NCBI RefSeq assembly: GCF_002157855.1
Contig: NZ_CP020880.1
Coordinates: 3,596,001-3,660,000 of the forward strand
Length of the DNA: 64,000 nt
Source of the DNA: Sutcliffiella horikoshii
GTDB taxonomy: Bacteria; Bacillota; Bacilli; Bacillales; Bacillaceae_I
Direction: 5' to 3'
The notes under the pieces are model-generated. The model was given only the letters and a program-made list of their open reading frames with translations, had not been told where the DNA came from and made no database searches. Shown here in pieces: positions 1-64,000 of the stretch (within the stretch, counting starts at the first letter, position 1; each line of letters starts with the position of its first letter). Made by a program: the position numbers and the translations under genes.

Positions 1-854
1 TCCATCGTTGCATTCGCTTCACACACTGCACGTTTCGTAACTAGGTTGTAAACGTTGTTCGCCCAGTTTTGAATCGTCGTGTAACGGCAGTAAGCATCCT
101 TCTTGATGATGATTTCAACTACCGCACTGTGAAGAGAGTTTGTTGTGTAAACAGGTGCAGTACAGCCTTCAACATAGTGTACATGTGCGCCTTCGTCTAC
201 GATGATAAGCGTACGCTCGAATTGACCCATGTTCTCAGAGTTGATTCGGAAGTATGCTTGTAGTGGAGTTTCCACTTTAACACCTTTTGGAACATAGATG
301 AAAGATCCACCAGACCATACTGCAGAGTTCAATGCTGAGAACTTGTTGTCAGTTGGCGGGATTACTTTTGCAAAATGCTCACGGAAGATGTCTTCGTTTT
401 CTTTTAATGCTGTGTCTGTGTCTTTGAACACTACACCAAGATCTTCTAAGTCTTCTTGCATGTTGTGGTATACAACCTCAGATTCATACTGAGCAGATAC
501 CCCTGCAAGATATTTTTGTTCTGCTTCAGGAATACCTAATTTGTCAAACGTCTGTTTGATTTCTTCAGGTACTTCATCCCAAGAACGCTCAGACTTCTCA
601 GAAGGTTTTACGTAGTACGTAATTTCATCAAAGTTCAAGCTGTTTAAATCGCCGCCCCATTGTGGCATTGGCATGTTATAGAAATGTTCTAATGATTTAA
701 GACGGAAATCCAGCATCCATTGAGGCTCTTCCTTCATACGAGAGATTTCTTCAACGATCTCTTTCGTAAGACCACGGCCGGAACGGAAAATGGAAACGTC
801 TTTGTCCTTAAAACCATACTTGTAATCGCCGATTTCAGGCATTTTTTTAGCCAT
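1..854 (-). CDS. sufB: SufB, Fe-S cluster scaffold subunit (3' end off the window)
   Basis: This is the N-terminal 284 or so residues of SufB, the core subunit of the SufBCD scaffold that assembles iron-sulfur clusters in the cytoplasm. Reading from the ATG at 854 gives [15 protein letters not shown], followed by conserved stretches such as [13 protein letters not shown] and [13 protein letters not shown] that are typical of SufB. A GGAGGGAA Shine-Dalgarno lies just upstream of the start. It is the last gene of sufC-sufD-sufS-sufU-sufB, the usual Bacillus order, and starts 75 bases after sufU. The C-terminal half runs off the left edge, so completeness cannot be judged. Identity is firm from the family sequence and the operon context. 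Confidence 0.96.
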
Positions 855-929
855 TTTATTCCCTCCATTCAAGAGGTGAGCAACAGTGCGGCGTATATTG
901 CCGCACTATCACTCCCTATCTTGCCTTGC

Positions 930-3866
<2,937 letters not shown>

Positions 3867-3881
3867 GATAATCCTCCTTGC

Positions 3882-4664
3882 TTACGCTTCTTGACCGACT
3901 GTTTCGTCTTCGATACCTAGTTCTTGCTTAATCCAATCATAACCTTCTGCCTCTAAACGTTGTGCTAATTCCTTGCCACCGGACTTCACGATGCGGCCTT
4001 GCATCATTACGTGAACGTGGTCAGGAGTGATGTAATTCAATAAACGTTGGTAGTGAGTGATGATAAGGCAACCGAAGTCGTCTCCACGCATTTCATTGAT
4101 TCCTTTAGAAACTACTTTCAATGCATCGATATCAAGACCAGAGTCAATCTCATCAAGGATCGCAATCTTAGGCTCGATCATCATCAATTGAAGAATTTCG
4201 TTACGCTTCTTTTCCCCACCGGAGAAACCTTCGTTTAAGTAACGCTGTGCCATTGCTTGATCCATTTCCAAGAAATCCATGTTTTTGTCCATTTTACGGA
4301 TGAATTTCATTAGGGAGATCTCATCGCCCTCTTCACGGCGAGCGTTGATAGCAGAACGCAAGAAGTCCGCGTTTGTTACACCACTGATCTCACTTGGGTA
4401 TTGCATTGCAAGGAATAAGCCTACTTGCGCGCGCTCATCCACTTCCATTTCAAGAACATCTTCCCCATCAAATGTGATGCTTCCGCTTGTTACTTCATAT
4501 TTAGGGTGTCCCATGATTGCAGAAGAAAGCGTTGACTTTCCTGTTCCGTTAGGACCCATGATTGCGTGAATCTCTCCGCCTTTTACTTCAAGATTTACAC
4601 CCTTTAAAATCTCTTTATCATTAATGGATACATGTAAATCTTTAATCGTTAACGTTGAACCCAT
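3882..4664 (-). CDS. sufC: SufC, ABC-type ATPase of the SUF system
   Basis: SufC is the soluble ATPase that drives remodelling of the SufBD scaffold. The protein has Walker A at residues 37-44 (GPNGTGKS), the SufC signature SGGEKKRNEI, and Walker B plus catalytic Glu in AILDEIDSGLD. An in-frame ATG exists at 4706, but I place the start at 4664 (MGSTLTIKDL), giving 260 residues. GGAGG at 4673-4677 is correctly spaced for it, and the extra 14 residues are not family-like. It is the first gene of the operon, behind the promoter at 4742-4770. Confidence 0.95.
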   Translation of the reverse strand: MGSTLTIKDLHVSINDKEILKGVNLEVKGGEIHAIMGPNGTGKSTLSSAIMGHPKYEVTSGSITFDGEDVLEMEVDERAQVGLFLAMQYPSEISGVTNADFLRSAINARREEGDEISLMKFIRKMDKNMDFLEMDQAMAQRYLNEGFSGGEKKRNEILQLMMIEPKIAILDEIDSGLDIDALKVVSKGINEMRGDDFGCLIITHYQRLLNYITPDHVHVMMQGRIVKSGGKELAQRLEAEGYDWIKQELGIEDETVGQEA

Positions 4665-4718
4665 AACTGTAACCTCCAATGTTCTTGTGTTCCTATATGA
4701 AAACACATTCTTGTTTTA

Positions 4719-4770
4719 ATTCTCATTTTATTCTCATTACAATCTTATAACAAATAGAAAGTGATAGCAA
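4719..4770 (-). promoter_or_regulatory. sigma-A promoter of the suf operon with a TGAGAAT direct repeat
   Basis: On the minus strand, TTGCTA (4765-4770) and TAAGAT (4742-4747) are separated by exactly 17 bases, a good sigma-A promoter. Just downstream, two TGAGAAT words (4730-4736 and 4719-4725) lie 11 bases apart in direct orientation. They resemble Fur/PerR half-sites but are not inverted, so a regulator cannot be named. Confidence 0.6.
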
Positions 4771-4861
4771 CCTTTTCCGCCTTGTGTAAGATACCCTCAA
4801 ATTATAACGAATATAAGGGGGGAAAGTCGAATTTTCTAAGGAAAATTATTTAATTTAACTC

Positions 4862-4990
4862 CCGGTTAATTTCCGTTCCAGTTATTCGCTTTCCGCGGGG
4901 CGGTGCTTAAGCCTCCTCACAACGCTTCAGGGGTCTCAACCTACCGCTACCTCCCGCCGGAGTCTCATAACTTGCACTACAATTAACCGG
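4862..4990. repeat. dispersed palindromic repeat, divergent copy A
   Basis: A 129-bp element bounded by CCGGTTAATT and its perfect inverse AATTAACCGG. Inside are GCTTTCCGCGGGGCGGTGCT, GCCTCCTCAC, GGGGTCTC and CTACCTCCCGCCGGAGTC, which align in order with the copies at 17018, 18395 and 62046. It is the most diverged copy and carries its own matching end repeats. Confidence 0.7.
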
Positions 4991-5008
4991 GGATATCTAA
5001 TAAACAAC

Positions 5009-5060
5009 AAAAAGGGTCTGCGTTATTCTCATTTGGTAGAGAATAACACGAACCCTTTTC
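5009..5060. terminator. strong hairpin, bidirectional terminator
   Basis: AAAAGGGT (from 5010) pairs with ACCCTTTT (to about 5059), and inside GTTATTCTC pairs with GAGAATAAC around a short loop. A-rich and T-rich flanks suit termination in both directions. It lies 3' of the doubtful small ORF at 5107-5259. Confidence 0.65.
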
Positions 5061-5106
5061 TTCTATATTATATGGTCAACCTGTCAGTTTGCTGCTGTTT
5101 CAGGTT

Positions 5107-5259
5107 TTATGGGCGGAAATTACGGTCTACTTCTTCAACAATCTTCAAGCTTCTTTGGTAATCCTTTTCTCGTTTCTGCTCCACTTCTAAGAGTTTTGAG
5201 AGCTTATTTGAGTACTCCTCATAACCAAAACCATAAGCTTGATACATTGCCTTCTCCAT
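5107..5259 (-). CDS. possible 50-residue protein or gene remnant
   Basis: From ATG 5259 the minus strand reads MEKAMYQAYGFGYEEYS, continuing as a lysine- and glutamate-rich helical stretch to DRNFRP and TAA. The same frame stays open upstream for about 20 codons (EWFIIHQVHVKYTGE) to a TAA but contains no start there. The ribosome site is poor: AGGTG sits only two bases before the ATG. A terminator lies about 50 bases downstream. This could be a short real gene or the tail of a decayed one. I do not recognise the family. Confidence 0.3.
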   Translation of the reverse strand: MEKAMYQAYGFGYEEYSNKLSKLLEVEQKREKDYQRSLKIVEEVDRNFRP

Positions 5260-5757
5260 TTCACCTGTGTACTTTACGTGTACCTGATGGATAATAAACC
5301 ATTCCCTTCCTATTTATAAGTGTTGATTTTTCGTACCAGTTTTCTGATACCCTCAAAGTATTTGTAGTAAACACCTTATTAATCATAGCAGGGGTGGTTA
5401 AATTATCCAAACGAAGTATGGAGCGATTACTGGGGATATTGGTGGTTGTGGGGTAATTAGGGAAGGTGGTTGATAGGAGACTTAGAATTCCTCTTGAATG
5501 CTAGGGCGTTCTGGTTGTCCTGATGTAATCGATGCTTTTGGTCTTGTTTTGATGTTAAATCTGGATACTGGTGGTGCATGTTGTGATTGGCAATTAACCT
5601 CTGCAGCACAATTGTCCGAACACCCTAGTAAAATAGAAGAAGAATGTCCGAACTGATGTAAAAATTGACCGAACCATTTTAAGCAAGTTTAAAACAGTGA
5701 CATTTCTTTAGTTTTCATGCAAAATCCCCACAAAAATCATGTAAAAACCTTTTTCAA
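5260..5757. other. noncoding stretch between the suf and metQ regions
   Basis: About 500 bases with no convincing ORF, promoter or RNA fold. The 5380-5560 part is rich in GGT and TGG words on the plus strand. The only structure I see is the set of TGTCCGAAC words at 5613-5674, listed separately. Confidence 0.5.
5613..5686. repeat. short phased words TGTCCGAAC, about 21-bp period
   Basis: TGTCCGAAC occurs at 5613-5621 and 5645-5653, and TGACCGAAC at 5666-5674. The last two are 21 bases apart and the first two 32. The array is degenerate but resembles the 21-bp repeat at 42657 and the 20-bp repeat at 46661 in placement and period. Confidence 0.4.
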
Positions 5758-5788
5758 ATAAAAAAGCCCAACCCCAAAAGGTCAGACT
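5758..5788 (-). terminator. terminator of the AhpD-like gene
   Basis: On the minus strand GTCTGACC pairs, with wobbles, with GGTTGGGC around a TTTTGG loop and is followed by a run of T. It lies about 20 bases after the stop at 5806. Confidence 0.6.
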
Positions 5789-5805
5789 CTCCACTAATCA
5801 ATGCT

Positions 5806-6177
5806 TCAATTCTTCAATTCATTAAAATCACTAATACAAGACTGCACCAACGTCACGGATTGGCTCATTGCCGCGCCGCCTCCAAATGCCGCTGTCACGC
5901 CACAAACTTCCAGGATTTCCTGCTCTGTTGCACCTTGATCTAAGCAACCTTTTGTGTGATAAACAATGCAATATTCATCTTGGGAATACACACTCACACC
6001 AAGAGCAATCAATTGTTTCTGCTTTTTATCGAGTACGCCTTCTTTAAAACAAGCTTCTGTAAACTCGTTGTAGTGATGCGCAAGCTCTGGCATTTTTTCA
6101 GAAAATACACCTAGTCCTACTTTATAATCATGAAGTGCTGCTTCTGCATAATTTTTCGGCTCGTAATGTTGTTCCAT
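5806..6177 (-). CDS. carboxymuconolactone decarboxylase / AhpD-like protein
   Basis: This small all-helical protein belongs to the CMD/AhpD superfamily, whose members are disulfide reductases or decarboxylases. A Cys-x3-His motif is present at Cys70-His74 ([10 protein letters not shown]), followed by the typical [12 protein letters not shown] and a glycine-rich segment. The CxxC cysteine before it is absent, so an AhpD-type thiol relay is not assured, though Cys78 is nearby. I use ATG 6177 (MEQHYEP, 123 residues) because GGGAG sits nine bases before it. A TTG at 6186 would place GGGAG only one base away. It is flanked by its own terminator and followed by metQ's terminator, so it is monocistronic. 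Substrate unknown. Confidence 0.75.
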
Positions 6178-6249
6178 TGAAGACAACTCCCATCCTTATT
6201 TTTCACAAAGTTAGTATTTGTTTAGGTGGGAGGTTCGTATTCAATTATT

Positions 6250-6296
6250 ACAAAAAAAAATAACTCCGAACCATAAATATAGTCCGGAGTTATTTA
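6250..6296 (-). terminator. terminator of metNPQ
   Basis: AATAACTCCG pairs with CGGAGTTATT, with a 15-base loop, followed on the minus strand by nine T. It begins about 10 bases after the metQ stop. Confidence 0.85.
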
Positions 6297-6304
6297 TTCA
6301 AATC

Positions 6305-7138
6305 TTATTCTTCATCAGATGCCTTTGCAGGAAGCACAGATCCTTTGTATTCTTCTTCAATGAATGCTTTGATTTCATCAGATTGAAGCACTTCTACCAA
6401 TGCTTTGATCTGTTCATTATCTTTATCTTCTTCACGAACAACGATAAGGTTTACGTAAGGATTGTTTTCGCCAGATTCCAAAGCAATTGCTTCTTTTTCC
6501 GGATCGATATCAGCGCCAAGTGCATAGTTACCGTTAATCAGTACTGCATCTCCGTCGCCGTTCAAGTATGCTTGCGGTAAGAATGCCGCTTCAAACTGAG
6601 TATTGAACTCAAGATTCTTAGGGTTCTCTTCAATATCATCTACAGATGCAGATGTAACTTCTACACCTTCTTTTAACGTAATTAGTCCTTTTTCTTCAAG
6701 CATTGCAAGGATACGGCCATGATCGGCAACGGAGTTACTCATTAAGATTTCTGCACCCTCAGGTAGTTCTTCTAGGCTGTCATACTCTTGGGAGTACACA
6801 CCGATCGGTTCAATGTGAACGCCACCTGCACTTACAAATTCGTAATCATTTTCTTCGATTTGGCTTTTCAAGTATGGCTCATGTTGGAAGAAGTTCGCAT
6901 CAATGTCTTTATCACGTAACGCTTGGTTCGGTATGATGTAATCTGTATACGTTTGAATGTCTAATTCAATACCCTGTTCTTCTAATAAAGTTTTTGCTTC
7001 TTCAAGGATTTCTGCATGAGGTACATTTGATGCACCTATAACCAGCTTACCTTCCTCGATTCCTTTTTCACCGCCGCCACATGCAGCAAGTACTAGCACT
7101 AATAATGACATTACAGCGAAACTTAAAACCTTTTTCAT
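6305..7138 (-). CDS. metQ: MetQ, methionine-binding lipoprotein
   Basis: This is the substrate-binding lipoprotein of the MetNPQ methionine ABC importer (NlpA family), anchored outside the membrane. The 277-residue protein has a signal peptide with lipobox LAAC, so Cys20 is the lipidated residue. The mature part has NlpA landmarks: GASNVPHAEIL, YTDYIIPNQAL, DANFFQHEPYL and NLIVVREEDKDN. It follows metP by 18 bases and ends the operon at a strong terminator. The upstream SAM-I riboswitch supports methionine as the substrate. Confidence 0.94.
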   Translation of the reverse strand: MKKVLSFAVMSLLVLVLAACGGGEKGIEEGKLVIGASNVPHAEILEEAKTLLEEQGIELDIQTYTDYIIPNQALRDKDIDANFFQHEPYLKSQIEENDYEFVSAGGVHIEPIGVYSQEYDSLEELPEGAEILMSNSVADHGRILAMLEEKGLITLKEGVEVTSASVDDIEENPKNLEFNTQFEAAFLPQAYLNGDGDAVLINGNYALGADIDPEKEAIALESGENNPYVNLIVVREEDKDNEQIKALVEVLQSDEIKAFIEEEYKGSVLPAKASDEE

Positions 7139-7156
7139 AATTTAGTCCCCTCTTTC

Positions 7157-7813
7157 TTATCGTTTGTCTAGTTTGTTGGTTATTAAATCTCCAATAAATT
7201 GGATGATAAATACAATGATTAAGATGATGACTGTACATACAAGTGTTACTTCCCAATTGTTACGCTGGAAACCATCTAAAAATGCAAGGTTACCCAACCC
7301 ACCTGCACCGATGATTCCTGCCATTGCTGTGTAACTTACAATAGCAATTGCCGTGACCGTTATACCGGAAACCAATGCTGGCATCGATTCCGGAATCAAT
7401 ACTTTCCAGATGATTTCTGAAGTTTTTGCGCCCATGGAACGCGCTGCTTCAATGACACCTTTGTCGATTTCACGTAATGCAATTTCCACCATTCTTGCGT
7501 AGAAGGGTGCTGCTCCTATGATCAGAGCTGGCAATGCCGCGTTGGCACCAATAATTGTATCCATAATGAACCTTGTAAAAGGAATAAGTAAAAATATTAA
7601 AATGACAAATGGGATCGAACGGAAGATATTAACAAAAGCAGCAACCAATCCATTAACTAATCGGCTTTCCCATATGTTTCCCTTAGCTGTTAAAAACAAT
7701 AATAGTCCTAAAACAATTCCTAAAATGAACGTAGCGACAACCGATATACTGCTCATATAAAGAGTTTCTAAGGTTGCTTCCCACATCTTGTCCCAATTAA
7801 CTCTCTCAAGCAT
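7157..7813 (-). CDS. metP: MetP (MetI), methionine ABC transporter permease
   Basis: This is the membrane subunit of the methionine importer, with about five transmembrane helices in 218 residues. The cytoplasmic coupling loop has the ABC permease EAA-type motif (EAARSMGAKTSEIIWKVLIP), and the MetI-type segment GAGGLGNLAFLDGFQR follows. The start overlaps metN by 8 bases. Length and sequence are normal for the family. Confidence 0.93.
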   Translation of the reverse strand: MLERVNWDKMWEATLETLYMSSISVVATFILGIVLGLLLFLTAKGNIWESRLVNGLVAAFVNIFRSIPFVILIFLLIPFTRFIMDTIIGANAALPALIIGAAPFYARMVEIALREIDKGVIEAARSMGAKTSEIIWKVLIPESMPALVSGITVTAIAIVSYTAMAGIIGAGGLGNLAFLDGFQRNNWEVTLVCTVIILIIVFIIQFIGDLITNKLDKR

Positions 7814-8831
7814 GTGTCATCACCTCCAACTCCACTTGCTGCTCACGGATAAATCTCAATGCCTCTTGAACTTGCGTTTCTTCGCCATCGAGGTGCACAA
7901 ATAGTGTGCCATATGCTCCATTTTGAGTCTGCGAGATTTTCCCTTGAAGAATGTTCACTTCAATTGGAAATCTGCGAATTAAATTCGTAATTAATGGCTG
8001 TTCTGCCGAAGTCCCTACAAATGTTAGTTGAATTACTTTTCCTTGTGGGAATTCAGCCAACAAGTGCTCCACTGTTTCTTGCGTATCTTCTGGTTCTGTC
8101 ACCTGTTTTACGAATCGTTTTGTAATTGGCTGTTCTGGCTTTCGGAAGACATTTAGTACATCTCCCTGCTCCACAACCTTACCATTTTCCATCACCGCTA
8201 CTCGATGACAGATTTTCCGGATAACATGCATTTCATGTGTGATTAGTACGATAGTAAGAGATAAACGCTTATTAATATCGACTAAGAGGTCTAAGATTGA
8301 ATCTGTAGTCTGTGGATCCAATGCAGAAGTAGCTTCATCACACAAAAGAACTTTAGGATTATTTGCAAGTGCTCTTGCTATTCCGACACGTTGCTTTTGT
8401 CCGCCGCTTAGTTGAGATGGATAGGAGTCTCCTCTTCCCTCTAATCCTACAAGCTTGATGAGTTCATCCACTCGCTTGTTTCGCTCTGACCTGCTCACTC
8501 CCGCAATCTCAAGTGGAAATGCGATATTTTCTTTTACTGTTCTTGACCATAAAAGATTGAAATGCTGGAAGATCATACTGATTTCCTGGCGTGCTTCTCT
8601 CAGTTCCTTGCCCTTAACTTTTGCAAGATTTCTTCCTGCTACATCCACCACTCCGTCAGTTGGTGTTTCCAGTCCGTTCAGCATGCGGATCAACGTACTT
8701 TTTCCTGCACCACTATACCCGATAACACCGAAAATCTCTCCTTGGTTGATGGATAAATCTATATTATCAACAGCTGTCACTATTCCGTTTTTCGTTTTAA
8801 ATACTTTTTTTACACCCTGAAGTGAAATCAT
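7806..8831 (-). CDS. metN: MetN, methionine ABC transporter ATPase
   Basis: This is the ATPase of the methionine importer, 341 residues. Walker A is at residues 39-46 (GYSGAGKS), then the LSGGQKQRVGIARAL signature and Walker B LLCDEATSALDP. The last 80 or so residues form the NIL domain (from about VIQLTFVGTSA), a methionine-binding regulatory domain that inhibits transport when methionine is high. It is the first gene of metN-metP-metQ, about 80 bases after the riboswitch terminator hairpin. Confidence 0.95.
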   Translation of the reverse strand: MISLQGVKKVFKTKNGIVTAVDNIDLSINQGEIFGVIGYSGAGKSTLIRMLNGLETPTDGVVDVAGRNLAKVKGKELREARQEISMIFQHFNLLWSRTVKENIAFPLEIAGVSRSERNKRVDELIKLVGLEGRGDSYPSQLSGGQKQRVGIARALANNPKVLLCDEATSALDPQTTDSILDLLVDINKRLSLTIVLITHEMHVIRKICHRVAVMENGKVVEQGDVLNVFRKPEQPITKRFVKQVTEPEDTQETVEHLLAEFPQGKVIQLTFVGTSAEQPLITNLIRRFPIEVNILQGKISQTQNGAYGTLFVHLDGEETQVQEALRFIREQQVELEVMTHA

Positions 8832-8913
8832 GTTCGCACCTACCTTCTTACTTTTCCTTGTTTTAGCTTACCCAATTAAGTTTAAACAAACGTTTGTTTA
8901 ATCCTTGAAAATA

Positions 8914-9079
8914 AAAAATCCCTTCTGCAACAATGAGCAGAAAGGATTAAATGAGAAAAGTCCTTTCTCTCATCTATCAAAGCAAAATGCTTTGTGTGAA
9001 TTGGCACCAATTTCAACAATTCCATGTTGACGGTTGCCGGGTTTCATAGGGCACGTCCCTCCACCTCTCTCGATAAGAG
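8914..9079 (-). ncRNA. SAM-I (S-box) riboswitch controlling metNPQ
   Basis: The minus strand carries a canonical S-box leader. P1 is CTCTTATC (9072-9079) pairing with GATGAGAG (8967-8974), with GAGAGAGGTGGAGGGA just after the 5' arm. The conserved core GGGCACG ... ATGAAACCCGGCAACC and the P3/P4 segments follow. Downstream a terminator hairpin (CCTTTCTGC/GCAGAAGGG, about 8920-8946) is followed by T residues to 8914. SAM binding should favour the terminator and switch the transporter off when methionine is plentiful. Confidence 0.95.
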
Positions 9080-9184
9080 ATAAACATATATAATTAAAAT
9101 TAAGTATTTGGGCAATTCGAATTAACGAGTGTTATCGTATCACGGTAATAATTAGCCTGTCAATTAAAAACTTTTTTTCCTTAT

Positions 9185-10069
9185 TTAAAATATCTTTAAA
9201 GCATTCTCATCCACGCTAAAATCAGCTGTTTTATTTTGAACGATTTCTCCGTCACACTGCATGACCATGGAGGAACTTGGGCTTATTTTAATGGATGCGC
9301 CTCTAAACATCGTGACATTTCGGTGTTTAATATGTCTCCCTCTAAAAGCAAGGGGAAACACAAATAATAACTCCCATCTTCCAATACCAGAAACCACACA
9401 TATATCCAATTCTCCATCAGTTCCACAGGCATCTGGGCAGATCATGATTCCCCCTCCATAATAAGGGAGGTTGGCTACTGCTATCAGCCAAACATCCTGA
9501 AACTTATAAAACTTTTCATCTACTTCAATAGAAACATCAGACGGTTGGTAGGTGAAAAGAACTCTGAAAATATTCAGCACATACGACAAGTCGCCTAAAC
9601 CTAATTTGTTCAAAAGACGTTTTGACCTTGACCTATTGGTTACTTCTGCAACCTTTCCGTCAAACCCAAGTCCCGCAATTGAAATATAATGCTCTTCTTC
9701 TACTTTCGGTACATCTATCAGTTGATAGGAACCCTTTAAGATCCTAGACAATGCACCTTCCACAGCAAAAGGGACTCCAAGGCTTCTTGCCAAGTCATTT
9801 CCAGAACCGGCAGGAACAATCCCGAGAGCCACTTTTTTATGAACCAATTTATTTACCACTTCATGAATGGTACCGTCTCCTCCGACTACCACAACAGCAT
9901 GAATCAAATTCTCATCTATATTTTCTATCAATTCACCTGCATGACCTGCATATTCAGTAAAAGAAACGAGATAAGTTACATTTTTCTCTTCTAAGTACTT
10001 CTCCGCTTCTTTCCACATACGAAGTCCTTTTCCGTTGCCAGCCATCTTGTTGACAATAATATGATACAC
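9185..10069 (-). CDS. diacylglycerol kinase family lipid kinase
   Basis: A soluble lipid kinase of the DagK/YegS/sphingosine kinase superfamily that phosphorylates a lipid hydroxyl using ATP. The catalytic-domain motif GGDGT is at residues 63-67 (VVVGGDGTIHEVVN), followed by PAGSGNDLARSLG. The C-terminal beta-sandwich (ICPDACGTDGELDICVV and VMQCDGEI) is also typical. Length of 294 residues is standard. Several paralogues exist in Bacillus, so essential DgkB cannot be separated from YtlR/BmrU-type members on sight. It stands alone between the met riboswitch and the SCP2-like gene. Confidence 0.88.
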   Translation of the reverse strand: MYHIIVNKMAGNGKGLRMWKEAEKYLEEKNVTYLVSFTEYAGHAGELIENIDENLIHAVVVVGGDGTIHEVVNKLVHKKVALGIVPAGSGNDLARSLGVPFAVEGALSRILKGSYQLIDVPKVEEEHYISIAGLGFDGKVAEVTNRSRSKRLLNKLGLGDLSYVLNIFRVLFTYQPSDVSIEVDEKFYKFQDVWLIAVANLPYYGGGIMICPDACGTDGELDICVVSGIGRWELLFVFPLAFRGRHIKHRNVTMFRGASIKISPSSSMVMQCDGEIVQNKTADFSVDENALKIF

Positions 10070-10137
10070 TCTCCTACACCGCCTATAAATTCTCTTTATC
10101 TAACTACTTTAATTCGTTATAGGCGAGGACAATTCCT

Positions 10138-10473
10138 TTAAGATACCTCTTTTCTTTCTGAGCGGTTTACAAGCGTAAATAGGGAATCCATAAGCAAGAA
10201 ATGTCTGAAGGATCCTTTAAATGCCAAACCTTTCACATCTCTCATCTTCGTTCCGTTCAATAGTTCCAATATTTCTTCTTTTGTTCCTTCTATCACAATA
10301 TCAGCCACCGTTGCATCTTGCACCAGTTGCATTTGGTTTTTACTTAGTGAAAAAAACGACCTTTCCCCTTGGGTGACTATACAGCAGCGCAGACTGTAGT
10401 ATGGCAAAATCTCCATGACATGCAACTTACTTTTGGCTTTAAGAAGAAACATTTCCAAGTTCTCTACTACCAT
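10138..10473 (-). CDS. small SCP2-like sterol/lipid-carrier domain protein
   Basis: A 111-residue protein starting MVVENLEMFLLK. Its pattern (QLVQDATVADIVIEGTKEEILELLNG, then a GLAFKGSF end) resembles SCP2 lipid-carrier domains. I chose ATG 10473 because AAAGGGGG lies about 10 bases upstream and because the longer frame to 10581 would run through the terminator hairpin at 10530-10570. The next gene downstream is a lipid kinase, which fits loosely with a lipid role. Function not established. Confidence 0.6.
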   Translation of the reverse strand: MVVENLEMFLLKAKSKLHVMEILPYYSLRCCIVTQGERSFFSLSKNQMQLVQDATVADIVIEGTKEEILELLNGTKMRDVKGLAFKGSFRHFLLMDSLFTLVNRSERKEVS

Positions 10474-10529
10474 TACAAACCAGCCCCCTTTGCTATTAAT
10501 TTCCCTGTATATCAGCCTAATCCCTGCAA

Positions 10530-10570
10530 TAAAAAAAGAACAATTACCGCGTATTGCCGATAACTGTTCT
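10530..10570 (-). terminator. terminator of the MFS transporter gene
   Basis: AGAACAGTTA pairs with TAATTGTTCT on the minus strand and is followed by seven T. It lies 25 bases after the MFS stop codon and helps fix the start of the next gene. Confidence 0.8.
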
Positions 10571-10594
10571 TCATTTCCCAAGAAATATGTCAGA

Positions 10595-11866
10595 CTATGA
10601 TGTCTTTACCATAGTCTTTTGGTAACTTGCCGTCGTTTTTTCCCTAAACATCATATAAAAGAAAATAGAACTTGTCAGATAAAGCACAGCCGTGATGGAG
10701 AATACAATCGAATATCCCCAATATTCCCCGTACAAAAGAACAATGGTCATGGAGACCGGACCCATACTTGCCCATCCGAGTGAGAAGACCATTTGATTAA
10801 TGGAGTTTGCAAAACCCTTCAAAGAGTTATCAACTTTTTCCATCATCATCGAAGAAATAATCGGATTGGCCGCATTCATCAATGCTTGCCTAAATAAAAA
10901 TCCGAGGGCAGCGAGCCAGAAAATCTGTGTAAAGGCGGTTAGTAGCATAAATGGTAAGGAAAGAAGCTGTAAAATGACTACCGCTCTCATCTCCCCTACT
11001 CTCCTTACTACCGCAGGTCCAATAATCATTGCAACTGCAGTGACTGCCTGCCCTAGGGAAAGAACTAAACCAATGGTAGAATTTGATGTTCCAAAACGGT
11101 CTGCAAAGTACATATTCAAGTAAGGAATGACCAATCCTGACCCGAACCCTACCAAAATAGAGGCAAAAGAGAAAGCAAAGATAAGTTTCCATTGGCCCTT
11201 TGGTATGGAGGCTTGGAAATTTTTAAAGGTAAATGCTTTATTCTCTTTCTCTCTTGGTACTTCCGTAGTTTTTAATAAAGGGATGATTCCCATCATGAAG
11301 ATGAGACTTCCGAGTAGAAGTGTCAGCCTGATACTCCAAACAGGACTCAGACCTACGACGTGTAAAAGCAAATCAGTTAGTGTCCCTCCTAAAAGATTTC
11401 CAACAACGTTTGCTCCCATTATAACAGCAAAGTGATAGCTAAAGAGTTTAACTCGTTGTTCTTTAGTCGAACTTTCTGCAAGCCATGGAACTGCTGTCAC
11501 TTGAATGAAAGCCATCGCTATCCCTGCAATAAAAGCACTGACCAAAAGCAGTGATTCTAACTCGAAGATACTTCTCAAAAACATAAAGATCCCACTAAAA
11601 AACACACCAAATATCATCATCTTCTTTCGGCCAATCCGATCGCTTAATATACCAGCCGGAATCAAGATGATCGCCGCTGCCAGTGAGGAAGCCGCGATGA
11701 CATTACCATTTACAGTCTCGGCAAACCCAAGCTCCCTTATATAAAAATTATAGACAATCATAAAAATCCCAAGCCCTATTTGCGTAAGGATATTAACAAT
11801 GAACAACTTCTGGATATTATGATCATACCGTTTAAATGACTGAAACCAGTTTGCATTTTTCAACAT
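10595..11866 (-). CDS. major facilitator superfamily transporter
   Basis: A 12-helix MFS permease of 423 residues. The MFS signature between helices 2 and 3 is clear (GILSDRIGRKKMMIFG). Glycine- and proline-rich helices and a long central loop after KTTEVPREKENKAF divide it into two halves. The substrate cannot be read from sequence; drug or sugar efflux are both possible. It has its own terminator, so it is probably monocistronic. Confidence 0.82.
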   Translation of the reverse strand: MLKNANWFQSFKRYDHNIQKLFIVNILTQIGLGIFMIVYNFYIRELGFAETVNGNVIAASSLAAAIILIPAGILSDRIGRKKMMIFGVFFSGIFMFLRSIFELESLLLVSAFIAGIAMAFIQVTAVPWLAESSTKEQRVKLFSYHFAVIMGANVVGNLLGGTLTDLLLHVVGLSPVWSIRLTLLLGSLIFMMGIIPLLKTTEVPREKENKAFTFKNFQASIPKGQWKLIFAFSFASILVGFGSGLVIPYLNMYFADRFGTSNSTIGLVLSLGQAVTAVAMIIGPAVVRRVGEMRAVVILQLLSLPFMLLTAFTQIFWLAALGFLFRQALMNAANPIISSMMMEKVDNSLKGFANSINQMVFSLGWASMGPVSMTIVLLYGEYWGYSIVFSITAVLYLTSSIFFYMMFREKTTASYQKTMVKTS

Positions 11867-11984
11867 ATATGTACCCCTTGTTTGTATGTTTGAAAATATA
11901 TTTCGTCTCCCTAAACAAACTTACCCCTTTTTCAGAAAAATGGCAATAGGTGATTCTGTCGAATATGAAAAAATATGCAGTAAC

Positions 11985-12110
11985 CTTGTTGATTGGAGTG
12001 GAAGGCGAAGACTCCTGAGGGAGATAGCGCTAGGTGGAGACCCCACAGGCTAAGCCGAGGAGGCTCCAGCAGCACCCTAGAAAAGCGAAGCCATTTGCGG
12101 AAATCAACAG
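11985..12110. repeat. dispersed palindromic repeat, copy B (inverted orientation)
   Basis: TTGTTGATTGGAGTGG ... GAAGACTCCTGAGGGAGATAG ... GCGGAAATCAACAG is the reverse complement of the layout at 17018, 18395 and 62046. The ends TTGTTGATT and AATCAACAG are inverted repeats. It lies between yusE and the MFS gene, pointing opposite to the copies in the fad operon relative to transcription. Confidence 0.8.
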
Positions 12111-12159
12111 CGGTGTTAAATAATTTCTAAAATTAAATACTTCTTCAATGGCCTTCACC

Positions 12160-12220
12160 AAGTTAGGAGGCTCCCCGACCGGCCGCAGGCAAGCGAAGCG
12201 CCTGGAACGGAAATCAACAG
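12160..12220. repeat. partial copy C of the dispersed repeat
   Basis: About 60 bp (GGAGGCTCC ... GCGAAGCGCC ... ACGGAAATCAACAG) matching only the 3' half of copy B, 50 bp away in the same orientation. It looks like a deletion derivative. Confidence 0.6.
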
Positions 12221-12234
12221 TTTAAGGATTCCAT

Positions 12235-12260
12235 AAAAAAAACACCACTAGGGTGCTTTT
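12235..12260 (-). terminator. terminator of yusE
   Basis: GCACC and GGTGT pair around CTAGT just after the yusE stop, followed by eight T on the minus strand. Confidence 0.75.
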
Positions 12261-12582
12261 AATTCACTGACTTTCCATCATACTGTTTAATGAGCCCATA
12301 TAAATACTCCACAGAACGAAAAGCATAAATTTTTTCCTTTATCTCACCATTTTCGAAAATCATCATACAAGGAACACTTTCGATTTCCCATGTCATAGCA
12401 AGATCCTGAATATAATTCACATCAAGCATCCCAAAAGGAAGATGCGGAAAAAGCTCTTTTGTCACATCCATCATTCTTTTAGCAACCTGACATGTCCCAC
12501 ACATAGGAGTGTAAAAATAAACCACACTTCGCTTATTTTTGTTAATTTCCTGTAAAAGCTCTTTCTTCGTCCAATCCTTCAT
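12259..12582 (-). CDS. yusE: YusE-like thioredoxin family protein
   Basis: A 107-residue cytoplasmic thioredoxin-fold protein. The redox motif is CGTC in YFYTPMCGTCQVAKRM rather than the classical WCGPC, and the cis-proline segment is ESVPCMMIF, with an extra cysteine beside the proline. It matches YusE of the yusE-yusF-yusG-gcvH group. It follows yusF by 23 bases and ends at its terminator. The natural substrate is unknown. Confidence 0.85.
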   Translation of the reverse strand: MKDWTKKELLQEINKNKRSVVYFYTPMCGTCQVAKRMMDVTKELFPHLPFGMLDVNYIQDLAMTWEIESVPCMMIFENGEIKEKIYAFRSVEYLYGLIKQYDGKSVN

Positions 12583-12605
12583 TCTCTCATCCTCATTACA
12601 CCTTA

Positions 12606-12953
12606 TTACAAATATTCTGCATGAATATCAATGTTTGCACTTAACAACACCGTAGCTATATGGTGATATGGCGCTGATGCCACTTCTCGGTACATTTTGT
12701 CTATATAGAGGTGCTCCGCCTCTGGAAACTCCCTTTTAAAAAGCTTTCGCAATTTTTCACCGGAACTATCTGCATCCACCAAGATATAAACTTCTTTGTC
12801 CATAATATCTTCCATTAATTCATCAAGTTTTGTGACACTGATCGTTCCATTCGTACATATGATATGAACTGGCTCATTGATGACTTCCTGAACACGTTTC
12901 TTATCTGATTTCCCCTCAACTATGATGATCTTTTCCTCATGTATATAATCCAT
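12606..12953 (-). CDS. yusF: YusF-like TOPRIM domain protein
   Basis: A small stand-alone TOPRIM-fold protein, as in ribonuclease M5 and primases. The acidic glutamate lies in IIIVEGKSDKK and the DxD element in YILVDADSSG. TOPRIM domains bind Mg2+ and act on phosphodiester bonds, but the role of YusF is not known to me. Candidate starts cluster at 12962 (GTG), 12959 and 12953; I use ATG 12953 because AGGTG lies six bases upstream. It sits directly before yusE in the same order as in B. subtilis. Confidence 0.82.
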   Translation of the reverse strand: MDYIHEEKIIIVEGKSDKKRVQEVINEPVHIICTNGTISVTKLDELMEDIMDKEVYILVDADSSGEKLRKLFKREFPEAEHLYIDKMYREVASAPYHHIATVLLSANIDIHAEYL

Positions 12954-13061
12954 ATCCATCACCTGTTCTAAAAAGATGTATAAAGATAAATTGCTTTATA
13001 CTATAACTATTCCGAATAGTGGTAATGTACACATATAATTAGAAATAAGGGCGCTAATATA

Positions 13062-13098
13062 TAAAAATAGGGGCGGAACTAAATTAAGTCCCAACCCC
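13062..13098 (-). terminator. terminator after yusG
   Basis: GGGGTTGGGACT pairs with AGTTCCGCCCC, with small mismatches, just after the yusG stop, followed by TATTTTTAT on the minus strand. Confidence 0.7.
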
Positions 13099-13106
13099 AC
13101 CGATGG

Positions 13107-13352
13107 TTAACACCATCCATTTTCGTAGTCGCAATCTACATATTTGGCATCTTTTTCAGAAGGCACTGAAACCTGTTGGAAGATCTTGCTTCCTTCTTGT
13201 TCATAGCCATTTTTCAATGCGTATTGGTTGCCTTGATCGGTAAACGTCACTTGCCCGATGGATTCATTTTCCACGTAAAGCTCAAAACCTTGGTTTGTCA
13301 ACTTACCGTTTACTCGGTCGGTGATGTCCAACCTTTTGTTATCCAACGTCAT
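13107..13352 (-). CDS. yusG: YusG-like DUF2553 protein
   Basis: An 81-residue cytoplasmic protein beginning MTLDNKRLDITDRVNGKL and ending CDYENGWC. It matches the short Bacillus-specific YusG family in length and in position, next to gcvH. It contains two terminal cysteines (VDCDYENGWC). No function is assigned and I see no catalytic motif. Confidence 0.78.
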   Translation of the reverse strand: MTLDNKRLDITDRVNGKLTNQGFELYVENESIGQVTFTDQGNQYALKNGYEQEGSKIFQQVSVPSEKDAKYVDCDYENGWC

Positions 13353-13411
13353 TTAAGGTCACCCTCTTTAGTAAAAGTTAACTAAAGTTAGGTTGCCCCT
13401 CGTGTTAATTA

Positions 13412-13795
13412 TTAGTCTTCTTTTGTCATTTCCTCATATTGCTCAGCAGTCATTAAATTGTCAACTTCGCCAGCATCTGCAGGTTCCACCACAATCATCC
13501 ATGCTTTTTCATATGGTGATTCGTTAACAAACTCAGGGCTGTCATTTAAATCTTCGTTAACTTCTACTACTTTTCCGCTTATAGGAGCGTAAAGTTCAGA
13601 AACTGTTTTTACAGATTCTACACTTCCAAATGGCTCATCTGCAGAGATTTCATCTCCAACTTCAGGAAGTTCAACAAACACGATATCGCCAAGCTCGGAT
13701 TGTGCAAAGTGCGTAATCCCCACTCGTACTTTTTCTCCTTCAACTTTTACCCATTCATGCTCTTCGGAATAACGTAAATCTTTAGGTGTGCTCAT
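13412..13795 (-). CDS. gcvH: GcvH, lipoyl carrier (H) protein
   Basis: The H protein carries the lipoyl arm of the glycine cleavage system and in Bacillus also feeds lipoate transfer to other complexes. The lipoylated lysine is Lys63 in [16 protein letters not shown]. Length of 127 residues is standard. AATTATTAATG with upstream GGAGGG gives a good start at 13795. No other gcv genes are nearby, which is normal for Bacillus, where gcvH is separate and shared with lipoate assembly. Confidence 0.96.
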
Positions 13796-13869
13796 TAATA
13801 ATTCCCTCCATCAAACTAGTTTATTTTAGCTCTTCTAATAGGGGTTACCCAATAAAAAGAGAGCCTTTC

Positions 13870-14226
13870 CTATTTCCATGTTTCTTCGAACTGCTTTTCA
13901 TTAAATCCAACTGTTACTTTGCTGCCGTCCGTAGTAATCGGGCGTTTGATCAACATGCCGTCCGTTGCAAGAATATCAAGCAACTCCTCATCGGATGCTG
14001 TTTTCACTTTATCCTTCAATCCAAGCTCACGATATTTCATGCCGCTTGTATTAAAGAACTTCTTCAGTTCGAGACCGCTTTTTTTGTACAGCTCCTCTAA
14101 CTTTTCACGTGATGGTGGATTTTCGACAATATGTACTTCTTCTACCGCTACACCATTCGCCTCAAGCCACTTTTTAGCATTGCGGCATGTGCCACATTTA
14201 GGATACCAATAAAACGTTACTGTCAT
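13870..14226 (-). CDS. yusI: YusI-like ArsC/Spx family protein
   Basis: A 118-residue thioredoxin-fold protein of the ArsC/Spx family. It begins MTVTFYWYPKCGTCRN, with Cys11 and Cys14 as a CxxC pair, followed by ANGVAVEEVHIVENPP and KRPI in the usual place of the ArsC proline loop. An upstream in-frame ATG (14250) would add eight untypical residues, so I start at 14226. It may be a reductase or a regulator like Spx. It lacks a separate domain that would decide this. Confidence 0.82.
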   Translation of the reverse strand: MTVTFYWYPKCGTCRNAKKWLEANGVAVEEVHIVENPPSREKLEELYKKSGLELKKFFNTSGMKYRELGLKDKVKTASDEELLDILATDGMLIKRPITTDGSKVTVGFNEKQFEETWK

Positions 14227-14431
14227 AACCTTTTTGCACCACCTTAGCATACATGATTTTACTCATATATTGTAGCATAACAGAAAGCCTGCGCCTAATT
14301 TTCAACACGCTATTTTCTATAATTCGACGTCTTTTTCTATTTTCCTTTTTGACGAGAGACAATTTCTGTAGACCATAGATTTTGAAGGGTATTACCGTTA
14401 AAATAAACCTATAGTAGGAACGTCGGAAAGG

Positions 14432-15133
14432 ATGAGCTCTGTGACGGAAAAATTATCAAAAGAACTTAAAGAGTTTTTGTTCTCTTCTTTTGAAAAGAAA
14501 TTGGCTGTCAAAAAGAGAGCTTATTTATTTCAAGAGGGCATGGTGGCCTCTGAGATATATTTAATTTTGAACGGAAGCTTTAAAATAAGCAAGGTGACAC
14601 CTGATGGCCAGGAGCTTACTTTACGGCTGTGCAGCGAGGATGACCTTGTGGGAGAACTGACTTTATTTTGTCCAGGAGCAATTTATATGCTCAGTGCTAA
14701 AGCAATGGATGATAAAGGTAGTGTGCTTGTCATCCCTAAATTGGAATTGGAACGGAAACTCGCAGAAAACGGCCAGCTTGCTTTGGAGTTTATGAAGTGG
14801 ATGAGTCTTCACTATCGTAAAACACAGACAAAATTCAGGGACCTAGTATTAAACGGTAGAAAAGGCGCCTTATACTCGACTCTGATTAGGATGTCTAATA
14901 GCTATGGGATCTTAAAAGAGGAGGGTATCTGGATTGACCTCCCCTTAACCAACCAGGAACTGGCCAACTATTGCGGAACTTCACGGGAAGTAGTGAACAG
15001 GATGCTTTCGGAGTTGAAAAAGAATGGCGTTGTATCCGTTGATAAGGGGAGAATCACTATTCATGACTTGAATCATCTGAAGGTGGAGATTCATTGTGAA
15101 AATTGTCCGGATGAGTTGTGTCGGATCGACTAG
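14432..15133 (+). CDS. fnr: FNR-type [4Fe-4S] oxygen-sensing regulator (Crp/Fnr family)
   Basis: The 233-residue protein has an N-terminal cyclic-nucleotide-binding fold and a C-terminal winged helix, with recognition-helix motif GTSREVVNRMLSELKKNG. The C-terminus ends in a Cys-x2-Cys-x4-Cys cluster (Cys222, Cys225, Cys230 in HCENCPDELC). This is the arrangement of Bacillus FNR, whose Fe-S cluster is bound by three C-terminal cysteines plus an aspartate rather than by N-terminal cysteines. A GTG at 14441, with AAAGGA eight bases upstream, is an equally plausible start. It is convergent with fadE and shares the terminator at 15143. Target genes are not evident here; no TGTGA-type box is visible upstream. 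Confidence 0.78.
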   Translation: MSSVTEKLSKELKEFLFSSFEKKLAVKKRAYLFQEGMVASEIYLILNGSFKISKVTPDGQELTLRLCSEDDLVGELTLFCPGAIYMLSAKAMDDKGSVLVIPKLELERKLAENGQLALEFMKWMSLHYRKTQTKFRDLVLNGRKGALYSTLIRMSNSYGILKEEGIWIDLPLTNQELANYCGTSREVVNRMLSELKKNGVVSVDKGRITIHDLNHLKVEIHCENCPDELCRID

Positions 15134-15142
15134 TGAATATTT

Positions 15143-15179
15143 AAAAACCCAGGCTCTCCATTAAAGAGGCCTGGGTTTT
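15143..15179. terminator. bidirectional terminator between fnr and fadE
   Basis: AAAACCCAGGC pairs with GCCTGGGTTTT around a short loop, with A and T runs at both sides. It serves the two convergent genes. Confidence 0.9.
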
Positions 15180-15184
15180 CGTTA

Positions 15185-16969
15185 TCATACAGTATATTTC
15201 TGTGTATCCAATACAACTGCTGCAATTTCGCGCTTCTTCGCAACCACATTGATTGGTGTGTGACGAGTAAATTTGCGAAGTGCAGAGATCATCATGCGAA
15301 GGGTATCACCAGTTTCAGCAGCTACTAATGTTTCTCTTGCATCCGCTTCGATTTGGTTGAACGCTTCTTGACAGAACACTTGCGTGTAAAGTACTTTCAA
15401 TTTGTTTTTATCTTCGCCGGATTTTGCAATCGCTTTTTCTGTACGTAGAACAGCAGATTCCATGGAGTAAACATTGCTAATGATATCTGCAATGTTAACA
15501 AGCAACTCTTGCTCTCTTTCCAATGCTTTTCCGTATTTTTGAGCAACAAGACCTGTCATTAAGATAGCAATTTTCTTAGCATTTTTCACAAGATATTTCT
15601 CTTGCTCCAATACTCCATCGCCAACTTCTTCAGGCATAAGCATCATTAACTCTTCTTGTAGGCTTTGCGCTTTTTGGATAAGTGGAAGTTCGCCTTTTAA
15701 TGCTTTACGCAGGTAAGTTCCTGGAACCAATAAGCGGTTAATTTCATTTGTTCCTTCGAAAATACGGTTGATACGGGAGTCGCGATACATTCTTTCTACT
15801 TCATACTCTGCCATAAATCCGTAACCACCATGGATTTGAACTGCTTCATCCACTACATAGTCAAGCGTTTCAGAACCGAATACCTTGTTCAAAGAACACT
15901 CGATAGCATATTCAGAAACTGCTTTTGCCACTGCATTAGGATCTTTCTCTTCCTCTTTCGTCAAGCGGCCCATGCTGTCTTCAAAAAGACCAACTGTACG
16001 GTAAACGGAGCTTTCCGTTGCGTATGTTTTAACAGCCATGTTTGCAAGCTTCTCTTGAATAAGGGAGAATTTTGCGATAGGTGTTTTAAACTGTTGGCGT
16101 TGGTTTGCATACGTTGCTGAAAGCTCGATTCCACGCTTAGCTCCGCCCACTGTCCCAACAGCCAATTTGTAACGTCCGATGTTAAGAATGTTAAACGCGA
16201 TAACGTGCCCGCGTCCGATTTCACCAAGAAGGTTTTCTTTTGGTACTAACGCATCTTCCAAGATCAATGTACGTGTGGAAGATCCTTTGATACCCATTTT
16301 CTTTTCTTCCGGTCCAGTGGAAACCCCTCCAAACTCGCGCTCTACGATGAATGCGGAGAAGTGTTCGCCATCGACTTTTGCATAGACAACGAATACATCA
16401 GCAAAGCCTGCATTTGTAATCCATTGTTTTTCACCATTCAATACATAGTGTGTGCCTTCGTCATTCAACTTAGCTGTCGTTTTCGCTCCAAGTGCATCAG
16501 ATCCAGAACCTGGCTCTGTTAAAGCGTATGCCGCAAGCATTTCACCTGAAGACAGTTTAGGAAGGTATTTTTGTTTTTGGTCTTCATTACCGAAAAGAAC
16601 GATAGGAAGGGACCCGATTCCAACGTGTGCTCCGTAGGATAAGGAGAATCCGCCAGCTCTTGAGAATTTTTCTGTAATTAAGGATGAACTGATTTTATCA
16701 AGTCCAAATCCGCCGTATTCTTCTTGTACGTCTGCTCCTAATAGTCCTAGTTCTCCTGCTTCTTTTAAAAGTTTAACGGAGATATCGAAGTTGTGGTGTT
16801 CGATTTCTTCTAGGTTTGGTACTACTTCGTTTACGACGAATTCTTCTGTTGTTTTGGCGATAAGTTTGTGTTCGTCTGAGAAGTCTTCTGGTGTGAAGAC
16901 TTTTTCTGCGGCGATGTCGTCAAGTAGGAAGCTTCCACCTTTGATTATGTTTTCTAATGTGTTTGACAT
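15185..16969 (-). CDS. fadE: FadE, acyl-CoA dehydrogenase
   Basis: A flavoprotein that oxidises acyl-CoA to trans-2-enoyl-CoA in beta-oxidation. The 594-residue protein is of the long type with a C-terminal extension. It shows AYALTEPGSGSDALG (substrate and FAD binding), QWITNAGFADVFVV, IHGGYGFMAEYEVERMYRD and IFEGTNEINR, which holds the catalytic region glutamate. It is the third gene of fadN-fadA-fadE, as in B. subtilis yusLKJ. A dispersed repeat separates it from fadA. Start at 16969 has AGGAGG nearby. Confidence 0.95.
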   Translation of the reverse strand: MSNTLENIIKGGSFLLDDIAAEKVFTPEDFSDEHKLIAKTTEEFVVNEVVPNLEEIEHHNFDISVKLLKEAGELGLLGADVQEEYGGFGLDKISSSLITEKFSRAGGFSLSYGAHVGIGSLPIVLFGNEDQKQKYLPKLSSGEMLAAYALTEPGSGSDALGAKTTAKLNDEGTHYVLNGEKQWITNAGFADVFVVYAKVDGEHFSAFIVEREFGGVSTGPEEKKMGIKGSSTRTLILEDALVPKENLLGEIGRGHVIAFNILNIGRYKLAVGTVGGAKRGIELSATYANQRQQFKTPIAKFSLIQEKLANMAVKTYATESSVYRTVGLFEDSMGRLTKEEEKDPNAVAKAVSEYAIECSLNKVFGSETLDYVVDEAVQIHGGYGFMAEYEVERMYRDSRINRIFEGTNEINRLLVPGTYLRKALKGELPLIQKAQSLQEELMMLMPEEVGDGVLEQEKYLVKNAKKIAILMTGLVAQKYGKALEREQELLVNIADIISNVYSMESAVLRTEKAIAKSGEDKNKLKVLYTQVFCQEAFNQIEADARETLVAAETGDTLRMMISALRKFTRHTPINVVAKKREIAAVVLDTQKYTV

Positions 16970-17017
16970 TTTGTTTTCCTCCTGTTTGGTTACTATATTA
17001 GAATCACTCTTACACCG

Positions 17018-17141
17018 CTGTTGATTTCCGCAATGGGCTTCGCTTTCCTAGGGGCGTTGCTGGAGCCTCCTCACTGCGTTACGGGGTCTCCACCTAACGC
17101 TATCTCCCTCAGGAGTCTTCGCCCTGTGCTCCAATCAACAG
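17018..17141. repeat. dispersed palindromic repeat, copy D
   Basis: CTGTTGATTTCCGC ... GGAGCCTCCTCAC ... GGGGTCTCCACCTAACGC ... CTCAGGAGTC ... GCTCCAATCAACAG, 124 bp with terminal inverted repeats CTGTTGATT/AATCAACAG. It occupies the gap between fadA and fadE. Confidence 0.85.
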
Positions 17142-17165
17142 CTAAGTTATTTTTTGAAAATAAAT

Positions 17166-18344
17166 TTAAGCCAGTAGTTCGAATACGCCTGCTGCGCCCA
17201 TTCCGCCGCCGATACACATGCTGACGATACCGAACTGTTCGTTGCGGCGTTGCATTTCGTGTAGGAGGGTCAGGGTGAGTTTTGAGCCTGTGCATCCAAG
17301 TGGGTGTCCAAGGGCTATTGCTCCACCGTTTACGTTTACTTTGTCTTCATCAAGACCCAGTTCGCGCATGACTTGGATTGCTTGAGATGCGAATGCTTCG
17401 TTTAACTCTAGTAAGCCGATATCGGAAAGTTCCAAGCCTGCCAGTTTAAGTGCTTTAGGAATCGCTACAACCGGGCCTATTCCCATTACTTCCGGTGGTA
17501 CGCCGCCTACAGCGAAGGATCGGAATTTAGCGATTGGTTTTAATCCAAGTGCTTCCGCTCTTTCTCTTTCCATCACAAGGACAGATGCTGCTCCGTCACT
17601 TGTTTGTGAAGAGTTTCCTGCTGTTACGGAGCCTTTGACATTAAATGCCGGACGCAGTTTGCTCAATACTTCCATGGAAGTGCCTGCTCTTACTCCTTCA
17701 TCCTGGCTGAAAGTGAATGTGGACTCTTGCAGTTTGTGATTTGCTCCAACCTTACGCATGGTTACATCCACAGGTACGATTTCATCCACGAATTTCCCTT
17801 CTTGAATTGCTCTTGCAGCGCGCTCATGACTGCGAACAGCGAATGCATCCTGGTCTTCACGGCTCACTCCGTATTTCATTGCTACTTGTTCTGCTGTGTG
17901 ACCCATTCCCATGTAGTACTCAGGTGCGGAGTCAACAAGTCGTGCATTTGGTCTTACTGTGTGCCCTACCATTGGTACCATGCTCATGGATTCTGCACCA
18001 CCTGCGATGATGGATTCAGAGTGTCCTAGCATGATTCGCTCTGCTGCATAGGCAATAGTTTGCAAGCCTGAAGAACAGTATCTATTTATTGTGATTGCAG
18101 GTACGCTTGATGGAAGTCCTGCCAATCCGCCGATGTTTCTTGCCATATTGAGTCCTTGTTCTGCTTCTGGCATGGCACATCCGAAAATCAGGTCATCGAT
18201 TGGACCATCGTAATTGCCTGCTCGTTTTAGTGTTTCTTTTACTACTAATGCCCCTAGATCATCTGGTCGAACTGTAGCTAGTGATCCTTTTCTTGATCTT
18301 CCGACTGGTGTTCTTGCACCAGCAACAATAACCGCTTCTTTCAA
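17166..18344 (-). CDS. fadA: FadA, acetyl-CoA C-acyltransferase (thiolase)
   Basis: Thiolase catalysing the last step of beta-oxidation. The 392-residue protein has the nucleophile Cys90 in [11 protein letters not shown], the histidine motif [17 protein letters not shown], and the second cysteine in [12 protein letters not shown]. It lies between fadN and fadE, separated from each by a copy of the dispersed repeat. FadA would form the trifunctional complex with FadN. Confidence 0.96.
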
Positions 18345-18394
18345 AGTGCTCCCCTCGCTTTTCTAGTAGTTTAGTAGATTTCCTTTTAACACCG

Positions 18395-18520
18395 CTGTTG
18401 ATTTCCGCACATGGCTCGCTTTCCTAGGGGCGCTGCTGGAGCCTCCTCGGCTTCCGCCTGCGGGGTCTCCAGCTAGCGCTATCTCCCTCAGGAGTCTACG
18501 CCTTTTGCTCCAATCAACAG
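18395..18520. repeat. dispersed palindromic repeat, copy E
   Basis: A 126-bp copy bounded by CTGTTGATT and AATCAACAG in the fadN-fadA gap, in the same orientation as copy D. The interior GGCTTCCGCCTGCGGGGTC and CTAGCGCTATCTCCCTCAGG is close to copy F at 62046. Confidence 0.87.
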
Positions 18521-18551
18521 CTAAGAAATTTATCTATCATTATGAATTGGT

Positions 18552-20936
18552 TTAGTTACGTAATGGCTTTCCTTTTACAAGCATGTGTTGCATGCGTTGT
18601 TGGGATTTTGCTTCTCCAACTAGGCTTAGGAATGCTTCGCGCTCAAGGTCTAGTAGGTACTGTTCATCTACTTCTGTTCCAAACGGTACATTTCCGCCTG
18701 CGATAACGTAGGCAAGCTTTTTAGCGATCTTTAAATCGTGCTCGGAAATGAATCCGGAGTATTGCATATTGTGTGCTCCAAGCATTAAGGTTGCATAGCC
18801 TGTTTCCCCCACTACAGGGACTTTTCTGCGAACAGGTGCTGTGTAGCCTGCATCATATAGGCTTGTTACCGCCTGCTTTGCATCATGAATCAGGTGGTCC
18901 CCGTTGAAGCTGATTTGATCTTTATTATTCAGCAAGTGCAGATCTCTTGCTTCCGCTGCAGAAGTAGAGACTTTTGCCGTCGCAATTTGTTCGAATACTT
19001 TGTTCGCAACCTTTTGCAGGTCAAATTCAAGGCCTTGTGGCATGCTGCTTAAATGCTTCATGTAAAGCTCTTTATTTCCGCCTCCACCAGGGATCAATCC
19101 GACTCCGACTTCTACAAGGCCCATATACGTTTCACTGGATGCCTGCAGTTGGCTTGTCGGCAGGCAGATTTCTGTTCCTCCACCGAGTGTCATGCCAAAT
19201 GGAGCAGCCACAACCGGCTTGGAACTGTATTTAATATTCATCATGGCTTGTTGGAAGTGCTTCACAACCATTTCTATTTCAAAATAATTGTCGTCTTGTG
19301 CTTCCATCAGAATCATCGCAAGGTTTGCACCTACACAGAAGTTCTTTCCTTGGTTTCCGACAACAAGTCCCTTATAGTTTTTGTCCACTTCTTCGAGCGC
19401 GTAATTCACCATCTGAATGATATCAAGGCCAATCGCATTGTTTGGAGATTGGAACTCAAGTAGTGCCACATCGTCTCCAAGATCGATTAAGCTTGCACCT
19501 GAGTTTTTCTTGATAACACCTTTTGTTTCTTTGAGAGTTTTTAAGTGTACAACTTTCGGGTTTACTTCTAGCGCTTTGTAAGTACCGTTGTCATAAAACA
19601 GCGTGGTCCCGCCATCTTTTTGGTAGAAAGAACGATGACCGTTCGCTAGCATTTCGTCGACCCATTTCGGAACAGCGATTCCATCCTCTTTCATTTTCAG
19701 GACCGATTCTTCTAAACCGATGGCATCCCAAGTTTCAAATGGTCCATGATCCCAGCCGAAGCCCCATTTCATCGCTTGGTCAATTGCCACGATATCATCT
19801 GCGATCTCACCTAATAATTCAGCGGAATAGCTTAACACTGGTGCAAGAATGCTCCAGATAAGATTTCCTGCACGGTCGTCCGCATATACAAGCGCTTTCA
19901 TTTTATTGCTGTAACCTTTTGCTTGTTTGCTCATTTCAAGAGCAGGAGTTTTCAACTTTTTACGTGCATCATATTCTAATGTTTCTGGGTTAAGTTCTAG
20001 AATCTCTTTCCCTTTTTTCAAGAAGAAACCTTGACCGGACTTGGAGCCCAACCAGCCTTTTTCCTTCATCTTGTTCATAAAGTCAGGAATGCGGAATACT
20101 TCTTGTTCCTTGCCCTCTACTTTTTCATAAACATTGTTGGCCACATGGATGAATGTATCCAAGCCTACCACGTCAAGTGTACGGAATGTTGCGCTCTTCG
20201 GTCTGCCGATTGCAGGACCAGTAACAGAATCCACTTCCCCGACACTATAGCCGCCCTCAAGCATTTCATTTACTGTAACAAGTAAGCCATACGTTCCGAT
20301 GCGGTTTGCAATGAAGTTTGGCGTATCTTTTGCAAGTACGATGCCTTTTCCTAACACATCTTCACCAAACGTTTTAATGAAGCTAACAACTTCGTGACTT
20401 GTGTCTTTAGTTGGAATCACTTCAAGCAATTTCAAATAACGCGGTGGGTTAAAGAAATGCGTTCCAAGAAAGTTCTTTTTGAAGTCTTCCGAACGTCCTT
20501 CCGCCATCGCTTCAATGGAAATACCAGATGTGTTGGAACTGATGATGCTTCCTGGTTTCCGGTGTGCATCTACCTTTTCGAATAGTTGCTTTTTGATTTC
20601 TAGGTTTTCAACGATTACTTCAATGACCCAGTCACAATCTGCAATTTTCGCAATATCATCCTCTAGGTTTCCTGCTTCAATTAGAGCAAGATTAGATTTG
20701 GATGTAAGTGGAGCTGGTTTTTGCTTTAATAACTTTTGTACTGCTGTATTGGTAAATTTGTTTCGGATTGCTTTATCAGAGAGTGTTAAGCCCTTTTGTT
20801 CTTCTTCACTCGTTAATTTGTTAGGAACGATATCTAACAAGATTGTAGGAATTCCAACGTTTGCTAAGTGTGCGGCAATGCCGGATCCCATAACTCCCGA
20901 TCCGATTACAGCAGCCTTTTTAATACTTTGTTTCAT
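18552..20936 (-). CDS. fadN: FadN, 3-hydroxyacyl-CoA dehydrogenase / enoyl-CoA hydratase
   Basis: A two-domain enzyme for the hydration and NAD-dependent oxidation steps of beta-oxidation. The N-terminal dehydrogenase has the Rossmann motif GSGVMGSGIAAHLANVG at about residues 10-26, with DWVIEVIVENLEIK and SSNTSGISI following. The C-terminal half is a crotonase domain with GNQGKNFCVGANL and GLIPGGGGNKE. I start at ATG 20936 (MKQSIKKAAVIG, 794 residues) because GGGGGAGGAAGA sits directly upstream; an in-frame ATG at 20978 adds 14 untypical residues. First gene of the operon, behind a FadR-type operator. Confidence 0.95.
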   Translation of the reverse strand: MKQSIKKAAVIGSGVMGSGIAAHLANVGIPTILLDIVPNKLTSEEEQKGLTLSDKAIRNKFTNTAVQKLLKQKPAPLTSKSNLALIEAGNLEDDIAKIADCDWVIEVIVENLEIKKQLFEKVDAHRKPGSIISSNTSGISIEAMAEGRSEDFKKNFLGTHFFNPPRYLKLLEVIPTKDTSHEVVSFIKTFGEDVLGKGIVLAKDTPNFIANRIGTYGLLVTVNEMLEGGYSVGEVDSVTGPAIGRPKSATFRTLDVVGLDTFIHVANNVYEKVEGKEQEVFRIPDFMNKMKEKGWLGSKSGQGFFLKKGKEILELNPETLEYDARKKLKTPALEMSKQAKGYSNKMKALVYADDRAGNLIWSILAPVLSYSAELLGEIADDIVAIDQAMKWGFGWDHGPFETWDAIGLEESVLKMKEDGIAVPKWVDEMLANGHRSFYQKDGGTTLFYDNGTYKALEVNPKVVHLKTLKETKGVIKKNSGASLIDLGDDVALLEFQSPNNAIGLDIIQMVNYALEEVDKNYKGLVVGNQGKNFCVGANLAMILMEAQDDNYFEIEMVVKHFQQAMMNIKYSSKPVVAAPFGMTLGGGTEICLPTSQLQASSETYMGLVEVGVGLIPGGGGNKELYMKHLSSMPQGLEFDLQKVANKVFEQIATAKVSTSAAEARDLHLLNNKDQISFNGDHLIHDAKQAVTSLYDAGYTAPVRRKVPVVGETGYATLMLGAHNMQYSGFISEHDLKIAKKLAYVIAGGNVPFGTEVDEQYLLDLEREAFLSLVGEAKSQQRMQHMLVKGKPLRN

Positions 20937-20982
20937 TCTTCCTCCCCCTTGATAGTTGGTTTTAAAAGTAAGCAACAATTTT

Positions 20983-21000
20983 TGAATGAATGCTCATTCA
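20983..21000. promoter_or_regulatory. FadR-type operator
   Basis: TGAATGAATGCTCATTCA is an 18-bp near-perfect palindrome fitting the B. subtilis FadR consensus TGAATGAnTAnTCATTCA with one mismatch. It lies between the promoter and the fadN start, where a bound TetR-type FadR would block transcription until long-chain acyl-CoA is present. Confidence 0.85.
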
Positions 21001-21049
21001 TTTTTATCACAAAAAAATATCTCCTTTGTAAGAAGTTCCCTTGGTTTTA

Positions 21050-21078
21050 ACTATAAAGTATTTTGAAAATTTTCGCAA
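21050..21078 (-). promoter_or_regulatory. sigma-A promoter of fadNAE
   Basis: TTGCGA (21073-21078) and TATAGT (21050-21055) on the minus strand, 17-base spacer, about 50 bases upstream of the FadR operator. Confidence 0.6.
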
Positions 21079-21170
21079 TAAATAAATAGGATTTTTCCAT
21101 ATTATTTTCTAATGTACGCTGCATGTCGCTGGATGGTGTGGGAAAAATGTAGGTGTGGAGGTGAGACATC

Positions 21171-21317
21171 ATGGCAAAGTTAAAAAAACAACCTTCTCAG
21201 GCAGCTAAAAGTGCTGCGAGTGTAAAAGGAAACGCAGGTCCTACTATGGAGATGGACTATAGCGGCAAAAAGACGAGCAACAATCAGCAGTACGGAAAGC
21301 AGAACATGCAAGACTAG
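21171..21317 (+). CDS. yuzL: YuzL-like small protein
   Basis: A 48-residue basic protein, MAKLKKQPSQAAKSAASVK followed by GNAGPTMEMDYSGKK. It has GGAGGTGA eight bases upstream and a terminator right after. The sequence matches the YuzL family of tiny Bacillus proteins, which is found at this same spot between fadN and fadM (yusM). Its composition (Ala, Lys, Ser, Gln, Asn) resembles minor small acid-soluble spore proteins, but a spore role is inference. Confidence 0.85.
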   Translation: MAKLKKQPSQAAKSAASVKGNAGPTMEMDYSGKKTSNNQQYGKQNMQD

Positions 21318-21331
21318 AGTTATAAACGTAA

Positions 21332-21354
21332 AGAGCGTGCATTTCGCACGCTCT
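21332..21354. terminator. bidirectional terminator between yuzL and fadM
   Basis: AGAGCGTGC/GCACGCTCT with loop ATTTC, a perfect stem between two convergent genes. Confidence 0.9.
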
Positions 21355-21358
21355 CTTA

Positions 21359-22276
21359 TTATTTCTTTATGATTCCTTTTAGGACGAACGCGACGTTTGC
21401 TGGGCGTTCTGCTAGGCGGCGCATGAAGTATCCGTACCAGTCTGTGCCGTATGGAACGTATACCCGCATTTTGTAGTCTTCTTTTACGAGTTCCAATTGG
21501 CGCTCTGGGCGGATACCATATAGCATTTGGAATTCAAATTGGTCTTTGGAGATGCCATGTTTTTTCACGAGTTCTTTTGTGTATTCGATCATCGCATCGT
21601 CATGTGTTGCAACTGCAGTGTAGTTTCCGTTTAAAAGATGCATTTCAATGATTTTCTTGAAATTATCATCCACATCTTTTTTTTCTGGGAAAGCAACTTC
21701 TGGTGATTCTTTGTAAGCGCCTTTCACTAGACGGAGATTCGGACTGTACTGATTAAGGTCTTCCATGTCTTTAACGGTTCTGTACAAGTAAGCCTGTATG
21801 ACAGTTCCGACATTGTCAAACTCTTCTCTCAGCTTTTTGAATACATCTATGGTTTTCCCGCAGCGGGAGTAGTCTTCCATGTCAATCGTGACAAATACAC
21901 CGTATTCCTTTGCTGCATCAAGGATTCTACGCATGTTCTTCATCACAACTTCTTCAGAGATATCAAGCCCCATGGATGTCATTTTCAAAGACAATTGAGA
22001 ATCAAGGTTCTCGGTGCCGATTGCGCGAATCGCTTCAATAGAATTGTCAGCCATTTCATTCGCTTCTTTTTCCGTATCAATAAATTCACCCAAATAGTCA
22101 ATGGTGACACAAAGGTCTTTTTGGTTAAGTTCTTGGATACACTTTACCGCTTGATCGATTCTTTCCCCTGCAACAAAACGGCCAGCACCGAAACGCAATC
22201 CGTACTTTCTTGCCATTTTGGTTAATGACTTGCTTTTGGATAGATACAAAAATGTATTGCGCATTACCTGTTCCAT
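21359..22276 (-). CDS. fadM: monofunctional proline dehydrogenase family protein (FadM/YusM)
   Basis: A FAD-dependent PRODH-fold TIM barrel of 305 residues, which oxidises proline to pyrroline-5-carboxylate in known members. Motifs include VTIDMEDYSRCGKTID, GTVIQAYLYRTVKDMEDL, LRLVKGAYKESPEVAFP and ATHDDAMIEYT, with a C-terminal MLYGIRPERQLELVKE and YVPYGTDWYGYFMRRLAERP as in PutA/PutB. It is the YusM orthologue by position after yuzL. A cre site upstream suggests carbon catabolite control. The gene is sometimes named with the fad genes by location, but substrate specificity is that of PRODH by sequence. Confidence 0.88.
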   Translation of the reverse strand: MEQVMRNTFLYLSKSKSLTKMARKYGLRFGAGRFVAGERIDQAVKCIQELNQKDLCVTIDYLGEFIDTEKEANEMADNSIEAIRAIGTENLDSQLSLKMTSMGLDISEEVVMKNMRRILDAAKEYGVFVTIDMEDYSRCGKTIDVFKKLREEFDNVGTVIQAYLYRTVKDMEDLNQYSPNLRLVKGAYKESPEVAFPEKKDVDDNFKKIIEMHLLNGNYTAVATHDDAMIEYTKELVKKHGISKDQFEFQMLYGIRPERQLELVKEDYKMRVYVPYGTDWYGYFMRRLAERPANVAFVLKGIIKK

Positions 22277-22466
22277 TTGATATTCCTCCCGCTTCTTCTT
22301 GGTGTCCCTCTCCGATTGCTTAATTCTATTTTTCTGATACTGTCGCTCTTTTCATTAATGTGCATTAGACATTACTGCCATTTTAATGGTGTGTATGCAG
22401 TAAAAAGTCCAAGTGCCGACTTTTTTCACAATGTCTGCAACAAATCTTATTGAAAAGAGCTTTTAT

Positions 22467-22481
22467 AGTAAACGCTTTCAT
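22467..22481 (-). promoter_or_regulatory. cre site (CcpA binding) before the proline dehydrogenase gene
   Basis: The minus strand reads ATGAAAGCGTTTACT, which fits WTGNAANCGNWNNCW at every defined position. It lies about 190 bases upstream of the start at 22276 and also upstream of the divergent coat gene. Confidence 0.6.
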
Positions 22482-22676
22482 TGAGTGTAAAAATAAAATT
22501 ACACCCTCATTTTATCATCTTTTCAAATTTTTGAATACAAATTATTTGTCGGGAAATAGTGTTGATTTTTGTCGCTCAATTAGTCATTCTGCGTTTGACG
22601 AGTTTTCCGATTCGTACATATTTTTTTAGCCATAAGGATACTCTACATTTGATAGATTATGATAGGAGGTCGTTGT

Positions 22677-22958
22677 ATGCAACAGCAGCAACCACAGCAA
22701 AATACTACTCAACAGACTGGCTATTACCCACAGCCGCCAAACGTTGTTACGACTAAAGATTCTTTATACTTTGCAGATATGCTTTCTTGGAATTTACTTG
22801 CGATGAAGAAAGCGCACTTTTTTGCAAGCCAATGTCAGGATCAGGATGTCGTCAATGCGATTGAAAAAGCCGGCCAAATGCATCAGAGACATTATCAGAA
22901 GATCTTGACTCACTTACAAGGTCAAACTCAAATGCAACAACAGCAGCCACTTCAATAG
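22677..22958 (+). CDS. spore coat CotF-like protein, Gln-rich termini
   Basis: A 93-residue protein starting at ATG 22677, six bases after AGGAGGT. A glutamine-rich N-terminus (MQQQQPQQNTTQQTGYYPQ) precedes a helical CotF-type hairpin with FADMLSWNLLAMKKAHFFASQCQD and ends QMQQQQPLQ. It belongs to the ferritin-like spore coat CotF family and precedes the next coat gene by 18 bases. An in-frame ATG at 22659 is less likely because it lies before the Shine-Dalgarno. Confidence 0.8.
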   Translation: MQQQQPQQNTTQQTGYYPQPPNVVTTKDSLYFADMLSWNLLAMKKAHFFASQCQDQDVVNAIEKAGQMHQRHYQKILTHLQGQTQMQQQQPLQ

Positions 22959-22976
22959 ATAGGAGGACAAACCTAA

Positions 22977-23315
22977 ATGACTCAACAGAAAATCCAAAAT
23001 CCTGAAACGCAGGTTGCCAAAACACCACAAATGAATGAGCGTGATTTCATTAACGATATGCTCGCGACGGAAAAATATATGACTGACTCTTACAGTACTG
23101 CACTTAATGAAGCAAGCAACCAACAGATTTATACTGATGTGTTAGCTATTTTTAACGAAACGCAAAACTGTCAGCGAGAGCTTTACAATGTGATGTTCCA
23201 GAAAGGTTGGTACGGGCTAGAAGCCGAAGACCAAACGAAAATACAACAAACGTACCAGCAGTTCCAAGGTTATTCTAATCAGTTTCCTTATGGCAATAAC
23301 GGTATGATGCAGTAA
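22977..23315 (+). CDS. yusN: spore coat protein, CotF family (YusN-like)
   Basis: A 112-residue CotF-family coat protein. It begins with a Gln- and Asn-rich stretch, then NERDFINDMLATEKYMTDSYSTALNEAS and CQRELYNVMFQKGWYGLEAED, the family core, and ends QFPYGNNGMMQ. The GATAGGAGGACAAACCTAA leader gives a good ribosome site. It forms a two-gene unit with the preceding gene and ends at a terminator. The position after fadM is that of yusN. Confidence 0.83.
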   Translation: MTQQKIQNPETQVAKTPQMNERDFINDMLATEKYMTDSYSTALNEASNQQIYTDVLAIFNETQNCQRELYNVMFQKGWYGLEAEDQTKIQQTYQQFQGYSNQFPYGNNGMMQ

Positions 23316-23322
23316 AAATTAA

Positions 23323-23366
23323 AGCGACGAAGCCCCTGAGAATTCGGGATCTTTCGTTGCTTTTTT
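23323..23366 (+). terminator. terminator of the coat gene pair
   Basis: AGCGACGAA pairs with TTCGTTGCT (one mismatch), with inner CCC/GGG, then six T. Confidence 0.8.
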
Positions 23367-23512
23367 CGTTCAAGCAATGGCTTAAAAAATCGTATCTTCC
23401 CCTCTACCCTTCAGTATATTTTCCGAAACCCGAAGCTTTTAAATTAATGAAAATTATTCCATTTATTTGTGGTAAAATTAAACAAAATGTTTATTATTCT
23501 AGGGGGAATTAT

Positions 23513-24154
23513 GTGAAACGTGTAGTCACTTTATTTTTGGTAGGAGTATTATTTAGTGGTTGCTCTAATACAGATGTTCATCAAGAAAAAGTAACCGAGT
23601 TTGAAGAGGAAATAGCGGAAGTCTATTCGCAACTGGAAGAGAAAGAAATGGAGATAGAAACACTTTCCCAACAGTCTGCGGAAGAGGAATCAGGAGAATT
23701 TATCATGATTCCAAAAGACCAAGTTCCTCGTTTGTGGGGAGATGCTGATGCACAACTTTGGGATTACTTGATAGATGATTCGCTAGCGAAAGAGAACGGC
23801 TGGGAGAAAGGCGTTACAAATTGGCGTGAGTGGAATGGAGAATATGATCAGGCTCTAGGGACTCCCAATCAAACTTGGGAAGCACCGGGACTGCTAATGA
23901 ATGCATGGATGTTGGATGTAGCGACCAGCAACGGACTGGGTATGGATATATGGGAAATTAACACTAGGATTGATTTTAAGGATGCGGTTAAAGCAGAAGG
24001 GTATATCATGAGTTATGGCATGCGGGATGATTCTGTGGCCGGAAGCGATATAAAGCTCACGATGTTGAAAGAAAATGAATTCTGGTATGTGGAGAAGGCG
24101 GAAGTCCGGTATAGGTGTTCACGTGGTGTTAGTGAAGATGACCTCTGTTTGTAG
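23513..24154 (+). CDS. putative lipoprotein of unknown function
   Basis: A 213-residue protein from GTG 23513, with AGGGGG seven bases upstream. It begins MKRVVTLFLVGVLFSGC, a lipoprotein signal with the lipobox cysteine at residue 17. A charged helix (about residues 27-60, FEEEIAEVYSQLEEKEMEIE) could form a coiled coil. The C-terminal part (WDYLIDDSLAKENGWEKG and WYVEKAEVRYRCSRGVSEDDL) is a globular domain I do not recognise. The open frame extends upstream to 23357 but crosses the preceding terminator, so it is not used. Stands alone between two terminators. Confidence 0.7.
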   Translation: MKRVVTLFLVGVLFSGCSNTDVHQEKVTEFEEEIAEVYSQLEEKEMEIETLSQQSAEEESGEFIMIPKDQVPRLWGDADAQLWDYLIDDSLAKENGWEKGVTNWREWNGEYDQALGTPNQTWEAPGLLMNAWMLDVATSNGLGMDIWEINTRIDFKDAVKAEGYIMSYGMRDDSVAGSDIKLTMLKENEFWYVEKAEVRYRCSRGVSEDDLCL

Positions 24155-24162
24155 TTAAGCAA

Positions 24163-24200
24163 AAGAGCCTTGATTTGCAAGCTAGCAATCCAAGGCTCTT
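24163..24200. terminator. bidirectional terminator between the lipoprotein gene and yusU
   Basis: AAGAGCCTTG and CAAGGCTCTT form a perfect 10-bp stem between convergent genes. Confidence 0.9.
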
Positions 24201-24202
24201 CC

Positions 24203-24454
24203 TTACTTCCCACTTTTCGCACGGTGGGCGTCATTCAATTCTTTAATTTCTTTAATCAGTGCCATCATATCTTGCTTTGCGTCTGGATATTGCTCATTCC
24301 AATGCTTAACAAGTGGTGGCATTGATTTTGCGATGTATGTATAGAGCACCCATGCTTTGACATTTTCTTTGTGCTCTTCTGTCACTTCCCCTAGGAGAAG
24401 TTCCGTGTACTTTTCTAATAAACCGTCCAATTGCTGATCGAGTTTTTCATTCAT
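24203..24454 (-). CDS. yusU: YusU-like DUF2573 protein
   Basis: An 83-residue, mostly helical cytoplasmic protein (MNEKLDQQLDGLLEKYTEL and AWVLYTYIAKSMPPLVKHW). It matches the small YusU family and keeps the YusU-YusV neighbourhood of B. subtilis. GGGGAGG precedes the start. No catalytic motif is visible. Confidence 0.78.
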   Translation of the reverse strand: MNEKLDQQLDGLLEKYTELLLGEVTEEHKENVKAWVLYTYIAKSMPPLVKHWNEQYPDAKQDMMALIKEIKELNDAHRAKSGK

Positions 24455-24500
24455 TAGTAGAACCTCCCCTCAAGCTTTTGTTCCATTATAGTGAAGTCAA

Positions 24501-25253
24501 TCACACATTACAATTCAATGGACAGGTAGAGCATCGGGCTCCTTCACTGTTGGTTTTATAATAGTAGCAGCAGGTAGTTCGCATTCTCATCTCAGCTTGG
24601 TGCAGTTCTACAAAAGTTTTCGGGTTATAGAAAGTTGCCGCTGGGTTTCTTTTCATCCCAAATAAGGCTGGATCTGCATCCAATAAGCTTTGAAAATCTT
24701 CTTCCTGGTATGGCGCATCCAACTGCTGGTTAGGAAGAATGGACTCATACATCCAGTAGATATAAAGCACAACATTTTCCCATAATGTTTGGCGGGATAC
24801 CTTTGCCTCTTTGGACATACGTTGAATTAACGGGGCAAACACTCCGTTGAAAAGCTCATTAAAATGTTGAACTCTCCACTCTTCACGCGTTTCAAATGCT
24901 GTTACCTCCACCGCTTGCACCTCTGTATAACGAAGCTTCGGCAGCCACACATCATTTTCTACATAAGAATCAATCCAAATGTTGGCTGGATCCAATTTCA
25001 GTGTTTTGTTAAATGCCGTCATGGAGAGCAGGCAGTTTACCGCAAGGAATCCCAGTCTTTTCATGAGAAGCGATGACGCAACGTCCATTTCGTCTGTCCC
25101 CAATGCAGCTTTAACCTTCGTCAAATAATCTTTTGTTCCATCATGAATAAGGGAATGAAGCGAGATTGTATCCTCTACCTGTGCCTCCCCGGCTACAAAA
25201 CGGCAACTCTCTTCTAGAAAGCGAAATTCCTGTTTGGTTAGCGTGCTTATCAT
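24501..25253 (-). CDS. FhuF-like ferric siderophore reductase, [2Fe-2S]
   Basis: The C-terminus carries the FhuF cysteine motif Cys-Cys-x10-Cys-x2-Cys (TTCCYYYKTNSEGARCSTC), which holds a [2Fe-2S] cluster used to reduce ferric siderophore and free the iron in the cytoplasm. The start at 25253 (MISTLTKQEF, 250 residues) overlaps the stop of the ATPase gene in an ATGA, so the two are coupled. A longer frame to 25349 would overlap that gene by 100 bases. This is the last gene of the iron-uptake operon. FhuF proteins are most often tied to hydroxamate siderophores. Confidence 0.85.
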   Translation of the reverse strand: MISTLTKQEFRFLEESCRFVAGEAQVEDTISLHSLIHDGTKDYLTKVKAALGTDEMDVASSLLMKRLGFLAVNCLLSMTAFNKTLKLDPANIWIDSYVENDVWLPKLRYTEVQAVEVTAFETREEWRVQHFNELFNGVFAPLIQRMSKEAKVSRQTLWENVVLYIYWMYESILPNQQLDAPYQEEDFQSLLDADPALFGMKRNPAATFYNPKTFVELHQAEMRMRTTCCYYYKTNSEGARCSTCPLNCNV

Positions 25254-26068
25254 GCTCTTAGCCCTTCTAAATTGGGAACCAAGCATCTGCCGCGACCGTG
25301 CGGAATACACAATGGCGTTCCAAAAAGAGGGTCTGTTGTTACTTGGCAATTCATATCAAAAACATTTTTGACAAGATCGCAGTTGATTACTTCCTCAGGT
25401 TTGCCTTGTGCATATATTTGCTTATCGCGAATGGCAACAAGGTGATGTGCATAGCGGCAGGCAAGATTAAGGTCATGAAGTACCATAATGATGGTGCGGT
25501 TTTCTTTTTCATTCAATTCAAAAAGAAGGTCGAGAATTTCAATTTGATGGGTAAGATCCAAATAGGTTGTCGGCTCATCCAACAAGATGACATCCGTTTC
25601 TTGCGCAAGCGTCATCGCAATCCATGCACGCTGACGCTGTCCACCTGATAGGGAATCGACTGTTCTTTCTGCAAATTCTTCCATTCCTGTTGCACGAAGC
25701 GAATCCCAAACTACTTTTTCATCATGTTCCGACCATTGCTTTAACCATGATTGATACGGGTAGCGGCCTTGTTTTACCAGTTGCAGCACCGATAAGCCTT
25801 CCGGTGCAGTCGGTCCTTGTGGAAGAATGGCAAGTTGCTTGGCAATGTCCTTTGTGGATTGGCCGGAAATTGCCTTTCCTTCAAGGAGCACATTTCCTTC
25901 TCTAGGCTTTAACAAACGAGCAAGTGAACGGAGCAAGGTGGATTTCCCACAGCCATTTCCACCGATAAAGACCGTAATCTCCCCTTTTGGGATTTGCAGA
26001 TCTAATTCCTCAATAATGATGGATTCACCATAGGATAATGTAAGTGACTGGGTTTCTAAAGCATTCAT
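25250..26068 (-). CDS. yusV: YusV-like ferric siderophore ABC transporter ATPase
   Basis: ATP-binding subunit of an iron-siderophore importer, 272 residues, FepC type. Walker A GGNGCGKSTLLRSLA, signature LSGGQRQRAWIAMTLAQ and Walker B ILLDEPTTYLDL are intact. In B. subtilis YusV serves several siderophore permeases; here it lies in one operon with its own two permeases. It follows the second permease by 17 bases and is coupled to the FhuF-like gene. Confidence 0.92.
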   Translation of the reverse strand: MNALETQSLTLSYGESIIIEELDLQIPKGEITVFIGGNGCGKSTLLRSLARLLKPREGNVLLEGKAISGQSTKDIAKQLAILPQGPTAPEGLSVLQLVKQGRYPYQSWLKQWSEHDEKVVWDSLRATGMEEFAERTVDSLSGGQRQRAWIAMTLAQETDVILLDEPTTYLDLTHQIEILDLLFELNEKENRTIIMVLHDLNLACRYAHHLVAIRDKQIYAQGKPEEVINCDLVKNVFDMNCQVTTDPLFGTPLCIPHGRGRCLVPNLEGLRA

Positions 26069-26085
26069 GTTACTTCCACCTCTCG

Positions 26086-27141
26086 TTAAGAATTTCTCGT
26101 TTTATAAAGTAGATAAATAAAATACGGTGCTCCTATTGATGCAGTAAATACGCCGGCCGGAATTTCAAGTGGCGAAAATAAGGTTCTGCCTATTAAATCA
26201 GCCAACATGACAAGAAAGGCTCCAATTAATGCGGAAGTGGGAATCAGTACGCCAAACGAGGAGCCAACAAGCCTGCGTGCGATATGAGGAGCCATCAGCC
26301 CTACAAATCCGATTCCTCCTGCAAATGCAACCGCGCCGCCTGTCAGTGCCGTACTCAGGAAAAGCAAGCCCATTCGGTGTTTGTTGACGGCACCACCTAC
26401 ACCTGTTGCGACTTCATCTCCAAGTTCTTGTATATTTAATTGTCTTACTGCCATAAAGCTGACAATGACAAGTAAGACAGTCCAAGGTAATAAAATTTTA
26501 ACATGACTCCAGTTTGAGCCATACACCGTACCCGTAATCCAGATGTTCGCTTGGCTTGCACGATAGATCGGACCAAGTAACATAAACAATGTTGTTAAAG
26601 CTTGCATCAGTGTGGAAATACCTATTCCAATCAAGACAAGTCTGATTGGAGATAAACCGTTTTTCCATGCAAGCGAATATACAATGATTGCGATAGTCGT
26701 CGCACCGACAAATGCGCTTAATGGAAGCCACTGAATGCTAACGGTCAACGAATTATTGCTGTCGCTGAAAAGAGCGAGAAACAGGACAACCGCTGTCGAT
26801 GCCCCACCAGTCAATCCTATAATATCAGGAGATGCAAGTGGATTCCGAATTATGCCCTGTAAAATGGCTCCGGCTACCGCTAGAGAAATTCCGACAAGTA
26901 AAGCGATGATGATTCTCGGCAGGCGGAAAGATTCAACAACTAGTGTTTCCATGGAATCTCCTTGGCCCAAGAATACTTTTATAACATTCCATGGAGAGAT
27001 TTTCATATCCCCCATACCTGTACTTAAAATAAACAACACTATGACTGCGAGCGCTAACCCAAAAATAGTAAGTATCGCTTTTTTATCCATAAAGAAGGAT
27101 AAGCGCCCTTTGCCAAGTCGAAACGTTTTATAATTCTTCAT
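26086..27141 (-). CDS. FecCD-family ferric siderophore permease
   Basis: Integral membrane subunit of the iron-siderophore importer, 351 residues, about ten transmembrane helices. The FecCD hallmarks are clear: RLPRIIIALLVGISLAVAG, IRNPLASPDIIG and GGIGFVGLMAPHIARRLVG, the last being the coupling loop. The start overlaps the stop of the upstream permease by four bases (ATGA). Confidence 0.92.
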   Translation of the reverse strand: MKNYKTFRLGKGRLSFFMDKKAILTIFGLALAVIVLFILSTGMGDMKISPWNVIKVFLGQGDSMETLVVESFRLPRIIIALLVGISLAVAGAILQGIIRNPLASPDIIGLTGGASTAVVLFLALFSDSNNSLTVSIQWLPLSAFVGATTIAIIVYSLAWKNGLSPIRLVLIGIGISTLMQALTTLFMLLGPIYRASQANIWITGTVYGSNWSHVKILLPWTVLLVIVSFMAVRQLNIQELGDEVATGVGGAVNKHRMGLLFLSTALTGGAVAFAGGIGFVGLMAPHIARRLVGSSFGVLIPTSALIGAFLVMLADLIGRTLFSPLEIPAGVFTASIGAPYFIYLLYKTRNS

Positions 27142-28142
27142 TTTCCGTGGAACCCCCTTCTCGCGATATAGATAAAGAATGGAGTTCCAATTACAGCTGT
27201 CATGACTCCGACAGGTACCTCTTGCGGCATAATCACATAACGCGCTCCTATATCGGCTATAAGCAGAAGAATGCCTCCGAGTAGACCGCAGTAGGGAGCC
27301 AGCCAGCGATGATCGGTGCCGACCAGATATCTCGCAACATGCGGGATAACTATTCCGATGAAAACAATTGGTCCCGCTATCGCGACCGATCCCCCTGCAA
27401 GCAAGATGATAATGATCGCGGCCGTTATTTTTAGAAAGCCGATTTTCACACCAAGGCTTGTTGCGACGTCATCCCCCATTGCAAGCAGGTTAATCTTTTT
27501 TCCGATGAAAAAGGAGGCAAACCATGCAACTGCAATATAAGGAAGTACAGCATACACCATATCAAGACTTCTGCCCTGAACAGAACCTGCCAACCAGAAA
27601 AGCACTTGATCAAGAGCCGTCTCGTTCACAACGAGCAACCCCTGTGTAAGTGAGGAGAACATAGCAGCAAAAGCCGCCCCGGCAAGTGTCAGTTTCATCG
27701 GAGTCAAGCCTTCACGCCCAATTGATCCGATAAAATAAACCGCAAACGCAGCAAGGGCTGCACCGGCAAAAGCTAGCCATGTGTAGGTTTGTAGAGATGT
27801 CACAGAAAAGAAAGAAACCGCGACTACCACAAAAAAGCTAGCTCCGGCGTTGATGCCGAAAATCCCAGGGGAAGCCAACGGATTTTTGGTAAGTGCCTGC
27901 ATCCAAAGTCCTGCAATCGCTAAGCTCCCGCCTACCACTGCAGCAATGATTGCCCGCGGCAGACGTACTGATTGAACAATAATATGTTCATTCGAACCGT
28001 CGAAATTGCGGAATGCGTCGATTGCAAGCGAAAAGCTTGTATCTGTATATCCATATATGATGCTCGCCACAAAACTGAGTAATAATAGAAGAAACCCGAT
28101 TAATAATCCAAATACTTTGTGGGTATTTTTACGAAGTAGCAT
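27138..28142 (-). CDS. FecCD-family ferric siderophore permease
   Basis: Second membrane subunit of the importer, 334 residues from ATG 28142 (MLLRKNTHKVFG), for which AAGGT lies eight bases upstream. An in-frame ATG at 28184 gives a longer, less typical N-terminus. It has RLPRAIIAAVVGGSLAIAG, TKNPLASPGIFGI and GPIVFIGIVIPHVARYLVG. It forms the heterodimer with the next gene. First gene of the operon, divergent from the binding-protein gene across a region with two Fur boxes. Confidence 0.92.
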   Translation of the reverse strand: MLLRKNTHKVFGLLIGFLLLLLSFVASIIYGYTDTSFSLAIDAFRNFDGSNEHIIVQSVRLPRAIIAAVVGGSLAIAGLWMQALTKNPLASPGIFGINAGASFFVVVAVSFFSVTSLQTYTWLAFAGAALAAFAVYFIGSIGREGLTPMKLTLAGAAFAAMFSSLTQGLLVVNETALDQVLFWLAGSVQGRSLDMVYAVLPYIAVAWFASFFIGKKINLLAMGDDVATSLGVKIGFLKITAAIIIILLAGGSVAIAGPIVFIGIVIPHVARYLVGTDHRWLAPYCGLLGGILLLIADIGARYVIMPQEVPVGVMTAVIGTPFFIYIARRGFHGK

Positions 28143-28218
28143 AATGTGTACCTTCAATCTATATAACTTTTTATCTATATACAAGTTTAGGAGAATTAGG
28201 AGGAAGTGTCAATGACTT

Positions 28219-28233
28219 TGAAAATCATTCTCA
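28219..28233. promoter_or_regulatory. Fur box 1
   Basis: TGAAAATCATTCTCA, a 7-1-7 match to TGATAATNATTATCA with few mismatches, in the divergent region between the permease operon and the binding-protein gene. It is placed to repress the leftward operon under iron-replete conditions. Confidence 0.8.
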
Positions 28234-28282
28234 TAAAAGTATTGACAACTATTCTCGTCAGGAGTACTATTTATCTTGTGAA

Positions 28283-28297
28283 TGAAAATCATTATCA
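28283..28297. promoter_or_regulatory. Fur box 2
   Basis: TGAAAATCATTATCA, differing from the 7-1-7 consensus at one position, 24 bases before the start of the binding-protein gene. Confidence 0.88.
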
Positions 28298-28320
28298 TTA
28301 ATATACGGGGGCTACATATT

Positions 28321-29307
28321 ATGTTGAAAAACAAAAAGCTTTTTTCATTATTTTTACTTACTTTAATTACATCGCTTGTTTTAGCTGCTTGTTCCGGCAA
28401 TAATGGCAATAATGCAGGGCAAGAAGAAGATGCTTCAGGTGATACTCCAACGGAAGACACTTCTTATGAAGTAGAGCATGCAATGGGTACAGAAACAATT
28501 GAAGGTACACCAGAAAAGGTAGTTATTCTTACAAACGAAGGTACAGAAGCATTACTTGCAATGGGTGTAAAACCTGTCGGAGCTGTTCAATCTTGGTTAG
28601 GCGACACTTGGTATGATCATATCAAGTCTGACATGGAAGGCGTAGAAGTTGTTGGTACGGAAAGTGCGGTAAACCTAGAAGCAATCGCGGCTTTAGAGCC
28701 TGATTTGATTATCGGTAACAAACTTCGTCAAGAAGATGTATATGAGCAATTAGATGCGATTGCACCAACTGTTTTTGCTGAAACGCTAAAAGGTGACTGG
28801 AAAGAGAACTTCCAACTTTACGCAAAAGCATTGAATAAAGAAGAAGAAGGTAAAAAAGTAATGGACGACTTTGATGCACGTGTTGCAGAGATGAGCGAAG
28901 AACTTGGTGAAAAGAAAGAGCAAGAAGTTTCTATCGTCCGCTTCACAGCTGGAGATGTTCGTATCTATCAAAAAGATTCATTTTCAGGTATTATTTTGGA
29001 TCAATTAGGCTTTGCACGTCCGGAATCTCAAGATGTGAATGAATTTGCTTTGACAGGAGTAACAAAAGAGAGTATTCCTCAAATGGACGGAGACGTTCTA
29101 TTCCACTTCTCTTATGAAACTGGTGACGGAGAAGCAACAAAGATCAAGGATGAGTGGTTAGAAGATCCATTGTTTAATAACCTTGAAGTTGCGCAGGCTG
29201 GAAATGTCCATGAAGTAAGTGACGCAGTATGGAACACTGCTGGTGGCGTACTTGCTGCAAACATCATGCTGGATGATATTGAAGAGGTATTTTTAGGGGA
29301 AGAATAA
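28321..29307 (+). CDS. ferric siderophore-binding lipoprotein
   Basis: Extracellular binding lipoprotein of the siderophore importer, 328 residues from ATG 28321 (MLKNKKLFSLFLLTLI), preceded by GGGGG. The lipobox is LAAC at about residue 24. The mature protein has the FepB/FhuD class III fold: GTPEKVVILTNEGTEALLAMG, NLEAIAALEPDLIIGN and a long backbone helix. The general pattern is like Bacillus YfiY (hydroxamate/citrate siderophores), and the FhuF-like reductase agrees, but the ligand is inferred. It faces away from the permease operon and shares the Fur-controlled region. Confidence 0.9.
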   Translation: MLKNKKLFSLFLLTLITSLVLAACSGNNGNNAGQEEDASGDTPTEDTSYEVEHAMGTETIEGTPEKVVILTNEGTEALLAMGVKPVGAVQSWLGDTWYDHIKSDMEGVEVVGTESAVNLEAIAALEPDLIIGNKLRQEDVYEQLDAIAPTVFAETLKGDWKENFQLYAKALNKEEEGKKVMDDFDARVAEMSEELGEKKEQEVSIVRFTAGDVRIYQKDSFSGIILDQLGFARPESQDVNEFALTGVTKESIPQMDGDVLFHFSYETGDGEATKIKDEWLEDPLFNNLEVAQAGNVHEVSDAVWNTAGGVLAANIMLDDIEEVFLGEE

Positions 29308-29319
29308 TACAGTTGGAGC

Positions 29320-29370
29320 TGGCACTTAACTTGTGCCCGCTCTTTTTTTATCCATTAAAAAAGAGCGGAC
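29320..29370. terminator. hairpins between the binding-protein gene and the nuclease gene
   Basis: GGCAC/GTGCC followed by CGCTCTTTTTTT ends the plus-strand gene. Overlapping it, CCGCTCTTTTTT and AAAAAAGAGCGG are inverted and can serve the convergent minus-strand gene. Confidence 0.75.
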
Positions 29371-29391
29371 CCGAAAGCCCCCTCCACCTGT

Positions 29392-32300
29392 CTATTTAAT
29401 TTCGCTTCTCTCCACTTCATTACCTTCCGTATCTTTCACCACTACTGTCAAAGTGTAGCGTTGACCATTGTGGTTAGCAGGAATCGCAACTTCTGTGCTG
29501 AACACTTCTTCACTCTCGCCTGTCACTTCATACTCTTCTTCAGAAGAATGTTTAACTCTGCCATGCTTGTCCACCAATTCAACAGAAACCGTAAACTCAC
29601 GCGCGTCACGAACATGATTGGCGATTGTTGTTTTAATGGTTACATCTGATTTCCTCTGAAGCTTTTTCAGTTCTTTTCCTTTCGAGTCCAAGAACTGATT
29701 GGAAGCAGTGTATTTCACTTCCGGCTCCTCGTAGGAATCGGATTCTACAATATCATCCACAGAGCGTGGTTTAAGTTGAATTGTTTCATTGAAAATGCTT
29801 GAGATACCCGTAATTGTAACTGTATCGCCGTTTTCAAAAGCGAAGTCGCTAAACTTCAGTCCAGTTCGGTTATCCACACGAACTAATACGGATTCTCCAT
29901 CTTTTGTTGCATTGAACTCAAATGTTCCATAATTATTTACTTCTTCCAAATTAGAAATTTCTACTCCTTCGATGGAAACTAATTCACTCTCGTTCCCACT
30001 TCCCAGCTCTACAGGAGTTAACACCTGCGCAGCCGGTACTTCAGCAGTACCAGTCTTTTCAAATGCACTTAAAGAAGAGATTTGGAACTCTCCATTATAA
30101 GCCCCGACAGTACCTGTTATTTTTACTACATCACCTGGAACAACATCCTCAGCGTCTTGGAATACGTATGTTCCGGCTGTTTCATCCTGTACATAAAAAC
30201 CTTTAGAGCCCCATGCACCTGAAGTTGTCGTAACCACACCTTCAATAGATACCACACTGCCGTTTGCAGCTTCTCTAGCTTCAGCAATCGTCACTGTACC
30301 AATGTCACTACCCGGTTCGCCTACTTCAGAAATTCGACCTTCGGCTACATAATTGATCGGGCCGTCAAAACTGCGAACAAAGTTAACTGTAGCTTCTAAA
30401 TCTTCCGGTCCTGTCACAGCATTTTTGCCAAGCTCGCCGATTGGGCGATATTTGCTTCCTTGTGACGTTGCCATAAAGTTATTAACAGCAATGCTATATG
30501 TCGCTTCTTTGTCAATTGGTGTTCCATCAGGTAGAGTAATTTCCACTACTTTATAGGTTGCTCCATCCCATGTATAGTTAAATCCAGCAATACTGTAATC
30601 CGGACCATAATTAGGATCGATTTGAGCATTCAAAATAGTGTAAAGGTCTGCACCTTTAATATCAAGCTTCATTAACACGTTGTTGAATGGCTGGATATTG
30701 AACAGTTCACCCCAAGTGATGTCTCCTTGATTTAAATTGTCACGGATTCCTCCACCATTCATCAAGGCAAAGTCAGCATCCATTTCTGCTGCCATACCGT
30801 CTGCAATCAAGTTTCCTAGAGCATTATCGCCAACTTCTCCGCGAACGCCATATCCACCTTCCATGGCAACTTCTGCAACACCAATCACTTCATTTAGAAT
30901 TGGTGCAATACGATTTTCATAGTTTGTCAGAATGTCAGATACTACTGGGTCTGCATCCATTTTACTTTGGTCTACAAATACAATTTCCGCTTCCTTGTTT
31001 ACGATGTCGCCTGTCTCAGGGTCAATCTCAAGGTCTACTGCTGAAAAAGCTTTTCCGTAATCCAATGCTTGGACAATCAATTTATTGTCGACCATTGCAT
31101 CTACTATTTCGTGGTTGTGTGCAGCAAAAATAACGTCTACTTCATCGTCCACATTATTCGCAAGATCTGCCGCATCACCAGTGGCTGTATCTCCTGATTG
31201 AGATGCCGGCATATGAGAAAGGACTACAATTGCCTCAATTCCTTGCTCTTTTAATTCTTCTGTTGCATCGTTAACTGCAGTCACTTCATCCGTAAAGGTG
31301 ATATCCTCGATCCCCTCTGGAATTACCATGTTTAATGTAGCTGTTGTGTTTACCCCGATGAAACCGATTTGTTCTCCGCCAACTTCCAAAATTTCATATG
31401 GAGGCAAGAACGTATCACCACTGTCTTTCCAAACGCAGTTGGCACAAACATTAGGGAAGTTCATCCCTTCATAGTCTTCTGTCCCTTTTCCTTCTGGATG
31501 GTCTCCACCGTTTACCATACGTAAGAATTCAGTTGTTCCTTCGTCAAACTCATGGTTTCCGACTGTACCAATATCAAATCCGATTTCGTTCATGATCTCC
31601 ACTACAGGCTCATCTTGTAATAGTGCCGCAACCGGGGAGCTTCCGCCGATCATGTCACCTGCATGTACAATCAATGTGTTGGGATTTTGCTCTCTGCGAT
31701 CTTTCAGATAAGCAGATACATAATCCATACGGCCTGCCGCTGCAACACCGTAATCTTCTTCCAAATCATAAGTCAGATCAATTTTTCCGTGTAAATCATT
31801 TAGTCCTAATAGTTGGACAGATACTAAATCACCAGGAGTAGGATTAGGTTCTTCTTCCTCACCGTCTTCCACTGGAGTGTAACCTGCTGCAAGTGCATCT
31901 GTTTCATCCCAGAAGAATACACGTTTCTCAACAGGAACCTCTTCCCATTCTGCAGGCTGTACGTATTCTTTCGTATCAGAGTTCCCAACTGGTTTTGTTA
32001 AAGGATTGCCTTCATAACGGGCACGGAAAAATGTTGGAAGCTCCAATAATGGATCTGCTTCATTCCAAATTCCTTTTCCTGCATCTTTCGCAGCTTTCAC
32101 CGCTTGCTGGTATTCATTATATTCATCAGCAGGACCTACCGGCCAGATGAAATATGTTACCGCATATCCTTCTCTTACCATTTCAAGGTTCGTATTCATT
32201 CTATCTTCCTTGCGTAAAACTTGAGCTAGTAATCTACCATAGTTGTCAGTAGGCTCTTCCCCAACTTTAAGGATGACTTCATCCCCTGGTTGAAGGAGAG

Positions 32301-33579
32301 TCTCCATATAAGCAGTTGCTTCGTTTCCTTTATCCTTTTGGTTCTCATCTAAGTCATTTTTTACAGAATGATACGTTTCCGGAGTATCGATATTCACAAA
32401 ACGTACGCTTTGGGAACCGAATACCGGAGAAGTAATACGTATCGTATCGCCATCCGTTACTCGCTCTACTACCGCTGGGTATTCTCCTGCTGCACTTGGC
32501 GGTTCTGGTTGTTCTTCCGCCAATACGATATCGGAAGCTTTTCTTGGTAAAATTTGATACGTATTATATTGACTAAGGATAGCAGTAATTTCATACCATT
32601 TTCCTTCTTCCAATGCATCAATCGCATTAGTACCTTCCATAACACGTAATGTAGTGGAATTAAAATCACTGTCAGTCAATGTTACATTGTATCCGCCGCC
32701 AGCCGGTGTGGATGGCTTGCTGGAAACATAACCTGTAACTGTAACAAGTTGGCCCTCTAGAGGTTCAGCAACAGTGTCTGATTGTAACTCTTCAATAGTA
32801 ACCGCAGTTGGTGCTGGAAGTGTTTCATTCTCTGCTAAAACTTCAATGCCATCTGTGTTCGGCATAATTTCAAGCAGTCCATTATATGCTGCAATCTTCC
32901 CTCTAACTTCTATCTTCTGACCTTCCTTTAAATCTGGAAAACCTGATAGACTATTAGAAAACAAATTGATTCCTGCTGTTTCATCCTGTATGTACGTAGA
33001 TAGTTTTCCGCCGCCGATTGCTGCGTTATCTGCTGTAACTATACCTTGGACGATTACTTCTTGTCCGACATTTTTAGTTCGTGCTTCTTCAAGTGTGATT
33101 AATTCTGGTTCTGCTGGAGGTTCAGGCTCTTGTCCACCGTCGATGATGGAAAAATCCGTTGGGCTTTTTAATCCTGGAAGGGTAAAATAATCTTCAAGAG
33201 AACCTGTGATCTGTATTTTTGCGTGGTGGTTACCTGGATTGTTCACTAAATTTAGTGTAGTCCGAATTTCGTTATTCGGCAGTTGGACAGGTAACATTTT
33301 CGTGATGTCTGTTTCATCTGGAGAATCTGCTAATGCTAGATTGGTAGTCTGTGACCATGGGGCTTCTAAATCAAAATTTGAACTGGAAACGACCGTCCCC
33401 ACAATATACCCCTCTACATTCGCCGTACCGCTATTATTTGCAATAGCTTCAGCTACCGTAATTGTCGAAGATTGCTCTTCTGCTGCATACGTTGTCAAGT
33501 TCAATCCTGGCAAGAAATTTGAGAATGTAATCAAAAACGCCAGTAGAATCATGACAATTCTTTTTGTAAATTGTCTCAT
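29392..33579 (-). CDS. yhcR: giant secreted YhcR-like nuclease / 5'-nucleotidase
   Basis: A 1395-residue exported protein. A signal peptide (residues 1-32, cleavage near TYAAEE) is followed by three OB-fold repeats (about 40-355, e.g. GKLSTYIQDETAGINLF), a staphylococcal-nuclease domain (about 370-510; RVTDGDTIRI, VRFVNIDTPE, DNYGRLLAQV) and a calcineurin-type phosphoesterase (about 585-850; LLGLNDLHGKID, HAGDMIGGSS, GNHEFDEG). A 5'-nucleotidase C-terminal domain (about 895-1080; NGGGIRDNL), more OB folds (1100-1290) and a C-terminal beta domain complete it. The layout matches B. subtilis YhcR, a Ca-dependent sugar-nonspecific nuclease that also removes phosphates from nucleotides. It is longer and ends EGNEVERSEIK with no LPxTG-type sorting signal or membrane anchor, so it is probably released. 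Confidence 0.88.
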   Translation of the reverse strand: MRQFTKRIVMILLAFLITFSNFLPGLNLTTYAAEEQSSTITVAEAIANNSGTANVEGYIVGTVVSSSNFDLEAPWSQTTNLALADSPDETDITKMLPVQLPNNEIRTTLNLVNNPGNHHAKIQITGSLEDYFTLPGLKSPTDFSIIDGGQEPEPPAEPELITLEEARTKNVGQEVIVQGIVTADNAAIGGGKLSTYIQDETAGINLFSNSLSGFPDLKEGQKIEVRGKIAAYNGLLEIMPNTDGIEVLAENETLPAPTAVTIEELQSDTVAEPLEGQLVTVTGYVSSKPSTPAGGGYNVTLTDSDFNSTTLRVMEGTNAIDALEEGKWYEITAILSQYNTYQILPRKASDIVLAEEQPEPPSAAGEYPAVVERVTDGDTIRITSPVFGSQSVRFVNIDTPETYHSVKNDLDENQKDKGNEATAYMETLLQPGDEVILKVGEEPTDNYGRLLAQVLRKEDRMNTNLEMVREGYAVTYFIWPVGPADEYNEYQQAVKAAKDAGKGIWNEADPLLELPTFFRARYEGNPLTKPVGNSDTKEYVQPAEWEEVPVEKRVFFWDETDALAAGYTPVEDGEEEEPNPTPGDLVSVQLLGLNDLHGKIDLTYDLEEDYGVAAAGRMDYVSAYLKDRREQNPNTLIVHAGDMIGGSSPVAALLQDEPVVEIMNEIGFDIGTVGNHEFDEGTTEFLRMVNGGDHPEGKGTEDYEGMNFPNVCANCVWKDSGDTFLPPYEILEVGGEQIGFIGVNTTATLNMVIPEGIEDITFTDEVTAVNDATEELKEQGIEAIVVLSHMPASQSGDTATGDAADLANNVDDEVDVIFAAHNHEIVDAMVDNKLIVQALDYGKAFSAVDLEIDPETGDIVNKEAEIVFVDQSKMDADPVVSDILTNYENRIAPILNEVIGVAEVAMEGGYGVRGEVGDNALGNLIADGMAAEMDADFALMNGGGIRDNLNQGDITWGELFNIQPFNNVLMKLDIKGADLYTILNAQIDPNYGPDYSIAGFNYTWDGATYKVVEITLPDGTPIDKEATYSIAVNNFMATSQGSKYRPIGELGKNAVTGPEDLEATVNFVRSFDGPINYVAEGRISEVGEPGSDIGTVTIAEAREAANGSVVSIEGVVTTTSGAWGSKGFYVQDETAGTYVFQDAEDVVPGDVVKITGTVGAYNGEFQISSLSAFEKTGTAEVPAAQVLTPVELGSGNESELVSIEGVEISNLEEVNNYGTFEFNATKDGESVLVRVDNRTGLKFSDFAFENGDTVTITGISSIFNETIQLKPRSVDDIVESDSYEEPEVKYTASNQFLDSKGKELKKLQRKSDVTIKTTIANHVRDAREFTVSVELVDKHGRVKHSSEEEYEVTGESEEVFSTEVAIPANHNGQRYTLTVVVKDTEGNEVERSEIK

Positions 33580-33818
33580 TTGCTTTTCCCCCTAATAAAA
33601 TTGTTGGACATCATACACTTACACAATATACGCGACCTATGTAAAATCATTGTTGTAAAACTGTAAAGCAAGTGTAAAAATTCGATAAAATCTAACATCT
33701 CTTCAATTATGCAGGAGGCAAAGCTAGCAGGAAATGCAACTTTATCACTAATTTCAATACAAAATTATACCATTAATATGTCGAAATAATAGGAAAATTT
33801 ACATAAACGTAATAAAAA
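33580..33818. other. promoter region of the nuclease gene
   Basis: AT-rich leader upstream of the nuclease start, with GGGGGAAAAGCAA as ribosome site. I see no operator palindrome I can name. Confidence 0.4.
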
Positions 33819-33843
33819 GAGTGTGTCATTTATCGACACACTC
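33819..33843 (-). terminator. terminator of the SDR/M50 gene pair
   Basis: GAGTGTGTC/GACACACTC with loop GATAAAT, followed by T-rich sequence on the minus strand, immediately after the SDR stop. Confidence 0.88.
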
Positions 33844-33845
33844 CT

Positions 33846-34604
33846 TTAAATAAATTCTTTAATATCGTATATTCTTCCATTTTCGACTCTTCTCGATAAT
33901 ATCAGTTCTAGCATTTTCTCTGCTACCGTGGCAGGGTTCCTTAGTTGCCCTTCATCATAGTAGTTTTTAAAAGTATCTACATTGAGGAAGTTTTCTTTAT
34001 CCGAACTTCTAATCACTCCTTGCATTGCCGTATCCATAACTCCCGGTGAAAAAGAAAGAATAGTTGTCGGATGTGGAGCCTGGCTTTGCTCTAACCCTAC
34101 CGATTTGGTGAACATATCGAGTCCCGCCTTTGTTGTGCAGTAAGTGTTCCAGCCATGAATCGGGCGATTGGCAGCACCAGAGCTAATATTGACGATTACC
34201 TTTTTGCAATTCCAATCCTCCGTAAGACGGATAAACTCATTGGTCATCAGCATTGGTGTGAGGAGATTGAGGTGAACTGCCTTTGTCATGGAAGTCTCGT
34301 CCGCTTTCCCTGCAGGTTTAATTGGATCGACCATTCCGGCGTTGTTAATCAGATATACACCTTCTGCTTGATCGTCTTTTTCAATTTTAGATAGAAGATA
34401 TTGCACAATTCCCGTTACTCGTTCATGCTTGCTTAAATCCTCTTGTAAAAAAGTGAATTCTGCTCCACTTTCTTTTGCTGCGAGTTCCAAGTCCTTATTT
34501 TCACTTCTGGCTATACAAATCAGATGATGGTTTTCTTTTAATAGTAATTTAGCTGTGGCTTCTCCAAGTCCTTTGGAAGAGCCTGTTACGATAAAATAGT
34601 TCAT
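33846..34604 (-). CDS. yueD: short-chain dehydrogenase, YueD/benzil-reductase type
   Basis: An NADP-dependent short-chain dehydrogenase of 252 residues, related to sepiapterin reductase and Bacillus benzil reductase. The nucleotide motif TGSSKGLGEATA is at residues 7-18. NNAGMVDP follows, and the catalytic Ser and Tyr-x3-Lys are in VNISSGAA and NTYCTTKAG (Tyr, then Lys four residues on). Normal physiological substrate unknown. It follows the M50 gene by 15 bases, so the two are probably cotranscribed. Confidence 0.83.
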   Translation of the reverse strand: MNYFIVTGSSKGLGEATAKLLLKENHHLICIARSENKDLELAAKESGAEFTFLQEDLSKHERVTGIVQYLLSKIEKDDQAEGVYLINNAGMVDPIKPAGKADETSMTKAVHLNLLTPMLMTNEFIRLTEDWNCKKVIVNISSGAANRPIHGWNTYCTTKAGLDMFTKSVGLEQSQAPHPTTILSFSPGVMDTAMQGVIRSSDKENFLNVDTFKNYYDEGQLRNPATVAEKMLELILSRRVENGRIYDIKEFI

Positions 34605-34619
34605 TATAACACTCCCAAT

Positions 34620-35075
34620 CTATCTGTTTTTTACTAGTTTGATGAGCGAAGAAGCAATCTGCCAGCCATCTGAACGTTTTTCTCCCAATTTAAATGGAAT
34701 AAGATTGACGATACCGATCCAGAGGCTGAAATAAACGAACAAGGCAGAAAAGGAAAACTGAAATGGCGTCCAAAAAGGGAGAACAAGTAAGATCGATAAT
34801 ATGTTAAAGAGTGGCCCGCCAAAGGAAATCCAAGCAATCTCTTTGTGGGATAACTCCCTAGTGAGATCATTGCTGGAGTACCCTCCCAAAAACGGGATAA
34901 TGTTGATTCTTATCTGCGTTCCCTTTAGATTAAAGTCCACAACCTTAGGACCTATGCCAATCCCAATCTCCGTTTTTTTTACCTTATGAAGTTTTGCCAT
35001 ACTCACATGACCAGCCTCATGAATCAAGTGGACAAGCGGTACGACTACGTAGAAAAACATCAAAGTATCAAGCAT
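34620..35075 (-). CDS. small M50-family membrane metalloprotease-like protein
   Basis: A 151-residue membrane protein with the zinc motif HEAGH at residues 19-23 in the first helix and a second motif NLIPF ... SDGWQI near the C-terminus, as in site-2 proteases (M50). No PDZ domain is present, so it is a minimal form. Hydrophobic segments at about 5-20, 80-125 fit a polytopic protein. Substrate unknown. Length is at the low end for the family, and it may be a degenerate or specialised member. Confidence 0.75.
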   Translation of the reverse strand: MLDTLMFFYVVVPLVHLIHEAGHVSMAKLHKVKKTEIGIGIGPKVVDFNLKGTQIRINIIPFLGGYSSNDLTRELSHKEIAWISFGGPLFNILSILLVLPFWTPFQFSFSALFVYFSLWIGIVNLIPFKLGEKRSDGWQIASSLIKLVKNR

Positions 35076-35154
35076 ACCAAGGCAACCTTCTTTTTAAGTC
35101 GTTGGTTTTATTATACATGAGCAATCAGCTAAATTGGAGGAATTTGGTGTAGAA

Positions 35155-35193
35155 AAAAACTCCTGTCGGGGTCAGACCCCGACAGGAGTTTTT
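35155..35193. terminator. perfect bidirectional hairpin with GGGGTCAGACCCC core
   Basis: ACTCCTGTCGGGGTC and GACCCCGACAGGAGT pair perfectly with A runs on the left and T runs on the right. It follows tauE on the minus strand and shares its GGGGTC(A/T)GACCCC core with hairpins at 36066 and 36140. Confidence 0.85.
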
Positions 35194-35228
35194 ATTTCTC
35201 TATCGAATACACTAATGTTAGAACTTTA

Positions 35229-36011
35229 TTAGATTATATCCAACCAAATTTTTATAGTCGTTGCTAAAATTAATAGTGCCAAAATCCACTGCAATACTTT
35301 CGTATTCAACTTCTGTCCAAGCTTTGCGCCAATTGGGGCCGCGATGATGCTGGCGATGACCATGACGATTGCTGGTACCAATAGAACCTGGCCGGTCGTG
35401 ATTTTCCCGACGGTACTACCGATTGAGGAGATAAATGTGATTGCAAGTGATGTTGCGATCGTCATACGTGTAGGAATCTTCAGTACAACAAGCATGATCG
35501 GTACAAGCAAGAATGCCCCAGCCGCTCCCACAATACCAGAGCCGATACCGACGATGAATGCAAGAATCGCAGCCAGCGCCTTATTGAAGGTAACTTGATC
35601 GAGCGGTATGTCATCAATGCCTTTTTTAGGAACGAACATCATAATAACAGCTATAAGTGCAAGAATACCGTAAACCATGTTAATACCTTCCGCGCTCATA
35701 AGGCGGGATCCATATCCTCCAATAAAACTACCAATCAGGATACTTACTCCCATATAAATGATTAGATCTTTATTTAAATAGCCGCCTTTGCGGTAAGCCC
35801 AAACACCTGAAATGGTTGCGAAAAACACCTGAACCGCACTAACACCTGACACCTCATGCGCCGTAAGTGCCGTAAGTCCGAGCATCGGTGGAATATACAA
35901 AAGCATTGGATACTTAATAATCGAACCACCAATACCAACCATCCCCGACACAAACGAACCGATGAAACCTATCGCAAACAAAGCTACAAGCCACAATATA
36001 TCAAATTCCAT
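35229..36011 (-). CDS. TauE/SafE family sulfite (sulfur anion) exporter
   Basis: A 260-residue membrane protein with about eight helices. TauE/SafE landmarks are [23 protein letters not shown] near the N-terminus and a second copy of the motif, [19 protein letters not shown], in the second half. These proteins export sulfite or organosulfur anions. It directly follows the persulfide dioxygenase operon, whose product is sulfite, so it probably exports it. No CstR-type operator lies in front; it is separated from the operon by hairpins at 36066-36155 and may be transcribed by read-through. GGAGGGATGC precedes the start. Confidence 0.85.
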
Positions 36012-36065
36012 AAAGCATCCCTCCTTCTAGGTTGAGGGGGTTTCGACACAAATGCCAAAACTCCT

Positions 36066-36155
36066 AGAGGGGTCTGACCCCTCTTCTAAACTTTTTTAAA
36101 TATTTTTCCGCCCTTCGACACGAAGGGCGGAATTCCTTTGAGGGTCTGACCCCTC
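36066..36155. repeat. three hairpins between persulfide dioxygenase and tauE
   Basis: AGAGGGGTCTGACCCCTCT (36066-36084), TTCCGCCCTTCG ... CGAAGGGCGGAA (36107-36133) and GAGGGTCTGACCCCTC (36140-36155). The middle one, with T-rich sequence after it on the minus strand, looks like the operon terminator. The outer two share a core with the hairpin at 35155. Confidence 0.75.
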
Positions 36156-36169
36156 TTCACAAATATTTT

Positions 36170-37297
36170 TTACCCGTGAACTGCGCAACGGTTAGGACCG
36201 ATTTCCATGTCGCGTTGTTCGTCATCTGTTGGGTTGATTTTGCCCATGTTTAGTTGGCGGATTTCTTGGTATGCGTTTGGTTGTGGTGGCAGGTTTTCGG
36301 AAACGAGTTTGCGGAATTCCGCTTCGTCTTCGATGTTTAGACCTGCATTGTTTTCAAACAGGTCACCTAGACGCGCTGCTACTAGACCACCTTCGCCTAC
36401 TTCGGACATCGTACCGAAGTGAGCCGGCAATACCATTAGTTCCTCAGACAATTCTTTGTAGCGAGAGTAAAGTGTTTCGCGCAAGTCTGATACCCAGTCT
36501 TCCGCTTTTCCTGCTAAGTCAGGTCGACCGATGGATTCTACGAACAAGATGTCACCACTTAACAAGAAACGGTTATCCACGACAAATGATGTACTTCCAA
36601 TTGTGTGACCCGGTGAGTAAATCGCCTGTACAGCAACCTTTGTCGTACCAACTGTGATTTCCACTCCATCTTCTAGTGCTGCATAATCAAACGTTACTTC
36701 TTCTGCATCCTTTGGAGGTAACCAGTACGTTGCATTCGTTGCTTCACGAAGCATGCGTCCACCGGAAATGTGATCGGCATGCAAGTGCGTGTCAGCCACA
36801 TGTACCACTTTCAAGCCTTTCGCTTCAGCAAATGAAATGTACTGATCCACCATGCGTGTAGAGTCAATGATCATCGCAGAACCATCAGATTCGACTAGGT
36901 AACTTAAGCAGCCTTTTCCGATACGAACGAACTGCCATAATGTACCGCCATCCGTTAAATCTGCTACTTTAACTGGCTCCAAGTACTCACTCCAAGCCTT
37001 CATTCCACCTTGTAAGTAAGAAACATTTTTCACACCAGCTTCTACTAGCATCTCACCAACAAAGATAGAAGAACCCTCTTTCGCACAAACAACTAAAACA
37101 TTTTCAGATGGAATTTGGCCTAAGATTTCCTCTACCCCATCCATCAACTCAAAGTAAGGTGCATTTTTATGCTCAACAGATGCGCCTTCAATTTTCCAAT
37201 CAGCAAATGCATCTTCGTTTCGCACATCTAAAATAAATAATGAGTCATTAGCCAAAACCTTTTTCGTTACATCTTTTGCAGTCATTGCGTTTAACAT
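36170..37297 (-). CDS. rhodanese-MBL fold persulfide dioxygenase-type protein
   Basis: A fusion of 375 residues. The N-terminal rhodanese domain (1-110) has an active Cys71 in [11 protein letters not shown]. The C-terminal metallo-beta-lactamase domain has HLHADH at 171-176, with further ligands in [14 protein letters not shown] and LPAHFG. MBL proteins of this ETHE1/CstB type oxidise low-molecular-weight persulfides to sulfite and thiol, and the rhodanese can turn sulfite plus persulfide into thiosulfate. The order (rhodanese first, then MBL) is the reverse of S. aureus CstB. A CstR-type operator overlaps its Shine-Dalgarno. It is the last gene of the sulfur operon. Confidence 0.88.
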
Positions 37298-37303
37298 GAA
37301 TAA

Positions 37304-37319
37304 ATACCCCCTATGGTAT
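37304..37319. promoter_or_regulatory. CstR-type operator overlapping the ribosome site
   Basis: ATACCCCCTATGGTAT (plus strand) is a partly palindromic 16-mer of the ATACC-N6-GGTAT type. On the minus strand its AGGGGG is the Shine-Dalgarno of the rhodanese-MBL gene. See the six related sites at 39388-39945. Confidence 0.65.
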
Positions 37320-37345
37320 AATTTATTTTAAAAAAATTTATCGTT

Positions 37346-37897
37346 TTAAGCTGTAGGACCTTCCCACTTACTCATTCCAGGAACAACATTTTTCACATTC
37401 GTAAAACCTAGTTCAGTCAACTTTTGTGCAGCCATGTCACTTCGACTTCCAGTACGGCAAACGACAAATGTTTCTTTATCTTTATCTAATTCAGCAATTC
37501 CGCCTTCTAAATCACCTAATGGAACGGAAACTGCACCAGGAATGTGTCCGAATGCATACTCGGCTGGTTCACGGACATCCAATACGGTAATGCCTGCTTC
37601 CAACTTGGCAGCCAACTCTTCGTTTGTAGCTACATGAGGATAGTTTTGTTCTTCTTTTTCCTCTTCAGATCTTGCTTTACGGATATAATGTTTCAGTACA
37701 TCGCCTTCTTCAAGCGTTCCTAAATATTGATGGCCGATTTTATCTGCCCATGCCTTAATATCCGCTTTAGAACCTTTATCTGTTGCTAATACTTCCAATA
37801 CTTCTCCAGATTCAATCTGGTCGATCGCCTTTTTCGTACGCACGATAGGCATAGGACATGCCAATCCTTTTGCATCTACAGTCAAGTTTACATTCAT
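37346..37897 (-). CDS. TusA-rhodanese fusion sulfurtransferase
   Basis: A 183-residue two-domain carrier. The N-terminal TusA domain (1-75) has Cys14 in the GLACPMP motif, and the C-terminal rhodanese (about 90-180) has Cys147 in FVVCRTGSRSD. TusA carries sulfur as a persulfide and rhodanese transfers sulfane sulfur, so the fusion couples the two steps in one chain, similar in idea to staphylococcal CstA. A linker RSEEEKEEQNYP joins the domains. It lies between a rhodanese gene and the persulfide dioxygenase gene. Confidence 0.88.
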   Translation of the reverse strand: MNVNLTVDAKGLACPMPIVRTKKAIDQIESGEVLEVLATDKGSKADIKAWADKIGHQYLGTLEEGDVLKHYIRKARSEEEKEEQNYPHVATNEELAAKLEAGITVLDVREPAEYAFGHIPGAVSVPLGDLEGGIAELDKDKETFVVCRTGSRSDMAAQKLTELGFTNVKNVVPGMSKWEGPTA

Positions 37898-37927
37898 CAG
37901 TAGGTCATCTCCCTTTATGAAAAATAA

Positions 37928-38224
37928 TTATTTTACGTTACCTTCCCATTCAAGCATTCCGCCAACCATATTAATGACGTCAAAACCTTGGGCTGCCAAG
38001 AACATGGAGGCCTTTCCACTTCTTCCGCCTGAACGACAGACCATGTAATGTGTTTTGGTTTTATCAATATCTTGCGTACGGAATTCTAATAAACTTAACG
38101 GGATGTTCACCGCTTGTGGGATCTTCCCTGCAGCCACTTCCTCTGCTTCACGTACATCAATAATAGATACCTGCTCGCCAGCCGCAAGCTTTGCTTCTAA
38201 TTCCTGTGGTGTAATCTCTTTCAT
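37928..38224 (-). CDS. single-domain rhodanese sulfurtransferase
   Basis: A 98-residue rhodanese with catalytic Cys63 in MVCRSGGRSGK and IIDVREAEEV near residue 22. The six-residue active loop is of the thiosulfate/persulfide type. It is in the middle of the sulfur operon, 27 bases after the membrane rhodanese. Confidence 0.88.
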   Translation of the reverse strand: MKEITPQELEAKLAAGEQVSIIDVREAEEVAAGKIPQAVNIPLSLLEFRTQDIDKTKTHYMVCRSGGRSGKASMFLAAQGFDVINMVGGMLEWEGNVK

Positions 38225-38251
38225 GTTTGACAGCTCCTTTTCTATTTAAAA

Positions 38252-38608
38252 TTACCAGGCATTCATGCCGCCTTTTACATTTGTAAGCTTCGTGAATCCT
38301 GCTTTCTTCAATTGCTTCACGGCAGCATTACTGCGCATGCCGCTTTGACAGATGACAATCGTCTCTTTGTCTTTCGAAAGTTTATTCATGCTGTTTCCAA
38401 TGGTGTTCAGAGGGATATTCTGAAACTGTCGAATATGATTCCCTTTGTATTCCATCGGTGTGCGAACATCAATGAACTGTTTGTTTTTATTGTTCATTTC
38501 CTGCTTCAATTCAGCTGTTGTTATCTGACGGACGCCGGCAGTCGGCTTCATTCTGCTGATCAGAAAAAACACTGCCAGCCCCATTAAAATATAAGGAAGA
38601 AACTCCAT
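38252..38608 (-). CDS. membrane-anchored rhodanese
   Basis: A 118-residue rhodanese with one N-terminal transmembrane helix (MEFLPYILMGLAVFFLI) and catalytic Cys87 in IVICQSGMRSN. The helix ends with RMKP, so the enzyme domain probably faces the cytoplasm. It may place sulfur transfer next to a membrane sulfide source such as a sulfide:quinone oxidoreductase, which is not in the window. Second in line after the DsrE gene, 15 bases away. Confidence 0.85.
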   Translation of the reverse strand: MEFLPYILMGLAVFFLISRMKPTAGVRQITTAELKQEMNNKNKQFIDVRTPMEYKGNHIRQFQNIPLNTIGNSMNKLSKDKETIVICQSGMRSNAAVKQLKKAGFTKLTNVKGGMNAW

Positions 38609-38622
38609 CTAGCAACACCCCT

Positions 38623-39099
38623 TTAGATGAATAAGTTCACATTACCTTCAGAAGCATCGCCTAAATATGCACCAACCCCTGCGTACTCAATACCGTCGAT
38701 CATTTCTTCGTGCTTCAAGCCAAGTAAATCAACCGTCATTTGGCAACCTACAAGTTTAACATCCTGTTCTTTTGCCATTTCAATCAAGCTTGGTAAAGAT
38801 TGAACGTTATGCTTTTTCATGATGCCTTTAATCATTTTTGGACCCATTCCTGCCATGTTCATCGTAGATAATGGTAACTTGTTAGCTCCGCGCGGCATCA
38901 TTTTGCCGAACATTTTCTCAATAAAGTTTTTCTTTACTGGAACAAGCTCCTCTTTACGAAGTGCATTTAATCCCCAAAATGTGTGAAAAATCGTTACTTC
39001 GTGATCATAAGCTGCAGCACCGTTCGCAATAATATAGGCTGCCATCGCTTTATCATAATCACCGCTGAAAAGTACAATCGTTGTTTTTTTCTTTTCCAT
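38623..39099 (-). CDS. DsrE/DsrF-like sulfur carrier protein
   Basis: A 158-residue DsrE-like protein with FSGDYDKAMAAYIIANGAAA at the N-terminus and a candidate sulfur-carrying cysteine at Cys119 (KLVGCQMTVDLLG). DsrE2-type proteins trap sulfur from rhodanese and TusA partners. The neighbours here (TusA before it, rhodanese after) fit a relay DsrE-TusA-rhodanese. Confidence 0.85.
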   Translation of the reverse strand: MEKKKTTIVLFSGDYDKAMAAYIIANGAAAYDHEVTIFHTFWGLNALRKEELVPVKKNFIEKMFGKMMPRGANKLPLSTMNMAGMGPKMIKGIMKKHNVQSLPSLIEMAKEQDVKLVGCQMTVDLLGLKHEEMIDGIEYAGVGAYLGDASEGNVNLFI

Positions 39100-39138
39100 G
39101 TTAAGATCCTCTCCCTTTTGTTTTTGTTTTATCTGTCG

Positions 39139-39366
39139 TTACGCTTTTTTAATATAAAAAGTAAATACGTCGTTCTCTTCTTTCATATCTAATAACTCGT
39201 TTCCAGTTGCTTTGCACCATGCAGCAAGGTCAGTCTTCGCACCTTTGTCTGTCGTGATAACCTCTAAGATCTCACCTACGTTCACTTCATTTAAAGCTTT
39301 CTTCGTTTTCACTAATGGCATTGGGCAAGCTAATCCTTTTGCGTCTAATACTTTGTTTACATTCAT
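39139..39366 (-). CDS. tusA: TusA-family sulfur carrier
   Basis: A 75-residue sulfur carrier with Cys14 in GLACPMP. Its sequence is close to the N-terminal domain of the TusA-rhodanese fusion at 37346, so the two arose by duplication. AGGAGGAATTACAC gives the start. First gene of the operon, about 205 bases downstream of a promoter, with five CstR-type sites in that leader. Confidence 0.9.
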   Translation of the reverse strand: MNVNKVLDAKGLACPMPLVKTKKALNEVNVGEILEVITTDKGAKTDLAAWCKATGNELLDMKEENDVFTFYIKKA

Positions 39367-39387
39367 GTGTAATTCCTCCTAATATTT

Positions 39388-39591
39388 TTACCCCTGGGGG
39401 TATTTATTTTATTAAAAAAATATAGTTAATATCTTTATACCTGGTAGGGTATAATATTCTTCAAAAAAATATTCGAGTTGTTGCCCTCTATACCCTTAGG
39501 GGTATAATGACATATAAAAAAATATGATGCAACCTTTCATTTAAATACCCTAGTGGGTATCGATAACTCTATAATATACCACTTGGGGTAT
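39388..39591. promoter_or_regulatory. array of five CstR-type operators before tusA
   Basis: Sites of the form ATACC-N6-GGTAT, 16 bases each, lie at 39388-39403 (TTACCCCTGGGGGTAT), 39437-39452 (ATACCTGGTAGGGTAT), 39490-39505 (ATACCCTTAGGGGTAT), 39545-39560 (ATACCCTAGTGGGTAT) and 39576-39591 (ATACCACTTGGGGTAT). They fit the CstR/CsoR consensus ATACCCCYAGGGGTAT. Start-to-start spacings are 49, 53, 55 and 31 bases. Confidence 0.82.
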
Positions 39592-39599
39592 ATTATCAA
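39571..39599 (-). promoter_or_regulatory. promoter of the sulfur operon with the operator in its spacer
   Basis: TTGATA (39594-39599) and TATTAT (39571-39576) on the minus strand are 17 bases apart, and the operator at 39576-39591 fills the spacer. Transcripts would carry about 200 bases before tusA. Confidence 0.72.
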
Positions 39600-39610
39600 G
39601 TACTTTTTTA

Positions 39611-39871
39611 CTATCTGCTTTTAATGAGAAGATCAACTGCTTGTTGAACCATTTCGCTGGTCTCTTCACCTTTTAGTACATTTTCTCGAACGCATTGCTC
39701 CAAGTTTGTACTAACGATGACGCCAATGGCACGTTCAATTGCAGTGGTTGCAGCATTTAACTGTGATACCACATCTCGGCAATCTTCACCTTGTTCCATC
39801 ATATGAAGAACACCCCTGATTTGCCCCTCGGCACGTTTCAAACGATTCTTCATCTGGTTTGTGTATTCCAT
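39611..39871 (-). CDS. cstR: CstR-like persulfide-sensing repressor (CsoR family)
   Basis: An 86-residue CsoR-family repressor. Copper-sensing CsoR uses Cys-His-Cys. Here Cys31 (EDCRDVV) and Cys60 (NLEQC) are kept, but the His position four residues before Cys60 is Asn, the change seen in persulfide-sensing CstR, whose two cysteines join through a polysulfide bridge. Numbering from ATG 39871 (MEYTNQMK) gives Cys31 and Cys60; a start at 39880 adds three residues, with AGGAGG only three bases away. It sits upstream of the sulfur operon, with an operator in its own promoter. Confidence 0.85.
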   Translation of the reverse strand: MEYTNQMKNRLKRAEGQIRGVLHMMEQGEDCRDVVSQLNAATTAIERAIGVIVSTNLEQCVRENVLKGEETSEMVQQAVDLLIKSR

Positions 39872-39924
39872 AGCAGACATGCACCTCCTGTTGAAAATAA
39901 TGTAGTAACAATGTCTATGCTCAT

Positions 39925-39953
39925 ATATTATACCCCCGAGGGTATATTGTCAA
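39925..39953 (-). promoter_or_regulatory. cstR promoter with operator between -35 and -10
   Basis: TTGACA (39948-39953) and TAATAT (39925-39930) on the minus strand are 17 bases apart. The spacer contains ATACCCTCGGGGGTAT (39930-39945), so the repressor should block its own promoter. Confidence 0.78.
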
Positions 39954-40100
39954 CCCTTTTAGAAAGAATTCTTTTTCTTCCTTATTATATAAAATGCAGT
40001 TAGTTAGAATCATTTATACCATTAGTATGAAACCTTCATTTAATAAAATCGTTTCAACAAACACCTATTTATGATAGGATTATTCTTGTACATTGTTTGC

Positions 40101-40112
40101 CGAAACGTTTCG
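40101..40112. promoter_or_regulatory. LacI-family operator before GH35
   Basis: CGAAACGTTTCG, a perfect 12-bp palindrome, 55 bases before the GH35 start. The same core occurs at 47917, 54826 and 54892. Confidence 0.75.
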
Positions 40113-40124
40113 ATTTAATATTTT

Positions 40125-40140
40125 TTGTAAGCGCTTTTCT
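40125..40140. promoter_or_regulatory. candidate cre site before GH35
   Basis: TTGTAAGCGCTTTTCT; on the other strand GAAAAGCGCTTACA matches 12 of 14 positions of TGWAANCGNTNWCA. It lies between the LacI operator and the ribosome site. Confidence 0.5.
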
Positions 40141-40166
40141 ATTTTACATTAAGGGGATGAAAAGAC

Positions 40167-42587
40167 ATGATTGAAATTAAAAATAAACAGATACTTATAG
40201 ATGGAAGTCCCGTACTTATTATGTGCGGAGAGATACATTATTACCGTTTGGAGCGAAAAGATTGGCAGGACCGCATCAACAAACTGAAGGATGCAGGCTG
40301 TAATGCTGTAGCAACATATATCCCATGGTTGTGCCATGAACCGGTGGAAGGACAGATGGATCTTGATGGCCGCACTCGACCGGAATTGGATTTGGGTGCA
40401 TTTATCGACCTTTGTGCCGAAAATGATCTATATTTCTTTGCGAGACCAGGCCCGTTCATTATGGCAGAAATGAAAAATGAAGGAATACCTCATTGGGTAT
40501 CTAAGAAGCACCCGGAAGTTGTTCCAGTCGGTTGGGATGGAAATGCAGCAACCACACCAACACTCGACTACTTGGCTCCAAACTTTTTAAAAGAAACAAA
40601 AAAGTGGTATGAGGCAGTGATGGCAGTCATCGCTCCCCGCTTGCACACAAACGGCGGCAATATTATAGGAGTACAGCTTGATAATGAAATTGGCATGCTA
40701 TCTTGGGTCAGCAATTGTCCTGATTTGACAGAGCAGTTGTTGGAGGACTTTTCTCGTTGGTTAAAAGAGAATTACGAAGAGGCGGAGTTAAAGGAGCGAT
40801 ATCCATTTAATCTGCATGATGCATCCGAGAGAATCACTGGTATCCGCTCTCCAAAAGAAGAGTATGCAGCCGAATTGATGCGTGACCTTGGGCATTACAT
40901 GAGAGATCGCTTTGCACGCTATGTCGCTATTTTGCGGAATTATGCCGAAGAGTTCGATGTGAAAGATGTTCCATTTATCGTCAATATTCACGGAACAGGC
41001 GGCGGCCGCGGATTAACGTATCCGATTGGAATCTCTCAGCTTTATGAGTCCTATACCCAAAGTGAGGGGTATCTGTCCGGTTCTGATATTTACTTCGGAG
41101 ACTTGGATATGGAATCATTCCAAGATCTTTACTTGATTAATGGTTTTATGGATGCAGTTCACAATCCTGATCAACCTTTGACTAGCGTCGAGTTCAATTG
41201 TGGTGATGGCAACTTTGGGGAAACATATGGCGGTCGCTATGACGTATCCGCAGCCGATTTTAAAACAAGAATGTGTGTCGCACAAGGAAATCGTCTGATT
41301 AACTATTACCTGTTTACAGGTGGGTATAACTATAAAATGGATGAAGCAGCAGGCGACGGAAACGGACGTATTGCTTCTACTGGAGAGCGTCACGGTTTTG
41401 CGGCACCGGTCAATCCAGAGGGCAAGCTCAACTACACTTTCCCTCGCATGGCCCGTTCCATCAAAACGATGATGGCAGTCGGGGACAAGCTCGCCGCAAT
41501 GGATGAAGACCGAGATGCTGTAGCATTTGCGTTTATCCCGGACTATTATATGACCGAATATCGTTATCCTGAGAGCATGAAAATGCGAGAGATTGTAGAC
41601 AACATCACGATGCATCGTGGGGCAGGTGCGTGGGAGATTGTTGCGCGGGCCATGCTGCTTGGAAGCTACCGTTTCAGTTCCGTGGATGTGCAAAATAAGG
41701 TGTTGGATCCTGAAGTGACCAAGGCGCTAGTGCTACCTTCTGCCCGTTATATGGACAGAGAAGTCCAGTTGAAATTGGTGGAGTATTTGCAGCGTGGTGG
41801 AGGAATTCTGTTGTATGGCGAGGTTCCGACTTTTGATATGGAAGGCAAGCCTTTTACCGCACTTGCAGATGCACTTGGCGTGAAGCCTTTAGCTGTAACA
41901 TTCAATGAACATGGCCGCTTTATGTCCTTAACTGCAGACGGATGGGCAGCCAATCGCCATGAAATCCGCACTTATTTTACACAGACATTTGAACTTGGTT
42001 CTAGTGCGGAAGCTATCATGCGTGTGACCGAATCCGATGATGTATGCGGTTTTGACGCGAAGGTTGGCAAAGGGCGTGCCATCGTGCTTGCTACAGCTTA
42101 CCGTTGCGATATCGACCTTTTTAAAACTGCCTTGGAGCGACTTGGTGCTGTGGCGGGTCTAACTCATGATTGCGGGTACCATGGGATTTTCTCGACTTCT
42201 GTATCTAATGGCGATGAGCGTTTTATTCATCTATTGAATTTGGATGGATTTGAGAAGGAGATTCAGGTTCGTTTAGACGGTGAGGTGTTTTTGGAAGGCC
42301 GCACGTTCACCCTTCAAAGTAAAGATGGTGTGATGTTACCGATGAATGTATCCTTGGAGAGACCGGGAGTGAAAATAGTTTATTCGACTGCTGAAATTAT
42401 GGAGGTTTCCGCTGACTCCATTGCCTTCCGACTGACACAAAGCAGTGACAGCATTCTCTTGGAAACAAACAGGGGTGTGCTGGAGAATGCTAATTATCAT
42501 GTAAAAGAGGTTGATTCTTCAAAAGTATTGATTACTTCTAAGAAACATGGAAAAATTGATGATCATTTGGTGGTCAAATTTAATTAA
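40167..42587 (+). CDS. GH35-type beta-glycosidase / transglycosylase
   Basis: An 806-residue cytoplasmic enzyme with no signal peptide. The N-terminal TIM barrel has GH35 landmarks: SPVLIMCGEIHYYRLERKDW, YIPWLCHEP, FARPGPFIMAEMKNEGIPHW and VQLDNEIG, in which Glu174 is the likely acid/base. Glu342 in TSVEFNCGDGNFGE is a likely nucleophile. The C-terminal half has a beta-galactosidase trimerisation-like domain (RGGGILLYGEVP) and a beta-sandwich. Known GH35 enzymes are beta-galactosidases, but at least one acts on beta-1,2-glucans, and the shared operator with the GH94/GH3 genes suggests the latter substrate here. It is on the opposite strand and ends at its own terminator. Specificity is inference. 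Confidence 0.8.
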   Translation: MIEIKNKQILIDGSPVLIMCGEIHYYRLERKDWQDRINKLKDAGCNAVATYIPWLCHEPVEGQMDLDGRTRPELDLGAFIDLCAENDLYFFARPGPFIMAEMKNEGIPHWVSKKHPEVVPVGWDGNAATTPTLDYLAPNFLKETKKWYEAVMAVIAPRLHTNGGNIIGVQLDNEIGMLSWVSNCPDLTEQLLEDFSRWLKENYEEAELKERYPFNLHDASERITGIRSPKEEYAAELMRDLGHYMRDRFARYVAILRNYAEEFDVKDVPFIVNIHGTGGGRGLTYPIGISQLYESYTQSEGYLSGSDIYFGDLDMESFQDLYLINGFMDAVHNPDQPLTSVEFNCGDGNFGETYGGRYDVSAADFKTRMCVAQGNRLINYYLFTGGYNYKMDEAAGDGNGRIASTGERHGFAAPVNPEGKLNYTFPRMARSIKTMMAVGDKLAAMDEDRDAVAFAFIPDYYMTEYRYPESMKMREIVDNITMHRGAGAWEIVARAMLLGSYRFSSVDVQNKVLDPEVTKALVLPSARYMDREVQLKLVEYLQRGGGILLYGEVPTFDMEGKPFTALADALGVKPLAVTFNEHGRFMSLTADGWAANRHEIRTYFTQTFELGSSAEAIMRVTESDDVCGFDAKVGKGRAIVLATAYRCDIDLFKTALERLGAVAGLTHDCGYHGIFSTSVSNGDERFIHLLNLDGFEKEIQVRLDGEVFLEGRTFTLQSKDGVMLPMNVSLERPGVKIVYSTAEIMEVSADSIAFRLTQSSDSILLETNRGVLENANYHVKEVDSSKVLITSKKHGKIDDHLVVKFN

Positions 42588-42593
42588 AACAGG

Positions 42594-42643
42594 TGTCCAG
42601 ATACCCTTCCTCTTCATAGGAGCACGGTATCTGGGCATTTTTA
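42594..42643 (+). terminator. terminator of the GH35 gene
   Basis: TGTCCAGATACC pairs with GGTATCTGGGCA and is followed by T residues. Confidence 0.85.
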
Positions 42644-42656
42644 CTGTAATTTAGTC

Positions 42657-42740
42657 GAGTTCGTGCGGAAACAGGGTGAGTTTGTGCCAAAATGATGAAA
42701 GTTCGTGCCAAAACCAATCAAGTTGATGCCGATTTCCCAA
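42657..42740. repeat. four tandem 21-bp repeats
   Basis: Four exact-length units starting at 42657, 42678, 42699 and 42720, with consensus like RAGTTCGTGCCAAAAYNAAT. They differ by substitutions but not in length. They lie between the terminators of two convergent genes. Confidence 0.72.
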
Positions 42741-42746
42741 AACCAC

Positions 42747-42787
42747 AAAAAAACAGGTAGCCCCCTTACTCCGGAGGCGACCTGTTC
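42747..42787 (-). terminator. terminator of the isomerase gene at 42797
   Basis: AACAGGTCGCC pairs with GGGCTACCTGTT around CCGGAG (imperfect), followed by TTTTTTTG on the minus strand. Confidence 0.75.
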
Positions 42788-42796
42788 AACAAAACA

Positions 42797-43555
42797 TTAC
42801 ATTCTATCCATCATCCCTTGCAAGTTCCCAATACTCACCCGCAAACTGTCCAAAGGATTCCCCGGGCACACATCTTGCTCAATGATGTACCACTGTACGC
42901 CGTTCTCTTCTCCCCAACGCAATACCGGTTCAAAGTCGATGACCCCTGTTCCTACTTCTGCAAAGCTTCCTTCTTCACCTGCAGCCATATCTTTCATATG
43001 TAAAGTTGGAACACGGCCAGCTAATGGTGACAAGAATTCCAGAACATCACGACCAGCTTTCGTTACCCAATAAACATCCAATTCGGCATGCAGCAAGTTA
43101 TCAGCACTTGGCTCTAATAAATATTCCAAGACTACCTTACCGTCAATTTCCTTATGAAACTCAAAATCATGGTTATGATAACTGATCGTGTAGCCGTCTT
43201 TTTTCAACACAACAGCAAGCTCGTTCAACTCAGCCTTCAAAGAAACATAATATTCCTCCGTACGGTCCTCTTCTAGCACATAAGGCATAACAAGATGTTT
43301 TGTACCAAACAATTCCGCTTCATCCAACACAGCAGGAAGCTCGTTACTTAATCGATCCAAACCTACGTGCATACCTGCAACAGATAACCCTAATTCCTTC
43401 AATGCTGCCGCAATTTCTTTTGGATCATGGCCGTAAAGTCCTGCCATTTCCACTCCAGCATAGCCCATTTCTTTTAGTTCTTTAAGTACTCCGATAAAAT
43501 CTTTTTCCAATAGATCGCGCACCGTGTATAGTTGCGCGGCAATTTTATGCTTCAT
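42797..43555 (-). CDS. sugar phosphate isomerase/epimerase family protein (TIM barrel)
   Basis: A 252-residue AP-endonuclease-2/xylose-isomerase-like TIM barrel (MKHKIAAQLYTVRDLLEKDF). Metal-ligand landmarks are GYTISYHNHDFEF, LHAELDVYWVTKAG and VPTLHMKDM. I start at 43555, which has AAGGAGGCGG upstream; the ATG at 43588 would include the intergenic hairpin's flank. This family isomerises or eliminates keto-sugars and inositol derivatives. A strong terminator separates it from the gene before it. Confidence 0.78.
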   Translation of the reverse strand: MKHKIAAQLYTVRDLLEKDFIGVLKELKEMGYAGVEMAGLYGHDPKEIAAALKELGLSVAGMHVGLDRLSNELPAVLDEAELFGTKHLVMPYVLEEDRTEEYYVSLKAELNELAVVLKKDGYTISYHNHDFEFHKEIDGKVVLEYLLEPSADNLLHAELDVYWVTKAGRDVLEFLSPLAGRVPTLHMKDMAAGEEGSFAEVGTGVIDFEPVLRWGEENGVQWYIIEQDVCPGNPLDSLRVSIGNLQGMMDRM

Positions 43556-43579
43556 CCTCAACCGCCTCCTTATTTTAAA

Positions 43580-43610
43580 AACAAGCAACCAAATACGTTG
43601 GTTGCTTGTT
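43580..43610 (-). terminator. terminator between the two isomerase genes
   Basis: AACAAGCAACC and GGTTGCTTGTT pair around an eight-base loop, with TTTTTAAAAT after it on the minus strand, 15 bases after the upstream gene's stop. It should reduce expression of the last gene. Confidence 0.85.
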
Positions 43611-43624
43611 CACAATAGCTAAAC

Positions 43625-44593
43625 TTACACCCACCACATATCAGCAGGTTGTTCTTTGATCAACACAGATTGAAGGTTCGTCACCGCACGTGCAAATCCT
43701 TCTTCAATCGACATGATCGGATCCTCGTGCTCGATGCTGACTACATAATCGTAGCCATAAGTGCGCAGGGCACTCATCATGTCCGACCACTCTTGGACAC
43801 TATGACCACATCCAACAGAACGGAAGCTCCATGCGCGAGTTTGGACTTCGCCGTATGGCTGCATGTCCGTTAAGCCGTACATATTCACATTATCCTGATC
43901 GATGTAGGTGTCTTTTGCATGGAAATGATGGATTGCTCCAGCTTTTCCTAAAATTTTGATTGCTGCAACAGGATCGATTCCTTGCCACCAAAGATGACTT
44001 GGATCCAAGTTTGCGCCAATTGCAGGGGACGTTAACTCACGAAGTTTCAGCATCGTGTGCGGCGTATGTACCAAGAATCCGCCGTGCAATTCAAGACCTA
44101 TTTTGATATTACGCTCTTCTGCGTACTTCCCTACTTCTTTCCAGTAAGGTACAAGCTTTGTTTCCCACTGCCATGTTAGTACGTCGCCATACTCATTTGG
44201 CCATGGTGCAACAGGCCAGTTTGGCGCTTTCGCATTTTCGCTGTCACCAGGTACGCCGGAGAAGCAGTTTACTACTTCCACTCCTGTTAATGCAGCAAGT
44301 TCAATCGTTTTTAGTAATGTTTCATGGGATTCTTTTGCAAAAGCCTCATCCGGTGAAATTGGGTTACCGTGGCAGCTGAATGCACTGATTTGCAAGCCGC
44401 GGGAATGGATTTCCTCCATATAAGCATTGCGTGCCCCTTCATCTTCTAAAAGAGTATCCAATGGACAATGGTTGTTGCCAGGATAACAACCAGTACCGAT
44501 TTCCACTGCTTCTAGTCCTGCCGCTTTTACATAATCCAGCATTTCTGTGAAAGATTTATTTGCAAAAAGGACTGTAAATACGCCTAGTTTCAT
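43625..44593 (-). CDS. sugar phosphate isomerase/epimerase family protein (TIM barrel)
   Basis: A 322-residue TIM barrel of the AP-endonuclease-2 family (MKLGVFTVLFANKSFTEMLD). Metal-binding segments are IGLELHGGFLVHTPHT, ANLDPSHLWWQGIDP, IHHFHAKDTYID and VVSIEHEDP. Homologues are found with Gfo/Idh dehydrogenases and ThuA proteins in sugar catabolic operons and may act on 3-keto glycosides. It follows the Gfo/Idh gene by 15 bases in one operon. Confidence 0.8.
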   Translation of the reverse strand: MKLGVFTVLFANKSFTEMLDYVKAAGLEAVEIGTGCYPGNNHCPLDTLLEDEGARNAYMEEIHSRGLQISAFSCHGNPISPDEAFAKESHETLLKTIELAALTGVEVVNCFSGVPGDSENAKAPNWPVAPWPNEYGDVLTWQWETKLVPYWKEVGKYAEERNIKIGLELHGGFLVHTPHTMLKLRELTSPAIGANLDPSHLWWQGIDPVAAIKILGKAGAIHHFHAKDTYIDQDNVNMYGLTDMQPYGEVQTRAWSFRSVGCGHSVQEWSDMMSALRTYGYDYVVSIEHEDPIMSIEEGFARAVTNLQSVLIKEQPADMWWV

Positions 44594-44608
44594 TAGTGTT
44601 CACGCTCC

Positions 44609-45646
44609 TTAGTTCAATTCGTTTTGGATGTTGACAATCTTCTTCGTTTCGTTGGATTCAAGTGCTCCTAAAATAACCATCAAGGAGTTCTTGCCTTCGT
44701 TTCCGTCTACAAGTACTTCTTTATTTTCTAAAATGCTTGCTACAAAATGGTCGATTACATGAGAACCAGTTTGCCCGCCAGCGTCATTGCTTTGAATTTT
44801 GCCTAATTCGTAGCGAACTGTTTCACCTGTTGCATATTGTACGACTAAAGAGTGAGTCGGATCATCTTCAAGACGAAGAACCGCTTTTTCCGCATAGATG
44901 ATTGTGGAGTTATCTTCACGTTTGTAAGACCAGCTAGCAGCAAGTGTTCCAACGATACCGCTTTCTGTTCTTAACGCGCAAACTGCCGTGTCATCCACAT
45001 CTGTATTTTCTTTGGAAGAAGTTTCGATGAATGCTCCCACTTCCACAATTTCTTCCCCTAAAAGGTAGCGCATCAAGTCGGACTTGTGCACGCCAAGGTC
45101 TCCCATCGCACCGATGAATGCTTCTTCTTTACGGAAGAACCAGCTGTCTTTTCCGTCCACACTCCAGCCTTCAGGTCCAGGATGTCCGAATGCTGTACGG
45201 AAGCTGTAGATTTTTCCGATTTCTCCGCTTTCAATCAGTTGTCTCGCTTTTTGGTGGGATGGAACAAAACGTTGGTTGTGCGCGATCATCAGTTTTTTAC
45301 CAGATGCTTTTGCTGCAGCAATCATTTCATCCGCTTCTTCTTTTGATGTTGCCATCGGCTTTTCACATAAAACGTTCGCTCCAGCTTTGGAAGCATAGAT
45401 GGATACAGGCGCATGCAGGTAGTTCGGTGTGCACACACTCACAACATCCAATTCTTCACGGTCAATCATTTCTTGATAACTTTCATATGCTTTTCCGCCG
45501 TAAGTTTCAACAGCTTGCTCGGCGCGTTCTAAAACAACATCACATAGTGCAACAAGCTCCACATTTGGGTTTGCATGGTACTCCGGTAAATGGCGGTGCT
45601 TCGCGATACTTCCGCATCCTACTACTCCAACTCGTAATTTCTTCAT
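44609..45646 (-). CDS. Gfo/Idh/MocA family oxidoreductase
   Basis: An NAD(P)-dependent sugar or polyol dehydrogenase of 345 residues. The Rossmann motif is VGVVGCGSIAKHRHLP and the catalytic Lys is in CEKPMATSKEEAD. The C-terminal half is the alpha/beta substrate domain. It sits between the ThuA-like gene and the isomerase, as in operons that oxidise glucosides at C3. The substrate is not fixed by sequence. Confidence 0.87.
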   Translation of the reverse strand: MKKLRVGVVGCGSIAKHRHLPEYHANPNVELVALCDVVLERAEQAVETYGGKAYESYQEMIDREELDVVSVCTPNYLHAPVSIYASKAGANVLCEKPMATSKEEADEMIAAAKASGKKLMIAHNQRFVPSHQKARQLIESGEIGKIYSFRTAFGHPGPEGWSVDGKDSWFFRKEEAFIGAMGDLGVHKSDLMRYLLGEEIVEVGAFIETSSKENTDVDDTAVCALRTESGIVGTLAASWSYKREDNSTIIYAEKAVLRLEDDPTHSLVVQYATGETVRYELGKIQSNDAGGQTGSHVIDHFVASILENKEVLVDGNEGKNSLMVILGALESNETKKIVNIQNELN

Positions 45647-45659
45647 TTTGTTATCCCCC

Positions 45660-46382
45660 TTATTTGCTTTTGATTTCTTCTAATGGTTTTGCATTTCCGT
45701 AATATACATCGCCGATTGTTGTCGGTTTTGCCCAGTTAACGGCATTCTTGATAACTTTTTGTACTTTTTCATGATAGTAAGTCGGGTATGTTTCATGTCC
45801 TGGACGGAAGTAAAATACTTTCCCTCTTCCGCGCTTATATGTGCAACCGCTGCGGAATACCTCTCCACCTTCAAACCAGCTCACAAATACTAGCTCGTCC
45901 GGATCTGGAATATCGAAGTGCTCGCCATACATTTCTTCGCGCTCGATATCAATGTGCTCCCCGATTCCTTCTGCGATTGGATGGCCTGGTGATACGACCC
46001 AGATGCGTTCTTTCTCGTCCGCTTCTCTCCATTTCAGGTCACAAGTTGTACCCATCAATGTTTTAAAGATCTTAGAGAAATGACCAGAGTGAAGAACGAT
46101 CAATCCCATTCCGTCTAGTACTCTATTCTTTACGCGAGTAACGATTTCATCGCTCACATCGTCATGCGCCACATGGCCCCACCATAAAAGAACGTCAGTG
46201 TTGTTTAGCACTTCTTCGGTAAGTCCGTGTTCTGGCTCATCCAATGTAGCGGTTCTTACTTCGTAGTCTTCTTCTTTTAGGAAGGAAGCGATGGCACCGT
46301 GGATACCTTCTGGGTATACTTCTCTCACCTTTTCGTTTGTTTGTTCATGGCGGTTTTCATTCCATACAGTTACTCTGATCAT
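45660..46382 (-). CDS. ThuA-like trehalose-utilisation family protein
   Basis: A 240-residue ThuA family protein with the flavodoxin/glutaminase-like fold ([54 protein letters not shown]). In rhizobia ThuA/ThuB work on 3-keto trehalose and related disaccharides. It is the first gene of the four-gene run ThuA-Gfo/Idh-isomerase-isomerase, behind a variant LacI-type operator. Confidence 0.83.
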
Positions 46383-46463
46383 TGATTGTTGCCCCTTTCC
46401 TTACTTATAATCTATTTTATTTGCAAAATCTCTAACTCTATTAATTGGTTGTGGTTATACGTG

Positions 46464-46477
46464 TGGGAACGTTTCCA
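46464..46477. promoter_or_regulatory. variant LacI-type operator before the ThuA operon
   Basis: TGGGAACGTTTCCA, an imperfect palindrome around AACGTT, about 85 bases before the ThuA start. It differs from CGAAACGTTTC at the outer positions, so assignment to the same repressor is tentative. Confidence 0.5.
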
Positions 46478-46660
46478 TATTGCGATATATGTAACGTCTC
46501 AAGATAACTCTCCTACATTATAAATGGATAATAAAGCGTTTTCAATGTTAAAGTCCGAACTAGATAGTAAAATTCCGACTTTTCGCGTGAAGGGTGGGAG
46601 TAAGTACAGGAAAGGGTATGGAAGATGACTGGAGTGAACTTGATGGGAAAGAGGGAAAAT

Positions 46661-46770
46661 GGATAAATCAGTTTTACAATGGATATATTTTTTTTACAAT
46701 GGATAAAATCTTTTTACAATGGATATATGGCTCTGAACAATGGATAAAATCTTTTTACAATGGATAAACG
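46661..46770. repeat. tandem 20-bp repeat, about 5.5 copies
   Basis: Units start at 46661, 46681, 46701, 46721 and 46742, with a partial unit at 46762; one unit is 21 bp. The consensus is GGATAAAATCTTTTTACAAT. It lies between the lacI terminator and the ThuA promoter and is rich in T runs. There are no unique spacers, so it is not a CRISPR array. Confidence 0.85.
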
Positions 46771-46805
46771 CCGATCCAACCGTCAAACTCCCCCACCAAT
46801 CACAC

Positions 46806-46848
46806 AAAAAGCCCTCCCTGTCATATCATCAACAGAAAAGGCCCTAAC
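46806..46848 (-). terminator. terminator of the lacI gene
   Basis: AGGGCC and CTGT pair with ACAG and GGGCT in an interrupted stem followed by TTTTTGTG on the minus strand, 20 bases after the lacI stop. Confidence 0.6.
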
Positions 46849-46865
46849 ATAACTTCATTTTCTCC

Positions 46866-47852
46866 TTACTTAACCGACTTACGCTCCACAATCTCGGTAG
46901 AAAGGTTATAGTAGTTTTCTACTGAATCTTCTTTGGCCAACGCTTGGAATACTACATGTACCGCTAATGCCCCAACTTCATACTTTGGCTGCCTCACGGT
47001 TGTCAAAGGCGGACTCACATACTCAGCAAGCTGGATATCATCATAACCAATGATGGAAATATCCTCTGGCACACTGATTTTGTTTTCTTTAAATGCCTGA
47101 AGACCGCCGATTGCCATCTCGTCATTGGCGTAGAAAATTGCTTCGGGAAGCTGGCGTTGCGCGATCAGCATTTTCGTTGCCCGGTAGCCGCCTTCACGCG
47201 TAAAATCTCCGGACACCTTCCATTTGTTCTGGTATTGGATGCCGTGGTCCTTTAAGGCAGACATATACCCGTCAAAACGCATCTCGTTATCGTGGGAGTT
47301 CATTGGTCCGCTCACATAGCCGATTTCACGATGCCCTTTGTTTATCAGATACTCTGTAGCCGCATATCCGCCATGAATATTGTCCACTTCCACTTGATAA
47401 ACAAACTCATGATCAAGCTTTCGGTCAAGTACGACGATTGGGAAGCCTTCGCGGGCTGATTCTAAGACAATATCATTTGTTATGTTATGGGCAAGGATGA
47501 TCGCACCATCCACCCGTTTTTCTTTTAAGAATTTTGCTGCGGTTGATTGTGCTCCGCCGACAGAGCTGCACGCGATCAGGTCATAGCCATTTGCCGTGGT
47601 CACTTCCTGTACGCCTTTGATGAGTTCGGAATAGAACGGTCCTGATAGATCCCTTAAAATGAGTGCAATGGTATTGGTCTTTGTTCTTTTTAAATCAGAT
47701 GCAAAGCCATTTTTAAAATAGTTCAGTTCTCTTGCGGCTTCCTGGACCTTTTTCATCGTAGCCGGACTGACCTTGTTTACATTATTTAAAGCATAGGATG
47801 CCGTCGAAACTGCTACTCCGGCAAGCTTTGCCACATCTTTGATTGTTGCCAC
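46866..47852 (-). CDS. LacI-family transcriptional repressor
   Basis: A 328-residue LacI/GalR regulator from GTG 47852. The DNA-binding N-terminus is VATIKDVAKLAGVAVSTASYALNN and the hinge follows (VSPATMKKVQEAARELNY). The rest is a periplasmic-binding-like sensor with GGYAATEYLINKGHREIGY and SIIGYDDIQLAEYVSPPLTTVRQP. AAAAGGGGG sits nine bases before the GTG; the ATG at 47900 would add residues before the helix-turn-helix. It lies in the glycan cluster and has CGAAACGTTTC in its promoter, so it is probably autoregulated. The inducer is probably a beta-1,2-gluco-oligosaccharide (inference). Confidence 0.88.
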   Translation of the reverse strand: MATIKDVAKLAGVAVSTASYALNNVNKVSPATMKKVQEAARELNYFKNGFASDLKRTKTNTIALILRDLSGPFYSELIKGVQEVTTANGYDLIACSSVGGAQSTAAKFLKEKRVDGAIILAHNITNDIVLESAREGFPIVVLDRKLDHEFVYQVEVDNIHGGYAATEYLINKGHREIGYVSGPMNSHDNEMRFDGYMSALKDHGIQYQNKWKVSGDFTREGGYRATKMLIAQRQLPEAIFYANDEMAIGGLQAFKENKISVPEDISIIGYDDIQLAEYVSPPLTTVRQPKYEVGALAVHVVFQALAKEDSVENYYNLSTEIVERKSVK

Positions 47853-47916
47853 CTTGCTTAACCCCCTTTTAAAGACAGGCCAGTTGTCCAAAATCAACAA
47901 GTGAATCTGTCCTTTT

Positions 47917-47928
47917 CGAAACGTTTCA
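47917..47928. promoter_or_regulatory. LacI-family operator before lacI
   Basis: CGAAACGTTTCA, 65 bases upstream of the lacI start, same core as 40101 and 54892. Confidence 0.72.
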
Positions 47929-48014
47929 ATCTCCTATCTCTAGCATAATGTAAACGTTGCTATTATTCAATAGTTTATAGCTTCAATAAAGGGCTCAATA
48001 AAAGGGAATCCCGC

Positions 48015-49130
48015 TTATTTTTCAAACAGTTCCTGATTGTCCTGACTCAATCCAAAAGGAAGGATTTCGGGGCGAGAACAAGCATTTTGAATGAGAATAT
48101 GCTTTCCTTCCACTGAAGACTCGTGAATCGCATGCATGACCTCTAATACCTGCAAGGCCATCTGTCCATTTGCCCTGTGATTTCTTCCGGCTCTGATTGC
48201 ATGGGCCATATCTGCCGCTCCAATTCCTCTGCTGTTATCGGAATATCCATATTCGAGTGGAACTTCTTTAAAGTCGTGCGCCCCCATCTCCCGGACACGG
48301 ATCGCACCGCCAAAATTATTCGGATCCGGTACACTCAATGTACCTTTTGTGCCGTAGATTTCCATGCAGGGAAGCTGTGTACCCCCCATCACATCAAAAC
48401 TTGTAATCAGTGTTCCGACCGCTCCATTTTCAAAATCAAGCAAGCCTGTGACATGTGTTGGTGTTTCTACTGGAATTTGGCGTCCGTAATCTTCTTCCCT
48501 TGTCACGGTTCGCTTTTCAAAAGCCGACTGGGTCGAGCCTGTCACTCGTTTGATTGGTCCCAAAAGGTGAATGAAAGCTGTTAGATAGTATGGCCCCATG
48601 TCAAACATTGGTCCTCCACCTTTTTGATAGTAAAAATCAGGAGCCGGGTGCCAGCCTTCAGGACCTGCCCCAAGCATGAAACCTGTTGCTGCTACAGGCT
48701 TGCCGATAACTCCTTCATCGATTAGTTTGCGGCAAGTTTGCAGTGCACCACCAAGGAAGGTATCTGGGGCACAACCAACACGAAGCCCTTTTTGCTCCGC
48801 CAGTTCTAAAAGTTTTTTCCCTTCCTCTACATCGATCGTCAATGGTTTTTCCACAAATACGTGCTTGCCCGCTTCAAGTGCAGCAAGTGTCACTTCATAA
48901 TGTGCTTTTGGAATGGTCAGATTAATGACCATTTCAATTTCTGGATCTGCTAGCATTTCTTCGACCGTGTAGACTTTCTTAACGTTATATTCTACTGCCT
49001 TTTCTTTCGCACGCTCCAAATTCAAATCAGCCACTGCAACAATGTCCAAGATGGAAAATCTGGTTGGCGCTTCTAAATAAATACCGCTGATCGTACCTGT
49101 CCCGATGACTCCCACTTTCACTTTTTTCAA
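48015..49130 (-). CDS. Gfo/Idh/MocA family oxidoreductase
   Basis: A 371-residue NAD(P)-dependent oxidoreductase with [17 protein letters not shown] at the N-terminus, catalytic-region [12 protein letters not shown] and the C-terminal substrate domain ([22 protein letters not shown]). It shares little obvious sequence with the other Gfo/Idh protein at 44609 beyond the family motifs. It follows the GH94 gene after a hairpin at 49153, so it is probably cotranscribed with GH3 and GH94. Confidence 0.85.
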
Positions 49131-49152
49131 GACTTTCTCTCCTCACAAAGAA

Positions 49153-49180
49153 ATACGGCGTACATAAATCTACGCCGTAT
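49153..49180 (-). terminator. intra-operon hairpin after GH94
   Basis: ATACGGCGTA and TACGCCGTAT form a perfect stem. Only TTTCTTTG follows on the minus strand, so it may be a weak terminator or an mRNA stability element rather than a full stop. Confidence 0.55.
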
Positions 49181-49232
49181 CCTATATTTAAATTGGTATC
49201 TTCCTATTTTACCCTTTTAGTGGTAAAAATGC

Positions 49233-52200
49233 TTAGATAAATACCTCGATTTTATTTTTACCGTCAACCAAATGTTGTTCCAATGCGGCCTTGCTGATGA
49301 CAAATCCACCGCTGCGATAGCGGTTGGAAACTTCTGCTCCAGCCACTAACTTGCCATTCACACGAACTTCCTTCTGCTGTTGACCTAAGTGATAAACGAA
49401 TTGAACATCATGCCCATTCACTTTATACGTAAAATGAAGGCCGTTCATATCTGCCGGCAAAACTGGATCCACTACAAGATCTCCAGCTTGAAAACGGATG
49501 CCGAGGCAGTTGGAAATCAATTGGTTCATGTAGATTCCCGGTCCACTAGAGTAGATTCTCCAGCCGCCTTTTACTTTTACAGAGCCATCGCGCAGTTTGC
49601 CAAATTGTTCTTGTGCTTCGTAACGGTCATTGAACTGTCCGTCAGAAGAGCTGAAGTAGGCGTTGCTTTGACGGCGTTCCGCGTTTGGCACTGCCTGTTG
49701 GATATTGATTGGGTTGATGGTATTCAAACCTCTCCACACTTCATCCGTCTTCCCAAGCTTGGCCATTGCTTCCACATACCGGATATGTGCGTGTACATAT
49801 TGAAGCCCGATTTCACGACCGAAGTTTGCGGCTTGTTCTGCACGTTTGAAATGTGTGCTGACACCACCTGCATAGTTTGCAGGGCGGTTCATTAGGCGCA
49901 CGCCGTCCGGGCAGTACAATTCTTTTTTAATCAGGTCAAAATGTGCTTTCGCCTGTTCTGGTGTTAATAATTCACTGATCATGCTGCGAGTCATCGGCAG
50001 CAAACGATAATGAATACCTGTTTTCGTATCTTCAGGGTGTACCATCAATTCTGGTTTGTCCTGATCTTCCATGTAAACGAAACCTGGAATCACGTCAGAT
50101 GCAAGCATGTATTTATTAAAGTCGATCTCAATTCCTTTTGCCAAAGCCTTCAAATCTTCGGCTTCATCTGTCAACACTTCCTCAAGTGCTTTGGAAAGAG
50201 TATTTAACACTTGATATGTTAAGGAAACAGTCCAGCTTGATACCATATATTGCTTCAACTGTGCATTTGCCGGCTGCAGCGTGTCATCCCAGTCTCCATC
50301 ACCATAGGAGGATAGGAAGGTATCATGTAAGAAGTGGTCCTTAATGTATTGAATTTCTTTTTTCGCATGTTCCAACACCGTAGCTTTTTCTTCTGTGAAT
50401 GTGAAAGCACCACGTACCGTATAAGGAACCTTTTCTTCTAAAATAGAGAAGTCTTTTGTGATCGTCAGGTAATCACTTAACACTTTAAGTGGCCAAACGA
50501 TGATATCTCCGTGACTCTCTTCACTTTGGATACGGTTGTATTGATCGAACATGAACCATTGCGGCCAGTTCCCCGTGTCCTCATATTGATGAGTGTAAAC
50601 TTTTTTGATGATTTCCTTCACACTTTCATAGTTTTGCGTGGCCATGAAGTATTCCGTTGGCCCCTGGCAAACATCACGCGTTCCCCATGCCGCTCCACCG
50701 TACTGTTCCAAACCATGTGGCACAGAGTAGTGAACAAGCATGTTGTGTGTGTACCACCATGCAGTGGCATTCATCTTTTCTAACTCTTCCTTGCTTTCGC
50801 TGCCCAATGACAACTTGAATCCGTTCATCACTTTATCAAAAAATGCACGGTACCGCTCTACTTCTGTCGCAAAGGCCGGTTTCGCAAATTCTCGCTCTTC
50901 ACCGTGCAATAACCCTTGAACCGTCATTGTCCAGCTCGCTGTTGCTTCTGTTTCCAATACAACTAAGGAAACAGCTCCTGGAACGACTACTTCTGCAAGC
51001 TTCGTTTCGTCGCTTACCGTAAAGTCAGTGCCTTCCACAGTCAGTTTGTATGCCAAATCAGGGTAAACATGCTTGCTGTCAGACCCGTCCACCGCTTTGA
51101 ACGTCAACACCTTGCCATCCTGTTTCATGTCATAAGAAACAACCAGCTCATTGTTGTTCATGGAGATTTGATTTGTAACAAGGTAGCGGTAGTTTTTGCC
51201 GTTTTCAGACGTTACCTCTAGTTGAACTTCAGGGGAATCTACTACTGTATAGTTTGTTACCACGATCACGTCGTCTGCGGTTTTATAGAACCAGCGGGCA
51301 TAGTTAAAGCCGATTTCGAATAAAGTAGGCATCGTTAGTAGCTTGTACTGTCCTTCCACTTCCACGTAAATGCGCTGACCGGAAGTTTTCATGACATTCA
51401 ACGCATTACGAGCGTTTGTCATCATTTTATGGAAGGACGTGTTTCCTACCACAAGCTGTGAGTTGAAAATACCGTACATATAAGATGTGGAAGTGATGAT
51501 GTTTTCCGTCATTTTGTCATTATTGCCTGACATGATGATATGGCCGTGCGGTCGCTCCACGATAAGCTCTTTTTCTTTTAAAACGATATGCTCATACGTA
51601 TCGGTGAAGAAGGAAAGCAGGTTGTCTCCATCCCATTCTTCTTGCTTGCGAACCGGGAAGTACTTATCTAGTTCCGCTTTTGTAAAAGAAGACCCGGAAA
51701 GCACCCCGGATAGGTTGGCGTTGGCCGTAACTTTTTCCAGCTCCTCAGAAGAGTCGGATGCAAGGTTCTTCACTTCTTCCCAAGCTTGTGCTACCTCGTC
51801 TGTAAACTCAAGCTCTGTTACAGCTTCCTGATGGTTTTCTTTGAACAGGCCATAAAATACGAAGCTTTTTTGTCCATCAAGTATAACCTTTTCAGATTGC
51901 AATCCTGTAAAAGCAAATTCATACTGATAGATTTCATTGGCAAGCGTTTCTTTTGTTAAGATTTCTGGCTCGTTTGTTTCTTTATAAGAAAGACCGAAGA
52001 ATTGGAAGCCGTCTGTTGAATAGCCTGCTGCTTTTGTCAGGGAACCTTGCTGCAGGTATGGAAAACCTCCAGGCTGCGGCTGGTTCTGACGGGAGCAGAC
52101 AACATAGCCATTTTGCTCGTCTTCAAATACGGTGTGATCGATGTATTGAGACAAGTAAGATTCGTTTGTACGGACAAGTCCTTTGCTTCCAATTCCAACG

Positions 52201-52577
52201 TCTTGACCGTAGACAACATCCACTGTTTCGCCTGCGCCATTTACGTTTACATCCCAGAACCAGATACCTTTTTCAGATAGACGGAAGCTAACAGAATAGT
52301 CGATGTCAGCAACAGTTCCTTCCCATTTGATTTCGTTTTGGGAGTAGCTCGTGTTGCTGGTTGATTTTACGCCTAGTAGCGGGTAGGCTTGAATGCTGTT
52401 TTCGCCGTGAACGCGAAGGTATAGATTGTTCAGTGCACCGTCGATTGGGTTGGACATCCATTGGTTGATCATGATTTCTTTGTGTGTTGCTTCGAAGATG
52501 TCCCCGCTGTTAAGGAACGTAAAGCGAACATCTCCGGCTTCTATGTTAATTTTTTGATTGGCTGTTGTTGTTTGCAT
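49233..52577 (-). CDS. GH94 phosphorylase, probable 1,2-beta-oligoglucan phosphorylase
   Basis: A 1114-residue cytoplasmic GH94 enzyme. The N-terminal beta-sandwich (about 1-550) is followed by an (alpha/alpha)6 barrel. Barrel landmarks are TAWWYTHNMLVHYSVPHGLEQ, GGAAWGTRDVCQGPTEYF, and GDGDWDD around residue 760, the place of the family's catalytic acid. GH94 enzymes phosphorolyse beta-glucosides to glucose 1-phosphate. The size and the GH3 neighbour resemble the Listeria innocua pair Lin1839 (1,2-beta-oligoglucan phosphorylase) and Lin1840 (GH3 sophorose-hydrolysing), as I remember them. Cellobiose- and chitobiose-phosphorylases are shorter. Specificity is therefore inferred. Confidence 0.82.
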   Translation of the reverse strand: MQTTTANQKINIEAGDVRFTFLNSGDIFEATHKEIMINQWMSNPIDGALNNLYLRVHGENSIQAYPLLGVKSTSNTSYSQNEIKWEGTVADIDYSVSFRLSEKGIWFWDVNVNGAGETVDVVYGQDVGIGSKGLVRTNESYLSQYIDHTVFEDEQNGYVVCSRQNQPQPGGFPYLQQGSLTKAAGYSTDGFQFFGLSYKETNEPEILTKETLANEIYQYEFAFTGLQSEKVILDGQKSFVFYGLFKENHQEAVTELEFTDEVAQAWEEVKNLASDSSEELEKVTANANLSGVLSGSSFTKAELDKYFPVRKQEEWDGDNLLSFFTDTYEHIVLKEKELIVERPHGHIIMSGNNDKMTENIITSTSYMYGIFNSQLVVGNTSFHKMMTNARNALNVMKTSGQRIYVEVEGQYKLLTMPTLFEIGFNYARWFYKTADDVIVVTNYTVVDSPEVQLEVTSENGKNYRYLVTNQISMNNNELVVSYDMKQDGKVLTFKAVDGSDSKHVYPDLAYKLTVEGTDFTVSDETKLAEVVVPGAVSLVVLETEATASWTMTVQGLLHGEEREFAKPAFATEVERYRAFFDKVMNGFKLSLGSESKEELEKMNATAWWYTHNMLVHYSVPHGLEQYGGAAWGTRDVCQGPTEYFMATQNYESVKEIIKKVYTHQYEDTGNWPQWFMFDQYNRIQSEESHGDIIVWPLKVLSDYLTITKDFSILEEKVPYTVRGAFTFTEEKATVLEHAKKEIQYIKDHFLHDTFLSSYGDGDWDDTLQPANAQLKQYMVSSWTVSLTYQVLNTLSKALEEVLTDEAEDLKALAKGIEIDFNKYMLASDVIPGFVYMEDQDKPELMVHPEDTKTGIHYRLLPMTRSMISELLTPEQAKAHFDLIKKELYCPDGVRLMNRPANYAGGVSTHFKRAEQAANFGREIGLQYVHAHIRYVEAMAKLGKTDEVWRGLNTINPINIQQAVPNAERRQSNAYFSSSDGQFNDRYEAQEQFGKLRDGSVKVKGGWRIYSSGPGIYMNQLISNCLGIRFQAGDLVVDPVLPADMNGLHFTYKVNGHDVQFVYHLGQQQKEVRVNGKLVAGAEVSNRYRSGGFVISKAALEQHLVDGKNKIEVFI

Positions 52578-52631
52578 GATTAAAGTCCTCCTTTAATGTT
52601 GGGTTGCTAGTACGACGCAGATGATTTCATA

Positions 52632-54791
52632 CTACTTATTTAAAACGAACTCTTTTATTGTCAGTTCGTTGCTGTTCGGGCCGATCATGGCGTGGAATTT
52701 GCCTTTGTCGCTTTGGAAACTCAGGTCCGAATGGTAGTATCGGAGCTGTTCTTCTGTGATGGTGAAGGTTATTTGTTTTGTTTCACCAGGCTCTAGCCAT
52801 ACTTTTTCATAGCCTTTTAGCTCTTTAAGCGGGCGGACGATTTCACCAGACAGGTCACGGATATAGAACTGCACCGTTTCTTCTCCGGCACGCTCACCAG
52901 TGTTCGTTACGTTGACTGTCACGTCGAGGCTGGAGTTTTCTGTTAAACTGTCTGCAGATAAACTCATATCGCTGTAAGCAAAGGTTGTATAACTTAACCC
53001 GTACCCAAATGGAAGTAAAGGCTCATTTGGTATATCAAGATAATGTGTGACATAGCGTTCCTGCTTGTTCTCGCCTTGCGGGCGTCCTGTGTTGAAGCAG
53101 TTGTAGTAAACAGGAATCTGGCCTACAGAGTACGGGAAACTCATCGTAAGTCTTCCAGACGGATTCGCATCTCCAAACAACAGGTCTGCGATGGCTGATC
53201 CCGCTTCAGTACCCGGGTACCATGCTTCAAGCAAGGCATCGGATTCCGCGATCACCCCATGAAGATCTAATGGACGACCATTGAAGAGAACCGTCACGAC
53301 AGGTTTTCCAAGCTCCCTTATTTTCGCTACAAGCTTTAATTGTGCTTCCGGCAGGCGGATATCAGCTCGGCAGCCACCTTCTCCGCTCATTTCCGATGCT
53401 TCCCCAAGCGCTAGGACGATGACATCGGCTTTCTTTGCTGTCTCCACAGCTTGTGTGAGTTGCTCTTCTGTAATCGTTTCGATGCCAGATCCTTGCGCCA
53501 CCAAAAGATTAGCCTCAGATATTTTTGCAAGCAGCCCGTCATATACCTGTACTGCGGCTTCCTTTGAACCTTGCCAGGACCAAGGTCCAAGCACGTCACC
53601 ATTTTGGGCAAACGGTCCGATCAGTGCGATTTTCTGCTTTTTATTTAACGGTAGAACCTGGTCATTTTTTAAAAGAACACTAGATTTAATGGCAAGTTCC
53701 TTTGCCACGTGGCGGTGCTCCTCTGACATGATGACCTCTTTTTCTAGTTCCTCGCTCGTACCGCGGTATGGATTTTCGAAAAGACCAAGTTTGTTTTTAA
53801 GGTTTAAAATACGTAAGACCGATTCATCAATCAGTGCTTCCGAAAGCTCGCCGCTCGCCACAAGATCTTCAAGATTCTTCGCATAACAGGCAGTCATCAT
53901 TTCGATGTCGACGCCGGCTTCCAATCCTTTTAGCGCCGCTTCTCGTTCGTCTTCTGCAACACCATGTGGAATCAGTTCTTTTACTGCACCCCAGTCAGAG
54001 ATCATGACGCCGTCAAAGCCCCATTCCTCGCGCAAAAGATCTCTCATCAGCTTTTTATTTCCGGATGCAGGAATGCCGTCTACCGTGTTAAAAGCCGTCA
54101 TGACCATTTCGCAGCCTTCATCAAGTGCCGCTTTATACGCTGGCAGATAGGACTCGCGAAGCTGTCTTTCTGACATGTTGACCGTATTATAATCACGCCC
54201 TCCTTCTGGTGCGCCATATGCTGCGAAGTGTTTTACGCACGCTGCAACACGGTGAGTGTCATTGGTCAAGTCCTCTCCTTGGAAGCCTCGAACAAAGGCC
54301 TTGGCAAAGACACTGTTCAAATAAGGATCCTCTCCTGTTGATTCCATCACGCGTCCCCATCTTGGATCTCTTACTAAATCTACCATCGGTGCAAACGTGA
54401 CATGAACACCAGAAACAGATGCTTCTTTTGCGGCAATTTCTGCACTCTTTTCGGCAAGTTCTGTATTCCAGGAGCAACCAATCGCAAGAGGTACAGGAAA
54501 GATGGTTTTAAATCCGTGGACTATATCTGCCATCATCAGTAGAGGAATTCCCAACCTGTTTTCTGCAAGGTGCTCTCGTTGAATATTGGCAACTTCCCAG
54601 GCCCCTGATGCACCAAGGACGGAGCCGCTGTTTTGCACCACGTCATTTGCAATTCCCATGTCTTCCAAAGGACCGGTAATTTCTCCATCCCCTGCTGCAC
54701 CTTTATAGAAGAATGTTGCCAATTGCATGAGCTGGGCTATTTTCTCCTCTAATGTCATTTGTTCTAGAAGACTTTCCATGTTTTTAGCCAT
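52632..54791 (-). CDS. GH3 beta-glucosidase
   Basis: A 719-residue intracellular GH3 enzyme of the BglX type, without a signal peptide. The catalytic nucleophile is Asp266 in FDGVMISDWGAV, the KHF substrate motif is at about 187-189, and a Gly-rich loop with candidate acid/base glutamates is in GEASEMSGEGG. A fibronectin-III-like domain closes the C-terminus (TNTGERAGEETVQFYIRD). Probably hydrolyses sophorose or short beta-1,2-gluco-oligosaccharides to glucose. It is followed by GH94 after 54 bases. Two LacI-type operators lie in its promoter region and GGGGAGG precedes its start. Confidence 0.9.
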   Translation of the reverse strand: MAKNMESLLEQMTLEEKIAQLMQLATFFYKGAAGDGEITGPLEDMGIANDVVQNSGSVLGASGAWEVANIQREHLAENRLGIPLLMMADIVHGFKTIFPVPLAIGCSWNTELAEKSAEIAAKEASVSGVHVTFAPMVDLVRDPRWGRVMESTGEDPYLNSVFAKAFVRGFQGEDLTNDTHRVAACVKHFAAYGAPEGGRDYNTVNMSERQLRESYLPAYKAALDEGCEMVMTAFNTVDGIPASGNKKLMRDLLREEWGFDGVMISDWGAVKELIPHGVAEDEREAALKGLEAGVDIEMMTACYAKNLEDLVASGELSEALIDESVLRILNLKNKLGLFENPYRGTSEELEKEVIMSEEHRHVAKELAIKSSVLLKNDQVLPLNKKQKIALIGPFAQNGDVLGPWSWQGSKEAAVQVYDGLLAKISEANLLVAQGSGIETITEEQLTQAVETAKKADVIVLALGEASEMSGEGGCRADIRLPEAQLKLVAKIRELGKPVVTVLFNGRPLDLHGVIAESDALLEAWYPGTEAGSAIADLLFGDANPSGRLTMSFPYSVGQIPVYYNCFNTGRPQGENKQERYVTHYLDIPNEPLLPFGYGLSYTTFAYSDMSLSADSLTENSSLDVTVNVTNTGERAGEETVQFYIRDLSGEIVRPLKELKGYEKVWLEPGETKQITFTITEEQLRYYHSDLSFQSDKGKFHAMIGPNSNELTIKEFVLNK

Positions 54792-54825
54792 CCTTAATTA
54801 CCTCCCCAATCGCATTGCACCAATA

Positions 54826-54837
54826 CGAAACGTTTTC
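54826..54837. promoter_or_regulatory. LacI-family operator near the GH3 start
   Basis: CGAAACGTTTTC, about 35 bases before the GH3 start, with one mismatch to the shared core. Confidence 0.68.
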
Positions 54838-54891
54838 ACTATAATAATGCATAATTATAAGCTTTTCTGTAATAAAATATATCTCATTCAT

Positions 54892-54903
54892 CGAAACGTT
54901 TCT
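54892..54903. promoter_or_regulatory. LacI-family operator, distal GH3 site
   Basis: CGAAACGTTTCT, 66 bases upstream of the other site. Two operators could allow looping around the promoter, which has TATAAT-like words between them. Confidence 0.72.
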
Positions 54904-54913
54904 ATTCATTTCG

Positions 54914-54941
54914 ATAAAGAGGCCATAATGGCACTCTTTAC
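54914..54941 (-). terminator. hairpin after the ABC permease operon
   Basis: AAAGAG-GCCA and TGGC-CTCTTT pair around TTA, just after the stop at 54946. T content after it is modest. Confidence 0.5.
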
Positions 54942-54945
54942 CCAC

Positions 54946-55905
54946 TTATTCACCCGCTATACCAGAGCGGTCCACACCTTCGACAAACCAGCGTTGTGTG
55001 ATGGCATAGACAACAAGCATCGGCAAGATTGTCATGACGGTTCCTGCCATATTGATGCCTTCATTTATTTCAGATGCTTCCCCGCCACTTTGCGGGTACA
55101 TTTGTTGATAGGTTGCTACGAACTTTTGGAGCTCGAGCGGTAAGGTTGTTAATGAGTTACCAAAATAGATCGCTGCCAAATATGTTTCGTTCCAGTACCA
55201 AACGAAGGAGAACAAGAACGAAATGATGATCGCAGGTGCAGCCATCGGAAGCGCAAGTGTCAAGAATATCCGTAAATATCCTGCGCCATCAAGCTGAGCA
55301 GCTTCCTCAAGCGCCTTTGGCATCATTTTAAAGAACTGATAGAAAATCAGAATGAAGATGGCGCTGTTGATTCCTTGTCCAAGTAAGGCCGGAAACAAGA
55401 AAGCCTGAATGCTTCCCAGAATACCAATCTCGTTGAAAAATACATAACGAGGGATGACCGTCACTTGAGGAGGAATGATGAACGTCGCCAATACCAACAC
55501 AAACATGGTTCGTTTGAATGGAAAGGCAAAGCGTGCAAACCCATAACCGACGACCGCACACACTGCCGTTTGAACGATGGCAGGAATAGCTGTCACATAT
55601 AAAGATTCCAATAAAGTAGGCAGGAACTTCAATACCGCATAAGCAGCTTGATAGTTTTCCAGATAAAGTTGCGTCGGGATCCAGTTTACTAGTGGATTTA
55701 AGATATCATCCAAACTTTTCAAACTATAAGAAATCATATAAAGCAACGGGAATAAGTATACAAAGCCAATTCCAATCAACAAGCCGTAAATGAATAGCTT
55801 ATAGAGAAGGCCGTCGTTCCCTTTCATTCCAAAAGCGAGCTTTTTCAACCTGGTCACGATGCCTGTCCCTTTTGGTTTGCGGTTAGTCAGCGATTCGCTT
55901 GCCAT
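54946..55905 (-). CDS. ABC sugar transporter permease (second subunit)
   Basis: A 319-residue carbohydrate ABC permease with about six helices. The MsmG/YesQ-like C-terminal half has the EAA coupling motif EEAAQLDGAGYLRIFLTLALPMAAPA. It is the last gene of the long operon and the partner of the permease at 55920, 14 bases away. A 32-residue N-terminal cytoplasmic tail precedes the first helix. Substrate is presumed a glucan oligosaccharide from context. Confidence 0.88.
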   Translation of the reverse strand: MASESLTNRKPKGTGIVTRLKKLAFGMKGNDGLLYKLFIYGLLIGIGFVYLFPLLYMISYSLKSLDDILNPLVNWIPTQLYLENYQAAYAVLKFLPTLLESLYVTAIPAIVQTAVCAVVGYGFARFAFPFKRTMFVLVLATFIIPPQVTVIPRYVFFNEIGILGSIQAFLFPALLGQGINSAIFILIFYQFFKMMPKALEEAAQLDGAGYLRIFLTLALPMAAPAIIISFLFSFVWYWNETYLAAIYFGNSLTTLPLELQKFVATYQQMYPQSGGEASEINEGINMAGTVMTILPMLVVYAITQRWFVEGVDRSGIAGE

Positions 55906-55919
55906 GATAACGGCCTCCT

Positions 55920-56783
55920 TTAAGCATAATTTTTTCTTCCTCTAACAGTTAACAGTGCGACGGAAATACCCAGTGCGACCGCAATCAATAAGAAGTAAAT
56001 CCATGATAGGGCTGAGGCATAACCAAAGCCTGTATTGATTTGAAACATATTCGTTTGGATATGCTCAATGACTGGATTTAAGGAGAATATCGAGAATGTC
56101 ACTATCGTATAAACCGTGTTAACGACGATCATCGGGAAAATGCTTGGCAGTGTCACCTTCCAAAAGCATTCCCAGTTGGACGCCCCGTCAATTTTGGCAG
56201 CTTCATAGACTTGTGTATCTATCTTTTGCAAGGCTGCCAGGAAAATTAAGAACTGCACCCCGGAAAACCATAAAATGATGATCAGGTTATCCATTAAATA
56301 CAGGAGTACACTGCTGAATAAGGAATCCGCTGAGAGCATTGTTTCAAACACCGCATAGTCCTTGATGGAAGGAATGGATGTCACTCCTTGTGAAATTAAT
56401 TCATTGATAACCGGGCCGCTCGCAATGATAACCGGTAAGAAGAAAATCATCCGGAAAAAATTACGAAAGCGGATCGGCTGATTCAAGAGAATCGCGATGA
56501 TTAAAGAAAACACAATGATGATTGGAACGGACAACACAAGCTCCTGCACAAACGTCAACAGCTTTTGTGTGAACAATGCATCCACTGTAAAAGCATCTTT
56601 AAAATTATCAAACTTCACAAAAGTCGTTTGGATGCCTTCTGTGGTGATCCGTACTTTTTGAAAACTTAAGTACAACGAATAAAAGAGGGGATAAGCTGTG
56701 AATAAGAGAAACCCAAGAATCCAAGGTGAGATGAACAATAATCCTGTCAGCGAATTCTTCGAGCGCATGGATAGCTGCTTCAT
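55920..56783 (-). CDS. ABC sugar transporter permease (first subunit)
   Basis: A 287-residue permease of the UgpA/YesP type with LFISPWILGFLLFTAYPLFYSLYLSF at the N-terminus and EAAKIDGASNWECFWKVTLPSIFP as coupling motif. It pairs with the 54946 gene and begins two bases after the DUF5696 gene ends. No ATPase lies in the window; a shared MsmX/UgpC-type ATPase elsewhere in the genome is normal in Bacillus. Confidence 0.88.
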   Translation of the reverse strand: MKQLSMRSKNSLTGLLFISPWILGFLLFTAYPLFYSLYLSFQKVRITTEGIQTTFVKFDNFKDAFTVDALFTQKLLTFVQELVLSVPIIIVFSLIIAILLNQPIRFRNFFRMIFFLPVIIASGPVINELISQGVTSIPSIKDYAVFETMLSADSLFSSVLLYLMDNLIIILWFSGVQFLIFLAALQKIDTQVYEAAKIDGASNWECFWKVTLPSIFPMIVVNTVYTIVTFSIFSLNPVIEHIQTNMFQINTGFGYASALSWIYFLLIAVALGISVALLTVRGRKNYA

Positions 56784-56785
56784 GC

Positions 56786-59044
56786 TTAATTCCCCCCTTC
56801 TTTTATGCTAAATGACGTAGCCTCGACCGTTGTTCCGTCAATGGACACGTCTGAATCCGTGTAGTTGACGATAATGGATACCCCATTTTCATAAACAACT
56901 TCAGACACCCCTTGTTGATGGACAATCCGATCGACAATTGAGCTGTTTTCTACTTTTCCAAGACTTTCTTTCACTTGACTGTATTGACTGATCAGTTCTT
57001 CTTTCCAACTAACAAACTCTGATGTATACAAACCTCTTGATGGAGTCTTCATTAACAGCTGTGCAGACTCCCTCGTCAGATAAAAGGATGGATATGCACC
57101 AAACTCGATCATTCTCAGCACTTCTTCCGTTGGATTATGAGAGAAGTTGGAGAATGTCGCATAATACGGCGTGTATCCCTTCAAAACAATTTGTAAGAAC
57201 GGAACGGTGTCTGTTACAAACATATAGTTGGAGGAATACATTGGCATATCCAAGTACTTATCCATATAGCCCCAAGCATAGTCATTCGGACGATAGAGAG
57301 ATAAATCTATATTTTGTTCCTGATAATGTGCAAAAAGTTCTTGATTCGATTCCATCATCTCTGCTCTTGAAGAGGACATACCCTTATTAAAGTCAGAGAA
57401 TAGTTTACTTGCAGTCGTTTCCACTGCTATGTTTTCTACCCCATGATCCTTGAAATCCGCTGCATCTTTTTTGGCAATTTCAAGCGATTTCGCAGGACTG
57501 AGATAATAACTGCTATAACCAAATTGACTTTTCGTCATCGGCTGGCCGTTAATCTTCTTGGACACATCCTTGCTTCCGGAAAAGCCGGATGCGCCGTCAA
57601 AAGCAGTCGTGAAGTCTGTGTGCAGATAAAAAGGAATGTCTTTTTCCTCTAAAGTTTGGATGGTTTCCTCTAGGTCCCCTTTACTGCCAACCTTCTTCTC
57701 TAACGGAAACTTTTGTGGCAGCGTTCCCGTCAAACCGCCTTTTGTCCAGCCTCTTAACACCACATGCAGATTATCGACATCGTTTTGCTCCAACTCTTCA
57801 ACAAAACGAGGAATGTCTTGGATCTCTGTCATTTGCTCCACGGAATTCCAGATCAGGCCTTTTTTCGTTTCCCCGCCTAAAAGTTCCAGGCGAAGATCTA
57901 CCTTGTCTTCGTTATTGCCAGAAAGCGTGCCTTTTTCTTCTAAATGCTGCTGATATCTGTTGGCCATTCCAACATAATCTGCTTCTTCGTCAGATAAAAA
58001 CATGACTTTCTGTTTGATTGTGAAGCTGTTTCTTTCTTCTTGGTAGACGTTAAAGCCTCCCATGCTCTTGCTTGTCGGTTGAAAATAATTAAAGCGATAT
58101 TGATAGTCTGATGTTACCCAAAAGAAATCAGTAGAGGCACCAGACGGATATGCAAGAATTCTTCCGTAGCTTTGGCCTTCCTCAACGGATGTGATGAAGG
58201 CATTTTGTTTGACACCATGTACGGCACCGTACACAGGAACGGAAATCATCTGTTCCGGGTATGTGTCATTTTCTGTGCTTTGCGGTTTTGTAAATCCTTC
58301 ATCTTCTCCATAGATGGAACCGATGAATGGTGTATCTGAACGGAACGCACTCTTTTCAAATCGCATTAGCGCACCGCTTCCGTCCGGAATAAACAAGTAC
58401 CCGGTGATATCATCCATGTGGGCAGCACCTAAGAATGGATAGACTTTCATCGCTACAATTTTATTGTAAGTCCCATCTTGTACACCTTCATCCGGCACAT
58501 CAATTACAATGTTTTCCTCTTCCAGCGTCACATTCAGTACGACTTCAATGCTGGAACCACGGAAATCAATCTCTGCTGTAAAGCCGTTGTCGTTTAGTTG
58601 AATGTTCGGCTTTGTCTCTTCTGTCAGAATGCTTTCTGTTTTAATGTTTCCGCGGCGATCCAGGTAATCAATCGTGATGGCGGATTGAACCATATCTGTC
58701 CATGTGTTGTTCAACCGGTAATTTTCCGCGTTATCCACCCCTGAGTGCCAAATATAACCCGTTTCTTTGTTCTGAATTTTTATAGCCAGTGACTCTTCTT
58801 GTATATACAGCGCAAGCTTGTCGTTCTCGGTTACCTTTGTAAAACCATCAAGGCTTCCTTCAGGTAGAGGTTTATTCTCTCCCTCTGGCTGGGTGAACTG
58901 ATTGGAATCAAAGCGAAGTGTCTCTTCTCCGAGCTCTGTTTCCACCTCGATTTCTTCCAACTCTTCCTTTGATGTCAATGATTCAGCAAATACAGATACC
59001 GGAAGAATGGCGATAAGCATGACAAGCAGAATTTTTTTAAACAC
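56786..59044 (-). CDS. DUF5696-type secreted protein, candidate glycoside hydrolase
   Basis: A 752-residue protein with a signal peptide (residues 1-21, MFKKILLVMLIAILPVSVFA). The N-terminal half (30-370) looks like a beta-sandwich with GSGALMRFEK and SVPVYGAVHGVKQNAFI. From about 380 a TIM-barrel-like region runs to about 660 with WTKGGLTGTLPQKFPLEKKVG, FYLHTDFTTAFDG (Asp477) and NIAVETTASKLFSDFN (Glu542), and a small C-terminal beta domain follows (GVSIIVNYTDSDVSIDG). This resembles families assigned as DUF5696 and structurally recalls GH101-like hydrolases. Activity is not shown. It overlaps the NHL gene by 8 bases and abuts the permease gene by 2. Possibly acts outside the cell on the transported glycan. 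Confidence 0.7.
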   Translation of the reverse strand: MFKKILLVMLIAILPVSVFAESLTSKEELEEIEVETELGEETLRFDSNQFTQPEGENKPLPEGSLDGFTKVTENDKLALYIQEESLAIKIQNKETGYIWHSGVDNAENYRLNNTWTDMVQSAITIDYLDRRGNIKTESILTEETKPNIQLNDNGFTAEIDFRGSSIEVVLNVTLEEENIVIDVPDEGVQDGTYNKIVAMKVYPFLGAAHMDDITGYLFIPDGSGALMRFEKSAFRSDTPFIGSIYGEDEGFTKPQSTENDTYPEQMISVPVYGAVHGVKQNAFITSVEEGQSYGRILAYPSGASTDFFWVTSDYQYRFNYFQPTSKSMGGFNVYQEERNSFTIKQKVMFLSDEEADYVGMANRYQQHLEEKGTLSGNNEDKVDLRLELLGGETKKGLIWNSVEQMTEIQDIPRFVEELEQNDVDNLHVVLRGWTKGGLTGTLPQKFPLEKKVGSKGDLEETIQTLEEKDIPFYLHTDFTTAFDGASGFSGSKDVSKKINGQPMTKSQFGYSSYYLSPAKSLEIAKKDAADFKDHGVENIAVETTASKLFSDFNKGMSSSRAEMMESNQELFAHYQEQNIDLSLYRPNDYAWGYMDKYLDMPMYSSNYMFVTDTVPFLQIVLKGYTPYYATFSNFSHNPTEEVLRMIEFGAYPSFYLTRESAQLLMKTPSRGLYTSEFVSWKEELISQYSQVKESLGKVENSSIVDRIVHQQGVSEVVYENGVSIIVNYTDSDVSIDGTTVEATSFSIKEGGN

Positions 59045-61061
59045 GGAGAATCACCTCCTGAATGATTGCTGTTACAAAATCAATAACCTGATCCATCAAT
59101 ACGTAGATAATGAAACATACCAATACAATGATCAGCATACAGAAAATCGTCGTAAAGATGTTTCGTACCGTTCCCCAGAATTCAAAAGCATGAATTTCTT
59201 TGATCATGATGAACAGGATAATTAACGACCATCCCATCATCACTTGCATAAAGAATACATACAAGAAGTATTCATTAAGCGTAAGTACATTGGACATGAG
59301 CGTAATTGGAACCAAGAGCACAATAATCGGTGCCAATGAATAAATGGTTCCAATATAAATATCGGAGAATCTTCCTTCTCCATCGTTAATCGTACTGACC
59401 AGATAATTGGATACGATGAAAAGAATGATTGGAAGAAATAATAGAATGAATTCCATTCCAAAATTGATTTGCTCTAACGTAATGCCGCCCCTGAAAATAA
59501 ATCCTGTGAAATACTTCATGAATAAAAATTCGGCATATAAGATGACGTAAAGAATGGTGGCTGATAAAACGCTGACCTTTCTCTGTCTTTTAATATAATA
59601 GAAGCTGTCTATTGGATGACGTAAAAACTTGCCTAAGAATAATAGCTCACTCAGTAGTTTCTTACTTTTGAATGCCTGCCACCTTTTCCGTGCCGGTGCT
59701 AAGATCCCTTTCTTTTTATCTGCAAAAAGCAAGGTCGCCCTGACAGCAAATAATCCGAGTAAGATGGCAAAAACAGTGCTCAGATTCTCATTCATCCACT
59801 GATTTCTGATTTCCCAGAAGGAATCAGAATAACCTTCCACATTCCCAACCAGTTCAAATGATTCCAAAGCATCTTCATATTCCTGCTGCTTATAGTAAGC
59901 TTCCCCCATTGCGTTATGTGCAAGGCCGATGGAAGAATTCATGCGCAGCACTTCGCTCCAATATTGCTCACTCTCTATGTAAAGTCCTTGAGCATAGAGG
60001 GAGATTCCGCCATGAAGCATTTCAGCGAAGGCTGTTGGTTCCAGCACTTGAACGGTTCCGCGCTCACGGTCTGTAACAAAAACCCTGCCGAGATTATCTG
60101 TTGCAACTCCTGAAGGATCCATAAACAATCCCAGGCGGTTTGTTCCATCGTCTTTTCCGCCAAAAATAAAGAGCAGATTCCCGAAACTATCATACTCGTA
60201 GATTCTTCCATCTTTAGCTAAAACAAAGAAATTTCCAAGTGGCCCCATTGCGATATCCTGAAGATTAGTAATCTCGGAAATGTACGGTGATAAAATATTC
60301 CCGCCTGCAATGTTCAGCTTTCGAATGACTTCAAAGCTAGTACCCGCTGTAATGGTGTAAACAAGTCCTTTTTCATCAATCGCAATGTTAGTCGGCGCTG
60401 GCGGCACTTTCAGAAACATGCTGGAGCGCTGCTGATCGGTTGTCAGAGCATCCTGAATGACAGACATTAACGACGGTCTTGTACGGTTTACTCCGAAGAA
60501 TCCAAGAAATGTGCCATCCTGGCCAACCTGGATAATCCCATTAGTTGAACCCTCTCCGATAATGTAGAGGTTGCCTCGTTTGTCCACGGTAATTTTTTGT
60601 GGTTTATATGGGGTTCTTGTCCCAAAAAGGGGAGAATCCGGTCTGCCGTATTCTTGGAGCATTTCTCCATCTTCAGAAAAACGGTAAACTTTTTCATTTG
60701 TATAATCTGCTACATATATTTGCTGTTCTTCATCCACAAAAACCCCCGTCGGCATTTGCAGGATTCCTTCTCCGACCTCTAACAGTTTTCTACCATTCTC
60801 ATCAAACTTGGTGATTTTCTTCGTACCGGAATCAGCCACATACACATCATTGTTCTGATCGATATAGACATCTTCCGGACTGACTATATCATTTGTACTT
60901 CCGAAAAGCCCCACCGGAATATAAGCGGTCTGCGTTTCAATGATATCCCCTTCTGTTGATACCGTCTCTGTATTATATGGAACAGACAGGGCTGCAAAAG
61001 ATTGCAAAGGAGAAAGGAGGATTAACCATACAGTCAATAAGCCAATGAAAATGTGCTTCAT
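59037..61061 (-). CDS. NHL beta-propeller / TPR / YIP1 membrane protein
   Basis: A 674-residue exported membrane protein. A signal sequence (1-23) precedes six or so NHL repeats (about 45-340), e.g. VYIDQNNDVYVADSGTKKIT, QIYVADYTNEKVYRFSEDG and ATDNLGRVFVTDRERGTVQV. A TPR-like hairpin follows (about 355-415; HNAMGEAYYKQQEYEDALESFE), then a transmembrane helix (about 437-458) and a YIP1-type membrane domain with about five helices to the C-terminus. The propeller and TPR should face outside. No role is known to me. It sits between one permease (61080) and DUF5696, and ends 8 bases inside DUF5696. Confidence 0.75.
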   Translation of the reverse strand: MKHIFIGLLTVWLILLSPLQSFAALSVPYNTETVSTEGDIIETQTAYIPVGLFGSTNDIVSPEDVYIDQNNDVYVADSGTKKITKFDENGRKLLEVGEGILQMPTGVFVDEEQQIYVADYTNEKVYRFSEDGEMLQEYGRPDSPLFGTRTPYKPQKITVDKRGNLYIIGEGSTNGIIQVGQDGTFLGFFGVNRTRPSLMSVIQDALTTDQQRSSMFLKVPPAPTNIAIDEKGLVYTITAGTSFEVIRKLNIAGGNILSPYISEITNLQDIAMGPLGNFFVLAKDGRIYEYDSFGNLLFIFGGKDDGTNRLGLFMDPSGVATDNLGRVFVTDRERGTVQVLEPTAFAEMLHGGISLYAQGLYIESEQYWSEVLRMNSSIGLAHNAMGEAYYKQQEYEDALESFELVGNVEGYSDSFWEIRNQWMNENLSTVFAILLGLFAVRATLLFADKKKGILAPARKRWQAFKSKKLLSELLFLGKFLRHPIDSFYYIKRQRKVSVLSATILYVILYAEFLFMKYFTGFIFRGGITLEQINFGMEFILLFLPIILFIVSNYLVSTINDGEGRFSDIYIGTIYSLAPIIVLLVPITLMSNVLTLNEYFLYVFFMQVMMGWSLIILFIMIKEIHAFEFWGTVRNIFTTIFCMLIIVLVCFIIYVLMDQVIDFVTAIIQEVILRV

Positions 61062-61079
61062 ACTCTTTTTCTCCCCCTT

Positions 61080-61967
61080 CTACTTGATTCCTGAATGTGC
61101 CATCGTATTCATTACTTGACTTTGTAAGATGATAAAGATGATTAAATTTGGAATGAACATAATTAAAGATGCCGCTGCCGCCATTCCTTGGCCCGCTACC
61201 GTGTTACCACTTGTTGCCGAAGTTAATGTAGACATGTAAAAGGCAAAGGTCTTCAAATTTTCATTATCAACAAACAATGTCGAGGTTTCCGTGTTATTCC
61301 AAACAAGTTGAAATGATAAAATCGCAATGGTGGCAATCGCCGGTTTTACAAGCGGAATGATAATTTTGCGGAAGATTTGATAGTCCGTCGCCCCATCCAT
61401 CTGAGCAGCTTCTATTAATTCGTTCGGTATTTGATCGATGAATTGTTTTACTAAGAAAAGTCCGATCGGCATGGCGATCAGCGGGAAAATATGGACAAGG
61501 AATGTGTCCAACAGCCCCACCTTTTCAATAAGCAAGTAACGCGGAATGACGACTGCCGCCGAAACGAACATTAAAGCAAGTGTGTTGATTTCAAAGATGG
61601 TTTTCTTTAGTCTGAAACGTTTTTTCGATAAGGCATACCCTGCCATCGTACTGATAAGAACAGTGACAAAGACAACGATGAGGGTAATGGAGATACTGTT
61701 AAACAAGTAACGGGACATTGGAACGCCCGTTGTACTTGTGTTGTTCATCAAATCAATGAAGTTCTGCATCGTCGGCTTTTGCACAAAAAAGCGCGGCGGA
61801 TAAGCGAATAGCTCATCAATCGGCTTAAAGGCGTGAGAAAAGACAAAGACGATGGGCATAGCCATAAAGATGGCGAGCGGTATTAGAAATGCATAGAATT
61901 TCAATTGGCTTTTGTGAAAACGGTCTGGATTGATTTTCGTTCCATGGAATGCCGACACATCATTCAC
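61080..61967 (-). CDS. ABC sugar transporter permease (second subunit)
   Basis: A 295-residue carbohydrate permease. The cytoplasmic coupling motif is [25 protein letters not shown]. The C-terminus carries [37 protein letters not shown], which is typical of YesQ/LacG-type permeases. It pairs with the 62280 permease, but a dispersed repeat and over 300 bases separate the two genes. It precedes the NHL/YIP1 gene by 18 bases. Confidence 0.9.
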
Positions 61968-62045
61968 TCCCTACATTAGAAGTTTTATAGCTTGGATGTT
62001 TTCAAAAAGATTGTTAATCTGATTTAAAATGTTGTTTAGACACCG
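61968..62045. other. gap before the repeat, no feature seen
   Basis: The whole gap between the permease genes is 312 bases (61968-62279). The first part has no recognisable site except the start region of the 61967 gene, and the middle is repeat copy F. Confidence 0.4.
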
Positions 62046-62171
62046 CTGTGGATTTCCGCAAATGGCTTCGCTTTCCTAGGGGCACTGCTGGAGCCTCCTC
62101 GGCTACGCCTGCGGGGTCTCCACCTAGCGCTACCTCCCTCAGGAGTCTTCGCCTTTTGCTCCAATCCTCAG
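62046..62171. repeat. dispersed palindromic repeat, copy F
   Basis: CTGTGGATTTCCGC ... GGAGCCTCCTCGGC ... GGGGTCTCCACCTAGCGC ... CTCAGGAGTC ... GCTCCAATCCTCAG. Compared with copy E, the left end changes TTG to TGG and the right end CAA to CCT. One of the two changes keeps the pairing and one breaks it. Confidence 0.85.
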
Positions 62172-62279
62172 CTAGGTATTACCTAAGCACTTGATAATCA
62201 GTTTTCCAGTGGCTTTGAGTCAAGTGACTTTCGCTCCAACCCACTCATTAACTTTCTCCTAGAAAACAGCCATCGCCAT

Positions 62280-63173
62280 TTAGTCTTTTTCTCCGAATAA
62301 ACGCCAAGCGATTTTTGAGAAGATATATACGAATAATAGTAATAGAACGCTTATTGCTGCTGCATATCCCATTTCATAACGAATGAAGCCATAGTCTTCT
62401 AAATGGTTGACCATTAACTGACCCGCATATTGAGGCGTTGGGTTGGCACCGGATAAGGCGACCCCGATCGCACCGGCCTGGAACGTCCCTACTACTGCCA
62501 TGACTGCGCCGAAAAGCATCTGTGGCTTCATGGATGGAATGGTGATATAGATGATTTCTTGGAATCTATTTTTTATGCCGTCAATATAACCAGCTTCATA
62601 GATTTCCCTATTGATGTTCAACACACCCGATAGCATCGCAAGGAATCCTACTCCCATGCTCCCCCAAAGGGTAACCACGATCATGATCGTCATTAAGTGA
62701 TCTGGTGATTGCAGCCATTGTACAGGCTCCAAGATGACACCGATTGTAATTAATAAACTATTCAAGTAACCCGTCTGATCCCCACTGAAAATGATGGTCC
62801 ACACAACTGCCATCGCGATTCCGGCTGTCATGGACGGAGAATAGATGATAAGCGCCAATACAGTTCGCGGCCCTTTGGAGATCTGCGCCAGCATCCAAGC
62901 AAGCAGGAAGGATAAAATATATCCCCCCGGCCCGACGATGACTGCAAACATCAGCGTATTCGGCAAGACGCGCTGCATAAAGACTTCATCTTGGGTTAGC
63001 ACACTCACATAGTTGGCAAGCCCGATGAAGCTCGGCATCTCAATCGCGTTGAAATACGTGAACGATAAAAGAATGGCCACTACGACCGGAATGATGATAA
63101 AGGTAAAGAAAAAGATTAAATATGGTGCAAGAAAGATCGATGTACTTGCATGCTTTTGAAGGCTACTCCTCAT
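62280..63173 (-). CDS. ABC sugar transporter permease (first subunit)
   Basis: A 297-residue permease with [25 protein letters not shown] at the N-terminus and [26 protein letters not shown] as coupling motif (YesP/LacF type). Its start overlaps the 3' end of the solute-binding protein gene by 11 bases, showing that they work together. Confidence 0.9.
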
Positions 63174-64000
63174 TTTCTTCCACCCAGCTTTCTACTTGTT
63201 CAATCGTCGGAATCGGATAGGTTTTTACGATTTTTCCGTCTTTCATATATCCGAATTCCTCCATCTTCCGTCTCATTTCACGGTCAATGGTCACCACCGC
63301 ATCATCAACTGCTGAACGGGTATTTTCCCCGTCAAAGACGACACGGTTCCATACATTACTTATCTCACGCTCTACCATATAAGTGTAAGGCGTTTTTGGT
63401 ACTTCACGTAAATGTTCCCATTGCTCTAAGATGACTTCCTTATGTTCCTCTGGCCATGGTAATTGTTTAAAAGCGTCAAGATTTGCGGTATTCCACATAT
63501 AAGATGGACCATACATGATTTGCAAAGTAGTAGCAAAGTCCGTCTGTGTTTCTGTGGACATCCACCATTTAAGCACTTGCCATGCTTCGTCTTTATTCTT
63601 GCTGCCGTTAAAAATCATGCCTGCCTGTCCAGATCCTGTTGCCCATCTTTCCACTTCTCCGTCCTCATTCTCCACTCCAGGATGAAGGGAAATGTCCCAC
63701 CAGCCGGAGATCTCCGGTGCTGCAGATGTAAGCTCCACATATGTCTGGAAGTTAGAAACACCGATCGGCAAAGTAGAATAACGGAAATGGTTATAGAAAT
63801 TCGGCACTTGAAGCGGCGTGCTGTAGATTGTATTCAAGTCCGTCATAAGCTGAATCCCACGGACTGTTTCATCGCTGTCGATCGTCGTTCCCATGCCATC
63901 TTCTTTATACATGTCCCCTTGATGTTGATAGATAAATGGCGAGGTTGACTGGAATGGTTTGAACGCCACTGCACCTGCAATAGGCGTGTAGTAATTTAAT
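63163..64000 (-). CDS. ABC sugar-binding protein, N-terminus off the window
   Basis: The C-terminal 278 or so residues of a large extracellular solute-binding protein (SBP family 1). Visible segments include [60 protein letters not shown] and [20 protein letters not shown]. The N-terminal lipoprotein signal is beyond the right edge. Ends EENEE and overlaps the permease gene. Probably binds beta-glucan oligosaccharides, as the L. innocua SOGP cluster has a binding protein of this kind. Confidence 0.85.

Follow-up and report, generated by a model that had tools for sequence, protein, structure and literature searches.

A propeller protein and a DUF5696 protein with a glycosidase fold lie at the core of a conserved, putative glycan-import cassette in Sutcliffiella horikoshii

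The window analyzed was a 64,000-nucleotide stretch of the Sutcliffiella horikoshii genome (contig NZ_CP020880.1, positions 3,596,001 to 3,660,000). Its genes of interest encode four permeases (P1 to P4), an NHL-propeller protein with a Yip1 membrane domain (YIPN), a DUF5696 protein, a GH3 enzyme, an SOGP, and part of a large hybrid solute-binding protein, SBPbig (Table 1). The four genes YIPN-DUF5696-P3-P4 form the core of a larger cassette that was cut by the window edge. Upstream of this core were another permease pair (P1-P2), the 979-aa SBPbig, and, beyond the window, a 458-aa lipoprotein binding protein (small SBP; contig positions 3662136-3663512). The interspersed repeat between P1 and P2 was outside the conserved cassette. 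The LacI-type protein is a possible regulator of the operon.

Table 1. Features of the cassette and its surroundings (window numbering).
Feature	Coordinates	Strand	Remarks
SBPbig, C-terminal 278 aa of 979-aa hybrid solute-binding protein	63163..63999	-	gene continues to 66102
P1, MalF-type CUT1 permease	62280..63173	-	11-bp overlap with SBPbig
~145-bp interspersed repeat, one copy	62030..62180		between P1 and P2
P2, MalG-type CUT1 permease	61080..61967	-	
YIPN, 674 aa	59037..61061	-	signal peptide, NHL propeller, TPR, Yip1 membrane domain
DUF5696, 752 aa, exported	56786..59044	-	PF18952; GH129/GH101 fold
P3, MalF-type CUT1 permease	55920..56783	-	PF00528
P4, MalG-type CUT1 permease	54946..55905	-	PF00528
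GH3 beta-glucosidase	52632..54791	-	nearest solved structure Lin1840, E 9.6e-237
SOGP	49233..52577	-	SOGP Pfam domains; nearest solved structure 5h3z, 1037.6 bits
LacI-type regulator	46866..47900	-	downstream of operon

The original prediction had described a coupled block of an NHL/TPR/YIP1 protein, DUF5696 and two permeases, and its positions, 8-bp overlap, and 2-bp and 14-bp spacings were all confirmed. It had also stated that the second permease pair was without its own binding protein, with DUF5696 and YIPN standing in for it. This proved to be an artefact of the window. Because the sequence past the window edge encodes the 458-aa lipoprotein SBP, there were two SBPs for two permease pairs, and DUF5696 and YIPN were ruled out as substitutes for a missing binding protein. 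In addition to the SBP found upstream here, the neighbor of the last permease gene, P4, encoded an SBP at 7 of the 10 loci examined.

The four-gene block was not a chance arrangement: the same order was found in relatives and in Bacillota, Chloroflexi/Anaerolineae, and Thermosipho-titled records. Among relatives, the order was kept at all 32 full-length DUF5696 loci (window locus counted). Seven genes were collinear in 72 of 80 related loci from named records, and the remaining eight ended at a contig edge. The YIPN and DUF5696 genes overlapped in all 80 of these loci, and the median spacing between DUF5696 and P3 was -4 bp (n = 80). Within a phylum sample of 398 genomes, full-length DUF5696 was present in 37 and strong YIPN matches occurred in the identical 37 genomes. 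All 37 contained a full-length-type SBPbig, as did 12 of 12 genomes searched individually. Two extra SBPbig hits fell outside the 37 genomes, each ~0.7 kb from a contig start. Some genomes were multi-copy; one contained seven matches to SBPbig of near-full length. The strict four-gene core was found at 45 of 54 phylum-sample loci; of the other nine, four were cut by contig ends and five failed spacing limits only. That the two exported proteins belong with the permeases, as had been proposed, was supported by their occurrence in the same genomes and by the kept block; the YIP1/NHL and DUF5696 genes were together, beside permeases, nearly everywhere examined.

The core was kept even at loci without adjacent P1-P2 and SBPbig. 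SBPbig-P1-P2 was absent from the stretch at 19 of 54 phylum-sample loci, several of which had little room, and at six loci it was preceded by the core. Because of the 19 loci, the two halves of the cassette may work from separate places or may not form one machine. The operon could accordingly hold two ordinary, independent importers, SBPbig with P1-P2 and the small SBP with P3-P4, which would differ in chain length and have YIPN and DUF5696 as accessories to P3-P4 only. The separation and inversion of the two halves, the match of two SBPs to two permease pairs, and the SBP gene after P4 all favor this explanation, but the presence of SBPbig in every DUF5696 genome of the sample and in the 12 others is more linkage than it needs. 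It is the strongest of the alternatives and is possible rather than probable. Mirror-tree partial correlations were 0.47 for DUF5696-SBPbig, 0.42 for DUF5696-YIPN, 0.52 for P1-P2, and -0.23 for DUF5696-P1, and are given little weight, as the distances of all components were highly correlated and contact is inseparable from shared rate or common descent.

All four permeases exceeded the PF00528 cut-off and were of the MalF/MalG CUT1 type. The EAA coupling motif was present in nearly all of the 106-108 sequences for each of P1 to P4. The solute-binding component of a CUT1 importer was represented twice in the operon. No UgpC/MsmX-type ATPase gene was found within the operon. Two UgpC-type ATPases above the NF008653 cut-off were encoded elsewhere in the S. 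horikoshii genome, and an ATPase gene of this type directly adjoined the cassette at one locus, on a Paenibacillus plasmid.

The SBP domain of SBPbig was located within residues 570-861 and was nearest to Lin1841 (5ysb, E 1.4e-14), while the N-terminal half gave a weak CBM35-like match under the cut-off. Using a simple rule, a lipobox was found in 61 of 66 SBP, 4 of 71 SBPbig, and 5 of 79 DUF5696 proteins, a crude count in which some proteins scored as having no lipobox may retain an N-terminal membrane helix. Short or edge-touching proteins were dropped from this count (SBP below 400 aa or 100 bits, SBPbig below 900 aa, DUF5696 below 700 aa). SBPbig and DUF5696 are thus predicted to be surface proteins mostly without a lipid anchor.

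YIPN exceeded the Pfam cut-offs for NHL, TPR_2, and Yip1 (PF04893; 36.5 bits vs. 28.6), and the Yip1 domain was found at E <= 1e-3 in 54 of 54 aligned YIPN proteins. According to its structural matches the propeller has six blades. The PDB matches included, at rank 41, the extracellular domain of PknD (1rwl), a sensor domain. TPR repeats usually bind proteins. The PknD match, the TPR, and the position of the YIPN and DUF5696 genes between the permease pairs would fit a role for both proteins outside the working importer, as permease assembly or quality-control factors or as a transport sensor. This is unlikely, however, as none of the seven conserved genes encodes a kinase, protease, or regulator, and the full glycosidase fold in DUF5696 would be unusual for a chaperone.

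The window DUF5696 protein matched PF18952 over its full length (630.9 bits vs. a cut-off of 25.6). This was the only family above its cut-off; PF11308 (GH129) gave no match at E <= 0.5. The sequence signal to GH129/GH101 was weak. In a Foldseek search of the PDB with a single-chain structure model (pLDDT 90.6), ranks 1-11 were GH129 structures (best 5opq, E 5.6e-36, target TM 0.74) and 13 of ranks 12-26 were GH101 by title. A viral structure search was uninformative, with a target TM of only 0.21 at rank 1. GH129 had no Pfam match in 299 genomes, a search that may miss true members. Of eight weak DUF5696 hits outside the cassette, the six scanned were set aside as GH129 (2), GH13 (3), and DUF6259 (1) proteins.

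Alignment to a GH101-like protein with hhalign (E 1.3e-5) put the nucleophile column of DUF5696 at position 542 (strand 4); the acid/base column was placed approximately at 584/585. Column 542 was Asp or Glu in 79 of 155 distinct DUF5696 proteins. Because only 20 of the 155 had acids at both columns, DUF5696 is probably a pseudo-glycosidase that kept the GH129/GH101 fold and mostly lost the catalytic pair. Glycan trimming, a role originally suggested for one of the exported proteins, was disfavored, with this acid pair mostly absent; capture or presentation of a glycan is possible. The window protein contained E542, with Y584/R585 leaving no acid at the second column. In the window's clade, the acid at 542 occurred in 25 of 32 sequences of one set and in 50 of 69 of another (75 of 101 for the wider clade), compared with 4 of the 54 phylum-sample sequences. 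Because this acid is mostly kept in the window's clade, the pseudo-enzyme reading there depends on the approximately placed second column, which weakens the main explanation and strengthens that of an active enzyme. Other barrel acids were fairly conserved (387 in 89%, 551 in 83%, and 612 in 81%) and could serve another chemistry. W433, N633, and R560 are conserved residues still on the barrel loops, and position 221 was Asp in 152 of 155 proteins, 69 of which were collected via a PDGSG pattern. An ordinary GH129/GH101 enzyme is disfavored by the acid columns and by Pfam, with the caveat at 542 in the window's clade. The least likely explanation is that DUF5696 works at the surface as a catalytically active glycosidase or transglycosylase and trims glycans ahead of import: the fold, the proteins with one or both acids, the loop residues, and D221 speak for it, but the second acid is mostly absent, the gene stays with the importer where the acid at 542 is rare, and it is constant while partner enzymes vary.

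The cargo of the window cassette is very probably beta-1,2-gluco-oligosaccharides, because its SOGP and GH3 were closest to solved beta-1,2-glucan enzymes (5h3z and Lin1840). An endo-beta-1,2-glucanase of the PF10091 type was absent from the window cluster, and the one PF10091 gene in the genome was far from the operon. A PF10091 (glucoamylase-like) gene did follow P4 at 9 of the 10 related loci checked; the one such protein compared with the PDB matched the endo-beta-1,2-glucanase 5gzh at 1.1e-41, with five other PDB entries scoring higher. A system for beta-1,2-glucan only was rejected as a general rule, with the cassette elsewhere adjoining GH10, GH26, GH28, GH31, GH43, GH2, and others. Neighboring enzymes were under-counted because the tallies cover 90 of 229 ORFs, hand-picked for a length of at least ~480 aa, and the first 25 families listed, out of 55 in one tally and 49 in the other.

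The computed gene order, co-occurrence, fold, nature of the enzymes, and rarity of the acid pair and (by the simple rule) of the lipobox are consistent with an eight-gene CUT1-type glycan importer, in which the propeller protein docks unanchored surface proteins and DUF5696 is a pseudo-glycosidase. We consider the chances of this model to be about even. Two CUT1 permease pairs would share an MsmX/UgpC-type ATPase encoded elsewhere, with SBPbig most likely serving P1-P2 and the small lipoprotein SBP most likely serving P3-P4. YIPN would be held in the membrane by its Yip1 domain with the propeller displayed outside, most likely as a dock keeping SBPbig and DUF5696 at the permeases. DUF5696 would most likely bind or guide the glycan, or another cassette protein, and do no cutting. 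Transport would be inward, delivering beta-1,2-gluco-oligosaccharides for cytoplasmic breakdown by SOGP and GH3. More doubtful is the further idea that both permease pairs, both SBPs, the propeller, and the dead glycosidase assemble into one glycan-loading surface machine, threading an oligosaccharide from the SBPs to the permeases and re-used for many glycans.

The original prediction that no function had been published for the YIP1/NHL-DUF5696-permease pairing held in the literature searched. There, no paper was found that named DUF5696, that joined an NHL repeat, YIP1, and an ABC transporter, or that joined a Yip1 domain, a solute-binding protein, and a permease. Judging by titles and the start of abstracts, none of the papers that mention both a 'YIP1 family protein' and an 'ABC transporter permease' concerned a YIPN-DUF5696 system. 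Roughly a tenth of the phylum sample (37 of 398 genomes) carried the cassette set, and the docking model would give two large families of 'unknown function' a testable role. If the docking model is true, the importers through which many bacteria take up sugars contain two conserved, seemingly unstudied subunits, and a glycosidase fold has come to serve in transport. If the one-machine idea is true, a glycan-loading importer is common to Bacillota, Chloroflexota, and Thermotogota.

Among known systems, CUT1 importers of the MalFG/UgpAE type, which rely on a shared MsmX/UgpC ATPase, resemble the cassette in their EAA permeases and SBPs, and candidate stand-alone ATPases are encoded in the S. horikoshii genome; the cassette adds a second permease pair, the 979-aa hybrid SBP, and the conserved YIPN and DUF5696. 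DUF5696 is like GH129 (NagBb, ZgGH129) and GH101 (EngBF, S. pneumoniae GH101) enzymes in overall fold (TM 0.74 to GH129), but is mostly without the acid pair, and PF11308 does not match the window protein. YIPN shares the propeller fold of NHL proteins (NHL domains of Thin, TRIM71, and Brat, and the extracellular domain of PknD); unlike these, it also carries TPR and a Yip1 membrane domain, fused to the propeller, and is tied to ABC permeases. The beta-1,2-glucan cluster of Listeria innocua (Lin1839 SOGP, Lin1840 GH3, Lin1841 SBP) has its counterparts in the SOGP, GH3, and Lin1841-like SBPbig domain of the window; it contains a single SBP and a single permease pair, and is not known to encode YIPN or DUF5696. 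As a single glycan-loading machine, the cassette would be a single-membrane counterpart, in logic, of the outer-membrane Sus systems.

The operon probably encodes an ABC importer for glycans, whose conserved partner proteins are undescribed. Read past the window edge, its transcription order was SBP (a 458-aa lipoprotein binding protein), SBPbig (a 979-aa hybrid solute-binding protein), the permease pair P1 and P2, YIPN (an NHL/TPR/Yip1 membrane protein), DUF5696 (an exported PF18952 protein), the permease pair P3 and P4, GH3, and SOGP. Of SBPbig, the window contained no more than the 278 C-terminal residues. SBP and SBPbig each scored above cut-off against SBP families; over its N-terminal half, SBPbig gave only a weak CBM35-like match below cut-off. 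Placement, overlap and spacings of the four genes from YIPN to P4 were all as first described. The original prediction had tied YIPN and DUF5696 to P3-P4 on the ground that this pair had no binding protein of its own in the block; that reason was wrong, as SBPbig, which crosses the window edge, and SBP, which lies past it, are found upstream. The linkage itself proved much stronger than could be seen from the window.

Coordinates of the features discussed
Feature	Location	Strand	Detail
Window location	G000:C1:3596001-3660000		
SBP	G000:C1:3662136-3663512		
SAM riboswitch	window 8967-9079	-	RF00162, 87.3 bits
Copy of the 28-base repeat core	window 12039-12066		3 mismatches
~145-bp interspersed repeat	window 62030-62180		between P1 and P2
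DUF6259 protein	L234:8634-10766		borderline DUF5696 match, 25.7 bits

A less biased sample of 398 genomes was drawn evenly across the phylum; at most three PF18952 candidates were scored per genome, so copy numbers in this sample are lower bounds. The PF18952 cut-off was exceeded in 39 genomes. Two of these were borderline and were removed (G399 and G422; the proteins were a DUF6259 protein and a GH129), leaving 37 genomes with full-length DUF5696. Strong matches to the YIPN profile (E <= 1e-45) occurred in exactly these 37 of the 398 genomes. One genome without DUF5696 (G341) held a partial 284-aa YIPN frame (9.4e-33), and the remaining 110 genomes matching the profile did so at 2.8e-20 or worse. 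Full-length-type matches to the SBPbig profile were found in the same 37 genomes plus G204 and G253, where SBPbig lay ~0.7 kb from the contig start, on the side expected for partners; seven of the genomes searched had SBP-domain-only matches.

YIPN-DUF5696-P3-P4 occurred within strict limits at 45 of the 54 phylum-sample loci. Four failing loci were cut by contig ends (L199, L201, L226, and L232), and L183, L227, L228, L229, and L231 failed the spacing limits, yet matched the block in gene content and gene order. YIPN and DUF5696 were often separated here by a gap of a few bases, with no overlap. SBPbig-P1-P2 was upstream of the block at 29 loci, downstream at 6, and outside the stretch at 19, several of which had little room in the stretch. 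In other classes of the phylum, SBPbig was present in 12 of 12 genomes; stand-alone YIPN-DUF5696-P3-P4 blocks occurred in eight of these 12. These locus and SBPbig counts make YIPN-DUF5696-P3-P4 the most constant core, usually accompanied by SBPbig-P1-P2.

PF18952 was above cut-off in 29 of 101 related genomes, including G075, which was rejected as a DUF5696 genome (its protein was a GH129). The order SBPbig-P1-P2-YIPN-DUF5696-P3-P4 was kept in 32/32 full-length DUF5696 loci of the 101 genomes, the window's included, at DUF5696 identities as low as 26%; in six of the 32, the NHL and Yip1 parts of YIPN were encoded by separate genes. The cassette order was absent from the six loci in these genomes with weak DUF5696 matches only. 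At L049, the locus of a relative, a frameshift or an error in the assembly divided SBPbig into ORFs of 103 and 878 aa. Among the matches listed, the closest named relatives of the window DUF5696 gene were Sutcliffiella horikoshii and Bacillus sp. RO2 (92-95% identity).

A scan of named records for the PDGSG pattern gave at least 599 pattern matches and at least 569 confirmed relatives; the best 80 were taken, so this set leans towards the window's kind. By title, Bacillota, Anaerolineae/Chloroflexi, and one Thermosipho were among these 80, with many metagenome assemblies. The seven genes were collinear on one strand in 72 of the best 80, and the other eight (L114, L115, L118, L120, L126, L129, L137, and L141) had genes missing at a contig end. 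YIPN and DUF5696 overlapped in 80/80 of these loci, where the median DUF5696-to-P3 spacing was -4.

The DUF5696 structure model had a mean pLDDT of 90.6 and a pTM of 0.90. Its Foldseek matches 1-11 in the PDB were GH129 enzymes, the next fifteen included 13 GH101 by title, and sequence profiles pointed weakly to the same kinship (5wzn, 3.4e-05). In an hhalign comparison with the GH101-like L248 (E 1.3e-5), residue 542 aligned with the Asp after strand 4, which we take to be the nucleophile from GH101 biochemistry and the D764N/E796Q mutant titles among the Foldseek matches. Across 155 distinct DUF5696 proteins, column 542 was occupied by D in 62 proteins, by E in 17, and in the rest by S, R, G, A, Q, T or another residue; acids at both 542 and the approximate acid/base column 584/585 occurred in 20. 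By source, D or E at 542 was found in 25/32 related-genome, 50/69 named-record, and 4/54 phylum-sample proteins, and both acids in 4/32, 14/69, and 2/54. The window protein had E542, but Y584 and R585. Acids were most constant at D221, which sits in a beta-sandwich loop with the sequence PDGSG, and at E647. PDGSG was the bait of the named-record search, which biases D221/PDGSG constancy there; in the unbiased phylum sample, D was at 221 in 51/54 and PDGSG was complete in 38/54. From the modeled fold and these columns, we read DUF5696 as a probable pseudo-glycosidase family in which some proteins may be active. The DUF6259 protein of L234 lay amid sugar permease genes and is possibly another glycosidase-like importer partner.

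NHL and Yip1 were matched in 54/54 aligned YIPN proteins. In the YIPN model (pLDDT 89.2, pTM 0.75), the propeller resembled the NHL domains of Thin, TRIM71, and Brat, the six-fold designed Pizza proteins, and the PknD extracellular domain; the TPR and membrane regions came after it as helices. No membrane protein resembling the Yip1 part appeared by title among the 50 PDB matches listed. Because a signal peptide is present, we infer that the propeller faces outward. An exported protein that lacks an anchor depends on a partner to stay at the surface of a single-membrane cell. By a simple pattern rule, a lipobox was found in 61/66 small SBP, 4/71 SBPbig, and 5/79 DUF5696 proteins (phylum sample: SBPbig 3/33, DUF5696 7/54). 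Since it was rare in SBPbig and DUF5696, which would thus need a surface partner, YIPN, with its large propeller and membrane domain, would be the obvious candidate to dock both at the permeases. Some DUF5696 proteins may keep an N-terminal membrane helix instead of needing a dock. A bolder reading is that the whole cassette may be a single machine.

The EAA motif was retained in nearly all sequences of P1-P4. There was no ATPase among the operon genes; two UgpC-type ATPases elsewhere in the genome exceeded the NF008653 cut-off. On a Paenibacillus cellulosilyticus plasmid, one UgpC-type ATPase directly adjoined the cassette, and on a Butyrivibrio plasmid the cassette was preceded by a GH43 gene and followed by two SBP genes.

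The repeat between P1 and P2 had at least 43 matches in its own genome, with scoring applied to 40 of the 249 candidates from a first look. Of the 40 strong copies, 25 fell in the upper chromosome half, 22 of them on the + strand, and 15 in the lower half, 12 of them on the - strand, as if tracking replication. The SAM riboswitch was the sole Rfam match above gathering score within the window.

In the literature searched, which covered few subscription papers or preprints, no paper was found on DUF5696, on NHL repeat, YIP1 and ABC transporter together, or on Yip1 domain, solute-binding protein and permease together.

Outside the beta-1,2-glucan-type group, cassette neighbors included GH10, GH26, GH28, GH31, GH43, GH2, GH3, and GH123; because these families vary, the cassette is tied to no single glycan. 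The closest solved structure to the small SBP was 22hh (E 8.5e-101). SBP and its relatives had five close solved entries, 22hh-22hl, titled 'Extracellular solute-binding protein family 1'; the ligand of these entries would be a guide to what the cassettes carry. PF10091, which we take to be a domain of GH144, was found in 9 of 10 tested genes beside P4 in related loci, as in the L078 gene; the window's own genome had one PF10091 gene, far from the operon. PDB matches of the L078 gene included endo-beta-1,2-glucanase 5gzh; XCC2207 and further glucoamylase-like entries ranked higher. The window SOGP was closest to 5h3z, presumably the Lachnoclostridium SOGP. The window GH3 was closest to Lin1840 (PMC4757417), and the GH35 of L078 was closest to the GH35 beta-1,2-glucosyltransferase described in PMC8861115, where the Listeria cluster comprises SOGP, GH3, and a binding protein.
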